Source: Thermithiobacillus tepidarius DSM 3134 (GTDB lineage Bacteria > Pseudomonadota > Gammaproteobacteria > Acidithiobacillales > Thermithiobacillaceae). Taken from it: a DNA stretch of 64,000 bases. A program made the translations under genes and the position numbers. Where the stretch lies: the NCBI RefSeq assembly GCF_000423825.1, contig NZ_AUIS01000013.1, positions 1 to 64,000 on the forward strand. The letters are read 5' to 3'. The notes beneath the pieces were generated by a model that saw only the letters and a list, made by a program, of their open reading frames with translations, was not told the origin of the DNA and made no database searches. How positions within the stretch are numbered: position 1 is the first letter of the stretch; every line of letters begins with the position of its first letter. Positions 1 to 64,000 of this stretch are shown here, piece after piece.

Positions 1-2
1 CA

Positions 3-284
3 CGCGACATGCTCAAGCACTGGTGCACCTGCGTCATGCGTTCCAAGGTCGAACCCATGAAGGAGGTCGCCGCCATGGTCCGTCGCCACCTCGAGGGCAT
101 CGTCGCCTGGGCCCAGACCCGCCAGACCAACGGCTTCCTCGAAGCGCTCAACGGCCTGTTTCAGTCCGCCAAGCGCCGCGCTCGCGGCTTCACCCGCTTC
201 ACCACTATCAGAACCGTCATCTTCCTGATCGCCGGCAAGCTCGACTTCGCAGTGATCAACCCTCATGCCCGGCAACCCACTTGA
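3..284 (+). pseudogene. ISL3-family transposase, C-terminal part (5' end outside window)
   Basis: The reading frame is open from the window edge and ends in TGA. The visible part, including the stretch GIVAWAQTRQTNGFLEALN followed by an Ala/Arg-rich segment and GKLDF, matches the C-terminus of DDE transposases of the ISL3 family (family knowledge). The start and catalytic core lie outside the window, so intactness cannot be judged; it is listed here as a partial gene. The frame stops just before a terminal-repeat-like sequence, as expected for the 3' end of the element. The element abuts a sensor kinase gene that appears to have lost its own start. Confidence 0.8.
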
Positions 285-300
285 AATTCAACAGAGCCCC
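283..300. mobile_element. Right terminal inverted repeat of the ISL3-like element
   Basis: Read inward, the sequence is GGGGCTCTGTTGAATTTC, which resembles the GGCTCTGTTG-type ends of ISL3 elements and directly follows the transposase stop. The left end and the 8-bp target duplication cannot be checked because the element begins outside the window. Confidence 0.6.
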
Positions 301-329
301 TCGGTTGCATATGGCATAACGCTTTTCGC

Positions 330-2129
330 TTGATTGAGAACAGACCCTACGGCTACAGCCGCGAAGAATTCCTGGACATGCGCATCACCGATCTCTGCGC
401 GCCGGAAGATGCATCCAAGCTGCTTCGTGATCTGCAGGCGGCGCGCGTGGTTTTTCCCTTCTCCGGAGAATGCCGTCACCGACGCAAGGACCAGCGCGTC
501 ATCGATGTGGATATGAGCTCGCATACCCTGGATTTCCGCGGCCACCCGGCCGCCCTGGTCATCGCCGAGGATGCCACCACGCGCAGGTGCGCGGAGGAGG
601 CCCTGCGCCAAAGCGAGGCGCGCTTCCGGGCCACCTTCGAGCAGGCGGCAGTGGGGATGGCTCACTCTGATCCGCAAGGGAATTTCCTGCAGGTGAATCA
701 CAAACTCTGCGAGATACTCGGCTACAGTGCCGAGGAACTGCTGCGGATGCATTTCGTGGACATCACCCATCCCGACGACCTGCAAGCGGACGTGGCGCTG
801 ATGCAGCAGCTGCTCGCCGGCAAAATCCCGACCTACACCCTGGAAAAACGCTACATCCACAAGGATGGCCAACTGGTCTGGATCAATTTGACGGTGTCCC
901 TGGTGCGGGACCCGGTGGGCAACCCGGATTACTTCATCGGCGTGATCGAGGACATTACCGAGCGCAAACGCGGCGAAGAAGCCCTGCGGGCCAGCGAGGA
1001 ATTGCTGCGCACCGTGCTGGATAATCTGCCGGTGGGGGTCTGGCTGGCCGACAGGACGGGGCACATCTTTCAAAGCAACCAGCTGGGCAGGCGAATCTGG
1101 GCGGGCAGCAAATACGTGGGCATCGAGCATTTCGGTGAATACAAGGCCTGGTGGCTGGAGTCCGGCAAGCGCATCGAGCCGGAGGAGTGGGCCGTGGCCC
1201 GGGCGATCCGCAAAGGCGAGGTTTCCCTGAACGAGGAGATCGAGATCGAGTGCTTCGACGGCACCCGCAAGATCATCCTGAATTCGGCCGTGCCCATCCG
1301 CGACAAGCACGGCGAGGTCATCGGCGCCGTCAGCATCAATCAAGACATCAGCGAGCGCAAGCGGGCCGAAGCGGAAGTGCAGAGATTGAACACCGATCTG
1401 GAACAGCGGGTGACGGAGCGCACGGCGGCGCTGCAAGCCACCAATCAGGAACTGGAGGCGTTCAGCTATTCGGTGTCGCACGATCTGCGCGCGCCGCTGC
1501 GCGCCATCGACGGCTTCAGCCGCATCCTGCTGGAAGAATACCGGGATCGCCTGGATCCGGAAGCCCAGGGGCTGCTGGAACGCGTGCGCAATGCCACCGT
1601 GCGGATGACTCAATTGATCGATGACCTGCTCAGCTTGGCGCAGGTGAGCCGCAGCGAGATGCACCGGGAGCCGGTGGATCTGAGCGAAATCGCGCGCAGC
1701 TTCGCGCAGGAACTGCAGTCCAGTCAGCCGCAGCGGCAGCTGGAGTGGGTCATCGCCCCGGCGGTGGTGCTCCACGGCGATCGCCGCCTGCTGCGCATCG
1801 TCCTGGAGAACCTGCTGCGCAATGCCTGGAAATTCACCAGCAAGCAGGCGCAGGCGCGGATCGAAGTCGGCATCCTGCAGCAGGACGGGCAGCCAGTCTA
1901 TTTCGTGCGCGACAACGGCGCCGGCTTCGACATGGCTTACGCCCACAAGCTCTTCGGCGCCTTCCAGCGCCTGCACGGGACGGCGGAGTTCGCCGGCACC
2001 GGCATCGGCCTCGCCACAGTGGCGCGCATCATCCACCGCCACGGCGGGCGCATCTGGGCCGAGGGCGCGGTGGGCCAGGGCGCGACATTTTATTTCACCG
2101 TGCCCGACGGGTTGGATCACCAAAGCTAA
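330..2129 (+). CDS. Multi-PAS sensor histidine kinase, probably 5'-truncated by the insertion sequence
   Basis: The visible protein has 599 residues. It starts inside a PAS domain (YGYSREEF near residue 8) that lacks its first half. Two complete PAS/PAC units follow (about 92-212 and 220-345, each ending in an ITERK or ISERK motif). Next come a coiled coil, a HisKA domain with phospho-acceptor His384 in [12 protein letters not shown], and a HATPase with an N-box (NLLRNAW), DNGAGF and GTGIGLA. No membrane segment is visible, so as it stands it would be cytoplasmic. The frame is open back to the transposase stop, and the TTG at 330 is only the first usable start. I infer that the insertion removed the promoter and N-terminus. 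No response regulator is adjacent, so its target is unknown. Confidence 0.8.
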
Positions 2130-2221
2130 CTTGATACATGTATGTGGAGCTCTCCGCCAACTCACAATCAAACACTAATGGCGAGAGTCGCGCCAATTTC
2201 CACAAGCTCCGCCTGTGATCC

Positions 2222-2752
2222 CTAAAACCCGCCGCTGGCCACGGTCTCCAGCACCTCGCGGATGTCCTGCTCGAAGGTGTCGAGCGCCGCCGTGCCCGCC
2301 GGGGACAGCTTGTCCTGCGGCAGGCTGTCCCGGATGTGCCGCGGGCGCAGGACCTTGATGGTGGTCTTGCCGCCCGCCTCGAAAAGCGCCATGCGGCAGG
2401 GCGCGAAGATTTCGAACTCGTTGGCCGTGCGGGTGACCTGGTAAGCCTTGCTCAGATTGCAAAACTCCACGAGCTGGATCGGATGCGCCTCGATGCCGCG
2501 CCCCTTGAGTCCTTCCTGCACGTTCAGGACGTTGATGATGGTGTAGTTCTTCCCCTCCAGGGCGGAGATCAGATTCTGCTTGGTGGCCTCGATCCCGCCG
2601 TCCACCGTCACCTGGTACATGAGGCGGTCGGCATGCACGGCCTCCGCGCTCCAGGCTGACGATGCCTGGCATAGCACAGCCAGGTACAGGGCAGCGAGCA
2701 GAAACATCTTCATCAGTGCTGTCGTCGATGCGGTTTTCTCCTGAACGGCCAT
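2222..2752 (-). CDS. Exported DUF302-family protein
   Basis: A 176-residue protein with a signal peptide (hydrophobic run MKMFLLAALYLAVLCQA, cleavage near residue 36). The remainder has the alternating pattern of DUF302 domains (YQVTVDGGIEATKQNLISAL, then VEFCNL and a CRMAL segment). A strong GGAGGAGG about 9 bases upstream supports the start at 2752 over the internal Met at 2713. DUF302 has no settled biochemical function, although such proteins are frequent in sulfur oxidisers (general knowledge). It is the last gene of the minus-strand run that begins with the redoxin and TcDH genes, 31 bp after the outer-membrane protein, so it is probably co-transcribed with it. Confidence 0.75.
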   Translation of the reverse strand: MAVQEKTASTTALMKMFLLAALYLAVLCQASSAWSAEAVHADRLMYQVTVDGGIEATKQNLISALEGKNYTIINVLNVQEGLKGRGIEAHPIQLVEFCNLSKAYQVTRTANEFEIFAPCRMALFEAGGKTTIKVLRPRHIRDSLPQDKLSPAGTAALDTFEQDIREVLETVASGGF

Positions 2753-2783
2753 GTCTCAATCCTCCTCCGTGGATGAATCTTGC

Positions 2784-3725
2784 TCAAGGGCGGAAGCTCA
2801 GGCCGACCACGCTCGCCCAGTCCGAGGTGAGCTGCACGCCGTTGACCCGCTGGTAGAGCGGCAACTGCACCAGGGCGTAGGCCTGCACGCGGTCGCCCAG
2901 GAGCATGCGCACGCCGGGGCTCAGGTACACGAACTCCCCACCCGAATCTTCCCTCTCCGCCTCCGGCCCCCGATCCCGGCCGCGCAGCACCGCGTTGACC
3001 TGCAGCATACCGGCTACCCGGTCTGGCAGCCCCAGCGACAGCCCGGTGTCGAGGTTCAGGCGCTGGCCCGGTTCGAAGCCCTCGCGCTCGCCCAGGGGCT
3101 TGGCCCACAGCACCTGGCCGAACCAGTTGAAGGCCCCGATGTGGCGGTTGAGATAGGCGCCGGCCAGCACGTCCGCGGTGCCGCTGCCCGGCTGCAGGGT
3201 GCGTTCGGCCAGATCGCCGTCGGCATTGCGGACGTGGAAGCGCCCGGTGGGCAGCTTGGCGCCCAGGAGGACGCCGGCGCTGGCCTCGCGACTGTGCAGT
3301 AAGCTGTAGCGCCCCAGCACGCGCGCGTCGCCCAGTCCGGAGAATTGCCACTGCTCCAGCAACTGTTCCCCATGATGATGGTGAATGTGCTCGTGGCTCC
3401 GGTTCATGGCCGGCAACTGCACGCTGAGCCCCCAGGTGCGGTTCCAGCTGTAGTCCAGGGTCAGGAGCAGGTTGCGGTTGATGGTCCGCAGTTCGTCGTG
3501 ATGGCTGGGGATCTCGCCCGGCGCCACCTCCCGCCGCCCCGCCCGCCGCGTGTCCTGGTCGATGTACTCATGGCGCAGGTCCAGGCGCAGCCCTCGCTCC
3601 GCCCAGGTGCCCTGGGTCTCCCAATCGGTGTTGACCGAGCACAGCGCCGAGCCGCAGCTCGCCTGTGCTTCGCCGGCCAGTGCGATCATGCCCGTCAGAA
3701 CCCAGATGCAACACAACTTTTTCAT
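2784..3725 (-). CDS. Outer-membrane beta-barrel protein with a His-rich loop
   Basis: 313 residues with a signal peptide (cleavage near QA-SC, residue 22), a mature N-terminus containing two cysteines, then repeated amphipathic strands and a C-terminal residue pattern (GLSFRP) compatible with barrel insertion. A loop near residue 115 reads SHEHIHHHHGE, an obvious metal-ligand cluster. The family is seen as an uncharacterised transporter-like barrel; I do not recognise a named member. A GGGGGGAG sequence precedes the ATG. The gene lies in the TcDH gene run, and the His cluster fits a role in metal (copper) contact at the cell surface, which is inference. The 152-bp gap to the pentapeptide gene leaves room for a separate promoter. 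Confidence 0.65.
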   Translation of the reverse strand: MKKLCCIWVLTGMIALAGEAQASCGSALCSVNTDWETQGTWAERGLRLDLRHEYIDQDTRRAGRREVAPGEIPSHHDELRTINRNLLLTLDYSWNRTWGLSVQLPAMNRSHEHIHHHHGEQLLEQWQFSGLGDARVLGRYSLLHSREASAGVLLGAKLPTGRFHVRNADGDLAERTLQPGSGTADVLAGAYLNRHIGAFNWFGQVLWAKPLGEREGFEPGQRLNLDTGLSLGLPDRVAGMLQVNAVLRGRDRGPEAEREDSGGEFVYLSPGVRMLLGDRVQAYALVQLPLYQRVNGVQLTSDWASVVGLSFRP

Positions 3726-3877
3726 GCTCCCCCCTCTCCTGGCGGCTCGATTGGCTTTCGGCTGTCACGGCGTGCTTCAGGCGCCATGCAGCACATCTTA
3801 TAACGTAGCCGTTTCAGCCCAGGGCGGCGTCTACCGTTTCCGTTGCCTGTGCCGCATGCACGTGGCGGGTACCGCGC

Positions 3878-4528
3878 CTACCAGGCGCAAGGACCCGGCT
3901 TGAAATCGGGGCAAGTGGTCCCGGCATCGGTGGCGACGTCCGTCAGCTCCGCTTCCTTGAAGTCCGCTGCGCTGAGATCCGCTCCGCGCAGGCTGACGCC
4001 GCGCATTTCCGTAAAGTACAGGCGGGCCGAATAGAGATCGGCGCCATCGAGCTTGGCACCATGGAGCATGGCAGCCTCCAGGTCCACATATTCCAGCTTG
4101 GCCTGCCGGAAGTCGGCGTTGCTCAGATCGGCGCGGGTCAGCCGGGCCCGATTGAGGTTGGCGCCTTCGAGCCGGGCACCACGCAGATCTGCGTTCATCA
4201 GGTTCACGCCGCCCAGGATGGCGCCGCGCAAATCGGCGCCCTGCAGATTGCAGCCGCTCAGGTCGGCGCCAACCAGATTGATGTTGCGTAGGGCGGCACC
4301 CGCCAGATTGGCGCCGCGCAGATCGGCCCCCAGCAGGCCGGCACCGATCAGTTCCGCGCCGCGGAGATCGCAGGCTGCGCAGGCGTTGCGGCTCAGCAGG
4401 GTTTGCCGGTTGGCCTGCACGTCGCCGGCACCGGCCACCTGCCCGGTCCAGGCCAGCACGGCACCGCAGAGGGCGGCCGCCATGCCGCACTTTCGCCGAC
4501 GTTTCTCCGCATCTGCTCTCATGCCCAT
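3878..4528 (-). CDS. Exported pentapeptide-repeat protein
   Basis: 216 residues from the chosen start. A basic N-terminus and hydrophobic segment (AAALCGAVLAWTGQVAGA) form a signal peptide. Residues of about 50-200 are A(D/N)LXX pentapeptides in tandem (ADLRGANLAGAAL, ADLSGCNLQGADL), which fold as a right-handed quadrilateral beta-helix. A CAAC motif opens the repeat and a CPDFKPGPC segment closes it, so capping disulfides are possible in the periplasm. Two AGGAG sequences sit 7-8 bases before the ATGs at 4528 and 4522; either could be the start. Upstream frame extension would overlap the preceding gene and has no ribosome site. No enzymatic function can be assigned; its position suggests a scaffold or interaction role in the TcDH operon. 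Confidence 0.75.
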   Translation of the reverse strand: MGMRADAEKRRRKCGMAAALCGAVLAWTGQVAGAGDVQANRQTLLSRNACAACDLRGAELIGAGLLGADLRGANLAGAALRNINLVGADLSGCNLQGADLRGAILGGVNLMNADLRGARLEGANLNRARLTRADLSNADFRQAKLEYVDLEAAMLHGAKLDGADLYSARLYFTEMRGVSLRGADLSAADFKEAELTDVATDAGTTCPDFKPGPCAW

Positions 4529-4562
4529 CTCTCCTCTCCTGCTTGCCCCGGAGATCGCGGAC

Positions 4563-5012
4563 TCAGCCCGGGTGATGATGGTGCGCCACGCTGCTCGTCC
4601 GCGCACCCGGCATGAAGCGCGCCTGCACCGGCTGCTGGCCCTTCATCGCCACCGTCACGATCACCCGCAAATCCTGGCTCGGCTGGATGCGGGCATCCTT
4701 GCCGGCCAGCCCATGCTCGCCCGTCGGGCTCAACTTCACCAGGATCCGGCCGCCTGGGCCCACCACGGTCGCCGTGCCCTCGGCGCCTGCAGTCGACTGC
4801 GGCTGGTTGCCATGGTCCGTCATCCACACCTGCAATTCGCCGTTGCGCACCACCAGCTCCATGTGATAGAGCCCCACGGCCCGCAACTGGCCGCCGTGCG
4901 CCCCCTGCATGTGCTGCAGCACCTCGTCGCCATGCGCCCCCGCCAGCCCCGGGCTGAGCAGCAGACAACCGCCGATGAGCAGCACCTTGATTGTCGATCC
5001 GAATCGCCGCAT
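4563..5012 (-). CDS. Periplasmic His-rich small protein, candidate metal (copper) carrier
   Basis: 149 residues. The signal peptide (VLLIGGCLLLSPGLAGA) is cleaved near residue 26. The mature protein begins AHGDEVLQHMQGAHGG and ends SSVAHHHHPG, giving His/Met-rich tails on both sides of a beta-rich core (YHMELVV, ATVVGPGGRILVKL). AAGGAG lies 8 bases before the ATG. It starts 57 bp after the TcDH gene stop on the same strand. I do not recognise a named family. The tails and the copper-enzyme neighbour suggest copper binding or delivery, as in CopC/PCuAC-type carriers, but no canonical CopC or PCuAC motif is visible. Confidence 0.6.
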   Translation of the reverse strand: MRRFGSTIKVLLIGGCLLLSPGLAGAHGDEVLQHMQGAHGGQLRAVGLYHMELVVRNGELQVWMTDHGNQPQSTAGAEGTATVVGPGGRILVKLSPTGEHGLAGKDARIQPSQDLRVIVTVAMKGQQPVQARFMPGARTSSVAHHHHPG

Positions 5013-5068
5013 ATCCCGCTCCTTTGTTTGGAGAGCGGCCCACCGGGGCCGCTCCAGGTCAGACCACG

Positions 5069-6547
5069 CTAGACGGAGGTGCTGCGCGAAGCCTTGAGCC
5101 CTTCCCAGGATTCCGGCACCACCACGTGGTCGTGATGGCCGCCCGGGCTCGGCAAGCGGGCAACGATCTCGTTGGAATCCGCATGGATCACCACGAGCCC
5201 CGACTGCCCGCCCTGATGGCCGCTGTACACCGTCGTGATGTACTGGCCATCAACCGTGCAGTCGCAGGTGTGCGGGTCCGGGCCGGTGTCCCACTTGGCC
5301 ACCACCTTCCAGGACTTGGGGTCCACCTTGCAGATGAAGCCGTTGTTGGGCTTGCGCGCCCAGATGGTAAAAAAGGCCCAGCGGGAATCCGGCACGTTGC
5401 CCATGTGCAGCGGCAGGTACTTGTCGCCGAAACCCTCCACGAAGGCCTCCTTCTTCCACTTGAGCGGATTCTCGTCCTCCGAGCGGTAGACGGCGATGTT
5501 GTTCTGCAGCACGTTGTTGCAGGCCAGGAAGTACTTGCCGCTGGTGATGAAGCCGGCTTCGTGCAGCGGCGTCAGCACCGACGGCACGCTGAAGGTCCAG
5601 GTGTAGCCCGACTGCTTGACCAGGGGGAAGTTGTCCGGCGCGCCCTTGGCCGTCGACAGCAGCGCCACTGGCTCCCAAGTCTTGGTATTGATGATGGCGC
5701 AGCAGCCCAGGCGACGCACCAGGATGGCGCCCAGTGGCAGGGTCGGATGCCAAGTGAAGGCATCCACGAAGACGGCGGTCGGATCGGCGGGCATCAGTTC
5801 CTCGCCGAGCATGGCCTCGTGGGTGGTTTTGATGCCCTTGCGGCCTTCCAGATCGAACTTGCCGGTGCTCGAATCCGGGAAGACGTGGGAAACGTTCACT
5901 TGGCGGGCCACCGGATCGTAGTCCAGGCGGAACGCCTTGACGATCTTCGGGTTGTCGTCGATGGTGGTGATCAGCACCATGTCCTTCTGGCCATCGGCGA
6001 AGGCCACGTACTTTTTGGCGTTCTCGCCGACACCGATGGACACATGTACCCCTAAGGCCATGCCGGTGGTCGCCGACACATCGTTGACTACCGTGATGGC
6101 ATTCTGTGATCCGCTGCCATCATAGCGCATCTTGAACATCTTGAAGTCACCACGGTTGCGCCATTCGGGCGAATTTTCGTTGACGTAAGGCGCCATGGGC
6201 GGCTGCATGGTCTGGTAGAAATCGAAGCCCTTGAAGGGATCGCCCGAAGGCATGGCGGCGATGTGGTGCGGAATAGGCATGTTGACACCGGCCAGACCAT
6301 AGTTGTACCAAGCCAGCGTTTCCGGCACGCTCAAATCCATGGCCTGGACCGTACCGTTGAATTTGCCCGGCAGCAGCACCACATTGCCCTTGAAGCGCTC
6401 AAACATCTTGTATTGCGCTTCTTTGGCCATTTCTGCCGCACTACGGGCCGCTGCATTGGCATCTCTCATACCCGGATAAGCACCGAATGTACCCAAGGCG
6501 CCGGCTGCAAAGGCGCCTTTGATAAAGTTTCTCCTGGAAATAGTCAT
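5069..6547 (-). CDS. Thiocyanate dehydrogenase-like, Tat-exported copper beta-propeller
   Basis: 492 residues. It has a twin-arginine signal (SRRNFIKGAF) with cleavage near Ala34, then a propeller-like repeat pattern distantly like the N-terminal domain of NosZ. Residues K62, H94, H168, E250, D262, H329, H381, H426 and H472 match the Lys/His/Glu/Asp set I recall for Thioalkalivibrio paradoxus TcDH (K103, H135, H206, E288, D314, H381, H437, H482, H528). The spacings K-H 32, H-E 82, D-H 67 and H-H-H 45/46 are identical. TcDH oxidises thiocyanate to cyanate and sulfur at a tricopper site in the periplasm. GGAAAGG before ATG 6547 fixes the start; the longer frame adds residues ahead of the Tat motif. 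The gene starts 28 bp after the redoxin gene, so the two are one operon. No cytochrome or cyanase gene is in the window. Confidence 0.82.
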   Translation of the reverse strand: MTISRRNFIKGAFAAGALGTFGAYPGMRDANAAARSAAEMAKEAQYKMFERFKGNVVLLPGKFNGTVQAMDLSVPETLAWYNYGLAGVNMPIPHHIAAMPSGDPFKGFDFYQTMQPPMAPYVNENSPEWRNRGDFKMFKMRYDGSGSQNAITVVNDVSATTGMALGVHVSIGVGENAKKYVAFADGQKDMVLITTIDDNPKIVKAFRLDYDPVARQVNVSHVFPDSSTGKFDLEGRKGIKTTHEAMLGEELMPADPTAVFVDAFTWHPTLPLGAILVRRLGCCAIINTKTWEPVALLSTAKGAPDNFPLVKQSGYTWTFSVPSVLTPLHEAGFITSGKYFLACNNVLQNNIAVYRSEDENPLKWKKEAFVEGFGDKYLPLHMGNVPDSRWAFFTIWARKPNNGFICKVDPKSWKVVAKWDTGPDPHTCDCTVDGQYITTVYSGHQGGQSGLVVIHADSNEIVARLPSPGGHHDHVVVPESWEGLKASRSTSV

Positions 6548-6575
6548 TTCACCTTTCCTCCGTCTTCCTGCTGGA

Positions 6576-7214
6576 TTAAATATCGCCCTTCTTCCAATTC
6601 TGTGCACCCACGAACACCTTCTCCACGGTGCCGTCCGCCTTCAAAACGAAGACTGTTGGCAAGCCTCTGAAACCCAGGCGATTGGATATGGCTTTCGGAC
6701 TCAATGCGTCATTCGGAGCAACGTAAACAGCATTCATCAATCCGTGCTCCTTGTGGACCAGCTTGGCTGTCCTGATCGTGGCCTGCAACGCCTTGGACGG
6801 GCCCCCTTCCAAAGCAGTACCGACCGTGTCGGCATGAATGCTAAAGACCTGGACGCCGGGTGCATTCGTTTTTACAAATTGCTCCAGCTTCTTTACTTCG
6901 TTTATGGAAGCAGGCGCTCCGGAAATGAAGAACGCGATCACGCTCCGCTTTCCACTGATCAGCCGGTTGAGATCGACCTTGCTGCCGCTTTCGTCATACA
7001 CATCGAAATCGGTCGGAAACTTTTGACCAATACCAATGCCTTTGGGAAACACATCTCCACCAACCTGCTCCGCCGTTGGAAAGACCCCGTCCTTGCTGTC
7101 CGCCAGCACGCTGCCCGCTGCGAGCAGTCCGGCAAGCCCGCACACGGCCACCAGGGAAGGCTTGCCCAGCGTTCCCCAGGCAAGTTTTCTGCTCTGCTTT
7201 TCCTCTGCTTTCAT
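6576..7214 (-). CDS. Exported redoxin/TlpA-fold protein without catalytic cysteines
   Basis: 212 residues from ATG 7214, which has GGAGGA about 6 bases upstream. A membrane or signal segment (LVAVCGLAGLLAAGSVLA) is followed by a thioredoxin-like fold with GQKFPTDFDVYDESG, the strand SVIAFFISGAPAS and the cis-Pro loop GFRGLPTVFVLKADG. The position of the usual CxxC or peroxidatic Cys reads SGAPAS, and the mature protein has no cysteine at all. It therefore cannot act as a thiol oxidoreductase or a classical SCO copper chaperone. It is the first gene of the TcDH operon, behind a sigma-54 promoter. A structural, sulfur- or copper-handling role beside TcDH is inference. Confidence 0.7.
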   Translation of the reverse strand: MKAEEKQSRKLAWGTLGKPSLVAVCGLAGLLAAGSVLADSKDGVFPTAEQVGGDVFPKGIGIGQKFPTDFDVYDESGSKVDLNRLISGKRSVIAFFISGAPASINEVKKLEQFVKTNAPGVQVFSIHADTVGTALEGGPSKALQATIRTAKLVHKEHGLMNAVYVAPNDALSPKAISNRLGFRGLPTVFVLKADGTVEKVFVGAQNWKKGDI

Positions 7215-7308
7215 GGATATCCTCCTTCTCCTCAAGACCCTTAATCAGCATCGCAGCAGTCAAGGTGATTGGCCGGGTTACCCTGCCATTCTGCTACGTT
7301 CAAGTCAT

Positions 7309-7324
7309 TGCAATCGCCATGCCA
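7309..7324 (-). promoter_or_regulatory. Sigma-54 promoter of the redoxin-TcDH operon
   Basis: On the minus strand the sequence is TGGCATGGCGATTGCA. It matches TGGCAC-N5-TTGCA with the required GG-N10-GC spacing and one mismatch. The predicted start is near 7298, giving an untranslated leader of about 84 nt before ATG 7214. Confidence 0.75.
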
Positions 7325-7395
7325 TACTGGGTTTTCATGAATTTTCTTATTAATATGCATTTATGCTTGGTTTAATGCAGGCATTGGAATTAGTA

Positions 7396-7412
7396 CGTTT
7401 CAAAGCGAAACA
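7396..7412. promoter_or_regulatory. Activator-binding palindrome (UAS) of the TcDH operon
   Basis: CGTTTC-AAAGC-GAAACA is the same TGTTTC-N5-GAAACA palindrome found before the porin and RND operons. It lies about 72-88 bp upstream of the -24 element, a typical distance for a sigma-54 activator site. A weaker TTTC...GAAA pair follows at about 7418-7431. Confidence 0.65.
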
Positions 7413-7427
7413 ATCCATTTCACTTTT

Positions 7428-7461
7428 GAAAAAAAACGGCTTGCCCAAGCCGGACAAGCCG
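7428..7461 (-). terminator. Rho-independent terminator of the porin gene
   Basis: On the minus strand, CGGCTTG and CAAGCCG form a 7-bp stem with an 11-nt loop, followed by a run of eight or nine T. It lies 37 bp past the porin stop and separates that gene from the TcDH operon's control region. Confidence 0.8.
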
Positions 7462-7497
7462 AAACATCTGCACGCTACCTTGCTGCGCGATCGGGCC

Positions 7498-8844
7498 TCA
7501 CAGGCCCGGATACTTGAAGATCAGATACATCCACGCCTTGCGCGTATCCGCGTTCAAGCCGGTCGTGCCGGGGAACGCAGCGCCTTCGCCGTCTTTGGCT
7601 GAGTAGTCCGCGTATTTCGCGGCCAGCAGCAGGTTTTTGTTGGCCTGATACGTCGCCAGCAGGTCCAGCTCGTTGCCGTAATGCAGCCCCTGCGCGTCGG
7701 AGCGGTACTGGTGATAAACCGCCCATAGGTTCAGCGGGCCCGCCACGTTGGCACTGGCCGTCACATGCAGATCCTTCAAGCCGGTCGCTGGCGTCGCGGT
7801 GAACATGTTCGCCCAGCCATTCAGCGGATGCTTGGTGGCGAAGGGGGTTTGAAAGGCGTAAGTTGCCGTGTCGTTGGCGCCGAGGACTTCGTAATCGGCG
7901 CGCAGATACCAGCGCGCCGCGGCCACGCCGGCGCCCAGGTGCCAATAGCTGGCATCGACGTCCGGACGACCGTCCGCGTAATCGCTTTGCTTGGCGTACT
8001 CCGCCGTATACAGGATGCGGTACTGGCCGGGCGCGATGCCCTTGACGGTGCTCAGCAGGCTGGGATCCAGCGTCAGCTTGCCCGCGCCCGGCGCGGCGCC
8101 GTCCAGCCGGATGCCGTAGGTCTGGCTCGAAATGTTGCTGGCAGCGCCGTCGGGCTTGCTTTTGTCATCGTAGAGATAGCCGTAGGCCACCAGATGGGTG
8201 TTGCGGACGGGCTCCACGTCCGCATGCAGCACGTAGGTGCGCATCGGCTGCAGATTCAAGCCGGCCGGCAACTGGAAGTTGGCATAGCTCGACTTGGTAC
8301 GGAACAGATAACCGGCGAACAGAGTGGTGTTCGGCAGGCTCTTATTCTCGACGGTGACCGCGTCGAAGGTCTGCGGGCTCTGCCGCCAGTCCACGCTGCC
8401 GAAGAAGCGCTGGTTGGCCAAGTTGACGAGTTGCCGGCCAAGACGCAGTTGGGTGTCCGGCAAGCCGGCATAGTTCAGGAAGGCCTGGTTCACCTTGGTC
8501 GACTCGGGATCGGCCACGACCGGATATCGGACCAAGCCGTTTTGCGTGTCGTTGTAGCGCTCCTCGTCCGCCAGGCTCACCACATTGCTGAACTCCAGTT
8601 TGGCGCTCAGCCCGCCGATGGGCTTGGTGCCGTAACCCAGGATGGTGCGCAGGGTAAAGGCATGTGCATCGCTCGGCTTGCCGTCCTGCTGGACGAACTC
8701 GTAGCGGGGCCGGAGCTCGACGTTGAACTGCCCCCCGGCCAGGGCGTTGACCAGCGCGTCGTCTGCCGCAACAGGCGGAATCATGCCCGCGCCCAGGCAC
8801 AGCAGGACGCCGCGCTTGCAAAATGGGTTGCATTCGATAGCCAT
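7498..8844 (-). CDS. Alginate-export-family outer-membrane porin
   Basis: 448 residues. A short signal sequence ends near VAADD. The body has alternating barrel strands typical of the alginate_exp/OprD-like family: VELRPRYEFVQQD, the LRLGRQLVNLANQRFFGSVDWRQSP segment (hallmark RLGRQ...FVG-like) and a C-terminal strand KAWMYLIFKYPGL. Family members form 18-strand substrate channels. The substrate here is unknown; thiocyanate or another anion is a guess from context. GGGAGGGGGAG precedes the ATG. It is expressed from its own sigma-54 promoter and ends at a strong terminator, so it is a separate unit within the putative regulon. Confidence 0.75.
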   Translation of the reverse strand: MAIECNPFCKRGVLLCLGAGMIPPVAADDALVNALAGGQFNVELRPRYEFVQQDGKPSDAHAFTLRTILGYGTKPIGGLSAKLEFSNVVSLADEERYNDTQNGLVRYPVVADPESTKVNQAFLNYAGLPDTQLRLGRQLVNLANQRFFGSVDWRQSPQTFDAVTVENKSLPNTTLFAGYLFRTKSSYANFQLPAGLNLQPMRTYVLHADVEPVRNTHLVAYGYLYDDKSKPDGAASNISSQTYGIRLDGAAPGAGKLTLDPSLLSTVKGIAPGQYRILYTAEYAKQSDYADGRPDVDASYWHLGAGVAAARWYLRADYEVLGANDTATYAFQTPFATKHPLNGWANMFTATPATGLKDLHVTASANVAGPLNLWAVYHQYRSDAQGLHYGNELDLLATYQANKNLLLAAKYADYSAKDGEGAAFPGTTGLNADTRKAWMYLIFKYPGL

Positions 8845-8960
8845 TGCTCCCCCTCCCCTGTTTGATCCATTGCGCCCGCCATCCGCCGGCGCGCACGCTT
8901 TTCGGGCCGGGCGAGTTCAGCGGGGACCGTGGCTGTTCATGACCGCAACAAAAGCCGCCA

Positions 8961-9000
8961 TTGCTCCGATGGACAGGCCCGTGCTCCGATGGACAGGCCC
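8961..9000. repeat. Tandem duplication of a 20-bp unit in the porin leader
   Basis: The 19 bases TGCTCCGATGGACAGGCCC occur twice in direct succession (8962-8980 and 8982-9000). They lie immediately downstream of the predicted sigma-54 start, in the first 40 nt of the porin leader. Confidence 0.85.
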
Positions 9001-9010
9001 GGGCTGCAGC

Positions 9011-9026
9011 AGCAATTCCCGTACCA
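9011..9026 (-). promoter_or_regulatory. Sigma-54 promoter of the porin gene
   Basis: The minus-strand sequence TGGTACGGGAATTGCT matches TGGCACG-N4-TTGCW with a single mismatch and correct GG-N10-GC spacing. The predicted start is near 9000, leaving a long leader of about 155 nt. Confidence 0.78.
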
Positions 9027-9077
9027 CGGCCGATGTTGGCTTTTGGGGATTTTTTCGGGGTTTTCCGGTATTCCGCC

Positions 9078-9111
9078 TGTTTCATCAAGAAACGTGTTTC
9101 GACTCGAAACA
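9078..9111. promoter_or_regulatory. Double activator-binding site (UAS) of the porin gene
   Basis: Two palindromes lie in tandem with centres 17 bp apart: TGTTTC-ATCAA-GAAACG (9078-9094) and TGTTTC-GACTC-GAAACA (9095-9111). They lie 52-85 bp upstream of the porin -24 element and share the motif found before the TcDH and RND operons. Confidence 0.75.
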
Positions 9112-9171
9112 GGCCGCGTGCCCGGCTGGCGGGGCCAGGGACAGGGAGAATGGCTTCAGGTTGGGGAGAGG

Positions 9172-9191
9172 CAGGCCCGCACCCGGGCCTG
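9172..9191 (-). terminator. GC-rich hairpin after the response regulator gene
   Basis: CAGGCCC and GGGCCTG form a 7-bp stem 13 bp past the stop codon. No T-run follows on the minus strand, so intrinsic termination is doubtful. Confidence 0.3.
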
Positions 9192-9203
9192 GGGGCGACG
9201 GCT

Positions 9204-10595
9204 TCAGTCGCTGTCGGAGGGGGTATTGCATTCCGCGGCGGGGCCGCCCTCGGCTTGCAAGCCGTACTGGCGCATCTTCCGCCACAAGGTGGTACGGCCG
9301 ATGCCAAGCTCCCGCGCCGCTTCGCTGATGCTTTCGAAGCGTTCGAGCGCACTCTCGATGAGCAGCCGCTCGGACAGGGCCAGGTTCAGCACGCCGCTGC
9401 GTTCCCGGTGCGGACTGGCCGACGTCTTGCTGTGCTTCAGCACCTCCTCCGGGAGGGCATCGACGTCGATCCAGTCGTTTTCATCCGCGAAAACGGCCAT
9501 CTGCTCCACGAAGCTTTCGAGCTCCCGGATATTGCCCGGATAGCTGTAGCCGACCAGGTGGGACATGGCGCGCTCGGTAAGCCTGAGCTTCGTGCGGCCG
9601 TATTTCGCGGCGTACTTTTGCAGCAAGCTGTCCAGCAGGGAGATCAGGTCGTCGCCGCGCTCGCGCAGGGGCGGCAGGTGCAGGCGCACGCCCTTGATGC
9701 GATAGTACAAATCCTCCCGGAAGCGGCCGCTCTCGATCAGCGCGCCCAGATTCTGGTTCGATGCCGCCAGCACGCGGATGTCGATGGATTTCCATTGATT
9801 CGAGCCCACGCGGCGCACCTGGCGGTCCTGCAGCACGCTCAGCAGCTTGGCTTGCATGGCCGGCGACAGGGTATCGACTTCATCGAGGAAGATCGTCCCC
9901 CGGTCCGCCGCCTCGAAAAGACCCGTCCGGGATTCCGTCGCGCCCGTGAAGCTGCCGCGCACGTGGCCGAACAGTTCGCTCTCCAGCAGCTGCTCCGGCA
10001 GGCTGGCGCAGTTGATGCTCACGAAGGGAAATGCGGCGCGCGGGCTCCTGTCATGGAGCAGCCGGGCGATCCGGCTCTTGCCGGTGCCGGTCTCGCCGGT
10101 GATCAGCACGCTGAGGTCCGTCTGCGCGATGCGCTCCACGCGGATGAGCACGGCCCGCATCTCGGGACTGCCGCTCACCGGGACGTACGCCTGCGGCAGG
10201 GGCACGGCCTTGGCCGGCTGCCGGCTCACGCAATCGCGAAAGGCCGTGCAGGCATTGATCTTCTCGACGATATCCTTCTCCTGGAACGGCTTGGTGAGGT
10301 AATCGAAGGCTCCCAGGCGCATGGCCTCGACCGCCGATTCGATGCTGGCATAAGCCGTGATGACGATCACCGGCAGGGTCTCGTCGCGGGTCTTGATCGC
10401 CCGCAGCAGATCGATGCCGCTCATGCCCTCCATGCGCATGTCGGTGATGACCGCGTCGAAGGTCTCGGCGTCCAGCAGCGCCAGCGCCTCCGCACCGCTT
10501 GCCGCCTCGCCGGTTTCGAAACCGGCGTTTTGCAGCATGAGCGACAGGCTGCGCCTGAGGCTCCGCTGATCGTCCACCAGCAACACCCGCGTCAT
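9204..10595 (-). CDS. Sigma-54-dependent response regulator (NtrC family)
   Basis: 463 residues. The receiver domain has phospho-acceptor Asp52 and K102 of the TKPF motif. The AAA+ domain has Walker A GETGTGKS (167-174), sigma-54 contact loop GSFTGA (214-219, Ser replacing the usual Ala), Walker B (TIFLDEVDTL) and an arginine finger region (FREDLYYRIKG). The C-terminal Fis-type helix-turn-helix contains SEAARELGIGRTTLWRKM. The ATG overlaps the kinase stop as ATGA, so the pair is translationally coupled. It is the only sigma-54 activator in the window. It sits between three operons that carry sigma-54 promoters with a shared palindrome, so I infer it is their activator. It may be co-transcribed with the RND genes and thus autoregulated. 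Confidence 0.92.
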   Translation of the reverse strand: MTRVLLVDDQRSLRRSLSLMLQNAGFETGEAASGAEALALLDAETFDAVITDMRMEGMSGIDLLRAIKTRDETLPVIVITAYASIESAVEAMRLGAFDYLTKPFQEKDIVEKINACTAFRDCVSRQPAKAVPLPQAYVPVSGSPEMRAVLIRVERIAQTDLSVLITGETGTGKSRIARLLHDRSPRAAFPFVSINCASLPEQLLESELFGHVRGSFTGATESRTGLFEAADRGTIFLDEVDTLSPAMQAKLLSVLQDRQVRRVGSNQWKSIDIRVLAASNQNLGALIESGRFREDLYYRIKGVRLHLPPLRERGDDLISLLDSLLQKYAAKYGRTKLRLTERAMSHLVGYSYPGNIRELESFVEQMAVFADENDWIDVDALPEEVLKHSKTSASPHRERSGVLNLALSERLLIESALERFESISEAARELGIGRTTLWRKMRQYGLQAEGGPAAECNTPSDSD

Positions 10596-13252
10596 CTCGT
10601 GCTCCTCCGGCCGCTGTCCGTGTTTACTTCGGTCAGCGGCATTCGCAGAAAAAAGCGCGTGCCCGCGCCCGGGCGGCTCCAGATCCGGATCCGCCCCTGC
10701 CATTCGCTGACGAAACGCCGCACGATGGCCAGCCCCAGGCCCGCGCCCTGCGGACGCTGACTGTAGAATGGCTCGAACACCCTTTGCCGGTCATCTAGCG
10801 CAATGCCGCGCCCGCTGTCCCCCACCACGATCAGCAGCGCCCGCCCCTTCACCGCCGCCCTGACGAACACCCGGCCGCGCGGCCCGGTGGCCTGGACGCC
10901 GTTCAACAGGAGGTTCCACAACACCTCCTGCAAGCCATCGGCATCGAACATGATCCGGCCATTGCCGAGGACCCGCTGCTCGACGCTGATTTCAGCCTCC
11001 TCGTGGCGGATGTGCTGCTCCAGGCCGGCGCATACGCCGCGGACCAGTTCCGTGAGATCCACTTGGCTGACGACGCGCCGCGAGCCCTTGCCGAAACTCA
11101 GGAAATCGCGCGTCAGCTTGTCCAGGCGCCTGATCTCGTGGCCGATGATCTGCAGCGCCATGTCCGTCCGCTCGGCGCCGCCGCATGCCGCCTTGAGCAC
11201 GGCGACGCAGTTGGCAATGGCGCTGACCGGATTGCGCACCTCGTGGGCCACCGTCGCCGCCAGCTGGCCCAGGACGGCGAGCCGCTCGCTGCGCAGCTTG
11301 CTCTCCTCCGCCGCCTGCAGCTGCGCATTCAGATCACACAGGTTCTCGTAGGTGCGCGCATTGCTGATGGCAATGCGCACCTGGCCCGCCAGCAAGGCGC
11401 CCTTTTCCAGGGTTCGGCGGCTGTACTGCACCTGCGCCGCCCGGAACAGCCCCATGAGGCCGATCAGGCGCCCCTCCTCCAGCAAGGGAAACACCGCCAG
11501 CGCCCCCCATCCATCCTGCCGATCCGGGTGCTGCGCTGGATCGCTGGCCAGCTCGTGCCAAAGGAAAGCCCGCGGCCCGTCGTCGAGTTTGTAGCGCCGC
11601 AGCAGGTTCGCGCCCAGGACATCGGCCTCGCAGTAGCAACCCTCGGCGCTGGCCCGCCCGATCCCCTCGCCGAAATAGCTGCTCGCCGGCACCAGCTCCT
11701 GGCTGGCCCCGTTCAGCAACCAAACGACAGCCCCGTCGCTGTCGAACAGCCGCGCGCTTTCACGGCACACCGCCTGGAGCACCTGATCGAGATCCAGGGT
11801 GGAGGTCAGCAGCGAAGACAGCCGGAACAGGGCGGACTGGAAGCGGCAGGCTTCCGACCAGCTCTGGTGCAGCAGGGCGTTGTTGATGATCGGGCCGACC
11901 TCCGCCGCCAACCTTTGCAGTTGCCCATAGCTGTCGGCCGGCGGCTCACCCGCATCGAGCTCCACCTCCAGATAACCCAGCGGCGCGCCGCCGGCCTGCA
12001 GCGCCAGAGCCACTTGCTGTGCTCCGGGAGCTGCTTCCGGGTGGTCCTTGGCAGGGCAGACGGCCAGCCTCTCCGCAGCCGACCCGCCAAGACGGGCGTT
12101 GGCCTGAAGCGGAAGCACCCGGATCGGCCAGGCGGCAGCCCACCGGTTCACCTTGAGCTGCATTTCGCAAACCTCGTCCGGGGACACCGTCAGGACCAGC
12201 TTGCAACGGGCCGGGCTGATGACCTGATTGAGGGCCCGGTACACCGCCGCCAGCGTGTTGTCCAGTCCTTCGGCGCTGATGGCTTCCTTGGCCATGCGAT
12301 TGCGGACCATCAGCTCCTCGTTGGCGCACTTGAGCGCCGACTGGGCTTTGGTCAGGTACTGGTTGGCCTTCTTCAGCACGCCGCGCGATTCTTCCAGCTG
12401 CCGCAGCGCCCATAAATAGCCGGCCAGCACCATGAACAGGATGCTGATGTAAAACAGCACCTTGATCCCGTGCCACAGCCACCAGGCCGCATTCCACATG
12501 CCGGAATAGCCGAACAGGTAAGCGCTTTCGGCAAAGAGCAGCAGCAGCGCCGCGACCGCCAGCGGCAAGGCGGGACCTTGCTTCCGGTACTGGGCATACA
12601 AGCCGAGGGCGGCTACCAGATAGAACAGGGCCGCGAGCTCGTGCGCCACTTTTTCGGCCTGGGAAAACACATAGCCCTCGACGCTGCTCTCCACCAGGCT
12701 CAGCAGGCTGGACGTGTGCACGACAGCCACCAGCGCCGCCACGACCAGCGCGCTCGCCGCGATTTCCTTGCCGGTGGGCCGCCAGTGCTGCGGCACCATG
12801 CGGTGGGTGACGACGCCGACCAGGATCAGGATTCCGCCCGACAATGTCGAGAGCGTATGCAGCAGGACAAAGAGGTAGGGGCTGGCGAAGGGATTGCTGA
12901 AGGCGTGCAGGATATCCAGGATGCCCATGGCCAGAAAGGCCGCGCCGAAGAGCCAGAAATCGGCATACCGGCGCCGAGTGTTGATGGCGAAGATCAGCAC
13001 TGCGATCATCAGCGCCACCAGCCCGCAGAAGAGCTCGACGAGGGCATGGGCCTTGACCTCGATGTACTGGACCTGCAGCATGGCCGCATCCGCCATGCCG
13101 AGCAGAAGCAGCGGCATGGCCAGGAGCAGCACCACCAGCAGGAGGCCGCTCCAGCGCAGCCAAGGCAGTTCCCTGCCCTGCCAAAACAGCGCCAAGCGCA
13201 ACGCGGCCCCGGTATCCGCCGTCGCCGCACCCGTCAGTGGCTCCTTTGCCAT
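10592..13252 (-). CDS. Membrane sensor histidine kinase with MASE3-like and GAF domains
   Basis: 886 residues from ATG 13252. About eight hydrophobic helices span residues 30-290; the second to third helices carry FWLFGAAFLAMGILDILHAF, typical of MASE3-type sensors. A coiled linker and two GAF-like modules follow (about 340-500 and 510-650). The HisKA domain has ATVAHEVRNPVSAI, and the HATPase has NLLLNGVQ, GDSGRGI and GAGLGLAIV. The start at 13252 has a GGGGGT site; the upstream ATG at 13321 has none. It overlaps the response regulator by ATGA. Architecture and coupling resemble the PrsK/PrsR type of sigma-54 two-component pairs. The sensed signal is not visible; a membrane-soluble or periplasmic cue is likely. 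Confidence 0.88.
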   Translation of the reverse strand: MAKEPLTGAATADTGAALRLALFWQGRELPWLRWSGLLLVVLLLAMPLLLLGMADAAMLQVQYIEVKAHALVELFCGLVALMIAVLIFAINTRRRYADFWLFGAAFLAMGILDILHAFSNPFASPYLFVLLHTLSTLSGGILILVGVVTHRMVPQHWRPTGKEIAASALVVAALVAVVHTSSLLSLVESSVEGYVFSQAEKVAHELAALFYLVAALGLYAQYRKQGPALPLAVAALLLLFAESAYLFGYSGMWNAAWWLWHGIKVLFYISILFMVLAGYLWALRQLEESRGVLKKANQYLTKAQSALKCANEELMVRNRMAKEAISAEGLDNTLAAVYRALNQVISPARCKLVLTVSPDEVCEMQLKVNRWAAAWPIRVLPLQANARLGGSAAERLAVCPAKDHPEAAPGAQQVALALQAGGAPLGYLEVELDAGEPPADSYGQLQRLAAEVGPIINNALLHQSWSEACRFQSALFRLSSLLTSTLDLDQVLQAVCRESARLFDSDGAVVWLLNGASQELVPASSYFGEGIGRASAEGCYCEADVLGANLLRRYKLDDGPRAFLWHELASDPAQHPDRQDGWGALAVFPLLEEGRLIGLMGLFRAAQVQYSRRTLEKGALLAGQVRIAISNARTYENLCDLNAQLQAAEESKLRSERLAVLGQLAATVAHEVRNPVSAIANCVAVLKAACGGAERTDMALQIIGHEIRRLDKLTRDFLSFGKGSRRVVSQVDLTELVRGVCAGLEQHIRHEEAEISVEQRVLGNGRIMFDADGLQEVLWNLLLNGVQATGPRGRVFVRAAVKGRALLIVVGDSGRGIALDDRQRVFEPFYSQRPQGAGLGLAIVRRFVSEWQGRIRIWSRPGAGTRFFLRMPLTEVNTDSGRRSTR

Positions 13253-13359
13253 TGCACCCCCACGCCCATGGCGCCGGCCCGCCCAAGCGGACCGGCTCGC
13301 CGTTGCGCCTTCAGAAACCATGCGTTTTCAATCTATCTTACCACAGCAGCCGGCAGCCC

Positions 13360-16300
13360 TCAGCAGCGTCCCAGAGAGCCCCGCCGGGCCAGAGCAGCGA
13401 AGGCCGTCGGCATGACCAGGAGGTTGAGCAGGGTGGAGCTCAGCATCCCGCCGAGCAGCACGAGCGCCAAGGGCCGCTCCAGCTCCTTGCCCACCGGATC
13501 GCCGATCATGAGAGGCAGCACGGCCAAGGCGGCGGTCAGGGCCGTCATGAGAATCGGCAGCAGGCGCTCCCTGGCCCCCTGCTCCGCCACCGCGCAAAAG
13601 TCCGCCGCGTCCCCCTGGCGCTGCGCCAGGGATTGGCAACGGGCGATCAGCAGGATGCTGTTGCGCGTAGCGATGCCAAAGAGGGCGATCAGGCCGACCA
13701 GGGAGGACACGTTCAGGGTCTCCCCTGCCAGCCAGAGCGCGGCCACGCCGCCGATCAGCGCCAACGGCACGTTGGCCATTACCAAGCTCGCCAGGCGCCA
13801 GTTGCGGAAGGCCTGGGTCATGATGATGAACATCAGCAGCAGGGCGCCGGCGCCGGACAGCATGAGGTTGCGGCTCGCGCGCTGCTGGCCGATGTAATCG
13901 CCGCCGAACTCCAGCGAGTAGCCGGCCGGCAGGACCACCTGCCGCTGGATGCGGGCCCGGGCCTCCTGCACGACGCCGTTCAGGTCCCGTCCCTCCACGT
14001 TCCACTGGACCACCGCGCGCCGCGCGCCGCCGTCGCGGTTGACCACGTACGGCTCCTGCACGGCCACCAGCTCCGCCACCTCGCGCAAGGGCACCAGGGT
14101 GCCTGCGGGGGTGCGCAGCGGCAGCTCGCCCAACCGGCCGGCGTCGGTGCGGGCGTTCTCGGCCACCCGGACGAAGAGGTCGAAAGCTTTGTCGTGCTCC
14201 TGCACCTTGGACACCGGCACGCCGTTGAGCGCCATGCCCGCCTGCCCGATCACCTCCGCCGGCGTCAGGCCGTAAGCGGCGGCGACGTCGCGCCGCACGC
14301 GGATGTCGATGCCCGGCACCAGGATCATCGGCTCACCCTGCAGGTCGACCACGCCCGGCGTCCCGCGCACCGCCGCCAGGATCTCCTGCTGCTTGGCCTG
14401 CAGCACCCGGAAGTCCGGCCCGTAGACCTTCACCACCACCTGCGCCCGGACCCCGGACAGGATCTCCGACATGCGGTGGGCGATGAATTGGGAGACGTTC
14501 ACCGCCATCCCCGGAATGTCCGCCAGCCGCTCGCGGATGTGCTGCATCACCGTCGGAGTATCGGTCGCCCCCCGCTTCACGGTGATGTCGAATTCGCTGA
14601 AGTTGACCGGCTGCGCGTCCTCGTCCAGGCGCGAGCGGCCGGCGCGGTGGGCCACCGTCTCGATCTGGGGCAGCTCCTCGAGGCGCCGCTCCACCTCGCG
14701 CCCGACACGCAAGTTCTCCTCCAGCGAAGTGCCCGGCATCAGGGTGGCGGCGACGATGATGTTGCCCTCATGGAAAGGCGGCAGGAAGGACTGGCCCAAG
14801 CGCGGCAGCAAAGCCAGCGCGGCCGCCAGCGGCAACAGCATCAGGAGAACGAGCACGAGGCCGGGATGGCGCAGGCAGGGCCGGAGCACGCGCCGGTAAC
14901 CCGCGATGAGCCCCGCCGCCAAGGGGCTCAGGTGATAGGCGCGCGGCGCGCGCTGCCGCCCGAGCAGGTAATAGGACAGCACCGGCACCAGGGTGAGCGC
15001 CACCACGAGCGAGCTGCCGATGGCCGCGAGATAAGCGATGGCCAGCGGCGCGAAAATGCGGCCCTCGATGCCCTGCAGGAAGAACACGGGCATGAAGGCC
15101 GCCACGATGACCAGCGTGGCGTAGATCACCGCGTTGCGGATCTCGCGGGAACCTTCATAAACGAGCTCCAGCGCCGGCCGCGGCGCCTCGCTCTGCCGGT
15201 TCTCGCGCAGGTGCCGCAGGATGTTCTCCACGTCGATGATGGCGTCGTCCACCACTTCGCCGATGGCGAAGACCAGGCCGCCCAGGGTCAGGGCGTTGAT
15301 GCCCACCCCGGCAAGCCACAGCACCATGACGCCGGCAAGCAAGGAGGTGGGAATGGCCACCAGGCTGACCACCGTCGGCCGCCAGCGGAACAGGAAGAGG
15401 AAGAGCACCAGGGCGACGATGATGGAGGAATGGAGCAGCGCTTCCTGGAGATTGTCGATGGAGCTTTCGATGAAGCTGGCCTGGCGGAACACGTTCGGAA
15501 TGAGCTGCACGTCCTTGGGCAGAGTGTCGGCCACCTGCCTGAGTACGCCCTCGACCGCGCGGGTGGTCTCCAGCGTGTCCGCCCCCCACAGCTTCGACAC
15601 GGTGCCGATCACGGCGGGTCCCTGGTAGATCTGCGCGTCACCGCGCTTGATCTCGCTGCCGAAGCGGATCTCCGCCAGATCCGCCAGGGTAATGGGCTGG
15701 CCCTCCTGGCTGCGGACCAGGCTGGCCGAGACGTCCTGCAGCCCCTGCACGCGCCCGTTGGCGCGCACGAAATACTCCTCCTCGCTCGTGGGATAGACGA
15801 AGCCGCCGGGCGCGAGGGCGTTGCTGCCGCGCGCGGCGGCCACGATTTCGTTGAAGGCGACCCCGTACTTCTGCAACTGCAGCGGGTCCACCATGATCTG
15901 GTACTGCTTGACGCCGCCGCCGATCGCCGTCACCGACGCCACGCCCGGCTGCGCCAGCAGGCGGTTGCGCACCTCCCAGTCCACCAGACTGCGCAGCTCA
16001 TGCTCGCGGAAGCGCCCGGACCAGTCGACCAGGCCGAACTTCAGCAGCCAGCTCACCGCCGAGGTGACCGGCATGAGCTGCGGCGCCGCCACGCCGTCGA
16101 TCAGCTGCCCCTGGGTCATCTGCAGGCGCTCCTGGATGATCTGGCGCGCGCGGTACACGTCGACGCCCCAATCGAATACGATGGTGATGCGCGACAGGCC
16201 CACCGACGAGTTGGAGCGGATCTGCTCGATGCCGGGCGCACCCTGCAGCGCCACCTCCAGCGGCCGGGTCACCAGCGCCTCCACGTCCTGCGCCGCATAG

Positions 16301-16464
16301 CCGGGCGCCTCGGTCTGGATCTGCACCTGCGGCGGCGCAAACTCGGGAAACACGTCCAGCGTCATGCGCCCCGCCGCCGCCACCGCGGCGCCGGCCAGCA
16401 GAGCATACAAGAGCAGCACCGCCATGCGGTTGTTCAACGACCAGCGGATGATTGCATCGAACAT
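13360..16464 (-). CDS. Heavy-metal RND efflux pump, inner-membrane subunit (CusA/CzcA family)
   Basis: 1034 residues, full family length. An N-terminal transmembrane helix (MAVLLLYALLAGAAVAAAG) is followed by the conserved FPEFAPPQVQIQTEAPG, two large periplasmic loops and 11 further helices. The TM4 proton-relay motif reads AIGEVVDDAIIDVEN, which marks the heavy-metal subfamily rather than drug pumps. AGGAAGGA before ATG 16464 fixes the start; the frame extends 67 codons further, without a ribosome site, into the adaptor gene. It starts 10 bp after the adaptor stop. Copper or another divalent metal is likely given the neighbours, but metal specificity cannot be read from the sequence. The kinase gene follows 107 bp downstream on the same strand. 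Confidence 0.9.
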   Translation of the reverse strand: MFDAIIRWSLNNRMAVLLLYALLAGAAVAAAGRMTLDVFPEFAPPQVQIQTEAPGYAAQDVEALVTRPLEVALQGAPGIEQIRSNSSVGLSRITIVFDWGVDVYRARQIIQERLQMTQGQLIDGVAAPQLMPVTSAVSWLLKFGLVDWSGRFREHELRSLVDWEVRNRLLAQPGVASVTAIGGGVKQYQIMVDPLQLQKYGVAFNEIVAAARGSNALAPGGFVYPTSEEEYFVRANGRVQGLQDVSASLVRSQEGQPITLADLAEIRFGSEIKRGDAQIYQGPAVIGTVSKLWGADTLETTRAVEGVLRQVADTLPKDVQLIPNVFRQASFIESSIDNLQEALLHSSIIVALVLFLFLFRWRPTVVSLVAIPTSLLAGVMVLWLAGVGINALTLGGLVFAIGEVVDDAIIDVENILRHLRENRQSEAPRPALELVYEGSREIRNAVIYATLVIVAAFMPVFFLQGIEGRIFAPLAIAYLAAIGSSLVVALTLVPVLSYYLLGRQRAPRAYHLSPLAAGLIAGYRRVLRPCLRHPGLVLVLLMLLPLAAALALLPRLGQSFLPPFHEGNIIVAATLMPGTSLEENLRVGREVERRLEELPQIETVAHRAGRSRLDEDAQPVNFSEFDITVKRGATDTPTVMQHIRERLADIPGMAVNVSQFIAHRMSEILSGVRAQVVVKVYGPDFRVLQAKQQEILAAVRGTPGVVDLQGEPMILVPGIDIRVRRDVAAAYGLTPAEVIGQAGMALNGVPVSKVQEHDKAFDLFVRVAENARTDAGRLGELPLRTPAGTLVPLREVAELVAVQEPYVVNRDGGARRAVVQWNVEGRDLNGVVQEARARIQRQVVLPAGYSLEFGGDYIGQQRASRNLMLSGAGALLLMFIIMTQAFRNWRLASLVMANVPLALIGGVAALWLAGETLNVSSLVGLIALFGIATRNSILLIARCQSLAQRQGDAADFCAVAEQGARERLLPILMTALTAALAVLPLMIGDPVGKELERPLALVLLGGMLSSTLLNLLVMPTAFAALARRGSLGRC

Positions 16465-16474
16465 GGCATCCTTC

Positions 16475-17644
16475 CTAATGGTGGTGATCGTCCCGGGGCT
16501 GCGGCTGTCCGCCCGCCGACATGCGGTAGACGCCCTCCAGGAGCATCTTGCCGCCGACGACCACCCGTTCGCCGCTCCGTACCCCGGCCACCTGCAGCCA
16601 GCCGTCGGCCGCCGACAGCACACGCACCGGCCGCCGCTCATAGCGGCCGCCGCCCCGCTGCACATAGACGAGCGGCGTGAGATGCTGCCCCAGGACGGCG
16701 TCGCGCGGCACCCACACTCCAGCGGAACGGCCCAGCTTCAGGTTCACCTGCACCACCTCGCCGATCGCCCCCGGCACCGCGCCGCCCAACGGCACGACGA
16801 AGCGGCCGCGCCGCGTCTTCTCATCCAGGCTGGGCAGCACCTGGCTGATGCGCCGCTCGAGGCTCCGGCCGTTGCCCAGCCGGACCTGCGCCAGCACTCC
16901 CTCCCGGATGGCGCCCTGCATGTCGGGGAAGAAATAGCCCTCCACCCGCAGCGGCAAGCGGGTGGACACCATGCGGGCGAGGGACCGTCCCATCACCACG
17001 TAATCCTTCATGGTCCTGTCGCCGGCGTTGACCAGCGAGCCCGGCTGCACGAAGACCTCGGTCACGATGCCCGGCTCCGGAGCGACCACCGGCAACTCCT
17101 CGCGGATGCGGCCGCTCTTCTGCAGCGCCTGGATATCCGCCTCCGACAGGCCCCACCATTTGAGATTGTCCACCGCGTCCTGCATGTAATTGGGCAGCCG
17201 GCCCTCCTCGCGCAGGGTGCTCAGCTTCTCCTCGTTGCTCAAGAGGGCCAGATAGGAACGCTGGGTCAGCACGAACTCCGGGCTGTAGATGGTCGCCAGC
17301 AGGGCGCCCTTGGCGACCCGCTGCCCCGGCCGCACCAACACCTGGCGGATCTCCCCGCTCACATAAGTGTTGACGTCCACCACGGCCGCCGGGTCCGGCA
17401 CCAGTTGGCCCAGTGTCTGGACCAAGCCGCCTTTGCTGGCCTCCCGGGCCGGCACCGTCACCAGCAACCGCTCGATGCCCGGGCCCTGGCTGTCCGGCGC
17501 CACGATCACGGGCTGTGGGGCCGCCGCCTGCGCGGTGGAGCGCCCCTGGAAGGCGCCTGCGCTGCCGTGAGCCGCCGCCTCGCCCAGCGGGCCGCCGCAC
17601 ACGGCGAGCGCGAGTAGCATGAAGCTCGATCGCTTAATGTCCAT
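16475..17644 (-). CDS. RND periplasmic adaptor (CusB-like)
   Basis: 389 residues. A signal peptide (FMLLALAVCGGPLGEAAA) precedes a His-containing mature start (HGSAGAFQG). The barrel-sandwich half-motif GEIRQVLVRPGQRVAKGALLATIYSPEF and hairpin segment LTQRSYLALL are characteristic of CusB-type adaptors; beta-barrel and membrane-proximal domains follow. The C-terminus ends RDDHHH, a possible metal ligand. It overlaps the upstream adaptor gene by 11 bp and precedes the pump gene by 10 bp, so the three form an operon. No outer-membrane TolC-like partner is encoded nearby; one must be supplied from elsewhere. Confidence 0.9.
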   Translation of the reverse strand: MDIKRSSFMLLALAVCGGPLGEAAAHGSAGAFQGRSTAQAAAPQPVIVAPDSQGPGIERLLVTVPAREASKGGLVQTLGQLVPDPAAVVDVNTYVSGEIRQVLVRPGQRVAKGALLATIYSPEFVLTQRSYLALLSNEEKLSTLREEGRLPNYMQDAVDNLKWWGLSEADIQALQKSGRIREELPVVAPEPGIVTEVFVQPGSLVNAGDRTMKDYVVMGRSLARMVSTRLPLRVEGYFFPDMQGAIREGVLAQVRLGNGRSLERRISQVLPSLDEKTRRGRFVVPLGGAVPGAIGEVVQVNLKLGRSAGVWVPRDAVLGQHLTPLVYVQRGGGRYERRPVRVLSAADGWLQVAGVRSGERVVVGGKMLLEGVYRMSAGGQPQPRDDHHH

Positions 17645-18518
17645 GCGCCTCCCCCTCGAAACGCACCATGGCCGGCAGGCTGCCGGCCAGCCGCACGCCC
17701 GGCGGCAGCCGGCCCGGCTTCAGCCGCACCTGCTGGCGCTGGGTGACCGGATTCACCACGCCATAGACCTCCTGGACGACCGCGCTCACCACCGCCGGCT
17801 CGCGCCCCCAGTGCTGGATGAACACCCGCGCCTGCTGCCCCTTGCGGAGCCGCGCTGCCCGCACAGCCGGCACGCTGGCCTCGATCACGAAAGCATCAGG
17901 CTTGGCGATGCTCGCGAAAGTCGTGCCGGTGGCGGTGAACTGGCCGGCCTGCACGCCGGCGTTGAGGATCTGTTTGTTGGCCGCATTGATGGCGATCAGA
18001 TAGCCCGAGACCGGCGCGGTCACCGCGATCCGGCGCACGGGCTCGCCGGTGGCCTCGAGCTGGCGGATGTCCCGGTCCGACATGCCGCGCCAGCGCAAGC
18101 CCATCCGCCCCTGCATCAGCTTCTCCTCCGCCGTCATGCTGATCTGCTTGATGGCCTCGCGGTTGGCGAAGGTGGCAATGTAAGTCCGCTGTACCGTCTC
18201 CAGCTCCGCGCTCTCCAGCTCGCCCAGCACCTCGCCTTGGCGCACCCGTTTGCCCAGGTAGAGATTGCGCAGGCCGACCACGCGGGCATTGACCCGCACT
18301 GCCACGTTGACCACCTTGCGCGGGTCCACGCCGATGCTGGCGGGATACAGTTCGCGCGGCAGCGCCGCCGCCCCATTGATCGCGTGCTCATGCCCCAGCG
18401 CCGGCCCAGCCCCCGCTGCCCCGCCCTTGAACACCCCCGCGTCCGAATGCGCCAGGGCCACGGCGGGAAAGAGCGACAGCGCGACGAGCGCCGCCAAGGA
18501 GCGAGATACGATCGACAT
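17634..18518 (-). CDS. Second RND/HlyD-type periplasmic adaptor
   Basis: 294 residues. ATG 18518 has GGGAGGTG 7 bases upstream. The signal peptide ends at ALAHSDAG, and the mature start has HSDAGVFKGG and GHEHAING, again His-bearing. A biotinyl-lipoyl-like half (GLRNLYLGKRVRQGEVLGELESAELE), a long helix pair and the second half (TAPVSGYLIAINAANKQILNAG) follow. It is shorter than the CusB-like partner and probably has fewer distal domains. Two adaptors in tandem for one pump may form a mixed hexamer, or one may be a metal carrier; both are inference. It is the first gene after the perfect sigma-54 promoter. Confidence 0.82.
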   Translation of the reverse strand: MSIVSRSLAALVALSLFPAVALAHSDAGVFKGGAAGAGPALGHEHAINGAAALPRELYPASIGVDPRKVVNVAVRVNARVVGLRNLYLGKRVRQGEVLGELESAELETVQRTYIATFANREAIKQISMTAEEKLMQGRMGLRWRGMSDRDIRQLEATGEPVRRIAVTAPVSGYLIAINAANKQILNAGVQAGQFTATGTTFASIAKPDAFVIEASVPAVRAARLRKGQQARVFIQHWGREPAVVSAVVQEVYGVVNPVTQRQQVRLKPGRLPPGVRLAGSLPAMVRFEGEAHGH

Positions 18519-18564
18519 GACAGACACCTCCCGGCTTGCAAGACGCATGCGGCACCGCCGGAGC

Positions 18565-18580
18565 TGCAACGGCCGTGCCA
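18565..18580 (-). promoter_or_regulatory. Sigma-54 promoter of the RND operon
   Basis: The minus-strand sequence TGGCACGGCCGTTGCA is a perfect match to TGGCACG-N4-TTGCA. The predicted start near 18554 leaves a 36-nt leader before ATG 18518. Confidence 0.88.
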
Positions 18581-18652
18581 GCGGCGCTATGCGAGGAAGG
18601 GCTTGAAAAAACGGAGCTTGGAACGGGAGCGATGTTTCACTTGCGGATGTCG

Positions 18653-18669
18653 CGTTTCACAGTGAAACA
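18653..18669. promoter_or_regulatory. Activator-binding palindrome (UAS) of the RND operon
   Basis: CGTTTC-ACAGT-GAAACA extends to the perfect palindrome GTTTCAC-A-GTGAAAC (18654-18668). It lies 73-89 bp upstream of the -24 element. A lone TGTTTC half-site lies at 18633-18638. It is the same motif as at the porin and TcDH operons. Confidence 0.75.
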
Positions 18670-18778
18670 CGAGCGGAACAAGCAACAGGAGGCACTGACC
18701 AGGACTATGGCCAAGGACAGCGATGCGACCGAGCGGTCGTTCGGCGGTGGGGAAGATTAGATGACAGGCGAGGGAAAT

Positions 18779-18855
18779 TGGTCGGGGCGAGAGGATTCGA
18801 ACCTCCGGCTTCTGCCTCCCGAAGGCAGCGCTCTACCAGGCTGAGCTACGCCCCG
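18779..18855 (-). tRNA. tRNA-Pro(CGG)
   Basis: 77 nt including an encoded CCA. The acceptor arms CGGGGCG and CGCCCCG pair, the anticodon stem CTGCC/GGCAG encloses the loop TTCGGGA with anticodon CGG, and the T-arm has GGTTCGAATCC. It lies 12 nt downstream of ispB on the same strand, so it may be read from the ispB transcript. Confidence 0.97.
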
Positions 18856-18867
18856 ATTCAGGACAAA

Positions 18868-19836
18868 CTAGAAATCCCGGGCGACGGAGAAGTCCGCGAG
18901 AAAGGCGAGGGCTTCGCGTTCCGGGCTGGCGGGCAGGATCTCCAAGGCTGCTTTGGCCTTGGCTGCCAGCCGCTGGGCAAGTTGCACAGTGTACTGGATT
19001 GCCCCGGTGGAGGCAATAATCTCCAGCACCTGGGGCAGCTGCGCCAAGCCCTCCTCCTCCAGAGCCCGGCGCAGCAGCGCCTGCTGCTCGGCGTCGGCGT
19101 GGCGCATGGCGTGAATGTAGGGCAGGGTCGGTTTGCCTTCGGCCAAATCGTCGCCCACGTTCTTGCCGAGCTTGCCGGCTTCGGCGCTGTAATCCAGCGC
19201 GTCGTCGATGAGCTGGAAAGCGGTGCCGAGCAGGCTCCCGTACTGGGTCAGCGCCTCCTCCTCCGCCGCCGGCCGCTGGTTGACGATGGCGCCGATGCGG
19301 GCGGCGGCCTCGAAGAGCTTGGCGGTCTTCGCCTGGATGACGGCCAGGTAGGCCGCCTCGTCCAAATCCGGATTCTGGGCGTTTTCCAGTTGCCGCACCT
19401 CGCCTTCGGCAATCACGCTGGTGGCCTGGGCCAGGGTGTGCAGCACGCGCAAATCGCCGTCGGCCACCATGATCTCGAAGGCGCGGGCATAAAGGAAGTC
19501 GCCCACCAGGATGCTAGCGGCATTGCCCCAGATCTGGTTGGCGGTCGCCTGGCTGCGGCGCATTTCCGAGCCGTCCACCACGTCATCGTGCAGCAGGGTG
19601 GCCGTGTGGATGAATTCGATCACGGCAGCCAACGGAATGTGGCGCTGGCCGGTGTAGCCGAACAGGCGGGTGGCGAGGAGCAGCACGATGGGCCGCAGGC
19701 GCTTGCCGCCGCTGGCGATCAGGTAGGTTCCCAAAGCCGGAATGGTGGGCACGCCGGACTGGATCTGTCCCTGGATGGTTTTGTCCACAGCCGCCATGTC
19801 GGCGTTCACCAGCGCTTTGACGCGTTCGAGGTCCAT
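18868..19836 (-). CDS. ispB: Octaprenyl (polyprenyl) diphosphate synthase
   Basis: 322 residues. It adds isopentenyl units to farnesyl diphosphate to make the side chain of ubiquinone in the cytoplasm. Conserved trans-prenyltransferase regions are visible: GGKRLRP, first Asp-rich motif DDVVD (84-88) with flanking HTATLLH and GSEMRR, and second motif FQLIDDALDY. The start at 19836 aligns with E. coli IspB (323 residues); an ATG at 19887 would add 17 residues, and neither has a clear ribosome site. It is transcribed divergently from rplU, a widely conserved arrangement. Confidence 0.93.
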   Translation of the reverse strand: MDLERVKALVNADMAAVDKTIQGQIQSGVPTIPALGTYLIASGGKRLRPIVLLLATRLFGYTGQRHIPLAAVIEFIHTATLLHDDVVDGSEMRRSQATANQIWGNAASILVGDFLYARAFEIMVADGDLRVLHTLAQATSVIAEGEVRQLENAQNPDLDEAAYLAVIQAKTAKLFEAAARIGAIVNQRPAAEEEALTQYGSLLGTAFQLIDDALDYSAEAGKLGKNVGDDLAEGKPTLPYIHAMRHADAEQQALLRRALEEEGLAQLPQVLEIIASTGAIQYTVQLAQRLAAKAKAALEILPASPEREALAFLADFSVARDF

Positions 19837-20168
19837 GGGGGATTGCGAGTCCAATTTGGCTGCAAGAGCAGGATCAATCAATTCCATTATATGAAAAATG
19901 CGCCGCCGCTGTGGGAAAACTCAACGATCTTAGGGGCGCGCTTCCTCCAGTGTCAAGGATTATACGGAACACCGCACACAAAATCCCCACGGATGCCCCC
20001 AAGCGCCCCCGGCCAACGCCACCGGCGCGCCGAAGCCCGGAACGGCTTGGCGCCAGTTGACCTGCGTGGGCCTTGCGGGTAGTATTGCCGCCTTTACGGA
20101 GGCGCTGGCCGCATGCTTGCGCTTTCCAGATCGGACATTGTTTACAGGGGTTTTCTGGAGGTTGGGCC

Positions 20169-20480
20169 ATGTACGCGGTAATCGAAACCGGCGGCAAGCA
20201 ATACAAGGTGGCGGTCGGCGACTCCCTGCGGGTGGAGAAGCTGGACGGCGAAGAAGGCAGTGAAGTGACCCTGTCCCGCGTACTGATGGTGGGCAACGGC
20301 GAAAACGTACAGGTTGGCAAGCCCCTTCTCGACGGCGCCAAGGTGACGGCCGTGGTGGCTGCCCAGGGGCGCGGCGAGAAGATCCGCATCTTCAAGATGC
20401 GCCGCCGCAAGCACTACCGCAAGAGCCAGGGTCATCGCCAGTACTTCACCGAGCTGAAGATCACCGGCATCAACGCCTGA
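20169..20480 (+). CDS. rplU: 50S ribosomal protein L21
   Basis: 103 residues, the normal length. It begins [14 protein letters not shown] and ends with the conserved [16 protein letters not shown]...TELKITGI. L21 binds 23S rRNA domain II. GGAGG 8 bases upstream fixes ATG 20169; an in-frame upstream extension to 20073 has no support. It forms the usual operon with rpmA, 23 bp downstream. Confidence 0.98.
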
Positions 20481-20503
20481 GACAGTTTTAGAGGATACGG
20501 ACA

Positions 20504-20770
20504 ATGGCACACAAGAAAGCAGGCGGTTCTTCCCGCAACGGTCGCGACTCCCAGTCCAAGCGCCTGGGCGTCAAGCGCTATGCCGGCCAGCTGGTGCTGG
20601 CGGGCAACATCCTGGTGCGCCAGCGCGGCACCAAGATCCACCCCGGCGAGAACGTGGGCATCGGCAAGGACGACACCCTCTTCGCCAAGGCCACCGGCCG
20701 GGTCGCCTTCGAGCAGCGTGGTCCGCAGGGGCGCAAGTACGTGCGGATCATTCCCGAAAGCGCCGCCTAA
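20504..20770 (+). CDS. rpmA: 50S ribosomal protein L27
   Basis: 88 residues with the canonical start [20 protein letters not shown] and the core [28 protein letters not shown]. The N-terminal tail reaches the peptidyl transferase centre. No Firmicute-type cleaved prepeptide is present. It is followed by a terminator, closing the rplU-rpmA operon. Confidence 0.98.
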
Positions 20771-20792
20771 GCGGCTTTCCGGATCGGCACCG

Positions 20793-20828
20793 AACCCCGC
20801 GCAGGTTTCCTGGGCGGGGTTTTTGTTT
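20793..20828 (+). terminator. Rho-independent terminator of rplU-rpmA
   Basis: AACCCCGC pairs with GCGGGGTT across a 13-nt loop, followed by TTTTGTTT. Confidence 0.85.
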
Positions 20829-20853
20829 ACCAGGCTGCCGCGCGCCGGATACT

Positions 20854-23195
<2,342 letters not shown>

Positions 23196-23205
23196 AAAGC
23201 GACGC

Positions 23206-23243
23206 GGCGGAGCATGAAGCGGACTTGCCGCTCATGCTCCGCC
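23206..23243. terminator. Long hairpin between convergent proB and rpsT
   Basis: GGCGGAGCATGA and TCATGCTCCGCC form a 12-bp stem extended by AGCGG/CCGCT. No T-run follows on the plus strand; on the minus strand CTTTTC comes about 8 nt later. It may terminate both genes weakly or stabilise the 3' ends. Confidence 0.5.
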
Positions 23244-23261
23244 TGCCATGCGCCCCGCCCT

Positions 23262-23528
23262 TCAGGCGCCCAGCGCCTTGATCCGGGCAACCAAGCGGCT
23301 CTTGGTGCGGGCGGCCTTGTTCTTGTGAATGATGTCCTTGTCGGCGATCCGGTCGATGACCGACTCGGCGAGCTTGAACTCGGCCTGGGCCTGCGCCTTG
23401 TCGCCCGACTCGATGGCCTTGATGACCTTCTTCACGTAGGTGCGCAGCATGGAGCGCTGACCGGCGTTGCGCAACCGGCTGACGGTATTCTGACGGGCCC
23501 GCTTGCGTGCTTGTGCACTGTTTGCCAC
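23262..23528 (-). CDS. rpsT: 30S ribosomal protein S20
   Basis: 88 residues from a GTG at 23528 with AGGAG 8 bases upstream. It begins [14 protein letters not shown] and ends [14 protein letters not shown], the classic S20 pattern. It is a primary 16S rRNA binder. The upstream frame to 23621 has no ribosome site. It is divergent from murJ, as in many beta- and gammaproteobacteria. Confidence 0.97.
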
Positions 23529-23742
23529 GGTGTTTCTCCTAAAATGAAAGGGTTCGGCGGAGTCTTCAGGCACCCCCGCGGAAAGACCGCAAATTATTGG
23601 GGAAAAGGACCGGCTTGTCAAACCTGCCGCGCACTTCAGCTTCTCCCGGAATCATGCTAAAAATCCGCATGGCCGCCTCACGCCGGCCGAACGCCTTCTG
23701 AATTCCGATTGCGCAGCCCGCTGCTGCCCCCAAAGGACCAAC

Positions 23743-25296
23743 TTGAGCAGAACCTTGCTAAAGGGCGTCATGACCATCGGCGCCAACACCATGGTGTCGC
23801 GCGTCCTGGGTTTCGTGCGCGACGTCATCCTGGCCCGCGCCTTCGGCGCCTCCGCCTTGGGCGACGCCTTTTTCGTCGCCTTCCGCATTCCCAACCTGTT
23901 CCGCCGCCTCTTCGGCGAGGGCGCCTTTTCCCAGGCCTTCATCCCGGTGCTGGGCGAGTACAAGGCCACGCGCTCCGACCGGGAAACCCAGGATTTCGTG
24001 GACGACGTGACCGGCTGGCTGAGCCTCGCGCTCGTCGTCGTGACCGCGCTCGGCATGCTGGCCGCTCCCTGGGTGGTCATGGTCATCGCGCCCGGCTTCA
24101 GCGCTCATCCGGACAAGTTCGCACTCACCGTCGAACTCCTGCGCATCACCTTTCCCTACCTCTTCTTCATTTCGCTGACCGCGCTGGCGGGCGGCATTCT
24201 CAATACCTACGGCAAGTTCTCGGTGCCGGCCTTCACTCCGGTCTTCCTGAACCTCGCCATGATCTTCGCTGCCCTGGTGCTCGCGCCCTGGCTGGGCAAC
24301 CCTGCCGTGGCAGTGGCCTGGGGCGTGTTCCTGGGCGGCCTGGTGCAACTGCTTTTTCAGGTACCCTTCCTGCGCCAGATCGGCCGCTTGCCCCGCCCGC
24401 GGCTACGGCGCCGCGATCCGGGCGTGGCCAAGGTGCTGAAGCTCATGGGCCCGGCCATCTTCGGCTCCTCGGTGGCCCAGCTCAATCTCTTTCTCAGCAC
24501 CATTCTCGCCTCCTTTCTGGCCACCGGCAGCGTATCCTACCTCTACTACTCCGACCGGCTGGTGGAGTTTCCGCTCGGGGTCTTCGGCGTGGCCCTGGGA
24601 ACCGTGGTCCTGCCCGCTTTGTCACAGCAACAAGCCTTGCAGGACCATGAGCACTTCAACAAGACCCTGGACTGGGCCTTGCGCCTGGTGCTCATCATCG
24701 GCATTCCCGCCACCGTCGGGCTGCTGGTGCTGGGACAGCCGCTGCTCATCAGCCTGTTCCGCTACGGCGCTTTCGACATGCATGCGGTGGAAATGAGCCA
24801 GCGCAGCCTGATCGGCTACGGCCTGGGCATCGTGCCCATCATCGCCGTGCGGGTCTTGGCACCGGCCTTCTACGCGCGTCAGAATACCCGGACGCCGGTC
24901 AAGATCGCCGTGGTCGCCCTGATCGCCAACATGGTCTTCAGCCTGTTGCTGATCTGGCCCCTGGCGCATGCGGGCCTGGCCCTGGCCACATCCCTGGCGG
25001 CCGTGGTCAACGCCATGCTGCTGTACTTGGCGCTGCGCCGCGCCAGCGCCTATGCGCCGCGCCCGGGCTGGGTGGCGCTCGTCCTCAAGGTGATCGCGGC
25101 GAGCGCCCTCATGGGTGTGGCGCTATACTGGCTGCAGGGCGAGGCGGCCCAGTGGCTGACGCTCGACATGCCCGGCCGGTTGCTGTGGCTGGCCGGGCTC
25201 GTATCCGCGGGCATGGCCATCTTTTTTGTCGCGGCGTGGCTGCTGGCCATCCCTGAACTGAGGCAGTTGTTAAGGAGGAAAAAAACCCATGGCTGA
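23743..25296 (+). CDS. murJ: Lipid II flippase MurJ
   Basis: 517 residues with about 14 hydrophobic helices. It moves lipid-linked peptidoglycan precursor across the inner membrane. Characteristic MVSRVLGFVRDVILARAFGAS, FRIPNLFRRLFGEGAFSQAFIP and LGTVVLPALS segments are present, with the conserved Arg residues of the central cavity. The start is TTG at 23743 with AGGA 6 bases upstream. The end overlaps the DUF2203 gene by 8 bp. Confidence 0.97.
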   Translation: MSRTLLKGVMTIGANTMVSRVLGFVRDVILARAFGASALGDAFFVAFRIPNLFRRLFGEGAFSQAFIPVLGEYKATRSDRETQDFVDDVTGWLSLALVVVTALGMLAAPWVVMVIAPGFSAHPDKFALTVELLRITFPYLFFISLTALAGGILNTYGKFSVPAFTPVFLNLAMIFAALVLAPWLGNPAVAVAWGVFLGGLVQLLFQVPFLRQIGRLPRPRLRRRDPGVAKVLKLMGPAIFGSSVAQLNLFLSTILASFLATGSVSYLYYSDRLVEFPLGVFGVALGTVVLPALSQQQALQDHEHFNKTLDWALRLVLIIGIPATVGLLVLGQPLLISLFRYGAFDMHAVEMSQRSLIGYGLGIVPIIAVRVLAPAFYARQNTRTPVKIAVVALIANMVFSLLLIWPLAHAGLALATSLAAVVNAMLLYLALRRASAYAPRPGWVALVLKVIAASALMGVALYWLQGEAAQWLTLDMPGRLLWLAGLVSAGMAIFFVAAWLLAIPELRQLLRRKKTHG

Positions 25297-25726
25297 GGTG
25301 AATTCCCGCGAGGCCGCCGGGCGAAGGCAACGCATCGTCAGCATCCGGCCGCTGGGCGAACACCGGATTTTCACCCTGGAAGAGGCGCTCGAGCTCTTTT
25401 CCCTGGTGCGGCGCATCACCGCGACCAGCGCCGCCGAACTGGAACCGGTCAGCGTGCGCCTGCGCGAGCCGTTCAGCTTCAACGATGAAATCACGGTCCT
25501 GGAAAAGGAATATGAACGCATCGTGCGCCGCTGGGTGGCGAAGATGGAACGGCTCGGCCTGGTCGTGAAGGGGCTGTGGCTGGTGGATTTCGATACCGGC
25601 GACGGCTATCTGTGCTGGAAATTCCCGGAGCTGGAGCTGGGCCACTACCACCCCTACGACAAGGGCTTCAGCGGCCGCCGCCCGCTGGCGGAAGTTCTCG
25701 CCGTGGAACAGCCGGACTGGGCCTGA
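25289..25726 (+). CDS. DUF2203-family protein
   Basis: 145 residues, cytoplasmic. The N-terminal helix FTLEEALELFSLVRRITA and the C-terminal VKGLWLVDFDTGDGYLCWKFPELELGHYHPYDKGFSGRRPL are hallmarks of DUF2203, whose function is unknown. TTAAGGAGG 10 bases upstream supports the ATG, which overlaps the end of murJ. Insertion of this gene between murJ and ribF departs from the common rpsT-murJ-ribF order. Confidence 0.85.
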   Translation: MAEVNSREAAGRRQRIVSIRPLGEHRIFTLEEALELFSLVRRITATSAAELEPVSVRLREPFSFNDEITVLEKEYERIVRRWVAKMERLGLVVKGLWLVDFDTGDGYLCWKFPELELGHYHPYDKGFSGRRPLAEVLAVEQPDWA

Positions 25727-25835
25727 GCCGCGGCCCTTACGCACCCCTACATCCCCGCGGGCTGGACGAGTCCGCCGGCAGCTTGTACCCTAGACGGCTT
25801 GTTCCTTGGGGCACTTTGCAGGCGCTCGCCCGAAT

Positions 25836-26789
25836 ATGCACAACAAGATCCGGATCTATACCAGGCCCGAGCAGATCCCCGGCCTCGAGCACGGCAGCGC
25901 GGTCACCATCGGCAATTTCGATGGCGTCCACCTGGGCCACCAGACCATCGTGCGCCGCGCCATGGCGCAGGGCCTGCCTGCCGTGGTCATGACCTTCGAG
26001 CCGCACCCCCGCGAGTTTTTCGATCCCGCGCGCGCGCCGGCGCGCTTGAGCAGCCTGCGCGAAAAGGCCGCCGCTCTGGAAACGCTGGGCCTGGAGCGGC
26101 TGCTCTGCCTGCCTTTCCGCCGGCAGCTGGCAGAACTTTCGCCGGAGGACTTCGTCAGCCGCATTCTGGTGCAAGGTCTGCATGCCCGCTGGGTGCTGGT
26201 GGGCCACGACTTCCGCTTCGGCGGTCAGCGCCGCGGCGACTTGGCGCTGCTGGAACGGCTGGGCGCCCGCCATGGCTTCCAGGTGGCAGTGACGCCGCCG
26301 GTGTGCCTGGACGGCGAGCGCATCAGCAGCACCGGTCTGCGCCAGCACCTGGCGGCCGGCGAGCTGGCCCGCGCGGAGCGGGAGCTGGGCCGGCCCTACG
26401 CCATTTGCGGCCGGGTCGTGCACGGCGACAAGCGGGGACGGGCGCTGGGCTTTCCCACCGCCAACCTGCCCCTCTACGGCCGCAAGCCGGTGATGACCGG
26501 CGTCTTCGCGGTGCTCGCCGAAACCTCCGACGGCCGGCGTCTGCCCGCCGTGGCCAACCTGGGCACGCGGCCCACGGTGGACGGCGCCCGCGCCGTGCTG
26601 GAAGTGCACGTGCTCGACGGCGCCCCCGACCTTTACGGCCAGCGGCTTTTCGTGCATTTTCTGTGTAAAATCCGCGCGGAGCGCCGCTTTTCCGGCCTGG
26701 ACGAACTCAAAAACCAGATCGCCCGGGACGTGCAGGAAGCGCGCGCCCTGTTCCAGAGCCCAGCACTCAGGCAAAACCATGGATTATAA
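25836..26789 (+). CDS. ribF: Bifunctional riboflavin kinase/FAD synthetase
   Basis: 317 residues. The FMN adenylyltransferase domain has [12 protein letters not shown] and a late SSTGLR motif. The C-terminal flavokinase domain has [23 protein letters not shown] and the catalytic NLGTRPTV segment. It makes FMN and FAD from riboflavin. No strong ribosome site is visible before ATG 25836; an in-frame TTG at 25806 is less likely. The stop overlaps ileS by 11 bp. Confidence 0.95.
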
Positions 26790-29589
26790 AGATACCCTCA
26801 ACCTGCCGCAGACCGATTTCCCCATGCAGGGCAATCTGCCCAAGCGCGAACCCGCCATCCTGGCGCGCTGGCGCGACATGGGCCTGTATCAGCGGCTGCG
26901 GCGGCACAATGCGGGCAAGCCCAAGTTCATCCTCCACGACGGCCCGCCCTACGCCAACGGCAGCATCCACATCGGCCACGCCGTCAACAAGGTGCTCAAG
27001 GACATCGTCGTCAAGTCCAAGCAGCTGGCGGGCTTCGACGCCCCCTACGTGCCCGGCTGGGACTGCCACGGCCTGCCCATCGAGCTCAACGTGGAAAAGA
27101 AGCTCGGCAAGGTGGGCCAGAAGGTGGACGCCAAGACCTTCCGGCAAGCCTGCCGGGACTACGCGGCCAGCCAGGTGGAGGGCCAGAAAGCCGACTTCCA
27201 GCGCCTGGGCGTGCTCGGCGACTGGAACGATCCCTACCTCACCATGGATTATGGCTACGAAGCCAACATCATCCGCGAGCTGGGCAGGCTGACCCTCAAC
27301 GGCGACCTCTACCGCGGCGCCAAGCCGGTGCACTGGTGCGTGGAGTGCGGCAGCGCCCTGGCCGAGGCCGAGGTCGAATACCAGGACCGCAGCGATCCCG
27401 CCATCGACGTGGCCTTCGCGGTGGCCGATCCGAGCGACCTGGCGCGTCGGGCGGGTCTGGCCGATCCGGTGGCGGCCCAGATCGTCATCTGGACCACCAC
27501 GCCCTGGACCCTGCCCGCCAACCAGGCGGTGGCCGTGCATCCGGATCTCGACTACGTGCTGGTGCGCGCCGGCGACCGGCAGCTCATCCTGGCGGCGGCG
27601 CTCATGGAAGCGGCCCTGGCGCGCTACGGCCTGCCGGCGCCCGAAGTGCTGGCCCGCTTCCCGGGCCGCGCCTTGGAAGGTCTCGTGTTGCAGCATCCCT
27701 TCCTGGATCGGCTCGTGCCGGTCATCACCGGCGAGCACGTCACCCTGGACGCCGGCACCGGCGCCGTGCACACCGCCCCCGGCCACGGCCAGGACGACTA
27801 CCAGGTCGGCCTGCGCTACAACCTGACGGTGGACAATCCCGTGGACGACCGCGGCGTGTTCAAGCCGGAAACCGCCTTCTTCACCGGCCAGCACGTCTTC
27901 AAGGCCAATCCGCAGGTGGTGGAACTCCTGCGCGAGCGCGGCGCGCTGCTGCACCTCGAGGACTATCCGCACAGCTATCCGCACTGCTGGCGCCATAAGA
28001 CCCCGCTCATCTTCCGCGCCACCCCCCAGTGGTTCATCGGCATGGACCGCCACGGCCTGCGCGACAACGCCCTGCGCGCCATCGACGCGACCCGCTGGAT
28101 CCCCGACTGGGGCCAGGGGCGCATCCACAGCATGGTGGCCAACCGCCCGGACTGGTGCATCTCGCGCCAACGCAGCTGGGGCGTGCCCATCGCCCTCTTC
28201 ACCTGCAGCCACTGCGGCGAACCCCTGCGCGATGCCGACACCTTCGAGCGCGTGGCGCAGGCGGTGGAACAGGCCGGCGTCGATGCCTGGTATGACCGCC
28301 CCGCCGCCGATTTCCTGCCGGCCGATGCCCGTTGCGGGCACTGCAATGGGGCCGCCTTCGACAAGGTCACCGACATCCTGGACGTATGGTTCGACTCCGG
28401 CGTCTCCCACGCCTGCGTGCTGGAACAGCGCCCCGAGCTCCGCAGCCCCGCCGATCTCTACCTGGAGGGCTCCGACCAGCATCGCGGCTGGTTCCAGTCG
28501 AGCCTGCTCACCAGCGTGGCCACGCGCGGGCGCGCGCCCTACCAGGCGGTGCTCACTCATGGCTTCACCGTGGACGGCGAAGGCCGTAAGATGAGCAAGT
28601 CCCTGGGCAACGTGATCGCCCCGCAGCAGGTCATCGACAAGTGGGGCGCGGACATCCTGCGCCTGTGGGTGGCGGCCGAGGACTACCGCGGCGAGATCCG
28701 CATCTCCGAGGAAATCCTCAAGCGCCTTGGCGACAACTACCGGCGCATCCGCAACACCGCGCGCTACATCCTGGGCAACCTGCACGGCTTCGACCCGGCG
28801 CGCCATGCCCTGCCCGTCGACCAGTTGCTGGAGCTGGACCGCTGGGCGCTGGCCCAGGCCCACCGGGTGCAGCAGGAGGTGGTCGCCGCCTACGCCGACT
28901 ACGCCTTCCTGCGCATCGCCCAGCGCGTCCACCACTTCTGCGCCATCGATCTGGGCGCCTTCTACCTGGACGTCCTCAAGGACCGGCTCTACACCACCCA
29001 GGCCGACTCGCGCGCCCACCGTTCGGCGCAGACCGCCATGTGGCACACCCTCGAAGCCATGACCCGCTGGCTGGCGCCGATCCTGTCCTTCACGGCGGAA
29101 GAGATATGGTCCCACCTGCCAGGCCGCGGCGCCGAGGACAGCGTGTTCCTGAGCGGCTACTACGCCCTGCCCGAGGTCGCCGACAGCGACGCCTTGCTGG
29201 CTGAGTGGGAGCAGCTCCTGGCGCTGCGCGGCGCCGTCAGCCAAGTGCTGGAGGGCTTGCGCCAGAGCGGCCAGATCGGCTCCGGCCTGGATGCCGAGCT
29301 CACCCTTTACGTGGACGATGCCTGGCGGGCGCGCATCGGCGCGCGTGCCGATGAGCTGCGCTTCCTCTTCATCACCTCCGACGTGGCGCTGCGGCCATTG
29401 GCGGAGCACGGCGATTTGCCTGAGATCCTGCCCGGCCTGGCGGTGGCCGCCCGCGCCACGAGCAATGCCAAGTGCGTCCGCTGCTGGCATCGCCGCGCCG
29501 ACGTGGGCAGCCATGCCGAGCACCCGGCGCTCTGCGGACGCTGCGTCGAGAACGTCGCCGGCGCCGGCGAACGGCGGGGGTTCGTCTGA
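26779..29589 (+). CDS. ileS: Isoleucyl-tRNA synthetase
   Basis: 936 residues. The class I signatures are [15 protein letters not shown] (HIGH) and [10 protein letters not shown] (KMSKS). The CP1 editing domain has [13 protein letters not shown] and a [10 protein letters not shown] segment. The C-terminal zinc finger is CVRCWHRR...CGRC. This is the bacterial IleS1 form. It lies in the conserved ribF-ileS-lspA order, overlapping both neighbours (TGATG with lspA). Confidence 0.98.
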
Positions 29590-30047
29590 TGCTGCGTTAT
29601 CTCTGGCTGTCCGTGGCCGTCGTCGTGTTCGATCAACTGAGCAAGTGGTGGGCGGTGTCCGAACTCGCCCTGGGCGAGTCGCGCGTGCTCATTCCGCACT
29701 TCTTCAACCTGACCCTGGTGCACAACTACGGTGCCGCCTTCGGCATGCTGGCGCAGGCGGGCGGCTGGCAGCGCTTCCTCTTCGGCGGCATCGCCGCCCT
29801 GGCCGCCGCTGTCATCACCGCCATCCTGCGCCGTCTGCGTCCCGGCGCCGGCTGGGTGGCCGTCGCCCTGGGCCTCATTCTGGGCGGGGCGATCGGCAAT
29901 CTGATCGACCGCATTTACCTGGGCTACGTCATCGACTTTGCCGACGTCTACTGGCGCACGCACCACTGGCCGGCCTTCAACCTGGCCGACAGCGCCATCA
30001 CCATCGGCGCCGTCATGCTGGTCATCGACACCTTCCGGCGCAAATAG
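29589..30047 (+). CDS. lspA: Lipoprotein signal peptidase (signal peptidase II)
   Basis: 152 residues with four membrane helices. The conserved catalytic aspartates are in GNLIDRI and FNLADSAI, and the N-terminal FDQLSKW is present. It cleaves prolipoproteins after lipidation at the inner membrane. The ATG overlaps the ileS TGA by one base. Confidence 0.97.
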   Translation: MLRYLWLSVAVVVFDQLSKWWAVSELALGESRVLIPHFFNLTLVHNYGAAFGMLAQAGGWQRFLFGGIAALAAAVITAILRRLRPGAGWVAVALGLILGGAIGNLIDRIYLGYVIDFADVYWRTHHWPAFNLADSAITIGAVMLVIDTFRRK

Positions 30048-30116
30048 CCAGCCCTTGCACGGGCACCGGTCTCATCTACACTTGAAAGAGATGCCGGTGC
30101 CCACAAGGGGTGTGCC

Positions 30117-31085
30117 ATGTTCACGATGCGCTTTCCGCTGTACCTCGTCATGCTGCTCTACGTCGGCGCCGCCGCGGCGGCCCCGCCGCAACCCCTGCCC
30201 GCCACCCGGATCGCACCGAACACCTACGTCCTCTACGGCCACATCGCCGAAGTGGACACCCATAACCGCGGCTTCAACGGCAACGCGGGCTTCGTCGTAA
30301 CCGACGACGGCGTAGTGGCCATAGACGCCCTGGGCACTCCGCTGCTCGGCCAGCGCATGCTGGCCACCATCCGCCAGGTGACCGGCAAGCCGGTCAAATA
30401 CCTGATCCTGACCCACAATCACCCGGACCACTCCTACGGCGCGGTTGCCTTCAAGGACGCCGGCGCCCGGCTCGTCGCCCACGCCGGCACCCGCGATTAC
30501 ATCAATTCCAGCAACCTGGAAGGCTCGGTCGCCTTCCGCAACGAAATCATTCCCGAGGACATGCAGGGCTTCCGGGCCGTGCCGCCGGACGAGGCCATCG
30601 CCGGCCCGCTCTTCGGCAAGCAGGTCTTCACCGCCGGCAAGCACCGCTTCGAAGTCTACAACGTCAACCATCACCACAGCTTCGGCGACCTCGTCATCCG
30701 CCAGCTGCCGGAAAACATCGTCTGGATCGGCGACCTCGCCTTCAACGGCCGCACCACCTTCATGGGCGACGGCCACTCCGCCGCCACGCTGGCCGGCATC
30801 GACTGGCTGCGCAAGACCTTCCCTGACGCCAAACTCATGGTCCCCGGCCACGGCCAGGCGCAAGAGCCACCCTTCCCCATGCTGGAGCGGACCTACAGCT
30901 ACGTGCAGCGTCTGCGGGACAAGATGCGCAAGGCCGTGGAAGCGGGCATGACCCTGGAGGAGGCCGTCGGCCAGTGCGACTTCCCCGACTGGCAGAAGGT
31001 GCGTCTCTACGAGGAAAACCACAAGAAAAACTGCAACTTCGTTTATCAGGAGATGGAGCAGGAGATCGTCTTCGGCAAGCAGTAG
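30117..31085 (+). CDS. Exported metallo-beta-lactamase-fold zinc hydrolase (SoxH/quinoprotein-relay type)
   Basis: 322 residues with a signal peptide (FPLYLVMLLYVGAAAAA). The zinc motif is THNHPDHSYG, with further ligands in VNHHHSFGD, WIGDLAFNG (Asp) and VPGHGQ. The pattern resembles the periplasmic metallohydrolases annotated as quinoprotein relay system proteins or SoxH. The substrate is unknown; a thiol-ester or sulfur compound is one possibility in a sulfur oxidiser. No PQQ or sox genes are adjacent. It is 69 bp after lspA and may be independently expressed. Confidence 0.8.
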   Translation: MFTMRFPLYLVMLLYVGAAAAAPPQPLPATRIAPNTYVLYGHIAEVDTHNRGFNGNAGFVVTDDGVVAIDALGTPLLGQRMLATIRQVTGKPVKYLILTHNHPDHSYGAVAFKDAGARLVAHAGTRDYINSSNLEGSVAFRNEIIPEDMQGFRAVPPDEAIAGPLFGKQVFTAGKHRFEVYNVNHHHSFGDLVIRQLPENIVWIGDLAFNGRTTFMGDGHSAATLAGIDWLRKTFPDAKLMVPGHGQAQEPPFPMLERTYSYVQRLRDKMRKAVEAGMTLEEAVGQCDFPDWQKVRLYEENHKKNCNFVYQEMEQEIVFGKQ

Positions 31086-31526
31086 CGAAGGCTGACCATC
31101 CCCGGCTTGCCCGTCCGAAACCTTGCGCCCCTGACGCACGCCCCGATCCCTGCGGGCACCGCGGGTGGCCCGGACGAGGGCGGCCGTTGGCAGCCCCGGG
31201 CATCAGCCTTGGCCGTGCTGCCGCCCATGCGCGCCTGCGGCCGGTCCAGCCGCATGGTCCCGGAGTAATGCTCGGGCCTTTGCCGCGCGCTCCCCTCGCC
31301 CGGCCCGCCCCCGGCGAGCGCCGCACCCGGGCGGGCCGACACAGTTCCCCAAGGAAGGCCGGATTGCAAGGAGTTGGGTTTTTGCTGTTCCACCCCCTTG
31401 TCCCGCCGAGCCGCGCGGGGCGGGACAAGGGAGAGCCCTTTTGCCGCCGGGCAACCTCCGACATCCAACTACTCCGCGGGCGCCAGCCCGCGCCAACAGG
31501 AAGGGCTTCACCAACTCACCCCATAA
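31086..31526. other. Gene-free spacer between metallohydrolase and phosphohexomutase
   Basis: About 440 bp of GC-rich sequence with no convincing gene on either strand. Its only clear structure is the inverted repeat at 31395-31431. Confidence 0.6.
31395..31431. repeat. Perfect 13-bp inverted repeat
   Basis: CCCTTGTCCCGCC and GGCGGGACAAGGG flank an 11-nt GC-rich loop. It has no T-run and lies 310 bp past the nearest stop, so it is more like a dispersed palindrome than a terminator. Confidence 0.7.
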
Positions 31527-31563
31527 CAAAAACGGGTTGCCGGCCGCTCGACCGGCAACCCGT
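31527..31563 (-). terminator. Rho-independent terminator of the phosphohexomutase gene
   Basis: ACGGGTTGCCGG and CCGGCAACCCGT form a 12-bp stem with an 8-nt loop, followed on the minus strand by TTTTG. It lies 18 bp past the stop. Confidence 0.85.
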
Positions 31564-31580
31564 CCCCTCATCCCCAGCCC

Positions 31581-32981
31581 TCAAAACGGAATATCCAACC
31601 CCGGCTCCACTTGCAGCAACAGTTTCCGGAACTGGTTCTTGATGCGCTCCAGCGCCTCCGGCGTGTCCGCCTCGAAGCGCATCACCACCGCCGGTTGCGT
31701 GTTGGACGCCCGCGCCAGCCCCCAGCCGTCGGGGAATTCCACGCGGATGCCGTCGAGGTCGATGATCTTGGCGTCCGGGAAATGGGCTGCGCGCTTGAGA
31801 TCGTCGACCAGGGTGAAGTTGCGCCCTTCCGGGGTGTCCAGGCGCAGTTCCGGCGTCGAATAGCCCTTGGGCAGGGAGGTCAGCACCTCCTTGGGCGAGC
31901 GGCTGTCCTTGCTCAGCACTTCCAGCAGACGGGCGCCCGTGTACATGCCGTCGTCGAAGCCGTACCAGCGCTCCTTGAAGAAGATGTGGCCGCTCATCTC
32001 GCCGGCCAGCGGGGCCTGGGTTTCCTGCATCTTGCTCTTGATCACGCTGTGGCCGGTCTTCCACATCATGGCCTGACCGCCCGCCGCCGTGATGGCTTCG
32101 GGCAGATAGCGCGTGCACTTCACGTCGAAGATGATGGGCGCGCCCGGGTTGCGGGACAACACGTCCTGGGCCAGCAGGATCAGTTGCCGGTCCGGCCAGA
32201 TGATCTCCCCGCCGGGCGCCACCACGCCCAGGCGGTCGCCGTCGCCATCGAAGGCCAAGCCGACGTCCAGGCCCTTTTCGTCCACCAGCCGGATCAGGTC
32301 CTGAAGGTTCTTCTCCACGGTGGGGTCGGGATGATGATTGGGGAAGGTGCCGTCCACCTCGGTGAAGAGCTCGTGCACCTCGCAGCCCAGCTCCCGGAAC
32401 AGCTGCGGGGCAATGGCGCCGGTCACGCCGTTGCCGCAGTCGATGCCGATGCGCAGGGGCCGCGCCAGCTTGATGTCGCCCACGATGCGCTGGATGTAGT
32501 CCCAGTGGATGTCCAGGTTCTCCACATGGCCGTGGCCGGTCACGTAGTCGCCCGCCTCCATGCGCCGGCGCAGCCCCTGGATCTGCTCACCGTGCAGGGT
32601 GCCGCCGCCCAGCATGATCTTGAAGCCGTTGTAATCGGGCGGATTGTGGCTGCCCGTGACCATCACCCCGCCGTCGGCGTTCAGGTGGAACACGGCATAG
32701 TACAGGGTCGGCGTGGGCACCCGCTCCACGTCGATGACCAGGCAACCCGTGCTGGTCAGCCCCTTGCTCAGTTGGTCCAGGAAACGCGTTCCCGACAGGC
32801 GCCCGTCCCGCCCCACCACGATCCGCTGCAGGCCCCGGCTGCGCGCCTCGCTGCCGATGGCCCGGCCGATGTCGTAAACCACGGCATCGGTCAGGTCGCG
32901 GTCGACGATGCCGCGGATGTCGTACTCGCGGAAAATGCCGGCAGGGATGGAGGGGTTCACTTGACCAGCGGGAATGGGCAT
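31581..32981 (-). CDS. Phosphomannomutase/phosphoglucomutase (AlgC-type)
   Basis: 466 residues of the alpha-D-phosphohexomutase family. The phosphoserine loop is TGSHNPPDYNGFK, the metal loop is DGDGDRLGV, the sugar-binding loop is GEMSGH and the phosphate-binding C-terminal segment is RASNTQP. It opens FREYDIRGIVDRDL. It interconverts hexose 1- and 6-phosphates for lipopolysaccharide or exopolysaccharide precursors. AGGAG precedes the ATG by about 8-9 bases. It has its own terminator and is probably monocistronic. Confidence 0.93.
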   Translation of the reverse strand: MPIPAGQVNPSIPAGIFREYDIRGIVDRDLTDAVVYDIGRAIGSEARSRGLQRIVVGRDGRLSGTRFLDQLSKGLTSTGCLVIDVERVPTPTLYYAVFHLNADGGVMVTGSHNPPDYNGFKIMLGGGTLHGEQIQGLRRRMEAGDYVTGHGHVENLDIHWDYIQRIVGDIKLARPLRIGIDCGNGVTGAIAPQLFRELGCEVHELFTEVDGTFPNHHPDPTVEKNLQDLIRLVDEKGLDVGLAFDGDGDRLGVVAPGGEIIWPDRQLILLAQDVLSRNPGAPIIFDVKCTRYLPEAITAAGGQAMMWKTGHSVIKSKMQETQAPLAGEMSGHIFFKERWYGFDDGMYTGARLLEVLSKDSRSPKEVLTSLPKGYSTPELRLDTPEGRNFTLVDDLKRAAHFPDAKIIDLDGIRVEFPDGWGLARASNTQPAVVMRFEADTPEALERIKNQFRKLLLQVEPGLDIPF

Positions 32982-33210
32982 ATTCGCTCCTGTGTGGTTA
33001 TAAAAATAATTTTCTTATGATTGCCCAGGCCTATGGCCCATGCAAGGGACGAAGGTCCTAAACCAACGCGACGACCCAGCGGCAAGGCCGCTGATCGCAA
33101 GCGAACGCAGGCAAGTCAAACCCTATCGCAAACGGGCCGGATAGGCCAGAACGGAATATGTTTTCAAACGCGGAGATACGAAACGGAAGGAAAGCTGTCC
33201 CGCTCGGTTT

Positions 33211-33720
33211 TCACCAGGCGCTGGAGCCAGCCGGACAGGTGGTGGCAGCGGCGCCCAGGATGAGCGCGGGGCTGCCATCGCGCCAGCACCTGACGTTGGC
33301 GTCGTTCATGGCGAAGCTCAGCGTGTTGGTGCCCTTGGCGGCGAGACCCGCAGCGGACAGCACGAAGTTCTGGCCGTTGTTGCTGGTGGTGATGTTGTAG
33401 GTAAAGCGCTGATTCGCCGCCGGCCCCGGGTTCCAGCCCGGCAGCAGCGTCGAGACGGTGATGGCGCTGATGTCGGCGGCGGTCGTGCTGACGACGATAT
33501 CGGCCGCTGGCGCGTTGGAGTGCGCGTAGCTGCGGAAATCCTGGTAATGCTGCTCCAGCAGGGTCTGCAACTGCAACAGATTGCTCTGCGCTTCCGTGCG
33601 CTTCGCCCGCAGAACGTAGGCGTTGTAGTTGGGGATGGCGATGGCCGCAAGAATGCCGATGATGGCGATCGCCATCATCAGCTCAATCAAGGTAAACCCT
33701 TTTTCTTTTTTATTCACCAC
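33211..33720 (-). CDS. Type IV pilin, PilE/PilA-like
   Basis: 169 residues. A short leader MVNKKEKG is cut before [22 protein letters not shown], with Glu5 present. An alpha-1 helix and globular head follow, with a C-terminal disulfide loop between Cys in NVRCWRDG and TTCPAG. Length and loop fit PilE-type minor or major pilins. It is divergent from the sigma-54-controlled pilin operon at 34036, with a 315-bp shared upstream region. I see no sigma-54 site reading towards it. Confidence 0.88.
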
Positions 33721-33882
33721 TTACCCACCCAGGTCTTGTGTTCAGCAATGCGACAGGCCTGATGCCAAACGACTCGCCCAGGCGATTTGATTCAAGCAAA
33801 TCATGTGCCCGGTCTGCCGGAGGGCAGCTTTCTTGAATGCACGCGAGGATCTGGGGTGGATGGGAGTCGCTGGATCAGAAAA

Positions 33883-33931
33883 AGTGACAAAGGCAGCAGC
33901 CGACATCGGGGCAGATTGACATTTTTTGTCA
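33883..33931. promoter_or_regulatory. Candidate PilR-type activator sites upstream of the pilin operon
   Basis: A palindrome TGACA-TTTTT-TGTCA (33917-33931) lies about 54 bp before the -24 element. A further GTGACAAA (33884-33891) mirrors TTTTGTCAC. PilR sites in Pseudomonas contain TGTC repeats (established knowledge). Assignment to PilR is inference, and pilR is not in the window. Confidence 0.45.
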
Positions 33932-33984
33932 CCTCGCGCCTCCGAGCGGAGCAGCAGATCGAGCTTTTAGACAAAATCCAGGCT

Positions 33985-34000
33985 TGGCACGCCCCTTGCT
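33985..34000 (+). promoter_or_regulatory. Sigma-54 promoter of the pilin operon
   Basis: TGGCACGCCCCTTGCT is a perfect TGGCACG-N4-TTGCW match. The predicted start is near 34011, 25 nt before the ATG of the first pilin-like gene. Confidence 0.85.
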
Positions 34001-34035
34001 TTTACAAAAGCGGATACAAGGCAAGTGGGGCCGCG

Positions 34036-34230
34036 ATGCATCAGCGCCAATCAGCCCGCATAACAGAACAAGGATTCATCCTGAATGCGCTGATGTTCGC
34101 GGCCGCCACTATCGGCACCTTGGCCGCCGTCGTCATCCCCAAACATCTGCATCTCAAGGAAAAAGCGTACGATGCGATGGCGGCCAGGATGCCAGGGTAC
34201 TCCTGTCCCAAGCCATTGTTTGGCCAATGA
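34036..34230 (+). CDS. Aberrant pilin-like protein lacking Glu5
   Basis: 64 residues. EQG before FILNALMFAAATIGTLAAVVIP aligns without gaps to the neighbouring pilin's [25 protein letters not shown], and the next residues KEKAYDAMA align with [10 protein letters not shown] prepilin-peptidase Gly(-1) is kept, but Glu5, needed for normal pilin assembly, is Ala. The C-terminus is short and ends PGYSCPKPLFGQ. It is the first gene after the sigma-54 promoter; a GGGG stretch serves as a weak ribosome site. It could be a decaying duplicate or a specialised subunit. Codon use is like its neighbours. Confidence 0.6.
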   Translation: MHQRQSARITEQGFILNALMFAAATIGTLAAVVIPKHLHLKEKAYDAMAARMPGYSCPKPLFGQ

Positions 34231-34281
34231 TTTGGGCAGAGCGGCTTGTTCCACGTCCAGACCACAAAGAAGGAGCATGAA

Positions 34282-34482
34282 ATGATGAAGCTACGCAGCG
34301 CCAAGGCACGCAAGGAGCAGGGTTTTACCCTGATCGAACTCATGATCGTGGTGGCCATCATCGGCATCCTGGCCGCCATCGCCATTCCGCAGTTCAGCCA
34401 GTATCGTGAGCGGGCGTTCGACAAGGCGGCCCAGAGCGATGCCAAGAACTTCCTGACCTCTACCATCGCAAATATACAATAA
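34282..34482 (+). CDS. Short type IV pilin, Geobacter PilA-N-like
   Basis: 66 residues (52 after cleavage at EQG/FTLIEL). It is essentially only the alpha-1 helix. The mature protein keeps Glu5 and aligns gap-free to Geobacter sulfurreducens PilA through residue 42, including Phe1, Phe24, Tyr27, an aromatic at 32, Asp39 and Asn42 (recalled sequence). AGGAG lies 6 bases before ATG 34282. There is no globular head; the head-like part is in the separate downstream gene, 12 bp away. This split organisation is the key feature of the locus. Confidence 0.85.
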
Positions 34483-34494
34483 GGAGTAACGGCC

Positions 34495-34869
34495 ATGAAG
34501 AACTTGCGCTTTATCTTTGGCTTGGCCTTTCTCGTACCCGGCGTGGCCCTGGCCGCTGCCGCTACGCTGACCGTGGGTGGATCGGCCGTCAGCGGTGATC
34601 CCAAAGCCACTCAGGAACTTACAGTTACCAATGGAACGAACGTTCCCTTTACCCAGTTCAGCATGACCCTCTCCAAAGGTGTAGGCATCGTCGCAACAGA
34701 TGCTGCCGGAGTGACGCCGGCGGTTACCGTCACCACCGGTCATTTCAACTCGCCCCGCGTTTATGCCGGCAGTACTGCTGGTGGCTCCGTCACCGAGTGC
34801 ACGACTGCGAAGAAGACGGCTGGCGCAGGCGCAGTAACCGCGGCCACCTACTCAGCGGGTGTATGCTAA
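34495..34869 (+). CDS. Secreted partner of the short pilin (Spc/PilA-C-like head)
   Basis: 124 residues. A Sec signal (FIFGLAFLVPGVALA) is followed by a beta-rich Thr/Val/Gly-rich domain. Cys102 and the last residue Cys124 could form the C-terminal disulfide loop of a pilin head. AAGGAG lies 8 bases before the ATG. Gene order and size match the Geobacter short-pilin chaperone encoded next to pilA (established knowledge), but identity to that protein cannot be tested here. Its stop overlaps the next gene's start. Confidence 0.65.
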   Translation: MKNLRFIFGLAFLVPGVALAAAATLTVGGSAVSGDPKATQELTVTNGTNVPFTQFSMTLSKGVGIVATDAAGVTPAVTVTTGHFNSPRVYAGSTAGGSVTECTTAKKTAGAGAVTAATYSAGVC

Positions 34870-35684
34870 GCCTGCACGCGGTACAGCAACACCTCCTCGT
34901 CGCCTGGCGCTCCGGCTTGCGTAGCCGGAGTTTCCAGGCACTCTTTATTTTGGGCCTATTGGCCATGGGCGGAGCCTATCTGGCCGCCGAGTTTTCCGGC
35001 CGGCAACCCGCCACCGTGGCCCTCGACGTCGGCCTCTCGGCCATTCGCATCATCGGCCTCTTGCTGGTCCTCTTCTGGACCCAGGAATTGATCGCCCGCG
35101 AGGTGGAGCGGCGCACCGTCTTCTCCGCGCTGGCCTACCCTGCACCGCGCTCGGCCTACCTGCTGGGCCGCTACTTGGGTCTCTTGCTCCTCACCGCTGC
35201 CGCCGTGGTGCTTCTGGGTCTGCTGCTGCTCGGCACGGTGCACGTCGTCGCCGGCGGCTATGCGCAAGCGCAAATGGTGCACCTGGGCAAGGAACTCTGG
35301 CTGACCCTGCTCTACAATTTTCTCGATTTGGCGGTGGTGGCCGCCTTTGCCGTGTTCGTCACGAGCCTCTCCACCACCCCCCTGCTGCCCTTCGCCCTCG
35401 GCCTCGCCTTTGCCGTTGCCGGCCGCAGCCTCGGGCCCGCGTTGGAATTCCTGCTCGGCAATACGGACGCAGCCAAGCAGATCGCTGGCACCTATCAGCC
35501 GATTCTCGACGCAGTACGCTGGATCCTCCCCGATCTGAGCCGCCTCGACATTCGCCCGCTGACTCTCTATGGCCAATGGCCCGGCAGCGAGGCCATGCTC
35601 TGGCCTGCGGTCATGGCGCTGGGCTACCTGGCCATCCTGCTGGCTGCGGCCGTGCTGATCTTCAACCGCCGGGAATTCGCCTGA
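34863..35684 (+). CDS. ABC-2-type transporter permease
   Basis: 273 residues with six hydrophobic helices: FQALFILGLLAMGGAYLAAEF, IRIIGLLLVLFWTQ, LGLLLLTAAAVVLLGLLLLGTV, the segment near LYNFLDLAVVAAFAVFV, LPFALGLAFAVAG, and a last one ending AAAVLIFNRREF. The cytoplasmic motif IAREVERRTVFSALAYPAPRSAYLLGRYLG is typical of ABC-2 permeases. Its ATG lies seven bases before the end of the head-like gene, so translation is coupled. With the downstream ATPase it would form an exporter linked to pilin production; the cargo is unknown. Confidence 0.78.
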   Translation: MLSLHAVQQHLLVAWRSGLRSRSFQALFILGLLAMGGAYLAAEFSGRQPATVALDVGLSAIRIIGLLLVLFWTQELIAREVERRTVFSALAYPAPRSAYLLGRYLGLLLLTAAAVVLLGLLLLGTVHVVAGGYAQAQMVHLGKELWLTLLYNFLDLAVVAAFAVFVTSLSTTPLLPFALGLAFAVAGRSLGPALEFLLGNTDAAKQIAGTYQPILDAVRWILPDLSRLDIRPLTLYGQWPGSEAMLWPAVMALGYLAILLAAAVLIFNRREFA

Positions 35685-35695
35685 TGCGCCTGCCT

Positions 35696-35718
35696 GCAGG
35701 AGCGGGCTTGCCCGCGAT
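35696..35718. repeat. REP-like palindrome, copy 1
   Basis: The core GAGCGGGCTTGCCCGCGAT (with a preceding GCAG) matches the widespread gammaproteobacterial REP sequence with the inverted core GCGGGC/GCCCGC. It lies between the permease and tetratricopeptide genes. Confidence 0.75.
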
Positions 35719-35772
35719 CAAGGTAATGCGATCCGCTCCTGCGCAAGGTAGTGGAAAAACCAGGTCTGCAGC

Positions 35773-36609
35773 ATGACGGAACGCATTTTGGCCCTGCTCG
35801 CCCTCATCCTGGCTGTCACCGCGTATCTGGCCGGCGTGCAGCATGTCCGCGAGCTGCCGCGCCCCAAGGCCGCCGAAAGCACCCTCAGCGTCGCCGTGCC
35901 GCCGCTCCTGCAGGTGGCGCTGGCCGGCGGCGACCGTTATCTCGCGGCGAACATGGGCGTGTTCCGCGCCGTGGTGGCCGGCACGGATAAACTGGACCCC
36001 GCCGGCTACGCCGTGCTGGCCCGGGTACAGCAGGACGTCGCCAGGCTCAACCCGGCCCACGAGGACAACTACTACATCGCCCAATCCATCCTGCCCTGGA
36101 TGGGCCAGGTCGAGGCCGCCCAGGACATCCTCCGCCGCGCCGCCGGGGCCCGGCCGCGCGACTTCCTGCCGCCCTTTTTCCTGGGCTTCAACACCTTTTA
36201 CTTCCAGCACGAACCCATTGCCGCGGCCCGGGCGATGCGAGCCGCCGCCGACCGCGTCAGCGGCGAGCAGCGCCTCGCCCTGCTCAACATCTCGGCCAAG
36301 TATTACGAAAAAAGCGATGACCCGGCCTTCGCCATCGGCATGATCCGCGGCTTGGCCGAGAACAGCCGCAGCCCGGCCCTGCGCCAGTATCTGCAACTGC
36401 GCATCCAGCGCCTGGAAGGACTGCAGGCACTGCGCGCGGCGGCGGCGGAGTACCGCCGGCGCACCGGCCACCCGCTGCGCCGGCTGGACGATCTCGTGCA
36501 GGCACGCATCATGGATGCGCTGCCGCAGGATCCGCTGGGCCAGGGTTATATGCTCGACCCGGCGGGAGAGCCCGCGCTGGTCGCCTCGCCCCAAGCACGC
36601 CTCCAGTAG
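35773..36609 (+). CDS. Membrane-anchored tetratricopeptide-like protein of the pilin-ABC locus
   Basis: 278 residues. One N-terminal helix (ILALLALILAVTAYLAGV) anchors a periplasmic domain made of helix pairs (YAVLARVQQDVARLNPAHEDNYY, AAQDILRRAAGARP, EQRLALLNISAKYYEKSDDPAF), consistent with TPR-like repeats. A C-terminal part contains DALPQDPLGQGYMLDPAGEP, a motif seen in pilin-like and pseudopilin C-termini. No named family is recognised. The gene lies between the ABC permease and ATPase genes and probably acts with them. A REP element occupies its upstream gap. Confidence 0.6.
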   Translation: MTERILALLALILAVTAYLAGVQHVRELPRPKAAESTLSVAVPPLLQVALAGGDRYLAANMGVFRAVVAGTDKLDPAGYAVLARVQQDVARLNPAHEDNYYIAQSILPWMGQVEAAQDILRRAAGARPRDFLPPFFLGFNTFYFQHEPIAAARAMRAAADRVSGEQRLALLNISAKYYEKSDDPAFAIGMIRGLAENSRSPALRQYLQLRIQRLEGLQALRAAAAEYRRRTGHPLRRLDDLVQARIMDALPQDPLGQGYMLDPAGEPALVASPQARLQ

Positions 36610-36628
36610 CCACAACACGGAATACACC

Positions 36629-37576
36629 ATGTCCGAGCACGTCATCGAACTGGAAAAACTCAGCAAAGTCTACCGGGACAAACGCCTCAAGCCGGTGCAG
36701 GGATTGCAGGAGCTCAGTCTGCAGGTACGCGCGGGCGAGGCCTTCGGCTTCGCGGGTCCGAACGGCGCCGGCAAGAGCACCACCATCAAGATCCTCACGG
36801 GCATCCTGCGGCCGACCAGCGGCCATGCCCGCATCCACGGTTTGGACACCACCGACCACCGGGCCCGGCGCAAGCTGGGCTATGTGCCCGAAAACCCTTA
36901 TCTCTACGATTATCTGACGCCGCTGGAGATGCTGCGCATGGGCGCGCGCATGCGCGGCATGAAAGGCCGCGGGGTGACCAGCCACTGCATGGGTTGGCTG
37001 GAACGCTTCGGGCTGGGGGCGGTGGCGAAGAAGCGCATCCGCACCCTGAGCAAGGGCATGACCCAGCGCGTCGCCCTGGGCCACGCCATGGTGGGCAATC
37101 CCGAGCTCCTGATCCTCGACGAGCCTCTGTCCGGCCTGGACCCCATCTGGCGGCAGGAAGTGGTGGAAACACTGATCGCCTACCGCAATCAGGGCGGCAC
37201 CCTGTTCTTCTCGTCCCACGTCCTGACCGACGTGGAGCAGCTGGGCGACCGCTTCGGCATCATTCACCGGGGTCGCCTGCGCACCATCGGCTCGCCCACC
37301 GAGCTGCGCGGCGGCAGCAACGAGCAGATGATGATCGTCAGCCTGGGCACCTTCCCCGTCCCCGGCGCCCTGAGCCGTGCCAGCGGCGGCTGGGAGACCC
37401 AGGTCAAGGCGGATGCCCTCTGGAACAAGCTCCACGAGCTGGAGCAGGCCCAGCACCGCATCCTGGAGATCCGTCCGGTCGGCCTGCGCCTGGAACAAGC
37501 TTTCATGCGCTTCATCCAGGACGAGGACCTGAAGGACATCAGCCTGCAGAAGGCGGCTGCGGAACAGCCCCGCTAG
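36629..37576 (+). CDS. ABC transporter ATP-binding protein
   Basis: 315 residues. Walker A is GPNGAGKSTT, the Q-loop region is YVPENPYLYDYLTP, the signature is LSKGMTQRVALGHAM, Walker B is LLILDEPLSGLDP and the switch His is in SSHVLTDVE. It belongs to the CcmA/NatA-like group that pairs with ABC-2 permeases, here the permease at 34863. A C-terminal extension of about 90 residues follows the ATPase. It lies 19 bp after the tetratricopeptide-like gene and is probably the last gene of the pilin operon. Confidence 0.9.
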   Translation: MSEHVIELEKLSKVYRDKRLKPVQGLQELSLQVRAGEAFGFAGPNGAGKSTTIKILTGILRPTSGHARIHGLDTTDHRARRKLGYVPENPYLYDYLTPLEMLRMGARMRGMKGRGVTSHCMGWLERFGLGAVAKKRIRTLSKGMTQRVALGHAMVGNPELLILDEPLSGLDPIWRQEVVETLIAYRNQGGTLFFSSHVLTDVEQLGDRFGIIHRGRLRTIGSPTELRGGSNEQMMIVSLGTFPVPGALSRASGGWETQVKADALWNKLHELEQAQHRILEIRPVGLRLEQAFMRFIQDEDLKDISLQKAAAEQPR

Positions 37577-38014
37577 TCGACCGCTCCTGCCATGCCGGGC
37601 AGCAAGCTGCCCCAGCACAATGCCCGGCAAGCGCCAACAACCACCCGCACCCTGCTTCTCCCAGCGAGGCCTCGATCCGGGTTGAACTCGCGCGCTGTCC
37701 CGGCGGGGATGCGGGTTGGAGAACCGATTCGCGGCGACGGCCGGTCGGCAGCGGCCGGACTGCCCGAGCTGCATGAGCCGGGTCGGTACCGCGTTCCGCC
37801 GCAGGAGCGGCTTGCCCGCGATGGAAATGCAAGCGCCGCTATCTGGATCATGGGGCAGCCCACGCCTACCGCATCGGGCAGCAGCGAAACCCAAAGTTCA
37901 TGCCCAGGCATCATCCACGCTGGCCCTCACCCTGGCCTCTCCCGGAGGGAGAAGGCAGGCGGGGCGTGGACATGAGCTTAGTCACTAGAACAAATGGATA
38001 AGTTGACTGAAGCG
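37577..38014. other. Gene-free spacer with several repeat fragments
   Basis: About 440 bp between convergent genes. No coding sequence is convincing. It holds the REP-like copy at 37801-37822 and a palindromic TCTCCC-GGA-GGGAGA element within 37924-37954 whose flank CCCTCACCCTGGCC resembles dispersed proteobacterial repeats. Confidence 0.55.
37801..37822. repeat. REP-like palindrome, copy 2
   Basis: GCAGGAGCGG-CTTGCCCGCGAT is identical to copy 1 at 35696 except for one missing G in the centre. Confidence 0.7.
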
Positions 38015-38051
38015 GGCAGGTTGGGCTGAGCCTCGCGAAGCCCAACCTGCC
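38015..38051. repeat. 13-bp perfect inverted repeat at the O-ligase 3' end
   Basis: GGCAGGTTGGGCT and AGCCCAACCTGCC flank an 11-nt loop, ending 3 bp from the stop codon. The GGTTGGGCT core resembles palindromic repeats dispersed in many proteobacterial genomes. It could terminate transcription, though no T-run follows. Confidence 0.65.
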
Positions 38052-38053
38052 TG

Positions 38054-40051
38054 CTACCTTCCAACCCGTCCCTCACACTCCCCCGGCCTGGCCACCCGCC
38101 GCGCCAAAGCCGCCGCCTCCGGATTGCCCGGCAACTGCTTGAGCAACGCCGTCGCCATTTCCTGCGCCTCCGCCCGCCGGCCGAGCTGGCAGGCCACTTC
38201 GGCCACATTGAAGCGCAGCTGCGCCCGGTCGCGGGCGAAGAGCGGGCGGCTCACCCCCTCCTTCAGCAAGGCGTAGCCTTGCAAATTCTTCCCCTGGTTG
38301 AAATACAGCTGCGCCAGACTGAGGCGGACGTCCACATGCTGCGGATTGTATGCCAAGGCGGTGCGAAGCAGCCGTTCGGCCCGCTGGGCGGCCTGTCCCG
38401 GCGGGAGCAGGTCCTGGTGCTGCAGCAGCAGCTTGGCCTGTTCCAGCAGGTTGCCGGGTTGGCGAGGATTTCCCGTCAAAGCGGCCTGGTAGTCCTGCAA
38501 GGCGCTCGTCATCAGTGCCGGCTTGATGGCGTTCTTCGGCCCCAGATCCAGGTCTAGCAGTTTGGCATCCTGCTCCGCCAGATAAACGTGCGGCAAGGCG
38601 GCGGCGGGACGGAGCACGGCCATGGCCCCGGCGAGCCGGTAGCGCAGTTGCTCCTCGGGCATGCCCAGCACATGCGCCAAGCTGGCGGCGGCAGCGCTGT
38701 GCGCCGTGAACAACAGGGGGATGAGCCCGTCCAAGGCCAGGATCGCAGCGGGCCATGACAATGCGAGAAGCAGCGCTGTGCGCGCCATTGCCGGGCGGAT
38801 CTGCAGGCGCGGCAACAGCGGCCGGGTGGCCGGCGAGCCGGCATGCAGCTGATAGGCCCGGCCGAGCAGCAGGCCGGCCAGCAGGCTCAGGGGCAGGTTG
38901 AAGAAGATGAAGTTGACCACGGCGTGGGCGCTGATGCCCAGCACGCTCAAGTAGAGCCCGGCGGCCTCCACCCGCCGCGGATCATCGGGCCGGCTCCACT
39001 GCCGGTAGATCAGAAAGAGCAGCAGCAGCGGCAATGCCGCCAGGAACAGCAGATTGAGCGGTCCGCCCTCCTGCAGGAACTGCAGGTAATCGTTGTGGGC
39101 ATAGGTGCCGGCCGACTCCAGCTCCTTGGCGTCGCGGTAAGCCGGGTAGTAGATGAAGTAGCTGCCCAGCCCCGTGCCCAACAGCGGATGATCCTCGATG
39201 ATGTGCCAGGTGGAGCGCCACATGTCGAAGCGCGAGCCGACGGAACGGTCCTGCTCGATGTAATCGTCAGCCATGCGCGCCGAAAGCTGGCTGCCCGGCG
39301 CGAAAGCGGCGGAAATCGCGTTGGTGACGAGAAAGGTCGCCAGTGCCGCACCGAGCACGTAACCGGCCTTGCGCCGGAAGGCGGCCTGCCGTCGCACGGT
39401 CCACAGCGCCAGCGGGACGATCAGCAGCCAGGCAAGGGTGCCGCCGCGCGAAGAAGCGGCGAAGAAGGCGAAGAGCATGGCCGCCAGCAACGCCATGTAG
39501 CCAGCGCCGATCCAGTCGATCCGGCCGGCGGCGCCTCCTTCGGCCGCCCGCCGGTGCAGGAAAAACCGGACGAGAATGGGGAAGAACAGCAGGTTCAGGA
39601 AGGCGGCGTAGCTGTTCCAGTCCAGCAGAGGCCCGGTTGGGCGCGAGCCGGGCTGGACGGCGTACTGATAGAGCCCCCATCCTGCCAAGGCAGCGGCGCT
39701 CAGCACCAGCATGGGCCACAGGCGCGCCCAAGCCTCGTCGGGGTCCGGCATGAGCTGCCAGAGCAGATAGGCCAGCGGCAGGCTGCCGATGATCCAGAAG
39801 TAGAACCAGCTGGTATAAGGGGTGCTCGTCCACAGCAGGGTCGATCCGAGCCAGATCGCGTAAGCGAGCATGAACAGGGGAACCCCACCGCGCGGCAGGG
39901 GCAGCCCCTTGCCGTTGCGCCACCACAGGAGCAGCCCGCCCCAGAGCAGCAGCAGGAGCATGGACAGGGCCAGGAAGGGAATCTGCTGGCCATTGAAGGG
40001 CCAACTGGCCAAAAAGGCCAGGAACGGGAGAAAAACGAGCGTCAGCTGCAT
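38054..40051 (-). CDS. Wzy/PilO-type O-oligosaccharide ligase with TPR tail
   Basis: 665 residues. About twelve membrane helices fill the first 450 residues. The large periplasmic loop carries RFDMWRSTWHIIEDHPLLGTGLGSY and AHNDYLQFLQEGG, the signature of the Wzy_C (O-antigen ligase/pilin glycosyltransferase) family. Residues of about 540-660 form tetratricopeptide-like helices. Such enzymes transfer lipid-linked glycans to lipid A or pilin. Nearness to two pilin operons makes pilin glycosylation attractive but unproven. ATG 40051 is preferred because the longer frame runs into the upstream PP0621 gene. Confidence 0.8.
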   Translation of the reverse strand: MQLTLVFLPFLAFLASWPFNGQQIPFLALSMLLLLLWGGLLLWWRNGKGLPLPRGGVPLFMLAYAIWLGSTLLWTSTPYTSWFYFWIIGSLPLAYLLWQLMPDPDEAWARLWPMLVLSAAALAGWGLYQYAVQPGSRPTGPLLDWNSYAAFLNLLFFPILVRFFLHRRAAEGGAAGRIDWIGAGYMALLAAMLFAFFAASSRGGTLAWLLIVPLALWTVRRQAAFRRKAGYVLGAALATFLVTNAISAAFAPGSQLSARMADDYIEQDRSVGSRFDMWRSTWHIIEDHPLLGTGLGSYFIYYPAYRDAKELESAGTYAHNDYLQFLQEGGPLNLLFLAALPLLLLFLIYRQWSRPDDPRRVEAAGLYLSVLGISAHAVVNFIFFNLPLSLLAGLLLGRAYQLHAGSPATRPLLPRLQIRPAMARTALLLALSWPAAILALDGLIPLLFTAHSAAAASLAHVLGMPEEQLRYRLAGAMAVLRPAAALPHVYLAEQDAKLLDLDLGPKNAIKPALMTSALQDYQAALTGNPRQPGNLLEQAKLLLQHQDLLPPGQAAQRAERLLRTALAYNPQHVDVRLSLAQLYFNQGKNLQGYALLKEGVSRPLFARDRAQLRFNVAEVACQLGRRAEAQEMATALLKQLPGNPEAAALARRVARPGECEGRVGR

Positions 40052-40056
40052 GGGCT

Positions 40057-40281
40057 TCAGTCTTGGCGGGGCGCGTGTTCCGGGCAACGGTATTGGAGAT
40101 CGTCGGTGCCGAGCTGCGCGGCCTGGCTGCGGGGCAGGAAAACGCCGCACGTGCGGCATTGCACCATATCCTCGGGCTGCTTGCGCACGGGTTGCGCCAG
40201 TTCGGAGCGCGGCCGGCGCTGCAGGGCTTTGCCCCCCCGCCAGATCAGCCAGACGATCAGGATGGCCAGCAGGTATTTCAT
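40057..40281 (-). CDS. PP0621-family small membrane protein
   Basis: 74 residues. One N-terminal helix (MKYLLAILIVWLIWRGGKAL) is followed by a basic linker and a small metal-binding-like domain, MVQCRTCGVFLPRSQA...YRCPEH, with CxxC and a later Cys/His. This is the PP0621 family pattern, function unknown. It is usually found near pilR/pilS-type genes in other proteobacteria (general recollection). It ends five bases before the O-ligase start. Confidence 0.8.
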   Translation of the reverse strand: MKYLLAILIVWLIWRGGKALQRRPRSELAQPVRKQPEDMVQCRTCGVFLPRSQAAQLGTDDLQYRCPEHAPRQD

Positions 40282-40486
40282 GGCATCAGCCGCAAGCAAG
40301 GGCAAGAAACGGCCGACCTAGCCCGGAAGCAACGGGTTCCTGTGCCGTGAGAAGCCGCAAATCGTTCATTCTGCTTCCATTTTCATGCCGGCGCATGGCA
40401 GTCGGAGGCGGGTCGTTATCAGTTGTCCAATGTATCCCATATACTGAAGGAAGTCACGATCCCCGTCCGCTTCGGAGCCCGCCGGC

Positions 40487-41494
40487 ATGCGCGCCAAATT
40501 CGCTGTTTACGCCCTTCTCCTGCTTGCGCTGGCGGCGGCGGGGATTTTCGCTTACCAGCAAACCCGCATCACGGTGGCGGTGGCGCGTCCCAGCCGAGGG
40601 ACGGCGGTCGAAGCCGTCTACGCCACCGGCACCGTCGAGCCCGTGCGCTGGGCCAAGGTGAGCCCCAGGGTGGCGGGACGCATCGTGGCCGTCCTGGCCG
40701 CCGAGGGAGAGCGCGTGGCCCGCGGCACCGTACTTGCCCGCCTGGACGATCAGCAGGCGCGCGCCAACCTGGAGCAGCTGGCGGCCCGCGAGCGCTTCTT
40801 GCGCAACGAGGTGGCGCGCCTGGCGCCGCTGGCGCGGGAACAGTACGTCAGCCAGCAGGACTATGAGCGGGCCGTGAGCGAGCACCGGCAGGCGCAAGCG
40901 GCCCTCGCGGCGGCGCGGCAGCCTTTGGCGGACCTGATCCTGCGCTCCCCGCTCGATGGCGTCGTACTGCAGCGGGACGGCGAAGTCGGCGAGGTGGCGG
41001 ACACCAAGGACGTGCTCTTCTGGGTCGGGCAGGAGCGGCCGCTCCGGGTGACGGCGGAGGTCGACGAAGAGGACGTGCCGCTGGTGCGACCCGGCCAGCG
41101 CGCGCTCATCAAGGCCGACGCCTTCGCCGAGCGCAGCCTGGCGGGCCGGGTGCAGGAGATCACTCCCCGGGGCGACCCGGTGAACAAGAGCTACCGGGTG
41201 CGCATCGCCCTGCCCGACGATACCCCCCTGCGCATCGGCATGACCACCGAGGTCAACATCATCGTGCGCGAGCAGCGCGATGCATTGCTGGTGCCCAGCA
41301 GCGCGGTGGCCGACCGGCACGTCTGGGTCGTCCGGGACGGCAAGGCGCGGCGCGTGCCCGTGCGCACCGGCGTCGTGGGCGACAGCCGCACCGAAATCCA
41401 GGCGGGCCTGCGGGGCGACGAAACCGTGATCGTGCACCCGCCATCCGCGCTGCGCGACGGCGACGCAGTGCGCATCGCGCCACCGCGCACCTGA
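40487..41494 (+). CDS. HlyD/MacA-type periplasmic adaptor of an ABC exporter
   Basis: 335 residues. An N-terminal anchor (AVYALLLLALAAAGIFAY) is followed by lipoyl half ATGTVEPVRWAKVSPRVAGRIVAVLAAEGERV, a coiled hairpin, second half LILRSPLDGVVLQRDGEVGEV, and a barrel with RIGMTTEVNIIV. It starts an operon with the permease and ATPase, 7 bp before the next gene. The three-gene arrangement resembles DevBCA or a split MacAB system. The substrate is unknown, and no outer-membrane partner is adjacent. Confidence 0.87.
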   Translation: MRAKFAVYALLLLALAAAGIFAYQQTRITVAVARPSRGTAVEAVYATGTVEPVRWAKVSPRVAGRIVAVLAAEGERVARGTVLARLDDQQARANLEQLAARERFLRNEVARLAPLAREQYVSQQDYERAVSEHRQAQAALAAARQPLADLILRSPLDGVVLQRDGEVGEVADTKDVLFWVGQERPLRVTAEVDEEDVPLVRPGQRALIKADAFAERSLAGRVQEITPRGDPVNKSYRVRIALPDDTPLRIGMTTEVNIIVREQRDALLVPSSAVADRHVWVVRDGKARRVPVRTGVVGDSRTEIQAGLRGDETVIVHPPSALRDGDAVRIAPPRT

Positions 41495-41501
41495 GGCCGC
41501 C

Positions 41502-42746
41502 ATGCCGCTCATCCTCGACATCGCCCTGACCCACCTGCGCAACCGCAGGCGCCAGACCCTGGTGTCCATCCTCGGGGTGGCCCTGGGGGTGGGCTTTTTC
41601 ATCGCCATGGCGGCCCTGATGCAGGGCTTCCAACGCTACTTCATCGCCAAGGTGATCGACGTCTCGCCGCACATCATCGTCAAGGACGAATACCGGAGCC
41701 CACCCGTGCAGCCGCTGCAGCGGCTCTTCCCCGACGGCGCCATCGCCCTGCGCGGCCTCAAGCCCAAGGAGGAACTGCGCGGCATCCGCAATGCCGCGGC
41801 CATGGTGGACGCCCTGTCCCGCCTGCCGGGCGTGGCGGTGGCGCCGACCCTGCGCGGCCAGGTCTTCCTGCGCTACGGCAGCCGCGACGTCTCCGCCACC
41901 CTGGTGGGCATCGAGCCGGAACGCGAGCGCCGGGTCACCAATCTGGAGCGCGACCTGGTGGACGGCCGCCTGAGCGCTTTGTACAGCACGGCCAACGGCA
42001 TCATCCTGGGCGAAGGTCTGGCCGACAAGCTCGGCATCGGGCTGCACGATACCTTGTCGGTCATCTCGCCGGCCGGGGTGATCCTGCGCATGCAGGTGGC
42101 GGGCATCTTCCGCACCGGCATCACCACCCTCGACAACTTCGAGGCCTATGCGCTGCTCAAGAAATCCCAGATCCTGCAGGACCGGCCCAATGTGATCAAC
42201 CAGATCCGCCTGCGCCTGCGGGACGTGGGCCAGGCGCGCCGGCTGGCGGCCACCATCGAGTCCCGCTACGGCTACCGCAGCGAATCCTGGGAAGAAACCA
42301 ACAAGAACGTGCTCGGCATCTTCGTCATCCAGAACGCAGTCACCTACTCCTCCACCGGCGCCATCCTGGTGGTGGCCGCCTTCGGCATCTTCAACATCAT
42401 CTCCACCGTGATCCATGAAAAGACCCGCGACATTGCCATCCTCAAGTCCATCGGCCTGGCGGAAGGCGACATCCGCCGGATCTTCCTGCTGGAAGGGCTG
42501 GCCGTGGGCGTGGTGGGCACGCTCCTGGGCTGGCTGCTGGGCTACGGCCTGACGCTGCTGCTGTCCACCATCCACTTCACGCTGGAAGGCTTCATCAAAT
42601 CCGAGGGTTTCGTGCTCTATTACTCTTTCACCCACTATCTCATCGCCGGCGCCTTCGCCCTGGTGGCCGCCACCCTGGCCGCCTATCTGCCGGCACGCAA
42701 GGCCGCCCGGCTCAACCCGGTGGACATCATCCGGGGCGGCGCGTGA
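41502..42746 (+). CDS. ABC exporter permease (FtsX/MacB/DevC type)
   Basis: 414 residues. One N-terminal helix (RQTLVSILGVALGVGFFIAMAAL), a large periplasmic core domain (about 45-280) and a C-terminal FtsX-like triple helix (AILVVAAFGIFNIISTVIHEKTRDIAILKSIGL) are visible. This topology is that of mechanotransmitting permeases that work with adaptor proteins rather than transporting through their own pore. The stop overlaps the ATPase start as GTGA. Confidence 0.88.
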   Translation: MPLILDIALTHLRNRRRQTLVSILGVALGVGFFIAMAALMQGFQRYFIAKVIDVSPHIIVKDEYRSPPVQPLQRLFPDGAIALRGLKPKEELRGIRNAAAMVDALSRLPGVAVAPTLRGQVFLRYGSRDVSATLVGIEPERERRVTNLERDLVDGRLSALYSTANGIILGEGLADKLGIGLHDTLSVISPAGVILRMQVAGIFRTGITTLDNFEAYALLKKSQILQDRPNVINQIRLRLRDVGQARRLAATIESRYGYRSESWEETNKNVLGIFVIQNAVTYSSTGAILVVAAFGIFNIISTVIHEKTRDIAILKSIGLAEGDIRRIFLLEGLAVGVVGTLLGWLLGYGLTLLLSTIHFTLEGFIKSEGFVLYYSFTHYLIAGAFALVAATLAAYLPARKAARLNPVDIIRGGA

Positions 42747-43420
42747 GCGGAGTCCTGCTGGAAGCCCGCGGCGTCACCCGTGTCCTGCCAGGGCCGGTAC
42801 CGGTCACGCTGGTGGCCGACGTCGACCTGCGCATCGAGCACGGCGAGTTCGTGGCCATCACCGGTCCTTCCGGCTCCGGCAAGTCCTCCCTGCTCTATCT
42901 GCTCGGTCTGCTGGACGTGCCCAGCCGCGGCGCCATCTACCTGGAAGGCCGGGACACCTCCGCCCTGAACCGTACGGAATTGGCGGCGCTGCGCCTGCGC
43001 AAGCTGGGTTTCGTCTTCCAGTTCCATTTCCTGCTGCCCGAGTTCAGCGCCCTGGAAAACGTCTTGATCCCCATGCGCAAACTGGCGGCCCAGCCGGAAC
43101 GGGATATGCGGGCGCGCGCCGCGCGCCTCCTGGAAGAACTCGGCCTCGGCGCGGAGCTGCACAAAAAACCCGAGCAACTCTCCGGCGGCCAGCGCCAGCG
43201 CGTCGCCATCGCCCGCGCCCTGGCCAACGACCCCTTGCTCATCCTGGCGGACGAACCCACGGGCAACCTGGACAGCAAAAACGGTCAGATCGTCTTCGAC
43301 ATTTTCCAAAGACTGGTCCGGGACAATGGCCAGACCGTCATCACCGTCACCCACGACCCGCAGCTGTCGCAACAGACCCAGCGGCAGATCAGGCTGGTGG
43401 ACGGAAGGGTGGTGGAATAA
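42743..43420 (+). CDS. ABC exporter ATPase (LolD/MacB/DevA type)
   Basis: 225 residues from GTG 42743, coupled to the permease. Walker A is [10 protein letters not shown], the signature is [15 protein letters not shown], Walker B is [13 protein letters not shown] and the switch is TVTHDP. The short ATPase-only form and partner permease place it in the MacB/LolD/DevA group. Confidence 0.92.
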
Positions 43421-43496
43421 CGTGCAAGAGCGAGGCGGCGGAGCGCCGAGGATCACTTTCGCGCCTTCGGCTGCACCGTGCGCCACCCGGCTTTCC

Positions 43497-44063
43497 TCAA
43501 AGCCCCATTTCCACCGTCACCACCTTGTTTGGCCCATAGCGCTCCAGCGTCGGCCAAGCCAGCGGCAGGCCATTGGCCTGCAGCCACTGATCCAGAGCGC
43601 GGTAGGCCTTGATCGGAGCGATGGCGGGATGGGCCTTGACCTGCACCATCACCACCCGGCGCCGCGGAATGTTGTCCACCTTCATGTCGGCAGGCACCGG
43701 CGTGTCCGGGGCCAGAAAGTAGCCGGCCCGCGCACGGCGCGCCCTTTCCGGCACCTGACGCGGATCATCGTAAAACACGCCCATGGGCCCGCCGTGCGGC
43801 ACCCGCGCCAGCTTCAGACTCTTTTCCAGATCCTGCAGCCGTTCATCCACTTGGTAGTAGCCGCCCTGAAAGGGCAGGTAAACGTAACGGTACGGACCGG
43901 TCTCCGTCACCGTGACGGTGGGCTTGGCGAAAATGCCCAAGAAATAAGCAATGACCAGCAGAGGGATGACGAACGCCAGCAAGGCGCCCAGCCAGCCGCT
44001 GGACCAATGTTTGGGGCCTGAGCCAATCCTTTCCTCGACTTGTTCTTCTTCCATCCTAGGCAT
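43497..44063 (-). CDS. Membrane-anchored GyrI-like domain protein
   Basis: 188 residues. A cytoplasmic acidic N-terminus, one helix (LGALLAFVIPLLVIAYFLGIF) and a periplasmic or extracytoplasmic domain with the GyrI/SOUL-like pattern (YRYVYLPFQGGYYQVDERLQDL, GVFYDDPRQVP, RALDQWLQANGLPL) are visible. Such domains bind small amphipathic molecules. Its ATG overlaps the ampD stop by 8 bp. The exact role is not known. Confidence 0.65.
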   Translation of the reverse strand: MPRMEEEQVEERIGSGPKHWSSGWLGALLAFVIPLLVIAYFLGIFAKPTVTVTETGPYRYVYLPFQGGYYQVDERLQDLEKSLKLARVPHGGPMGVFYDDPRQVPERARRARAGYFLAPDTPVPADMKVDNIPRRRVVMVQVKAHPAIAPIKAYRALDQWLQANGLPLAWPTLERYGPNKVVTVEMGL

Positions 44064-44613
44064 GCGTCAACAAACTCCTGAAAAGCTCCCAACGAAACTG
44101 CGGACCCGGGTCCCATTTGCGTCCGGGCGCCACGTCCTGATGACCGACGATGCGCGCGTCCGTGATGGCCGGATAGCGCTGCTGCAATTGCCGGCAGAGC
44201 CGGGCGCAGCGCAGGTACTGGGCACGGGTGAACGGATCACTTTCGGTCCCCTCCAGTTCGATCCCGATGCTGAAATCGTTGCAGTTCGAGCGTCCTTCCC
44301 AGAGCGACTGCCCGGCATGCCATGCGCGCGCCTCGGTGCTCACGAACTGGGTCAAGCGCCCGCGCCGGTCGATGAGGAAATGGGCGGACACCTGCAGCTC
44401 CTGGATTTCCCGGAAATACGGATGCACCGCCACGGGCAGTTCGTTGCGGAAGAAGCACTCCACGTAACCCTTGCCGAACTCCCCGGGCGGCAGGGAAATC
44501 GCGTGGATCACGATCAGATCGACTTCCGTGCCCGGCGGCCGTGCATTGTAATTGGGCGACGGCACCTGCCGGGCATGCCGGTGCCAGCCGGCGGCATCGA
44601 AACTGTCCCTCAT
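44056..44613 (-). CDS. ampD: 1,6-anhydro-N-acetylmuramyl-L-alanine amidase AmpD
   Basis: 185 residues of the amidase_2 family. The zinc ligands are His in LIVIHAISLP, His in GHQDVAPGRKWDPG and the Asp that follows; the Lys in GRKWDPG is the conserved catalytic residue. SPNYNARP opens the domain as in E. coli AmpD. It recycles cytoplasmic muropeptides. The ATG at 44613 overlaps the thioredoxin gene stop as ATGA, and the gene overlaps the GyrI-like gene, so these are one operon. Confidence 0.95.
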   Translation of the reverse strand: MRDSFDAAGWHRHARQVPSPNYNARPPGTEVDLIVIHAISLPPGEFGKGYVECFFRNELPVAVHPYFREIQELQVSAHFLIDRRGRLTQFVSTEARAWHAGQSLWEGRSNCNDFSIGIELEGTESDPFTRAQYLRCARLCRQLQQRYPAITDARIVGHQDVAPGRKWDPGPQFRWELFRSLLTHA

Positions 44614-44945
44614 GGCGGCTCCAGCGGCGGCAGGGCCAAGGCCTCCGTCACCGCTTGGTGCAATGCCGCTGGCCGGGCTTCGCAGACGATCGGGCGCCGG
44701 TAGTGGCCGTCCTGGAACAGAAACAGCGCCGGCAGATGGAAGACCTCGTACTCTCGCACCAAGCCCGGATTTTCCACGGCATCCACCTCCCACACCTGCA
44801 GGTCGTCGCGCAACATTTCGTACTCGCGCAGCAAGCCCTTGAAGGCGCGGCAACTGGCACAGGCGGGCGCGGTGAAGAGCAGCAGGACCATGCCGCGCTG
44901 CTCGCGCAGGCGGGCGTAGAATTCGAATTCGGAGATCTGTTCCAC
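44610..44945 (-). CDS. Thioredoxin-fold protein with CASC motif
   Basis: 111 residues, no signal peptide. The active site is FTAPACASCRAFK, with cis-Pro in VFHLPALFLFQDG. The motif CASC differs from the CGPC of general thioredoxins, so redox potential and partners may differ. It lies between sirB1-type and ampD genes with a 4-bp overlap to ampD. Confidence 0.85.
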   Translation of the reverse strand: MEQISEFEFYARLREQRGMVLLLFTAPACASCRAFKGLLREYEMLRDDLQVWEVDAVENPGLVREYEVFHLPALFLFQDGHYRRPIVCEARPAALHQAVTEALALPPLEPP

Positions 44946-44969
44946 GGTCGGGGGCTGAAGCAGTGGGAC

Positions 44970-45812
44970 TCAATGCAGCGGCGGCCGTTCTTCCACGATC
45001 TCGGCCAAGAGCGCCCGGATCATGGCGGCGTCGGGTGCATCGGGCACGAAATGCAGATATTGCTGCAGATCGGCCGCTGCTTCCTGGCTTCTGCCGCCAT
45101 GATAGTGCAGCAGGCCGCGATCCCGGTACTCGGTATAGCGGCGCGGGTCGATCAGCAGAATCCGGTCGATCATCTCCGCCGCCCAGTTTTCCTGACCGGA
45201 CTGGATGAAATAGCCCTTCAGATTGTTGAGGATGCGCACCCAGATGGCGCGCGGCGTGGCCGGCTGCAGCATGGCGCGCTCGAAGCGCAGCGTATCCCCG
45301 TACAGTTTCTCCAGGCGTTGCCGGCATTCCTGCTCGCTCAGCAACTGCCCCCCCTGGTAAACGTCGATGGGCTGAATCTGCCCGCCGCTTTCCAGCCCGA
45401 CCAGAAAGTGGCCGGGGAAGTTGATGCCCACCAGCGGCAAGCCGGCTTGCCGGCCGATCTCCAGGTAAAATACCGCCAGGCTGATGGGGATGCCGACGCG
45501 CTGCGCCAGGACCTCGCTCAAGTCCGAATAGGATGGCTGATAGGCCCCACTCGGACTCGCCTGAAAGGCGCACTCCTGGAAAAACACCTGGTTCAAGACT
45601 GCCACCGCGTGCCGCGGATCAGCCATGTCCGCGGCCAACACCCGCACCCGTGCCGACTGCTCCGTGACGAAGGCTTCCGCCGCCGCGAGGTCGGGCGGAC
45701 GGCTGTCGAGCACCGAAATCAACAGGCCCACCGCCAGGAGGTGCCCGCCCCCGCCCTCGTCGCGCAGCAACTGCTCCAGTTCCCGCACAAGCCGTTGCTT
45801 ACCGTACCACAT
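44970..45812 (-). CDS. SirB1-family transglutaminase-like/TPR protein
   Basis: 280 residues from ATG 45812. The core has LAQRVGIPISLAVFYLEIGRQAGLPLVGINFPGHFLVG and IDVYQGGQLLS, the SirB1/transglutaminase-like pattern in which catalytic Cys is usually replaced. The C-terminal TPR segment is YFIQSGQENWAAEMIDRILLIDPRRYTEYRDRGLL. Members occur in most proteobacteria, and their function is unclear. A TTG start at 45842 would add 10 residues. Confidence 0.85.
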   Translation of the reverse strand: MWYGKQRLVRELEQLLRDEGGGGHLLAVGLLISVLDSRPPDLAAAEAFVTEQSARVRVLAADMADPRHAVAVLNQVFFQECAFQASPSGAYQPSYSDLSEVLAQRVGIPISLAVFYLEIGRQAGLPLVGINFPGHFLVGLESGGQIQPIDVYQGGQLLSEQECRQRLEKLYGDTLRFERAMLQPATPRAIWVRILNNLKGYFIQSGQENWAAEMIDRILLIDPRRYTEYRDRGLLHYHGGRSQEAAADLQQYLHFVPDAPDAAMIRALLAEIVEERPPLH

Positions 45813-45926
45813 AGTCCTGTCCCATGTTCCGCTCGCAGGCAAACAGCCTCATCCATACGGTGATCGACGCCGGGCACGCCTTTCAATGCCACCCAGTATA
45901 GCAGAATCTCCCCGGCATACGGGCAG

Positions 45927-47618
45927 CTAGCGTATGTATGCCTCGGTCACGTAGCGCCGCATCATGCGATGGCTGTTGAAAAAGGAGGCGCTCTTGCAAA
46001 TGGCGCCTTTCATGACGGCGATCCAGGCCGGCCGGTCGTCGCGATAAAGTGGCAGCACCGTTTGCTGCAGCTTGTCATAGAGGTGCAGCGCGTCAGAGCC
46101 GTTGGCGGCATCCGAGGCATTGCCGACGGCCCAGCCGTTCACCCCTTCCAGGCAGCCCTCGATCCACCAGCCGTCCAGGACGCTCAAGCTGGGCACGCCA
46201 TTGAAAGCCGCCTTCATGCCGCTGGTGCCGGAGGCCTCCAACGGACGCAACGGCGTATTCAGCCAGACGTCCACGCCGGCCACCATGGCCAGCGCCGTGC
46301 TCATGTCGTAGTTGGGCAGATAGGCAATCGGCAACACGTCCGCCAGTTCGCGCATGCGGGCATGCAGAAACTCGATCAGGCGTTTGCCGCCCTCGTCCCG
46401 CGGATGCGCCTTGCCCGCCAGCACGAGCTGGAACGGGTGCTCGCGCGCGATGGCCCGCAGGCGCTCCACATCGGAAAAGAGCAGATCAGGACGCTTGTAG
46501 GCGGTCATGCGCCGGGCAAAGCCCACAAGCGGCAGTTCGGGATCCAGTTCCACGCCGCTCGCCGCCCGGACCCGCTCGATCAGCGCCTGCTTGGCCTCCG
46601 CATGCGCCATCCAGATCTCGCCGTCGGGAATGCGGTCGGCACGCACCAAAAGCTCCGGCTCATGGGCCCAGCCGAGCAGATGGGCATCATAGAGCCGGGC
46701 GAAGCTCGGCGCGGTCCAGGTGAAAGGATGCACGCCATTGGTTACCGCGTGCACGCGGTAACCGGGAAACAGCTTGCCGGAGATCTCGGCATGGCGCTTG
46801 GCGACGCCATTGACGTATTCGCTCAGGTTGAGCGCCAGCCGGGCCATGTTCAGCGCCTCCTCGCCCGCCAACGACTTCAGGGTCGGCAACTCGACGAAAG
46901 CCCCAAGCACCTTTTGCACCAGATCATAGGGAAACTTGTCGTGCCCCGCCTCCACCGGCGTATGCGTGGTAAAGCTGCACAGCTCCCGGACCCGCGGGAT
47001 GTCGTAGGACGATTCGCCGGGACGCAGATCCTCCGATGCGTAAGCATAGCGCCGCAGCAGTTCCAGCCCCAAAAGGGCGGAATGGCCTTCGTTCATATGG
47101 TGATGGAGCACTCTGAAGCCGAGGGCCTGCAGGATGCGCATGCCGCCGATCCCCAGGACGATCTCCTGCTTGAGCCGATAGGTCGCGTCACCGCCATAGA
47201 GATAGTGGGTGATTTCGCGGTCGTCGCTGCGATTGTGATCGAGATCGGTGTCCAGCAGGATCACCGGCTGCTTGCCGCTGCGATAGCCCTCCAGCAGATA
47301 AAGCCAGCCGCTGACCCAGACCGGGCGCCCCTCGATGGTCACCGCGACCATGGCCTCCAGCGGCGAGGCCCAGCGCTCCGGCGTCCAGGGGTCCAGGCGC
47401 TCGACCTGCCGCCCCTGGCTATCGATTTCCTGGCGAAAATAGCCGGCGCGGCTCACCAGACTGACGGCGACGAAAGGCAGCTCCAAGTCGGCGGCGGAAC
47501 GCACCGTGTCGCCCGCCAGCACGCCCAGGCCGCCGCTGTAGGTGGGGATCTCGTTGCGCAGGGCAATTTCCATGGAGAAATAAGCCACGCGCGGCACCCG
47601 AACAAATTCGTCGATCAT
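45927..47618 (-). CDS. Short alpha-glucan (glycogen) phosphorylase
   Basis: 563 residues. It begins RVAYFSMEIALRNEIPTYSGGLGVLAGD, as the catalytic core of AgpA/GlgP-type alpha-glucan phosphorylases, but lacks their N-terminal DUF3417 domain. The HMNEGHSAL, FTTHTPVEAGHDKF, VTNGVHPFTW and AYKRPDLL segments form the active site. The pyridoxal-phosphate lysine is in EASGTSGMKAAFNG. It releases glucose 1-phosphate from glycogen or maltodextrins. GGGAG precedes ATG 47618. It lies 31 bp after the dehydrogenase gene. Confidence 0.88.
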   Translation of the reverse strand: MIDEFVRVPRVAYFSMEIALRNEIPTYSGGLGVLAGDTVRSAADLELPFVAVSLVSRAGYFRQEIDSQGRQVERLDPWTPERWASPLEAMVAVTIEGRPVWVSGWLYLLEGYRSGKQPVILLDTDLDHNRSDDREITHYLYGGDATYRLKQEIVLGIGGMRILQALGFRVLHHHMNEGHSALLGLELLRRYAYASEDLRPGESSYDIPRVRELCSFTTHTPVEAGHDKFPYDLVQKVLGAFVELPTLKSLAGEEALNMARLALNLSEYVNGVAKRHAEISGKLFPGYRVHAVTNGVHPFTWTAPSFARLYDAHLLGWAHEPELLVRADRIPDGEIWMAHAEAKQALIERVRAASGVELDPELPLVGFARRMTAYKRPDLLFSDVERLRAIAREHPFQLVLAGKAHPRDEGGKRLIEFLHARMRELADVLPIAYLPNYDMSTALAMVAGVDVWLNTPLRPLEASGTSGMKAAFNGVPSLSVLDGWWIEGCLEGVNGWAVGNASDAANGSDALHLYDKLQQTVLPLYRDDRPAWIAVMKGAICKSASFFNSHRMMRRYVTEAYIR

Positions 47619-47649
47619 CGCTGCTCCCGGGCCACTGCCGCCCCAGCCG

Positions 47650-48537
47650 CTATTTGAGTCCGGCATCCTCGGACACGGCCAAGCCCACGGCAGTCCAGTC
47701 CATGTCCGCGCGTCCCTTGGCCAGCGCCGAGAGCATGCGGTCATGCAAGAGGCTGGCGAAGGGCATGGGCACCCGGGCCGTGCTCGCGGCATCCAGCACC
47801 AAGTTGAGGTCCTTGGCGCCCAAGGCCAGCCTGAAGCCGGCCGGCGCGTAAGTCTCCTCGGCAATCATTTTGCCGTAGTTCTGATAAATGGGACAGGCGA
47901 AGATGGTCTGCGCCAGCATGGACGCGATCTGGCCGCGCTCGATGCCGTGCTTCTCCGCCAGCGTGAAGGCCTCCGCCATTGCCTCCATGGCCGAGACGAT
48001 GAGAAAATTGCCCGCCACCTTGACCACATGCGCCGCCTCGGGCGCCGCGCCGAAATCGAAGATGCCCTGCCCCAGCGCATCGAGCACGGGGCGAACCCGC
48101 TCCTTGGCCGCCTGCGGTCCGGACGTGCAGACCCACAGCTTGCGCGCGGCCGCGGCATCCGGCCGGCCAAAGACCGGCGCGGCCACATAGGCTGCCCCCC
48201 GCGCTTGATAATGGGCGGCGAGGCGCTGGGCGATGGCTGGCGACACGGTACTCATGGACAGATGCACGCCCCCTGGGCCCAGCTGTTCCCCGAAGCCGTC
48301 CGCACCCAGCGTGACCGCCTCCAGGGCCTGGTCGTTGGCAACCATGGTGATCACGATCCCGCCCGGCGCCGCCACGTCGGCCGGCCGCCCGACGAGCTCA
48401 GCCCCCTGCTCGGCCAGCGCGGCGGCCTTTGCCGGAGTACGGTTGTACACGCGCAGCCGGTAACCAGCCCGCAACAGGTTATGCGCCATGGGCAGCCCCA
48501 TGTGGCCCAATCCGACAAAGCCGACGGCTTCGCTCAT
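47650..48537 (-). CDS. NAD(P)-dependent beta-hydroxyacid dehydrogenase
   Basis: 295 residues. The Rossmann motif is GFVGLGHMGLPMAHNLLRAG, followed by the substrate loop STVSP and the catalytic region HVVKVAGNFLI (Lys and Asn). It belongs to the 3-hydroxyisobutyrate/tartronate semialdehyde reductase family, also including succinic and glyoxylic semialdehyde reductases. The substrate cannot be fixed from sequence. It is in tandem with the phosphorylase gene. Confidence 0.85.
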   Translation of the reverse strand: MSEAVGFVGLGHMGLPMAHNLLRAGYRLRVYNRTPAKAAALAEQGAELVGRPADVAAPGGIVITMVANDQALEAVTLGADGFGEQLGPGGVHLSMSTVSPAIAQRLAAHYQARGAAYVAAPVFGRPDAAAARKLWVCTSGPQAAKERVRPVLDALGQGIFDFGAAPEAAHVVKVAGNFLIVSAMEAMAEAFTLAEKHGIERGQIASMLAQTIFACPIYQNYGKMIAEETYAPAGFRLALGAKDLNLVLDAASTARVPMPFASLLHDRMLSALAKGRADMDWTAVGLAVSEDAGLK

Positions 48538-48633
48538 ATCCAGCCCTCCTCACCAGCGGATGAACACAGTCGCATTCTGCTGCCACTGGGGACAGTGGGC
48601 AACGGACCTTATGGGTAAGGCAGGTACACCCCC

Positions 48634-48667
48634 AAAAAAACACGCCCGGATCTTGCCGACCCGGGCG
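48634..48667 (-). terminator. Rho-independent terminator of ssb
   Basis: CGCCCGG and CCGGGCG form a 7-bp stem with an 11-nt loop, followed by TG and seven T on the minus strand. It lies 39 bp past the ssb stop. Confidence 0.85.
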
Positions 48668-48705
48668 CGCTCGTGCGCATGCCGCGCTGTTCCGCAGACA
48701 AGCGG

Positions 48706-49158
48706 CTAGAACGGAATATCGTCTTCGAAGTCGTCCTGCATGGGCTCGGGCGACTTGCCGGCGCGCCGGGGCGTCTGGTCGAAGTCTTCGTCCATTCGCT
48801 CTTCCATCACACCGGCCCCGCCGCCACCGCCGCCGCCCAGCAACTGCAGGCGGTCACCGACGATCTCGGTCGTATAACGCTCCTGACCTTCCTTGTCGGT
48901 CCACTTGCGCGTCTGCAGGCGGCCTTCCACGTAAGCCATGCGGCCCTTGCGGAGGTACTCGCCCGCCACTTCCGCCTGACGCCCGAAGAGGACGACCCGG
49001 TGCCACTCGGTGCGCTCCTGCTTGTTGCCGTCCTTGTCCTTGAACTGCTCGCTGGTCGCCAGGCTGAGCGTCGCGATCGCGCTGCCGTTCGGGGAGTAGC
49101 GCACCTCCGGGTCCCGCCCCAGATGGCCCACCAGTATCACCTTGTTTACACCCGCCAT
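48706..49158 (-). CDS. ssb: Single-stranded DNA-binding protein
   Basis: 150 residues. The OB fold occupies 1-110 ([36 protein letters not shown]). A Gly-rich linker (GGGGGGGAG) and the acidic tail ending DDFEDDIPF, which recruits repair and replication partners, follow. It lies 19 bp after the MFS gene. The uvrA-MFS-ssb grouping is common in beta-like proteobacteria. Confidence 0.97.
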
Positions 49159-49177
49159 GGAATCATCTCCTGTTACA

Positions 49178-50428
49178 TTAATGCGCCGCGGACTGCCGCA
49201 ACGCCCTGCGCACGGACAGCCGCGGCACGGCCACCCCCAAGAACAGCAACACCGCCAGCAACATGATGCCCGCCGCCGCCGTCAAGGCCCCGCCGGCACC
49301 GTGCGCATACTGGTAGACACCACCACCGAGCAGCGGACCCAACACCCGTCCCAGGCTGCTGGCCGACTGATAAAAGCCCAGCGCCACGCCCTGCTCCGCC
49401 TGCGCGCTGTTCAGCGATACCAGCGCGCTCAGGCTGGGATTGGTCATGCCCACGCCGAGCGCCAGCGGAATCATGACCAGATAGAGTCCGACCACCCCGG
49501 GCAGCGACGCCATCCACAACAGCCCCAACGCCGTCAGTGCCAGCCCCACGCTGGCCGTCCGCGACTCGCCGAGCCGGGGAATCAGCCGCCTGATCAGCCC
49601 ACCCTGCACCAGCACGATCAAGATGCCTACATAAGCGAAGAACCAGCCCACTGTGGTCATGCTCCAGCCCAGGTGCGCCTTGCCGAAGAGCGGCAGCACC
49701 GTCTCGAAGGCGGAAAAGGCCGTCATGCTCAGCAACGCCACCAACACCAGCAGCGCCACCCCGACGCCTTTCACGGCATGCTGCCAAGTGGCCACCGCCA
49801 AGGGGTGCACGTAAGGCTTGTAGGGAGCCGCCGTCGGTACCCGCGACTCTTTCAGAATCACCATTGCCATTATAGCATTTATTCCCGCCAGTGCGGCGGC
49901 CACTAACGGGGTGGTCTGCAGGCCGAACTGGGACAGCACGCCACCCAGGGCCGGCCCCACCACGAAGCCCATGCCGAGCGCCGCACCCAAAAGGCCCATG
50001 CCCTTGGCCCGGTCCTCGGGCTTGGTAATGTCGGCCACATAGGCGTGCGCCACGCTGATGTTCGCGCCGGCCACGCCAGCCAGCGCGCGGGCCAGCAGCA
50101 GCACCGTCACGCTGCCGGCCAAGCCGTAGATGAGGTGCGCCGCGGCCGAGCCCCACAGGCCGATCAGCAGCACCGGCTTGCGGCCGATGCGGTCGGACAG
50201 GCGGCCCCAAATGGGTGCGAAGAGGAACTGCATCAGGGAGTAGATGGCCAGGAGCCAGCCGATGGCCAAGCCGCTGGCGCGGAAAGCGTCGGCATAGAGC
50301 GGCATGAGCGGGATCACCATGCCAAAGGCCAGCAGATCCAGGAATACCGTCAGCACGATGACCCCGAGCGAGGCCCGTTGCCGATGTGTTCCCGGATTCG
50401 AATCGCGTACCGCGCCACGTTCCTGCAT
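49178..50428 (-). CDS. MFS transporter
   Basis: 416 residues with 12 hydrophobic helices. The helix 2-3 loop [14 protein letters not shown] is the major-facilitator signature, and [10 protein letters not shown] resembles motif C of drug:H+ antiporters. GGAGGTG 4-6 bases upstream fixes ATG 50428 over an upstream frame lacking a site. Multidrug or tetracycline-like export is plausible but unproven. It is divergent from uvrA over a 98-bp AT-rich gap. Confidence 0.88.
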
Positions 50429-50460
50429 GCCCACCTCCTCTCCTGTCCTCCGGCCAGCAC

Positions 50461-50526
50461 CCCAAAGCGCCGCTATGCCTGCTGTTACGCAGGTTATATA
50501 ATAACACATTAATATTTGGAGCACGT
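50461..50526. promoter_or_regulatory. AT-rich divergent promoter region between MFS gene and uvrA
   Basis: TATAAT at 50497-50502 is a good -10 towards uvrA, and the near-palindromic TTATATAATAA could serve both directions. An inverted repeat CCTGC-TGTTAC-GCAGG (50478-50493) lies just upstream. No clear -35 is seen. Confidence 0.4.
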
Positions 50527-53352
50527 ATGGAAAGCATCAAGATCCGCGGGGCACGTACGCACAACCTGAAGAACGTCCACCTGGACCTGCCCCGCGACCG
50601 CCTGATCGTCATCACCGGCCTGTCAGGCTCCGGCAAGTCCTCGCTCGCTTTCGATACCCTCTACGCCGAGGGCCAGCGCCGCTATGTCGAAAGCCTGTCC
50701 GCCTACGCACGCCAGTTCCTGGCCCTCATGGGCAAGCCCGACGTGGACAGCATCGAGGGACTGAGCCCGGCCATCTCCATCGAGCAAAAGTCCACTTCCC
50801 ACAACCCGCGCTCCACCGTCGGCACCATCACCGAGATCTACGACTATCTGCGTCTCCTCTACGCCCGCATCGGCGAACCCCACTGTTGCGGCCGCCCCAT
50901 CCAGGCCCAGACCGTGAGCCAGATGGTGGACCAGGTGCTCGCCTTGCCGGCGGAGCGCCGCGTGCTGATTTTGGCGCCGGTCGTTCAGGACCGCAAGGGC
51001 GAGCACGAGCAGGTCATCAAGCAGCTGCGCAGCCAAGGCTTCGTGCGCGCCCGCATTGATGGCCAGGTAGTCGACCTGGAACAGGTCCCGCCCCTCGACA
51101 AGAAACGCAGCCATCGGGTGGAAGTGATCGTCGACCGCCTGAAGATCCGTCCCGATGCCGCCAGCCGCTTGGCCGAGTCCTTCGAAACGGCCCTGCAGCT
51201 GGCGGAAGGCCAAGCCATCGTCAGCGTGCTGGCTGATGGCGGCGGCGCGGAACAGGAGCTGCTGTTTTCCGAGAAATACGCCTGTCCGAGCTGCGGCCTG
51301 TCTTTCCCGCCGCTGGAACCGCGCATGTTCTCCTTCAACAACCCGGCTGGCGCCTGTCCGCGTTGCGATGGCTTGGGGCAGCTGACCTTCTTCGATCCGG
51401 ACCTGGTGGTGCCCAACCCGGACCTGACCTTGGGCGAAGGGGCCATCCGGCCGTGGGAGCGCCGCTTCAGCGAAAGCTATCACCAGATGCTGGAGTCCCT
51501 CGCCGCCCACTACCGCTTCGACCTGGGCACGCCTTGGCGCAAGCTGCCCGAATCCGCGCGCCAAGTCATCCTGTACGGCTCCGGCAAGGAACAGATCGCC
51601 TTCCGCTACGGCCACCATGTCCGTCGCCATGCCTTCGAAGGCGTCATTCCCAACCTGGAACGCCGTTATCGGGAAACGGAGTCGAGCTTCCTGCGCGAGG
51701 AACTGGCGCGCTTCATGAATAATCGCCCCTGCCCCGAATGCCACGGCTCCCGCCTGCGCCGCGAGGCACGGCAGGTGCTGGTTGGCGGCCAAGCCATCCA
51801 TGAAACCACCCACCTGGCCATCAGCGATGCCGGCCGCTTCTTCGAGCATCTCGAACTGCACGGCCAGCGGGCTGTGATCGCCGAGCGCATCTTGAAGGAA
51901 GTACGCGAACGGCTCCAGTTTCTGGTCAATGTCGGCTTGGACTACCTCAGCCTGGACCGCGCCGCCGACACCCTGTCCGGCGGCGAGGCGCAACGCATCC
52001 GGCTCGCCTCCCAGATCGGCGCGGGGCTGGTCGGCGTCATGTACGTGCTCGACGAGCCGTCCATCGGCCTGCATCAGCGCGACAACGACCGCCTGCTGGC
52101 CACGCTCAAGCGCCTGCGCGACCTCGGCAACACCGTCATCGTGGTGGAGCATGACGAGGAGGCCATTCGCGCGGCCGACTACATCGTCGACATGGGGCCG
52201 GGAGCGGGCGTGCACGGCGGTGCGGTCGTCGCCGAGGGCACGCCGGAAGAGATACGCGCCAGCGCCGACTCCCTGACCGGCAAGTACCTGTCCGGCCAAC
52301 TGGAAATCGCCGTACCGCACCAGCGGACAGCCCCCGATCCCGCGCGGCGGATCCGCATTCGCGGCGCCACCGGCCACAATCTCCAATCGGTGGACGTGGA
52401 CATTCCGGTGGGGCTGCTGACTTGCGTGACCGGGGTCAGCGGTTCAGGGAAATCCACTCTGATCAACGACACCCTCTTCCTGGCCGCCGCCCGGCGCCTG
52501 AGCGGCGTCAAGGCCATGCCGTCGCCCTTCGGGGAGATCGAAGGGCTGGAGCACTTCGACAAGGTCATCGACATCGACCAGTCCCCCATCGGCCGCACGC
52601 CGCGCAGCAACCCGGCCACCTACACGGGTCTGTTCACCCCCATCCGCGAACTTTTCGCCGGCACCGCCGAGGCGCGAGCGCGCGGCTACGGGCCGGGGCG
52701 CTTCAGCTTCAACGTCAAGGGCGGCCGTTGCGAGGCCTGCCAAGGCGACGGCGTGATCAAGGTGGAAATGCACTTCCTGCCGGACATCTACGTCCCCTGC
52801 GACGTCTGCGAAGGCAGGCGCTACAACCGCGAGACCCTGGAAATCCTGTACAAGGGCAAGAACATCCACGAGGTGCTGTCCATGACCGTGGAAGATGCCC
52901 GCCAGTTCTTCGACCCGGTTCCCGCCGTGGCCAAGCGCCTGCAGACCCTCATCGACGTCGGCCTCGGCTACATCGAACTCGGCCAGAGCGCCACCACTCT
53001 CTCGGGCGGCGAGGCGCAACGAGTCAAGCTGTCGCGCGAACTGTCGCGGCGCGATACCGGCCGGACCCTCTACATCCTGGACGAGCCCACCACTGGTCTG
53101 CATTTCCACGACATTGCCCTGCTGCTGCGAGTGCTGCATAGCCTGAAGCAGGCCGGCAACACCCTGGTCATCATCGAGCACAACCTGGACGTGATCAAGA
53201 CAGCGGACTGGATCATCGATCTGGGCCCGGAGGGCGGCAGCCGCGGCGGCCAGATCATCGCCGTCGGCACTCCGGAGGCGATTGCCGCCCACCCCGAGTC
53301 ACACACCGGCCGCTATCTCAAACCCCTGCTGGACAAGGACCGCGCCTCCTAG
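50527..53352 (+). CDS. uvrA: Excinuclease ABC subunit A
   Basis: 941 residues, normal length. It has two ABC ATPase units: Walker [12 protein letters not shown] and [11 protein letters not shown], and signatures [11 protein letters not shown] and [11 protein letters not shown]. Zinc modules are at CPSCG...CPRC and CEAC...CDVC. It recognises DNA damage in nucleotide excision repair. GGAG 7 bases upstream fixes ATG 50527. The downstream palindromic terminator is shared with rplQ. Confidence 0.98.
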
Positions 53353-53370
53353 TCGGCAAGCGGCGGCGAT

Positions 53371-53399
53371 AAAAAAAGCCGGGCAGCTGCCCGGCTTTT
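53371..53399. terminator. Bidirectional terminator between uvrA and rplQ
   Basis: The perfect palindrome GCCGGGCAGCTGCCCGGC (53378-53395) is flanked by a run of A on the left and TTTT on the right, so it can end transcription of both convergent operons. Confidence 0.9.
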
Positions 53400-53417
53400 C
53401 TTGTCCTCATGCCCAAT

Positions 53418-53807
53418 TTACTCGACCGTCTCCGGCGCCTTGGCTGCGGGTGCGCGCTCCACCAGCTCCACGATGGCCATCGGGGCCCGGTCGCCGGCCC
53501 GGAAGCCGTTGTGGATGATGCGGGTGTAACCACCCGGACGGCTCTGGAAGCGTGGGCCGAGCTCGTCGAACAACTTCACCACCATCTCCCGGTCGCGCAG
53601 GCGAGCGAAGGCCAGCCGACGGTTGGCCACGGTGGGGTTCTTTGCCAAGGTGATCAGCGGCTCGGCAAAGCGCCGCAGCTCTTTGGCCTTGGGCAGGGTG
53701 GTCTGGATCACCTCATGCCGGAACAGGGAGGTGATCATGTTGGAAAACATCGCCTTACGATGGCTGCTGTTGCGATTGAGTTGGCGACCGCTTTTACGAT
53801 GACGCAT
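53418..53807 (-). CDS. rplQ: 50S ribosomal protein L17
   Basis: 129 residues starting [20 protein letters not shown], with [12 protein letters not shown] and GYTRI. It is the last gene of the alpha operon, 18 bp after rpoA. It has a short Ala-rich tail ending in PETVE. Confidence 0.98.
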
Positions 53808-53825
53808 ACGGGATTCCTCTAGTAC

Positions 53826-54854
53826 TTATTGGCCCGAAGCCGATTCAGCCTCGTAGTTCAGGGCGGGCTTCGGACGATCCTTCAGTTCCTGCGGCGGCCA
53901 GTTTTCCAGGCGCATCCCCAGGGAGAGGCCGTGGCTCGCCAGAACGTCCTTGATTTCCGTCAAAGACTTCTTGCCCAGATTGGGGGTCTTCAACAACTCA
54001 TGCTCGGTTTTCTGGACCAGATCACCAATGTAATAAATGTCCTCGGCCTTGAGACAGTTGGCCGAGCGCACCGTCAACTCCAGATCGTCCACGGAGCGCA
54101 GCAGGATCGGGTCCATGCCGGCAGCCTGGGCCGCCGCAGCCGGGGCCGAGATTTCACCCTGCATGGCCACGAACACCGACAGCTGGTCCTGCAGAATGTG
54201 GGCAGCCTGTTGCAGGGCGGCTTCGGGATCGATCACGCCATTGGTCTCGATGTCCAGGACCAGGCGATCCAGATCGGTGCGCTGCTCCACGCGGGCACTT
54301 TCCACCGCATAGGTCACGCGCAGGATCGGGCTGAAGTTGGCATCGATGTTGATCACGCCGATCGGGCGCTCGCCGCCCGCCAAGGCCCGCGCCACCGCCG
54401 GCTGATAGCCGCGACCGTAGCCGATCTTCAGGCGCATGGTGAGTTCCACGTCCTTGGTCAAGTTGGCGATCACGTGCTCGGGATTGGCCACCTCGATGCC
54501 GTGTTCGGCCGCGATGTCGGCAGCCGTCACCGTGCCGGGCCCGCGCTTCTTGAGCACCAGCACGGACTCGCTGCGGCCGCCGCTGCGGATGGCCACGCCC
54601 TTCAGGTTGAGCAGGATGTCGACGACGTCTTCCTGCACGCCCTCCACGGTCGAATACTCGTGCAGGACGCCGTCGATTTCCACCTGGGTAATGGCGGACC
54701 CGCTCAGCGACGACAGCAGGACCCGACGCAGCGCATTGCCGAGGGTATGTCCATAGCCACGCTCCAAGGGCTCCAGCGCGATGCGTGCGCGAAACGGCGA
54801 CACCTTCTCCACTTCGATGCTGCGCGGCTTCAGTAATTCTGCAGTAACAGACAT
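53826..54854 (-). CDS. rpoA: RNA polymerase alpha subunit
   Basis: 342 residues. The N-terminal assembly domain has [23 protein letters not shown] and [17 protein letters not shown]. The C-terminal domain has [27 protein letters not shown]...[13 protein letters not shown], which contacts UP elements and activators. Its length and order between rpsD and rplQ are canonical. Confidence 0.98.
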
Positions 54855-54878
54855 GAGCTTTCTCCAGCCGGAAGCCGA

Positions 54879-55505
54879 TTACTTGGAATACAGCTCCACG
54901 ATAAGGTGTTCGTTAATTTCAGCCGGCAGATCCGTGCGCACCGGCAGAGTCTTCACCGTGCCGCGCAGCGCCTTGCTGTCAACGTCGATCCATTCCGGGA
55001 AACCCCGACCTTCGGTCGCTTCCAGAGCCGCCTTGATGCGCAGCTGCTCCTTGGCCTTCTCGGCGATCTCCACCACGTCGCCGGCCTTCACCTGGTAGGA
55101 GGGAATGTTCACCCGGCGACCATTCACCATGACCTGGTTGTGGCGCACCACCTGACGCGCCTCGGCGCGGGATGCGCCAAAGCCCATGCGATAAACGATA
55201 TTATCCAAGCGCCGCTCCAGTAACTGGAGCAGGATCTCGCCGGTGACGCCCTTGGAGCGGTCGGCCTGCTCGTAATAGCGGCGGAACTGGCCCTCCAGCA
55301 CACCGTAGATACGGCGGACCTTTTGCTTTTCGCGCAATTGCACGCCGTAGTCCGAGGTGCGGCCGCGGCGCTGGCCATGCTGGCCGGGCGCATAGCTGCG
55401 CTTTTCAACAGGGCACTTGTCCGAGAAGCACTTGTCGCCCTTCAGGAAGAGCTTGCCACCTTCCCGACGGCACAGACGGCACTTGGCATCAGTGTACTTA
55501 GCCAC
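54879..55505 (-). CDS. rpsD: 30S ribosomal protein S4, zinc-binding form
   Basis: 208 residues. Cys9, Cys12, Cys26 and Cys31 form the four-cysteine zinc site known from Thermus S4. E. coli S4 lacks this set. The S4 RNA-binding domain ([32 protein letters not shown]) is intact. It is a primary 16S binder and a translational autoregulator in some bacteria. Confidence 0.97.
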
Positions 55506-55529
55506 GCATAACCTCCAAAAGAAAAATTC

Positions 55530-55928
55530 TTATACCCGCCGCTTTTTGGGCGGGCGGCATCCATTATGCGGGATCGGCGTCACGTCACGGATGCTGTTGA
55601 CCTTGAAACCCGCGGTGTTCAGTGCACGCACGGCGCTCTCGCGGCCCGGGCCGGGGCCCTTGACCTCCACGTCCAGGTTCTTGACGCCAAACTCCTGCGC
55701 CTTCCGCCCCGCCGCCTCGGCCGCCACCTGGGCAGCGAAAGGCGTGCTCTTGCGCGAGCCGCGGAAACCCGAACCACCCGCCGTCGCCCAAGCAAGCACG
55801 TTGCCTTGGCGATCGCTGATGGTCACGATGGTGTTGTTGAAGGAGGCATAGATATGGGCGACCCCATCCGCCACGTTCTTCTTGACCCGCTTACGGACGC
55901 GGGCGGATGCCTGTTGTGCTTTGGCCAT
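55530..55928 (-). CDS. rpsK: 30S ribosomal protein S11
   Basis: 132 residues with [22 protein letters not shown] and the C-terminal [19 protein letters not shown]11 forms part of the platform near the E site. It lies between rpsM and rpsD as in other alpha operons. Confidence 0.98.
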
Positions 55929-55956
55929 GAAAACGATTCCTCAACGGATGATTTGG

Positions 55957-56313
55957 TTAACGGCTGATCGGTTTGGCCGGCCCCTTGCGGGTGCGGGCAT
56001 TGGTCTTGGTGCGCTGGCCGCGCACGGGCAGGCCGCGGCGATGGCGCAGGCCACGGTAAGAGCCCAGATCCATCAGGCGCTTGATGTTCATCGACACCTC
56101 CCGCCGCAGGTCGCCTTCGACGGTGAGCTTGGCCACCTCGGCACGAATGCGCTCGACTTCAGCCTCGGTCAGGTCCTTGACCTTGGCACTGCGATGCACC
56201 TGGGCAGTATCCAGGATCTTCTGCGCGGTGGTGCGGCCGATGCCGTAAATGTAGGTCAGACCGATCTCGGCCTGCTTGTTGTTCGGAATGTTGACGCCAG
56301 CAATCCGGGCCAT
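55957..56313 (-). CDS. rpsM: 30S ribosomal protein S13
   Basis: 118 residues starting [26 protein letters not shown] and ending in the Lys/Arg-rich tail [15 protein letters not shown]13 contacts the P-site tRNA and bridges the subunits. It is the first of the classic alpha-operon genes. Confidence 0.98.
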
Positions 56314-56379
56314 CTAATGCTTCTCCCAAAAGAGGTCCTTAACGGAAACCGCCAAGAATATAACTTCTACTCAGCAAAA

Positions 56380-56493
56380 TCAACCCTGGCGCTGCTTGTG
56401 ACGGGGATCGGTGCAGATGACACGCACCACGCCCTCGCGCTTGATGATCTTGCAATTACGGCACAGCTTTTTGATGGACGCGCGAACTTTCAT
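56380..56493 (-). CDS. rpmJ: 50S ribosomal protein L36, zinc-binding form
   Basis: 37 residues. [20 protein letters not shown] opens the protein, and Cys11, Cys14, Cys27 and His32 form the zinc ribbon. A TGA at 56380 ends it. It lies 20 bp after infA and 66 bp before rpsM on the same strand. Confidence 0.97.
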
Positions 56494-56513
56494 AGCTTCC
56501 TCTCTTCAGATTG

Positions 56514-56732
56514 TTACTTCGCCCGGTAGGTGATTCGACCTCGGGTGAGGTCGTAGGGCGTCATTTCCACGGTAACTTTGTCGCCCGGCAGAATGCGGAT
56601 GTAGTGCATGCGCATTTTGCCCGAGATATGGGCTGTGACAATATGTCCATTTTCCAGTTTCACCCGGAAGGTTGCATTCGGCAGGTTCTCAATGACCTCG
56701 CCCTGCATTTCCAAGGTATCTTCTTTGGCCAT
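56514..56732 (-). CDS. infA: Translation initiation factor IF-1
   Basis: 72 residues, a single OB fold: [20 protein letters not shown], then [31 protein letters not shown] and RGRITYRAK. It binds the 30S A site during initiation. It lies between adk and rpmJ, as in Gram-positive, beta and Acidithiobacillus-like clusters but not E. coli. Confidence 0.98.
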
Positions 56733-56738
56733 ATCCCT

Positions 56739-57392
56739 TTAATCCCTTTTCAAGGCACGCAGCAAGAGAGCTTCCACCTGCTCCGGGCGGCCCTCCGCCG
56801 ATATCCGGCGATAGCCGGGCAGTTGACGATAGTAGTCGACCAGCGGCTCCGTTTGCTCGGCGTAGACGCGCAAGCGTTCGCGGATGACCTCCGGCTGGTC
56901 GTCCGCACGCTGCACGAGTTCGCCGCCGCAATGATCGCAGATCCCCTCCGCCTTCGGCGGATTGTAGACCCCGTGGAAAATGGCACCGCAACTCGGACAC
57001 AAGCGCCGCCCGCTCAGACGACGGACGATTTCCTCGTCCTCCAGCGTCAGATGCAAAACGGCATCGAGGCGCTTGCCCATCCCGGCGAGCATCTCGTCCA
57101 AGGCCTCGGCCTGGGCACGCGTGCGCGGAAAACCGTCCAACAGAAACCCGGTCTGGGCATCCGGAGCCTGCAAGCGCTCTCGAATGAGCCCGATGACCAC
57201 GTCATCGCTCACCAGGCCGCCGCTCTCCATCTGCGCCCTGGCCTTCTGGCCCAAAGGCGTGCCTTGCGCCACTGCGGCGCGGAGCATGTCCCCGGTCGAA
57301 ATCTGCGGGATGCCCAGCACCTGGCTCAGCCGCTTGGCCTGGGTTCCCTTGCCCACTCCAGGCGGGCCCAGCAGAACAATGTTGAGCGCCAT
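56739..57392 (-). CDS. adk: Adenylate kinase with zinc-binding lid
   Basis: 217 residues. The P-loop is GPPGVGKGTQ, the AMP-binding region is ISTGDMLR and GFPRT. The lid has Cys132, Cys135, Cys152 and Cys155, a structural zinc site as in Bacillus, where E. coli has non-zinc residues. It balances ATP, ADP and AMP. It starts one base after the secY stop, so it is coupled within the spc operon. Confidence 0.97.
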   Translation of the reverse strand: MALNIVLLGPPGVGKGTQAKRLSQVLGIPQISTGDMLRAAVAQGTPLGQKARAQMESGGLVSDDVVIGLIRERLQAPDAQTGFLLDGFPRTRAQAEALDEMLAGMGKRLDAVLHLTLEDEEIVRRLSGRRLCPSCGAIFHGVYNPPKAEGICDHCGGELVQRADDQPEVIRERLRVYAEQTEPLVDYYRQLPGYRRISAEGRPEQVEALLLRALKRD

Positions 57393-57393
57393 G

Positions 57394-58737
57394 TCAGCGG
57401 CCCCCGCCGAGGCTCGACTTCTTGATCAGTCCCTCGTACTGGTGGGTGAGCAGATGGCTCTGGATCTGCGCCACCGTATCCATCGTCACCACCACCACGA
57501 TCAGCAGGCTGGTGCCGCCGAAGTAGAACGGGACATTGAACTCCACGATCAGGAACTCGGGCAGCAGGCACACGAGGGTGACATACAGTGCACCCACCAA
57601 CGTCAGCCTGGTCATGATCTTGTCGACATAGCGCGCCGTTTGCTCGCCAGGGCGAATACCCGGCACGAAAGCGCCCGACTTCTTCAGATTCTCCGCCGTT
57701 TCCCGCGGATTGAACACCAGTGCCGTGTAGAAGAAGGCGAAGAACAAAATGGCGGCGGCATAGAGCATCACATACAGCACCTGTCCCGGCGCCAGTGACT
57801 GGCCGAGCTTCTGCAGCCAGCCCATGCCATCCAGATTGCCGAACCAGCCGGCCAGAGTCGCCGGAAAGAGAATGATGCTCGAGGCGAAGATGGGCGGAAT
57901 CACGCCAGCCATGTTCACCTTCAACGGCAAGTGGGTGCTCTGCGCCCCGTAGATGCGCCTACCGACCTGCCGCTTGGCGTACTGCACCGGAATCCGACGC
58001 TGGGCCCGCTCCATGAAGACCACGAAGGCCGTCACCAGGATGGCCACCACGAAGAGCGCCATCACGAACAAGGGCTGGAACTCGCCAGTGCGGACCAACT
58101 CCAACGTACCACCAATGGCATGAGGCAAACCGGCCACGATACCGGCAAAGATGATCATGGAGATGCCGTTGCCAATCCCACGCTCCGTAATTTGCTCGCC
58201 GAGCCACATCAGGAACGTGGTGCCCGCCACCAGGGTGATCACGGTCATGAAGCGAAAGCCCCAACCCGGATCGATCACCACCGGCAGGTTGTTGGCGCGC
58301 ATGCCCTCCAGGGCAATGGCAATGCCCAACCCCTGGAAGGCGGCCAGCACCACCGTACCGTAACGGGTATACTCGGTGATCTTGCGCCGCCCTGCTTCAC
58401 CTTCTTTCTTGAGCTGCTCGATGGTCGGCGATACCAGGCCGAGCAACTGCATGATGATGGACGCGCTGATGTAGGGCATGATGCCCAGGGCGAAAACCGT
58501 CAAGCGGGACAGGGCACCGCCCGAGAACATGTCGAACATGCCCAGAATGGTGCCGCGCTGCTGCGCGAAGAACACCGCCAGCGCAGCCGGGTCGATCCCG
58601 GGCACCGGAATGTGTGCGCCTATCCGATAAACAATTAGCGCACCCAGAAGAAACAGGATGCGCTGCTTGAGTTCCCCCGTGCGGCCGATCTGCCCTAGGC
58701 CGCCGAGGGCATTGCCACCGGTACCGAGTCCAGCCAT
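57394..58737 (-). CDS. secY: Protein translocase subunit SecY
   Basis: 447 residues with ten transmembrane helices. Landmarks are [24 protein letters not shown], the plug region [32 protein letters not shown], and [15 protein letters not shown]. It is the central channel of Sec export. Immediately downstream of rplO and upstream of adk. Confidence 0.98.
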
Positions 58738-59175
58738 TTACGCTTCGACCTTGCCGCCCGCGGCCTCAATGGCAGCCCGGGCACCAGCGCTGACCTGCAG
58801 GCCGCGCACGATGATGGGGGACTCCACCTTGCCGGTCGCGATCACCTTGATGGTGCGCGGCTCGCCGCGGATCAGGCGCCGGGCGCGCAAGATGTCCACA
58901 TCCACCAGGCCGTTCACGGCCGCGCTGGCCAGCATGCCCAGGGTAATTTCGGCTTTGGTGCCGGCATGCAGACTGCGAAAACCGCGCTTGGGGATGCGGC
59001 GCTGCAGCGGCATCTGGCCGCCCTCAAATCCCACTTTGGTGTAGCCGCCGGCGCGGGCATGCTGGCCCTTGTGTCCGCGGCCGGCAGTCTTGCCCAGGCC
59101 GCTGCCGATGCCGCGGCCAACCCGCTTACGTGAGCTTTTGCTGCCCTCTGCCGGCCGAATGCTGTTCAGACGCAT
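58738..59175 (-). CDS. rplO: 50S ribosomal protein L15
   Basis: 145 residues from ATG 59175, which overlaps the rpmD stop as ATGA and has GAGGAA upstream. [22 protein letters not shown] and [17 protein letters not shown] are typical. It is a late-assembly protein of the large subunit. Confidence 0.97.
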
Positions 59176-59363
59176 CACAGTTCCTCGCACTTCAGCATGT
59201 AATTGATCTTGGTCACCATCCCGCGAATTTCCGGGGTGTTCGGCAACTCGACGCTATGGTGCATACGCCGCAAGCCGAGCCCGCGCAGAGTCTGGCGGTG
59301 CTGCTTGGGCGTGGCGATGGGGCTGCGCACCAGCGTGATTTTGAGCTTGTTGGAATTGGCCAC
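59175..59363 (-). CDS. rpmD: 50S ribosomal protein L30
   Basis: 62 residues: [44 protein letters not shown], standard bacterial L30. It is coupled to rplO by a 3-bp overlap. Confidence 0.97.
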
Positions 59364-59371
59364 GGTACCTC

Positions 59372-59881
59372 CTATCCCCGAATGTCAGAAACGGACTTGC
59401 CGCGCTTGGCCGCAATTTCCTGCGGGCTGGACAGGGCTTCCAGCGCCTTGAAGGTAGCCCGCACGATATTGATCGGGTTGTTGGAGCCCAAGGACTTGGC
59501 CAGGATGTTGCGCACGCCCAGCACCTCCAGCACGGCGCGCATGGCGCCGCCGGCGATGATGCCGGTACCTTCGGAGGCCGGGCGCATGATGACCTTGGCA
59601 GCCCCGTGCTCGCCCACCACCGGGTAGTGAATGGTGCCGTTCTTCAGGGGCACCTTGATCATGCTCTTGCGGGCGGCGTCCATGGCCTTCTGGATGCCGA
59701 TGGGCACTTCCTTGGCCTTGCCGCGGCCGAAACCGACCATGCCGTCGCCGTTGCCGACCACGGTCAGGGCCGCAAAGCCGAATTGTCGGCCACCCTTGAC
59801 CACCTTGGCCACGCGATTGACGCCGATGAGCTTCTCCTGAAGCTCGTCCGTGCGCCCCGTATCTCTTTCTTCCCTAGCCAT
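59372..59881 (-). CDS. rpsE: 30S ribosomal protein S5
   Basis: 169 residues. The double-stranded RNA-binding-like domain has [30 protein letters not shown], and the C-terminal domain has [19 protein letters not shown] and [11 protein letters not shown]5 affects decoding accuracy. It has the conserved Gly-rich loop of the spectinomycin region. Confidence 0.98.
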
Positions 59882-59891
59882 CAGTCACTCC

Positions 59892-60248
59892 TTAGAATTT
59901 CAGGCCGTGGGCACGGGCCGCATCTGCCAAGGCCTTCACCCGTCCGTGATACTTGAAGCCGCTGCGGTCGAACGCCACGGTTTCCAGACCGGCGGCAACC
60001 GCTTTCTCGGCCAAGCGCTGGCCCACCTGACTGGCGGCCTCGCAGTTGCCGCCACTTGCCAGCTTGCTGCGCATGTCCGCTTCCAGGCTGGAAGCCTGCA
60101 CCAGGACGCGACCCTGCGCATCATCAATGATCTGCGCATAGATGTGCTGGCTGGAGCGAAACACGCACAGTCGCGGCTGTTTCAGCGACTTGATCTTGGC
60201 ACGGGTACGCAGCGCGCGCCGCAGCCTGGCAGCTTTCTTGTCTTTCAT
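59892..60248 (-). CDS. rplR: 50S ribosomal protein L18
   Basis: 118 residues with [18 protein letters not shown] and the C-terminal [22 protein letters not shown]. It binds 5S rRNA. Order rplF-rplR-rpsE is canonical. Confidence 0.98.
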
Positions 60249-60260
60249 CTCAGTCCCCTA

Positions 60261-60788
60261 CTACTTCTTCTTCGCTTCTTTGCGAATGATGTGTTCACCG
60301 GCATAGCGCACGCCCTTGCCCTTGTAGGGCTCCGGCGGGCGGTAGGAGCGAATGTCAGCCGCCACCTGGCCCACCTTCTGCTTATCGATGCCCTTGACCA
60401 GAATTTCGGTCTGCGTCGGGGTCTCGACGGTAATACCTTCGGGGACCGGATGCTCCACCGGGTGCGAAAAACCCAGAGTCAGGCTGAGCACCTTGCCCTT
60501 GGCCTGGGCACGGTAACCCACGCCGACGATCTCCAGCTTCTTTTCGAATCCTTCGGAAACACCGGTGACCATGTTCTGCAACAGAGCGCGGGTGGTCCCA
60601 GCCATGGCATCCGCCGATTCCGCCGCCGGCTCGATCATCACCTGACTGTCAGCAACCTGCACCTTTACCTGGGGATGCAGAGGGGATTCGATGGCGCCCT
60701 TGCCACCCTTTACCGAGATGCGGTTTCCGTCCACGGAAACCTGCACGCCCTTGGGCAGTATTACCGGTTTTTTCGCTACCCGAGACAT
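60261..60788 (-). CDS. rplF: 50S ribosomal protein L6
   Basis: 175 residues with two related alpha/beta domains, [25 protein letters not shown] at the start, and [24 protein letters not shown] at the end. It lies at the base of the L7/L12 stalk. Confidence 0.98.
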
Positions 60789-60803
60789 CAGATCACCTAT
60801 TCA

Positions 60804-61199
60804 TTAAGATACGAAGGCCAGAACTTCGCCGCCGACACCGGCTGCCCGCGCGGCGCGATCCGTCATGACCCCCTTGGAAGTGGAAACGATGGCAATGCCA
60901 TAGCCGGCCTTGACCTTGGGCAGCTCATCCACGCCCCGGTAAATGCGCAGGCCCGGACGGCTGACGCGGGAAATCTCCTCGATCACCGGGCGGCCGGCAT
61001 AGTACTTGAGAGAGATCACCAGGCGGTCGTGACCATCGATGTTGGCAACCTCGTAGCCGGCGATGTAGCCTTCTTCCAGCAACACCTTGGCAATCGCCAC
61101 CTTCTGTTTGGAAGTGGGCATCTGCACCGAGGCTTTCTCTGCGCGTTGCGCATTGCGAATACGGGTCAACATATCCGCGATGGGATCGGTCATGCTCAT
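60804..61199 (-). CDS. rpsH: 30S ribosomal protein S8
   Basis: 131 residues: [22 protein letters not shown], then the C-terminal [33 protein letters not shown]. It is a primary 16S binder, and in E. coli it is the translational regulator of the spc operon through the rplE region (known there, not tested here). Confidence 0.98.
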
Positions 61200-61209
61200 T
61201 TAATCTCTC

Positions 61210-61395
61210 CTACCAGCTAGCCTTGACCATGCCGGGGATCTCCCCGAACATGGCGTGCTTACGCAGACACAGGCGGCAAAGGCCAAACTTACGATAGACG
61301 GCATGCGAGCGCCCGCACTCGCGGCAGCGGGTATAGGCCCGGACAGCAAACTTCTGGGGGCGATTCGCCTTGGCGATCAACGATTTTTTTGCCAC
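61210..61395 (-). CDS. rpsN: 30S ribosomal protein S14, short zinc-binding (type Z) form
   Basis: 61 residues rather than the 101 of the zinc-free form usual in gammaproteobacteria. Cys24, Cys27, Cys40 and Cys43 form the zinc ribbon in [10 protein letters not shown] and GLCRLCLRK. It occupies the normal spc-operon position between rplE and rpsH. Confidence 0.97.
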
Positions 61396-61407
61396 TTCAG
61401 TCTCCCA

Positions 61408-61950
61408 TTAAGCCCGGAAAGGCATCTTGAACGCCTTCAGCAAGGCAATGCCTTCCTCGTCCGTTTTGGCGGTCGTGGTTACGATGATGTCCATGCCGCG
61501 CAACTGATCGATCTTGTCGTAATCAATTTCGGTGAAGATGATCTGCTCCTTCACACCGAAGCTGAAATTCCCACGACCGTCAAAGGACTTGGGCGACAGG
61601 CCGCGGAAGTCCCGGATCCGGGGGATGGCAATATTAACCAATCTGTCCAGAAATTCATACATCCTGGCACGACGCAAGGTCACCTTGCAGCCGATGGGGT
61701 AGCCTTCCCGGATCTTGAACGCGGCGACGGACTTGCGCGCCTTGGTGATCACGGGCTGCTGACCGGCGATCGCGCGCATGTCGTTGACGGCGGCATCCAG
61801 AACCTTCTTGTCGCCCAGCGCCTCGCCCACCCCCATGTTCAGGGTGATTTTCTCCAGGCGGGGCACCTGCATGACGTTCTTGTAGCCGAACTCCTTCTGC
61901 AGGGCAGGCACCACCGTGTTCAGGTAATACTCTTGCAAACGTGCTTGCAT
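61408..61950 (-). CDS. rplE: 50S ribosomal protein L5
   Basis: 180 residues: [39 protein letters not shown] and the C-terminal [25 protein letters not shown]. It binds 5S rRNA and contacts P-site tRNA. Confidence 0.98.
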
Positions 61951-61965
61951 GGTTAAATCCCACTA

Positions 61966-62286
61966 TCAAATATCGACGATCTCGCCGTTGGACTTGAAAA
62001 CCCGCACCTTGCGGCCGTCCTCGAGATTCCGGAAACCGACGCGGTCCGCCTTGCCAGTGACGGGGTTGTAGAGCGCCACATTGGACACGTCGATGGAAGC
62101 CTCCTTCTCCACGATGCCGCCCGCGATGCCCCGCTGCGGATTGGGGCGGGTGTGGCGCTTCACCATGTTGACGTTTTCCACGAAGACGCGCCCGCTGTCG
62201 GGCAGGACGCGCAGCACGGTACCCCGCTTGCCCTTGTCTTTTCCTGTGAGGACGATGACATCGTCTCCCTTGCGAATCTTTTGCAT
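61966..62286 (-). CDS. rplX: 50S ribosomal protein L24
   Basis: 106 residues from ATG 62286: [20 protein letters not shown] is the KOW motif, followed by [20 protein letters not shown]. An assembly initiator of the large subunit. A TTG two codons upstream is a less likely start. Confidence 0.97.
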
Positions 62287-62299
62287 AACCAACCCGCCT

Positions 62300-62668
62300 T
62301 TACAATACTTCCGGGGCCAAGGAAATGATCTTCATGAAATTGCCGGTGCGCAGTTCGCGCGTCACCGGGCCGAAGATGCGGGTGCCGATCGGCTGCAGCT
62401 GGTTGTTCAGCAGCACCGCGGCATTGCCGTCGAAGCGGATCACCGATCCGTCCTCGCGGCGCACGCCCTTGCGGGTGCGCACCACCACGGCGTTGTAGAC
62501 GTCACCCTTCTTCACCTTGCCCCGCGGGGCCGCATCCTTGATGCTGACTTTGATGATGTCCCCGATGCCGGCATAGCGGCGGTGGGAGCCACCCAGCACC
62601 TTGATGCACATGACTTCGCGCGCACCGCTGTTATCAGCCACAGCCAGCCTGGATTGCATTTGAATCAT
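62300..62668 (-). CDS. rplN: 50S ribosomal protein L14
   Basis: 122 residues: [27 protein letters not shown] and GPVTRELR...[11 protein letters not shown]. It contacts 16S rRNA in bridge B8. Canonical length and position. Confidence 0.98.
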
Positions 62669-62695
62669 GACCGTTCTCCTTATCCAGACCCGAAG

Positions 62696-62962
62696 CTAGG
62701 AGGCCTGATTGATAACCTTGACGAGCCGCCAAGACTTGGTCTTGGAGATGGGACGGCACTCCTCGATCAGGACCTCGTCGCCTTCCTGGCAAACATTGTT
62801 CTCGTCGTGAGCGTGCAGTTTGTTCGAGCGCCGCACGTACTTCTTGTAAATAGGATGTTGAATCTGGCGCTCGACGAGAACAACGATGGTTCTATCCATC
62901 TTGTTGCTCACCACCTTGCCAGCCACCGTTCTTTTTCCGGACTCAGTCGCCATAGTCGTCAT
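62696..62962 (-). CDS. rpsQ: 30S ribosomal protein S17
   Basis: 88 residues from ATG 62962: [42 protein letters not shown] and [17 protein letters not shown]. The start lies one base past the rpmC stop with GAGAAG upstream; ATG 62953 is an alternative. Confidence 0.97.
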
Positions 62963-62963
62963 C

Positions 62964-63146
62964 TCACTTCTCGCCAAGAATCGTACGAACCCGAGCAATG
63001 TCGCGCCGGACAGAGCGCAGTCGCGCCGTGTTGGCAAGCTGAGCAGTGGCATGCTGCATGCGCAGCTTGAACTGCTCGTTCAACAGCTCGATCAGCTCGC
63101 TCTTCAGTTCTTCGGCGGGTTTCTGCCGCAATTCGTTCGCCTTCAT
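62964..63146 (-). CDS. rpmC: 50S ribosomal protein L29
   Basis: 60 residues, two antiparallel helices: [20 protein letters not shown] and [15 protein letters not shown]. It lies at the nascent-chain exit. It overlaps rplP by 4 bp (ATGA). Confidence 0.97.
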
Positions 63147-63559
63147 CCCATCACCTGTCGAGCAACAAAAGTGGTCAGCACCGGCAGCTTGGCCGCCGCC
63201 AGGGCAAAGGCTTCGCGCGCAATTTCCTCGCTCACGCCATCCATTTCATAGAGCACCCGGCCGGGCTGGATCTGCGCCACCCAGTACTCCGGGTTGCCCT
63301 TGCCCTTGCCCATGCGGACTTCGGCAGGCTTCTTGGAGATCGGCTTGTCCGGGAAGATTCGAATCCACACGCGACCGCCACGCTTGATATGACGGGTCAT
63401 CGCACGGCGGGCGGCCTCGATCTGCCGCGCGGTGAGGCGGCCGCGGGTGGTCGCCTTCAGCCCGTACTCGCCGAAACTGACTTTGTTGCCGCGCGTAGCA
63501 ACGCCGCGATTGCGGCCCTTGTGCTGTTTACGGAATTTGGTGCGCTTTGGCTGTAACAT
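63143..63559 (-). CDS. rplP: 50S ribosomal protein L16
   Basis: 138 residues: [44 protein letters not shown] and [17 protein letters not shown]. It is needed for A-site tRNA binding. Three bases separate it from rpsC. Confidence 0.98.
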
Positions 63560-63562
63560 GTC

Positions 63563-64000
63563 TTAACCCTGCTGTTTTTCTTTGCCGGCCTGACCCCGGC
63601 CCGTGTCCGCGTCAAGGATCTCGCCTTTGAAGATCCATACTTTGACGCCAATCACCCCGTAGGTGGTCTTGGCTTCGGAAACTCCATAGTCAATGTCCGC
63701 ACGCAACGTATGCAGCGGCACGCGGCCCTCGCGGTACCATTCGGTGCGGGCGATTTCCGCACCGCCCAGACGACCGGAGCAGGTGATCTTCACGCCCAAG
63801 GCGCCCAGGCGCATGGCGTTGGTCACCGCGCGCTTCATGGCGCGGCGGAACATGATGCGGCGCTCCAGCTGCTGGGCGACGCTGTCGGCCACCAGCTTGG
63901 CATCCAGCTCGGGCTTGCGGATCTCTTCGATGTTCAGGTGTACCGGAACACCCATCCGCGCCTGGACGTCCTTGCGCAACCGATCGATGTCCTCGCCTTT
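63563..64000 (-). CDS. rpsC: 30S ribosomal protein S3 (5' end outside window)
   Basis: About 145 C-terminal residues are visible. The frame is open to the window edge and reads [13 protein letters not shown] into the KH-domain end, then [37 protein letters not shown] and [31 protein letters not shown]. The N-terminal domain continues beyond 64000. Confidence 0.97.

Follow-up and report, generated by a model that had tools for sequence, protein, structure and literature searches.

We propose that Thermithiobacillus tepidarius DSM 3134 probably possesses a neutrophilic (Thiohalobacter/Guyparkeria-type) thiocyanate dehydrogenase (TcDH). The analysis shows to which family the protein belongs, its modelled fold and conserved ligands, the cluster and promoter sites of its gene, and the selection that acts on it. 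The gene (tcdh, 5069..6547) lies on the minus strand of the window, the 64,000-nucleotide stretch of contig NZ_AUIS01000013.1 analysed here, and runs from an ATG at 6547 to a stop codon ending at 5069. Its product is a predicted Tat-exported seven-bladed propeller of 492 residues. The N-terminus (MTISRRNFIKG) contains the Tat-signal motif SRRNF, and Tat-signal models of NCBIfam and Pfam match around their thresholds (TIGR01409 over its cut-off at 18.3 versus 16.7 bits, PF10518 under it at 19.7 versus 22.7 bits), in agreement with a first-pass annotation that had described the protein as Tat-exported. A phmmer search of solved structures found nine sequences, all nine of them TcDH, the best match being the enzyme from Pelomicrobium methylotrophicum (pmTcDH, 8q9x; E = 2.4e-81, residues 47–491), with that from Thioalkalivibrio paradoxus (tpTcDH, 5f75) at E = 2.4e-72. 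Identity in the alignments is 39–40% to pmTcDH and 35–36% to tpTcDH. Membership of the TcDH family is secure, and thiocyanate is, judging by sequence and structure, the likely substrate. Both the enzyme and its gene cluster are of a known kind, and the window provides one more member of the neutrophilic TcDH type.

The AlphaFold2 model of the protein draws on 40 proteins of the window and the loci and reaches a mean pLDDT of 85.6 and a pTM of 0.86. TcDH chains occupy the first 20 ranks of a Foldseek search with this model, and VIA-align superposes it on TcDH over 439–445 residues with an rmsd of 1.7–3.0. In the same comparison the modelled fold gives Z scores of 55–57 to TcDH entries versus at most 33 to any other propeller. 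The general fold is common, and NirN, cd1 reductase and nitrous oxide reductase do appear among the matches, far below TcDH. A protein from another propeller family with look-alike histidines (nitrous oxide reductase, selenium-binding protein/methanethiol oxidase, NirF/NirN or YVTN lactonase-like) can nevertheless be discounted almost entirely, as these families reach only Z ≤33 and ≤14% identity, none of their Pfam models matches, and every TcDH ligand is present. The first-pass annotation had put forward a candidate thiocyanate dehydrogenase, and both by sequence (phmmer) and by fold (Foldseek) the top matches are all TcDH rather than another propeller family, with the tricopper ligands aligned.

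Active-site residues were mapped in an alignment of 72 sequences that included tpTcDH (5F75, numbered according to PMC6504805). The 13 published TcDH active-site residues, K103, H135, H136, Q156, H206, E288, D314, H381, H437, H482, H528, D529 and R544 (PMC6504805), are all identical in the window protein, where the ligand and cavity residues are K62, H94, H95, Q115, H168, E244, D262, H329, H381, H426, H472, D473 and R488, respectively. Nine of these positions had been proposed earlier from spacing, using T. paradoxus numbers that match those in PMC6504805, and eight of the pairings are correct in the alignment (K62=K103, H94=H135, H168=H206, D262=D314, H329=H381, H381=H437, H426=H482 and H472=H528). 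The ninth is wrong: E250, taken for Glu288, corresponds to Glu294, while Glu288 is represented by E244 (in THEAML), and both positions are conserved in every aligned sequence. Likewise, the quoted spacings of 32, 67, 45 and 46 stand, but the histidine–glutamate spacing of 82 is an accident of the six-residue shift from E244, the real distance being 76 here versus 82 in tpTcDH. Two His–His spacings that had gone unquoted differ between the window protein and tpTcDH (74 versus 71 and 52 versus 56), and H95, Q115, D473 and R488 are conserved residues absent from the earlier set. With E244 in place of E250, the alignment puts the proposed residues on the tricopper ligands and supports a predicted tricopper thiocyanate-oxidizing site, with two reservations that are taken up below, the in vitro inactivity of the Thiohalobacter FOKN1 protein and the growth record of the host. 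The match to TcDH in residues and family is far beyond chance.

When 84,980 species genomes were scanned, 74 relatives emerged, and 24 full-length relatives are 78–85% identical to the window TcDH. Among these are proteins from Thiohalobacter thiocyanaticus HRh1 (82%), Paracoccus thiocyanatus (80%), Guyparkeria SCN-R1 (79%) and Thiobacillus thioparus DSM 505 (79%), as well as from Rhodoplanes, Amaricoccus and several thiocyanate-bioreactor genomes. The nearest are reactor Afipia/Hyphomicrobiales proteins (L004 and L006, 83–85%); a Nevskiaceae MAG has a TcDH with 59% identity to the window protein. In the tree the window protein lies within a 26-row neutrophilic set with full support and, weakly, beside the reactor Afipia/Hyphomicrobiales proteins, and a branch of ∼3.2 changes per site (2.05 + 1.17) separates the crystallised enzymes from this set. 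A convincing TcDH match occurs in one of 143 genomes of the class, the window's own, and the one other genome of the host's family has none. The sequences suggest horizontal transfer of TcDH, because close identity spans alpha-, beta- and gammaproteobacteria and Acidithiobacillia. Carriage on a plasmid was rejected, the only such matches, at 32%, being in Methylocella tundrae.

The tcdh ORF is unbroken, and purifying selection acts on it. Comparison with eight relatives gives dN of 0.11–0.16 and dS of 0.8–1.6 (dN/dS ∼0.1), and where the clade is otherwise invariant the window TcDH departs from it at just four sites, none of them a ligand. A decayed gene or pseudogene is ruled out by the intact ORFs, the low dN/dS and the small number of clade-unique residues. 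The tcdh of Paracoccus sp. S-4012 (L027:10001-11453) is apparently frameshifted in its assembly, which may be real or a sequencing error. The scan also uncovered a large TcDH-like clade with members from Planctomycetota, Melainabacteria, Verrucomicrobiota and other groups, comprising most full-length members of L036-L038, L040-L042, L044-L054, L057-L060 and L062-L076, that keeps all site residues except His482. This residue is Gln in 32 of the 33 clade rows (Glu in one) and in L036, the same change as in the laboratory mutants 6SJI (H482Q) and 8YU5 (H447Q). In L045, genes for ABC transporters of the MacB/FtsX type follow the TcDH-like gene.

The genes around tcdh are likewise on the minus strand. 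Directly upstream is a gene for an exported thioredoxin-fold (Redoxin/AhpC-TSA) protein (6576..7214) that lacks CxxC and has its sole cysteine in the signal region; the same gene directly precedes TcDH in 23 relatives. A sigma-54 (−24/−12) site, TGGCATGGCGATTGCA (7309..7324), lies ∼95 bp upstream of this trx-tcdh pair. It is preceded by a gene for an outer-membrane porin (Opr/Alginate_exp type, 7498..8844), which is unmatched beside TcDH in the relatives and has a sigma-54 site of its own upstream, TGGTACGGGAATTGCT (9011..9026). Further upstream are genes for a sigma-54 response regulator (receiver, AAA+ and Fis HTH domains; 9204..10595) with 57–65% identity to the regulators in the relatives' TcDH clusters, a sensor histidine kinase (MASE3 membrane domain, GAF, HisKA and HATPase; 10592..13321), a cusA-type RND cation pump (13360..16464, inferred start codon), a cusB2-type adaptor (16475..17644) and a cusB1-type adaptor (17634..18518, inferred start codon), with a third sigma-54 site, TGGCACGGCCGTTGCA (18565..18580), upstream of cusB1. 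Downstream of tcdh lie genes for a small exported His-rich protein (4563..5012) with conserved HGG, YH.E and W.TDH motifs, a putative copper binder whose gene is downstream of TcDH in 24 relatives, and for an exported pentapeptide-repeat protein (3878..4528, inferred start codon) with conserved CxxC and C-terminal cysteines, found near TcDH in 22 relatives. By tblastn the relatives share with the window cusB1, cusB2, cusA, the kinase, the sigma-54 regulator, the thioredoxin-fold gene and TcDH, together with the His-rich and pentapeptide genes. The window therefore has the Cus-linked cluster of the neutrophilic type (cusB1, cusB2, cusA, kinase, sigma-54 activator and a CxxC-less thioredoxin-fold gene upstream of TcDH), in the upstream order described for the Thiohalobacter and Guyparkeria TcDH clusters (PMC6504805), and the two conserved downstream genes extend that described cluster.

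With a strict or loose pattern, a −24/−12 site was found upstream of the thioredoxin-fold gene in ∼17 of 24 loci, the window included, where ∼0.07 per locus is expected. The site is present in 11 of the 13 relatives with a full regulator match and in none of five loci (L010, L020, L025, L027 and L029) with a regulator match absent from their flanks. The thioredoxin-fold protein has been suggested to carry zero-valent sulfur (PMC6504805); such a role as a persulfide carrier is unlikely for a protein that is cysteine-free once mature. The TcDH cluster encodes no CXXCH cytochrome, and a profile search for flavocytochrome c (PF09242) gave no match but carries no weight, since its positive control gave none either. 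The cluster starts immediately beyond the 3′ terminus of tRNA-Pro(CGG) (18565-18855), and the contig end carries the remnant of an ISL3-type transposase (9-284), which gives it an island-like appearance; a second copy of the tRNA-Pro 3′ end was looked for as a flanking repeat and none was found. A DUF302 gene (2222-2752, minus strand) is also located near the cluster. Several Thiobacillus loci likewise have DUF302 genes close to TcDH, and one more is noted within the sox cluster in the genome paper on T. tepidarius.

From these data we infer the copper content, substrate, electron acceptor, induction and physiological use of the enzyme as follows. The sensor kinase and sigma-54 regulator would turn on cusB1-cusB2-cusA, the porin gene and trx-tcdh via the −24/−12 promoters, and copper would be handled by the Cus-type system together with the His-rich protein. 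TcDH would exit folded via Tat, hold three coppers in its central tunnel, and convert SCN− and water to cyanate and elemental sulfur, while a c-type cytochrome in the periplasm would take up the two electrons. Ordinary sulfur oxidation could then use the sulfur, and the cyanate, with cyanase lacking from the host genome, would decompose or exit the cell. The reading as TcDH is favoured by the oxidation of elemental sulfur by the host, by relatives of 78–85% identity that include thiocyanate oxidisers and by conservation of the cluster. Against it are the no-growth record, the inactivity seen with FOKN1 and HRh1, the long branch, the F436L, W287H and Y164N changes, and the lack of a cyanase and, in the cluster, of a CXXCH cytochrome.

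The host (assembly of 2,958,498 bases in 43 contigs) grows at pH 5.2–8.0, oxidizes elemental sulfur and possesses rhodanese. For T. tepidarius DSM 3134, thiocyanate is given among the energy sources without growth in the published account (PMC5037610). Cyanase (PF02560) is absent from the host genome, as it is from the genomes of T. thiocyanoxidans and of P. thiocyanatus, a species that grows on thiocyanate. Since both of these other organisms lack cyanase, its absence is insufficient to explain the phenotype of the host and, given P. thiocyanatus, cyanase does not define the neutrophilic TcDH type. With regard to the SCNase pathway, the NHase-alpha subunit (PF02979) is absent from the host genome, while T. 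thioparus DSM 505, the positive control, matched. The latter, a type strain, contains a TcDH cluster (L022) and an NHase-alpha/SCNase gene (L084) in one genome, so that on genome content alone its growth on thiocyanate is not creditable to one pathway. A pH mismatch is a plausible reason for the lack of growth, as thiocyanate degradation is optimal at pH 8.8 in the FOKN1 culture and at pH 9.5 for tpTcDH, versus the range of the host. A working enzyme that is unexpressed or irrelevant to growth would best accommodate the growth record; this reading refines the assignment as TcDH, and the two are not mutually exclusive. We consider the chances even that a working TcDH was silent or useless for growth in the conditions tested, being uninduced, starved of copper, kept at a pH that is too low, or detoxifying only, in which variant it would clear the thiocyanate that rhodanese forms from cyanide and thiosulfate. 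The no-growth record beside an intact, constrained gene with four clade-unique residues only, the pH values above, the rhodanese of the host, and the difficulty with which one TcDH-positive Thioalkalivibrio strain adapted to thiocyanate are all consistent with this; the lack of cyanase, shared with P. thiocyanatus and T. thiocyanoxidans, is not in itself the reason.

Near the ligands, the neutrophilic clade is fixed differently from the crystallised group (changes include W287H, F436L, QGG to QPP and Q382E), and in place of T169 it mostly has Glu. Y164, through which electrons are proposed to reach cytochrome c552 in T. paradoxus (PMC9456337), aligns with N123 of the window protein, a pairing that is uncertain because the loop holding N123 (119–128) is modelled with low confidence. 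No direct biochemical proof for the neutrophilic clade was found in the literature searched. Purified FOKN1 TcDH, of the neutrophilic type, did not oxidize SCN− in vitro and HRh1 extracts were inactive; FOKN1 has abundant TcDH and accumulates cyanate, and HRh1, which is without SCNase, overproduces a TcDH-sized protein on thiocyanate (PMC6504805). The clade might comprise TcDH-like tricopper enzymes with another natural substrate, for example another sulfur or pseudohalide anion, some of their hosts using thiocyanate via other enzymes. The long branch to the characterised enzymes, the altered second shell, the inactive FOKN1 protein, the no-growth record, and the additional NHase-alpha/SCNase gene of T. 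thioparus DSM 505 would all fit such a substrate, which we regard as quite improbable in view of the oxidation of thiocyanate by HRh1 and Guyparkeria SCN-R1 with an NHase-alpha/SCNase match absent, the induction or abundance of TcDH on thiocyanate, the origin of several clade members in thiocyanate reactors, and the identical first shell. It is also rather unlikely that the clade forms a TcDH subfamily of its own, in which the second shell is rebuilt and electrons leave by another route (Tyr164 and an adjacent cytochrome both being absent), and that the T. tepidarius enzyme has a role or substrate other than thiocyanate growth.

TcDH is not named in Thermithiobacillus in the literature searched, in which PMC6504805 lists only Thermithiobacillus cusB genes. 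The complete cluster predicts thiocyanate oxidation at ∼44 °C, contrary to the published growth record, and this conflict of genotype and phenotype is the main interest of the find. A thermophile-derived member of a clade with one purified, inactive protein could settle thiocyanate turnover by neutrophilic TcDH and its electron acceptor, and a stable enzyme would serve in the treatment of thiocyanate wastewater.

Among known systems, tpTcDH (PDB 5F75, EC 1.8.2.7) and pmTcDH (PDB 8Q9X; Z 55–57) resemble the window protein in fold, in the 13 active-site residues and in Tat export, but are only 35–40% identical to it across a long branch, the window clade having W287H, F436L, T169E, Y164N and other changes. 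Thioalkalivibrio shares sigma-54/kinase regulation with the window, although its clusters contain copCD, tatA, ABC transporters and fccAB in place of the Cus system and thioredoxin-fold protein. The thiocyanate desulfurase of Afipia_64_1782 from thiocyanate reactors (489 residues, PMC8061750), a prediction only, is of the same family; its host has a cyanate hydratase, unlike that of the window. The HRh1 and Guyparkeria SCN-R1 systems (PMC6504805) differ from the window, in which an Opr-type porin gene, served by a separate sigma-54 site, is placed between regulator and trx, and whose moderately thermophilic host within the Acidithiobacillia is without cyanase and reportedly does not grow on thiocyanate. 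They share with it the same ligands and second shell at 82% and 79% full-length identity, cusB1-cusB2-cusA, the kinase, the sigma-54 regulator, the Cys-less thioredoxin-fold protein and the two downstream genes.
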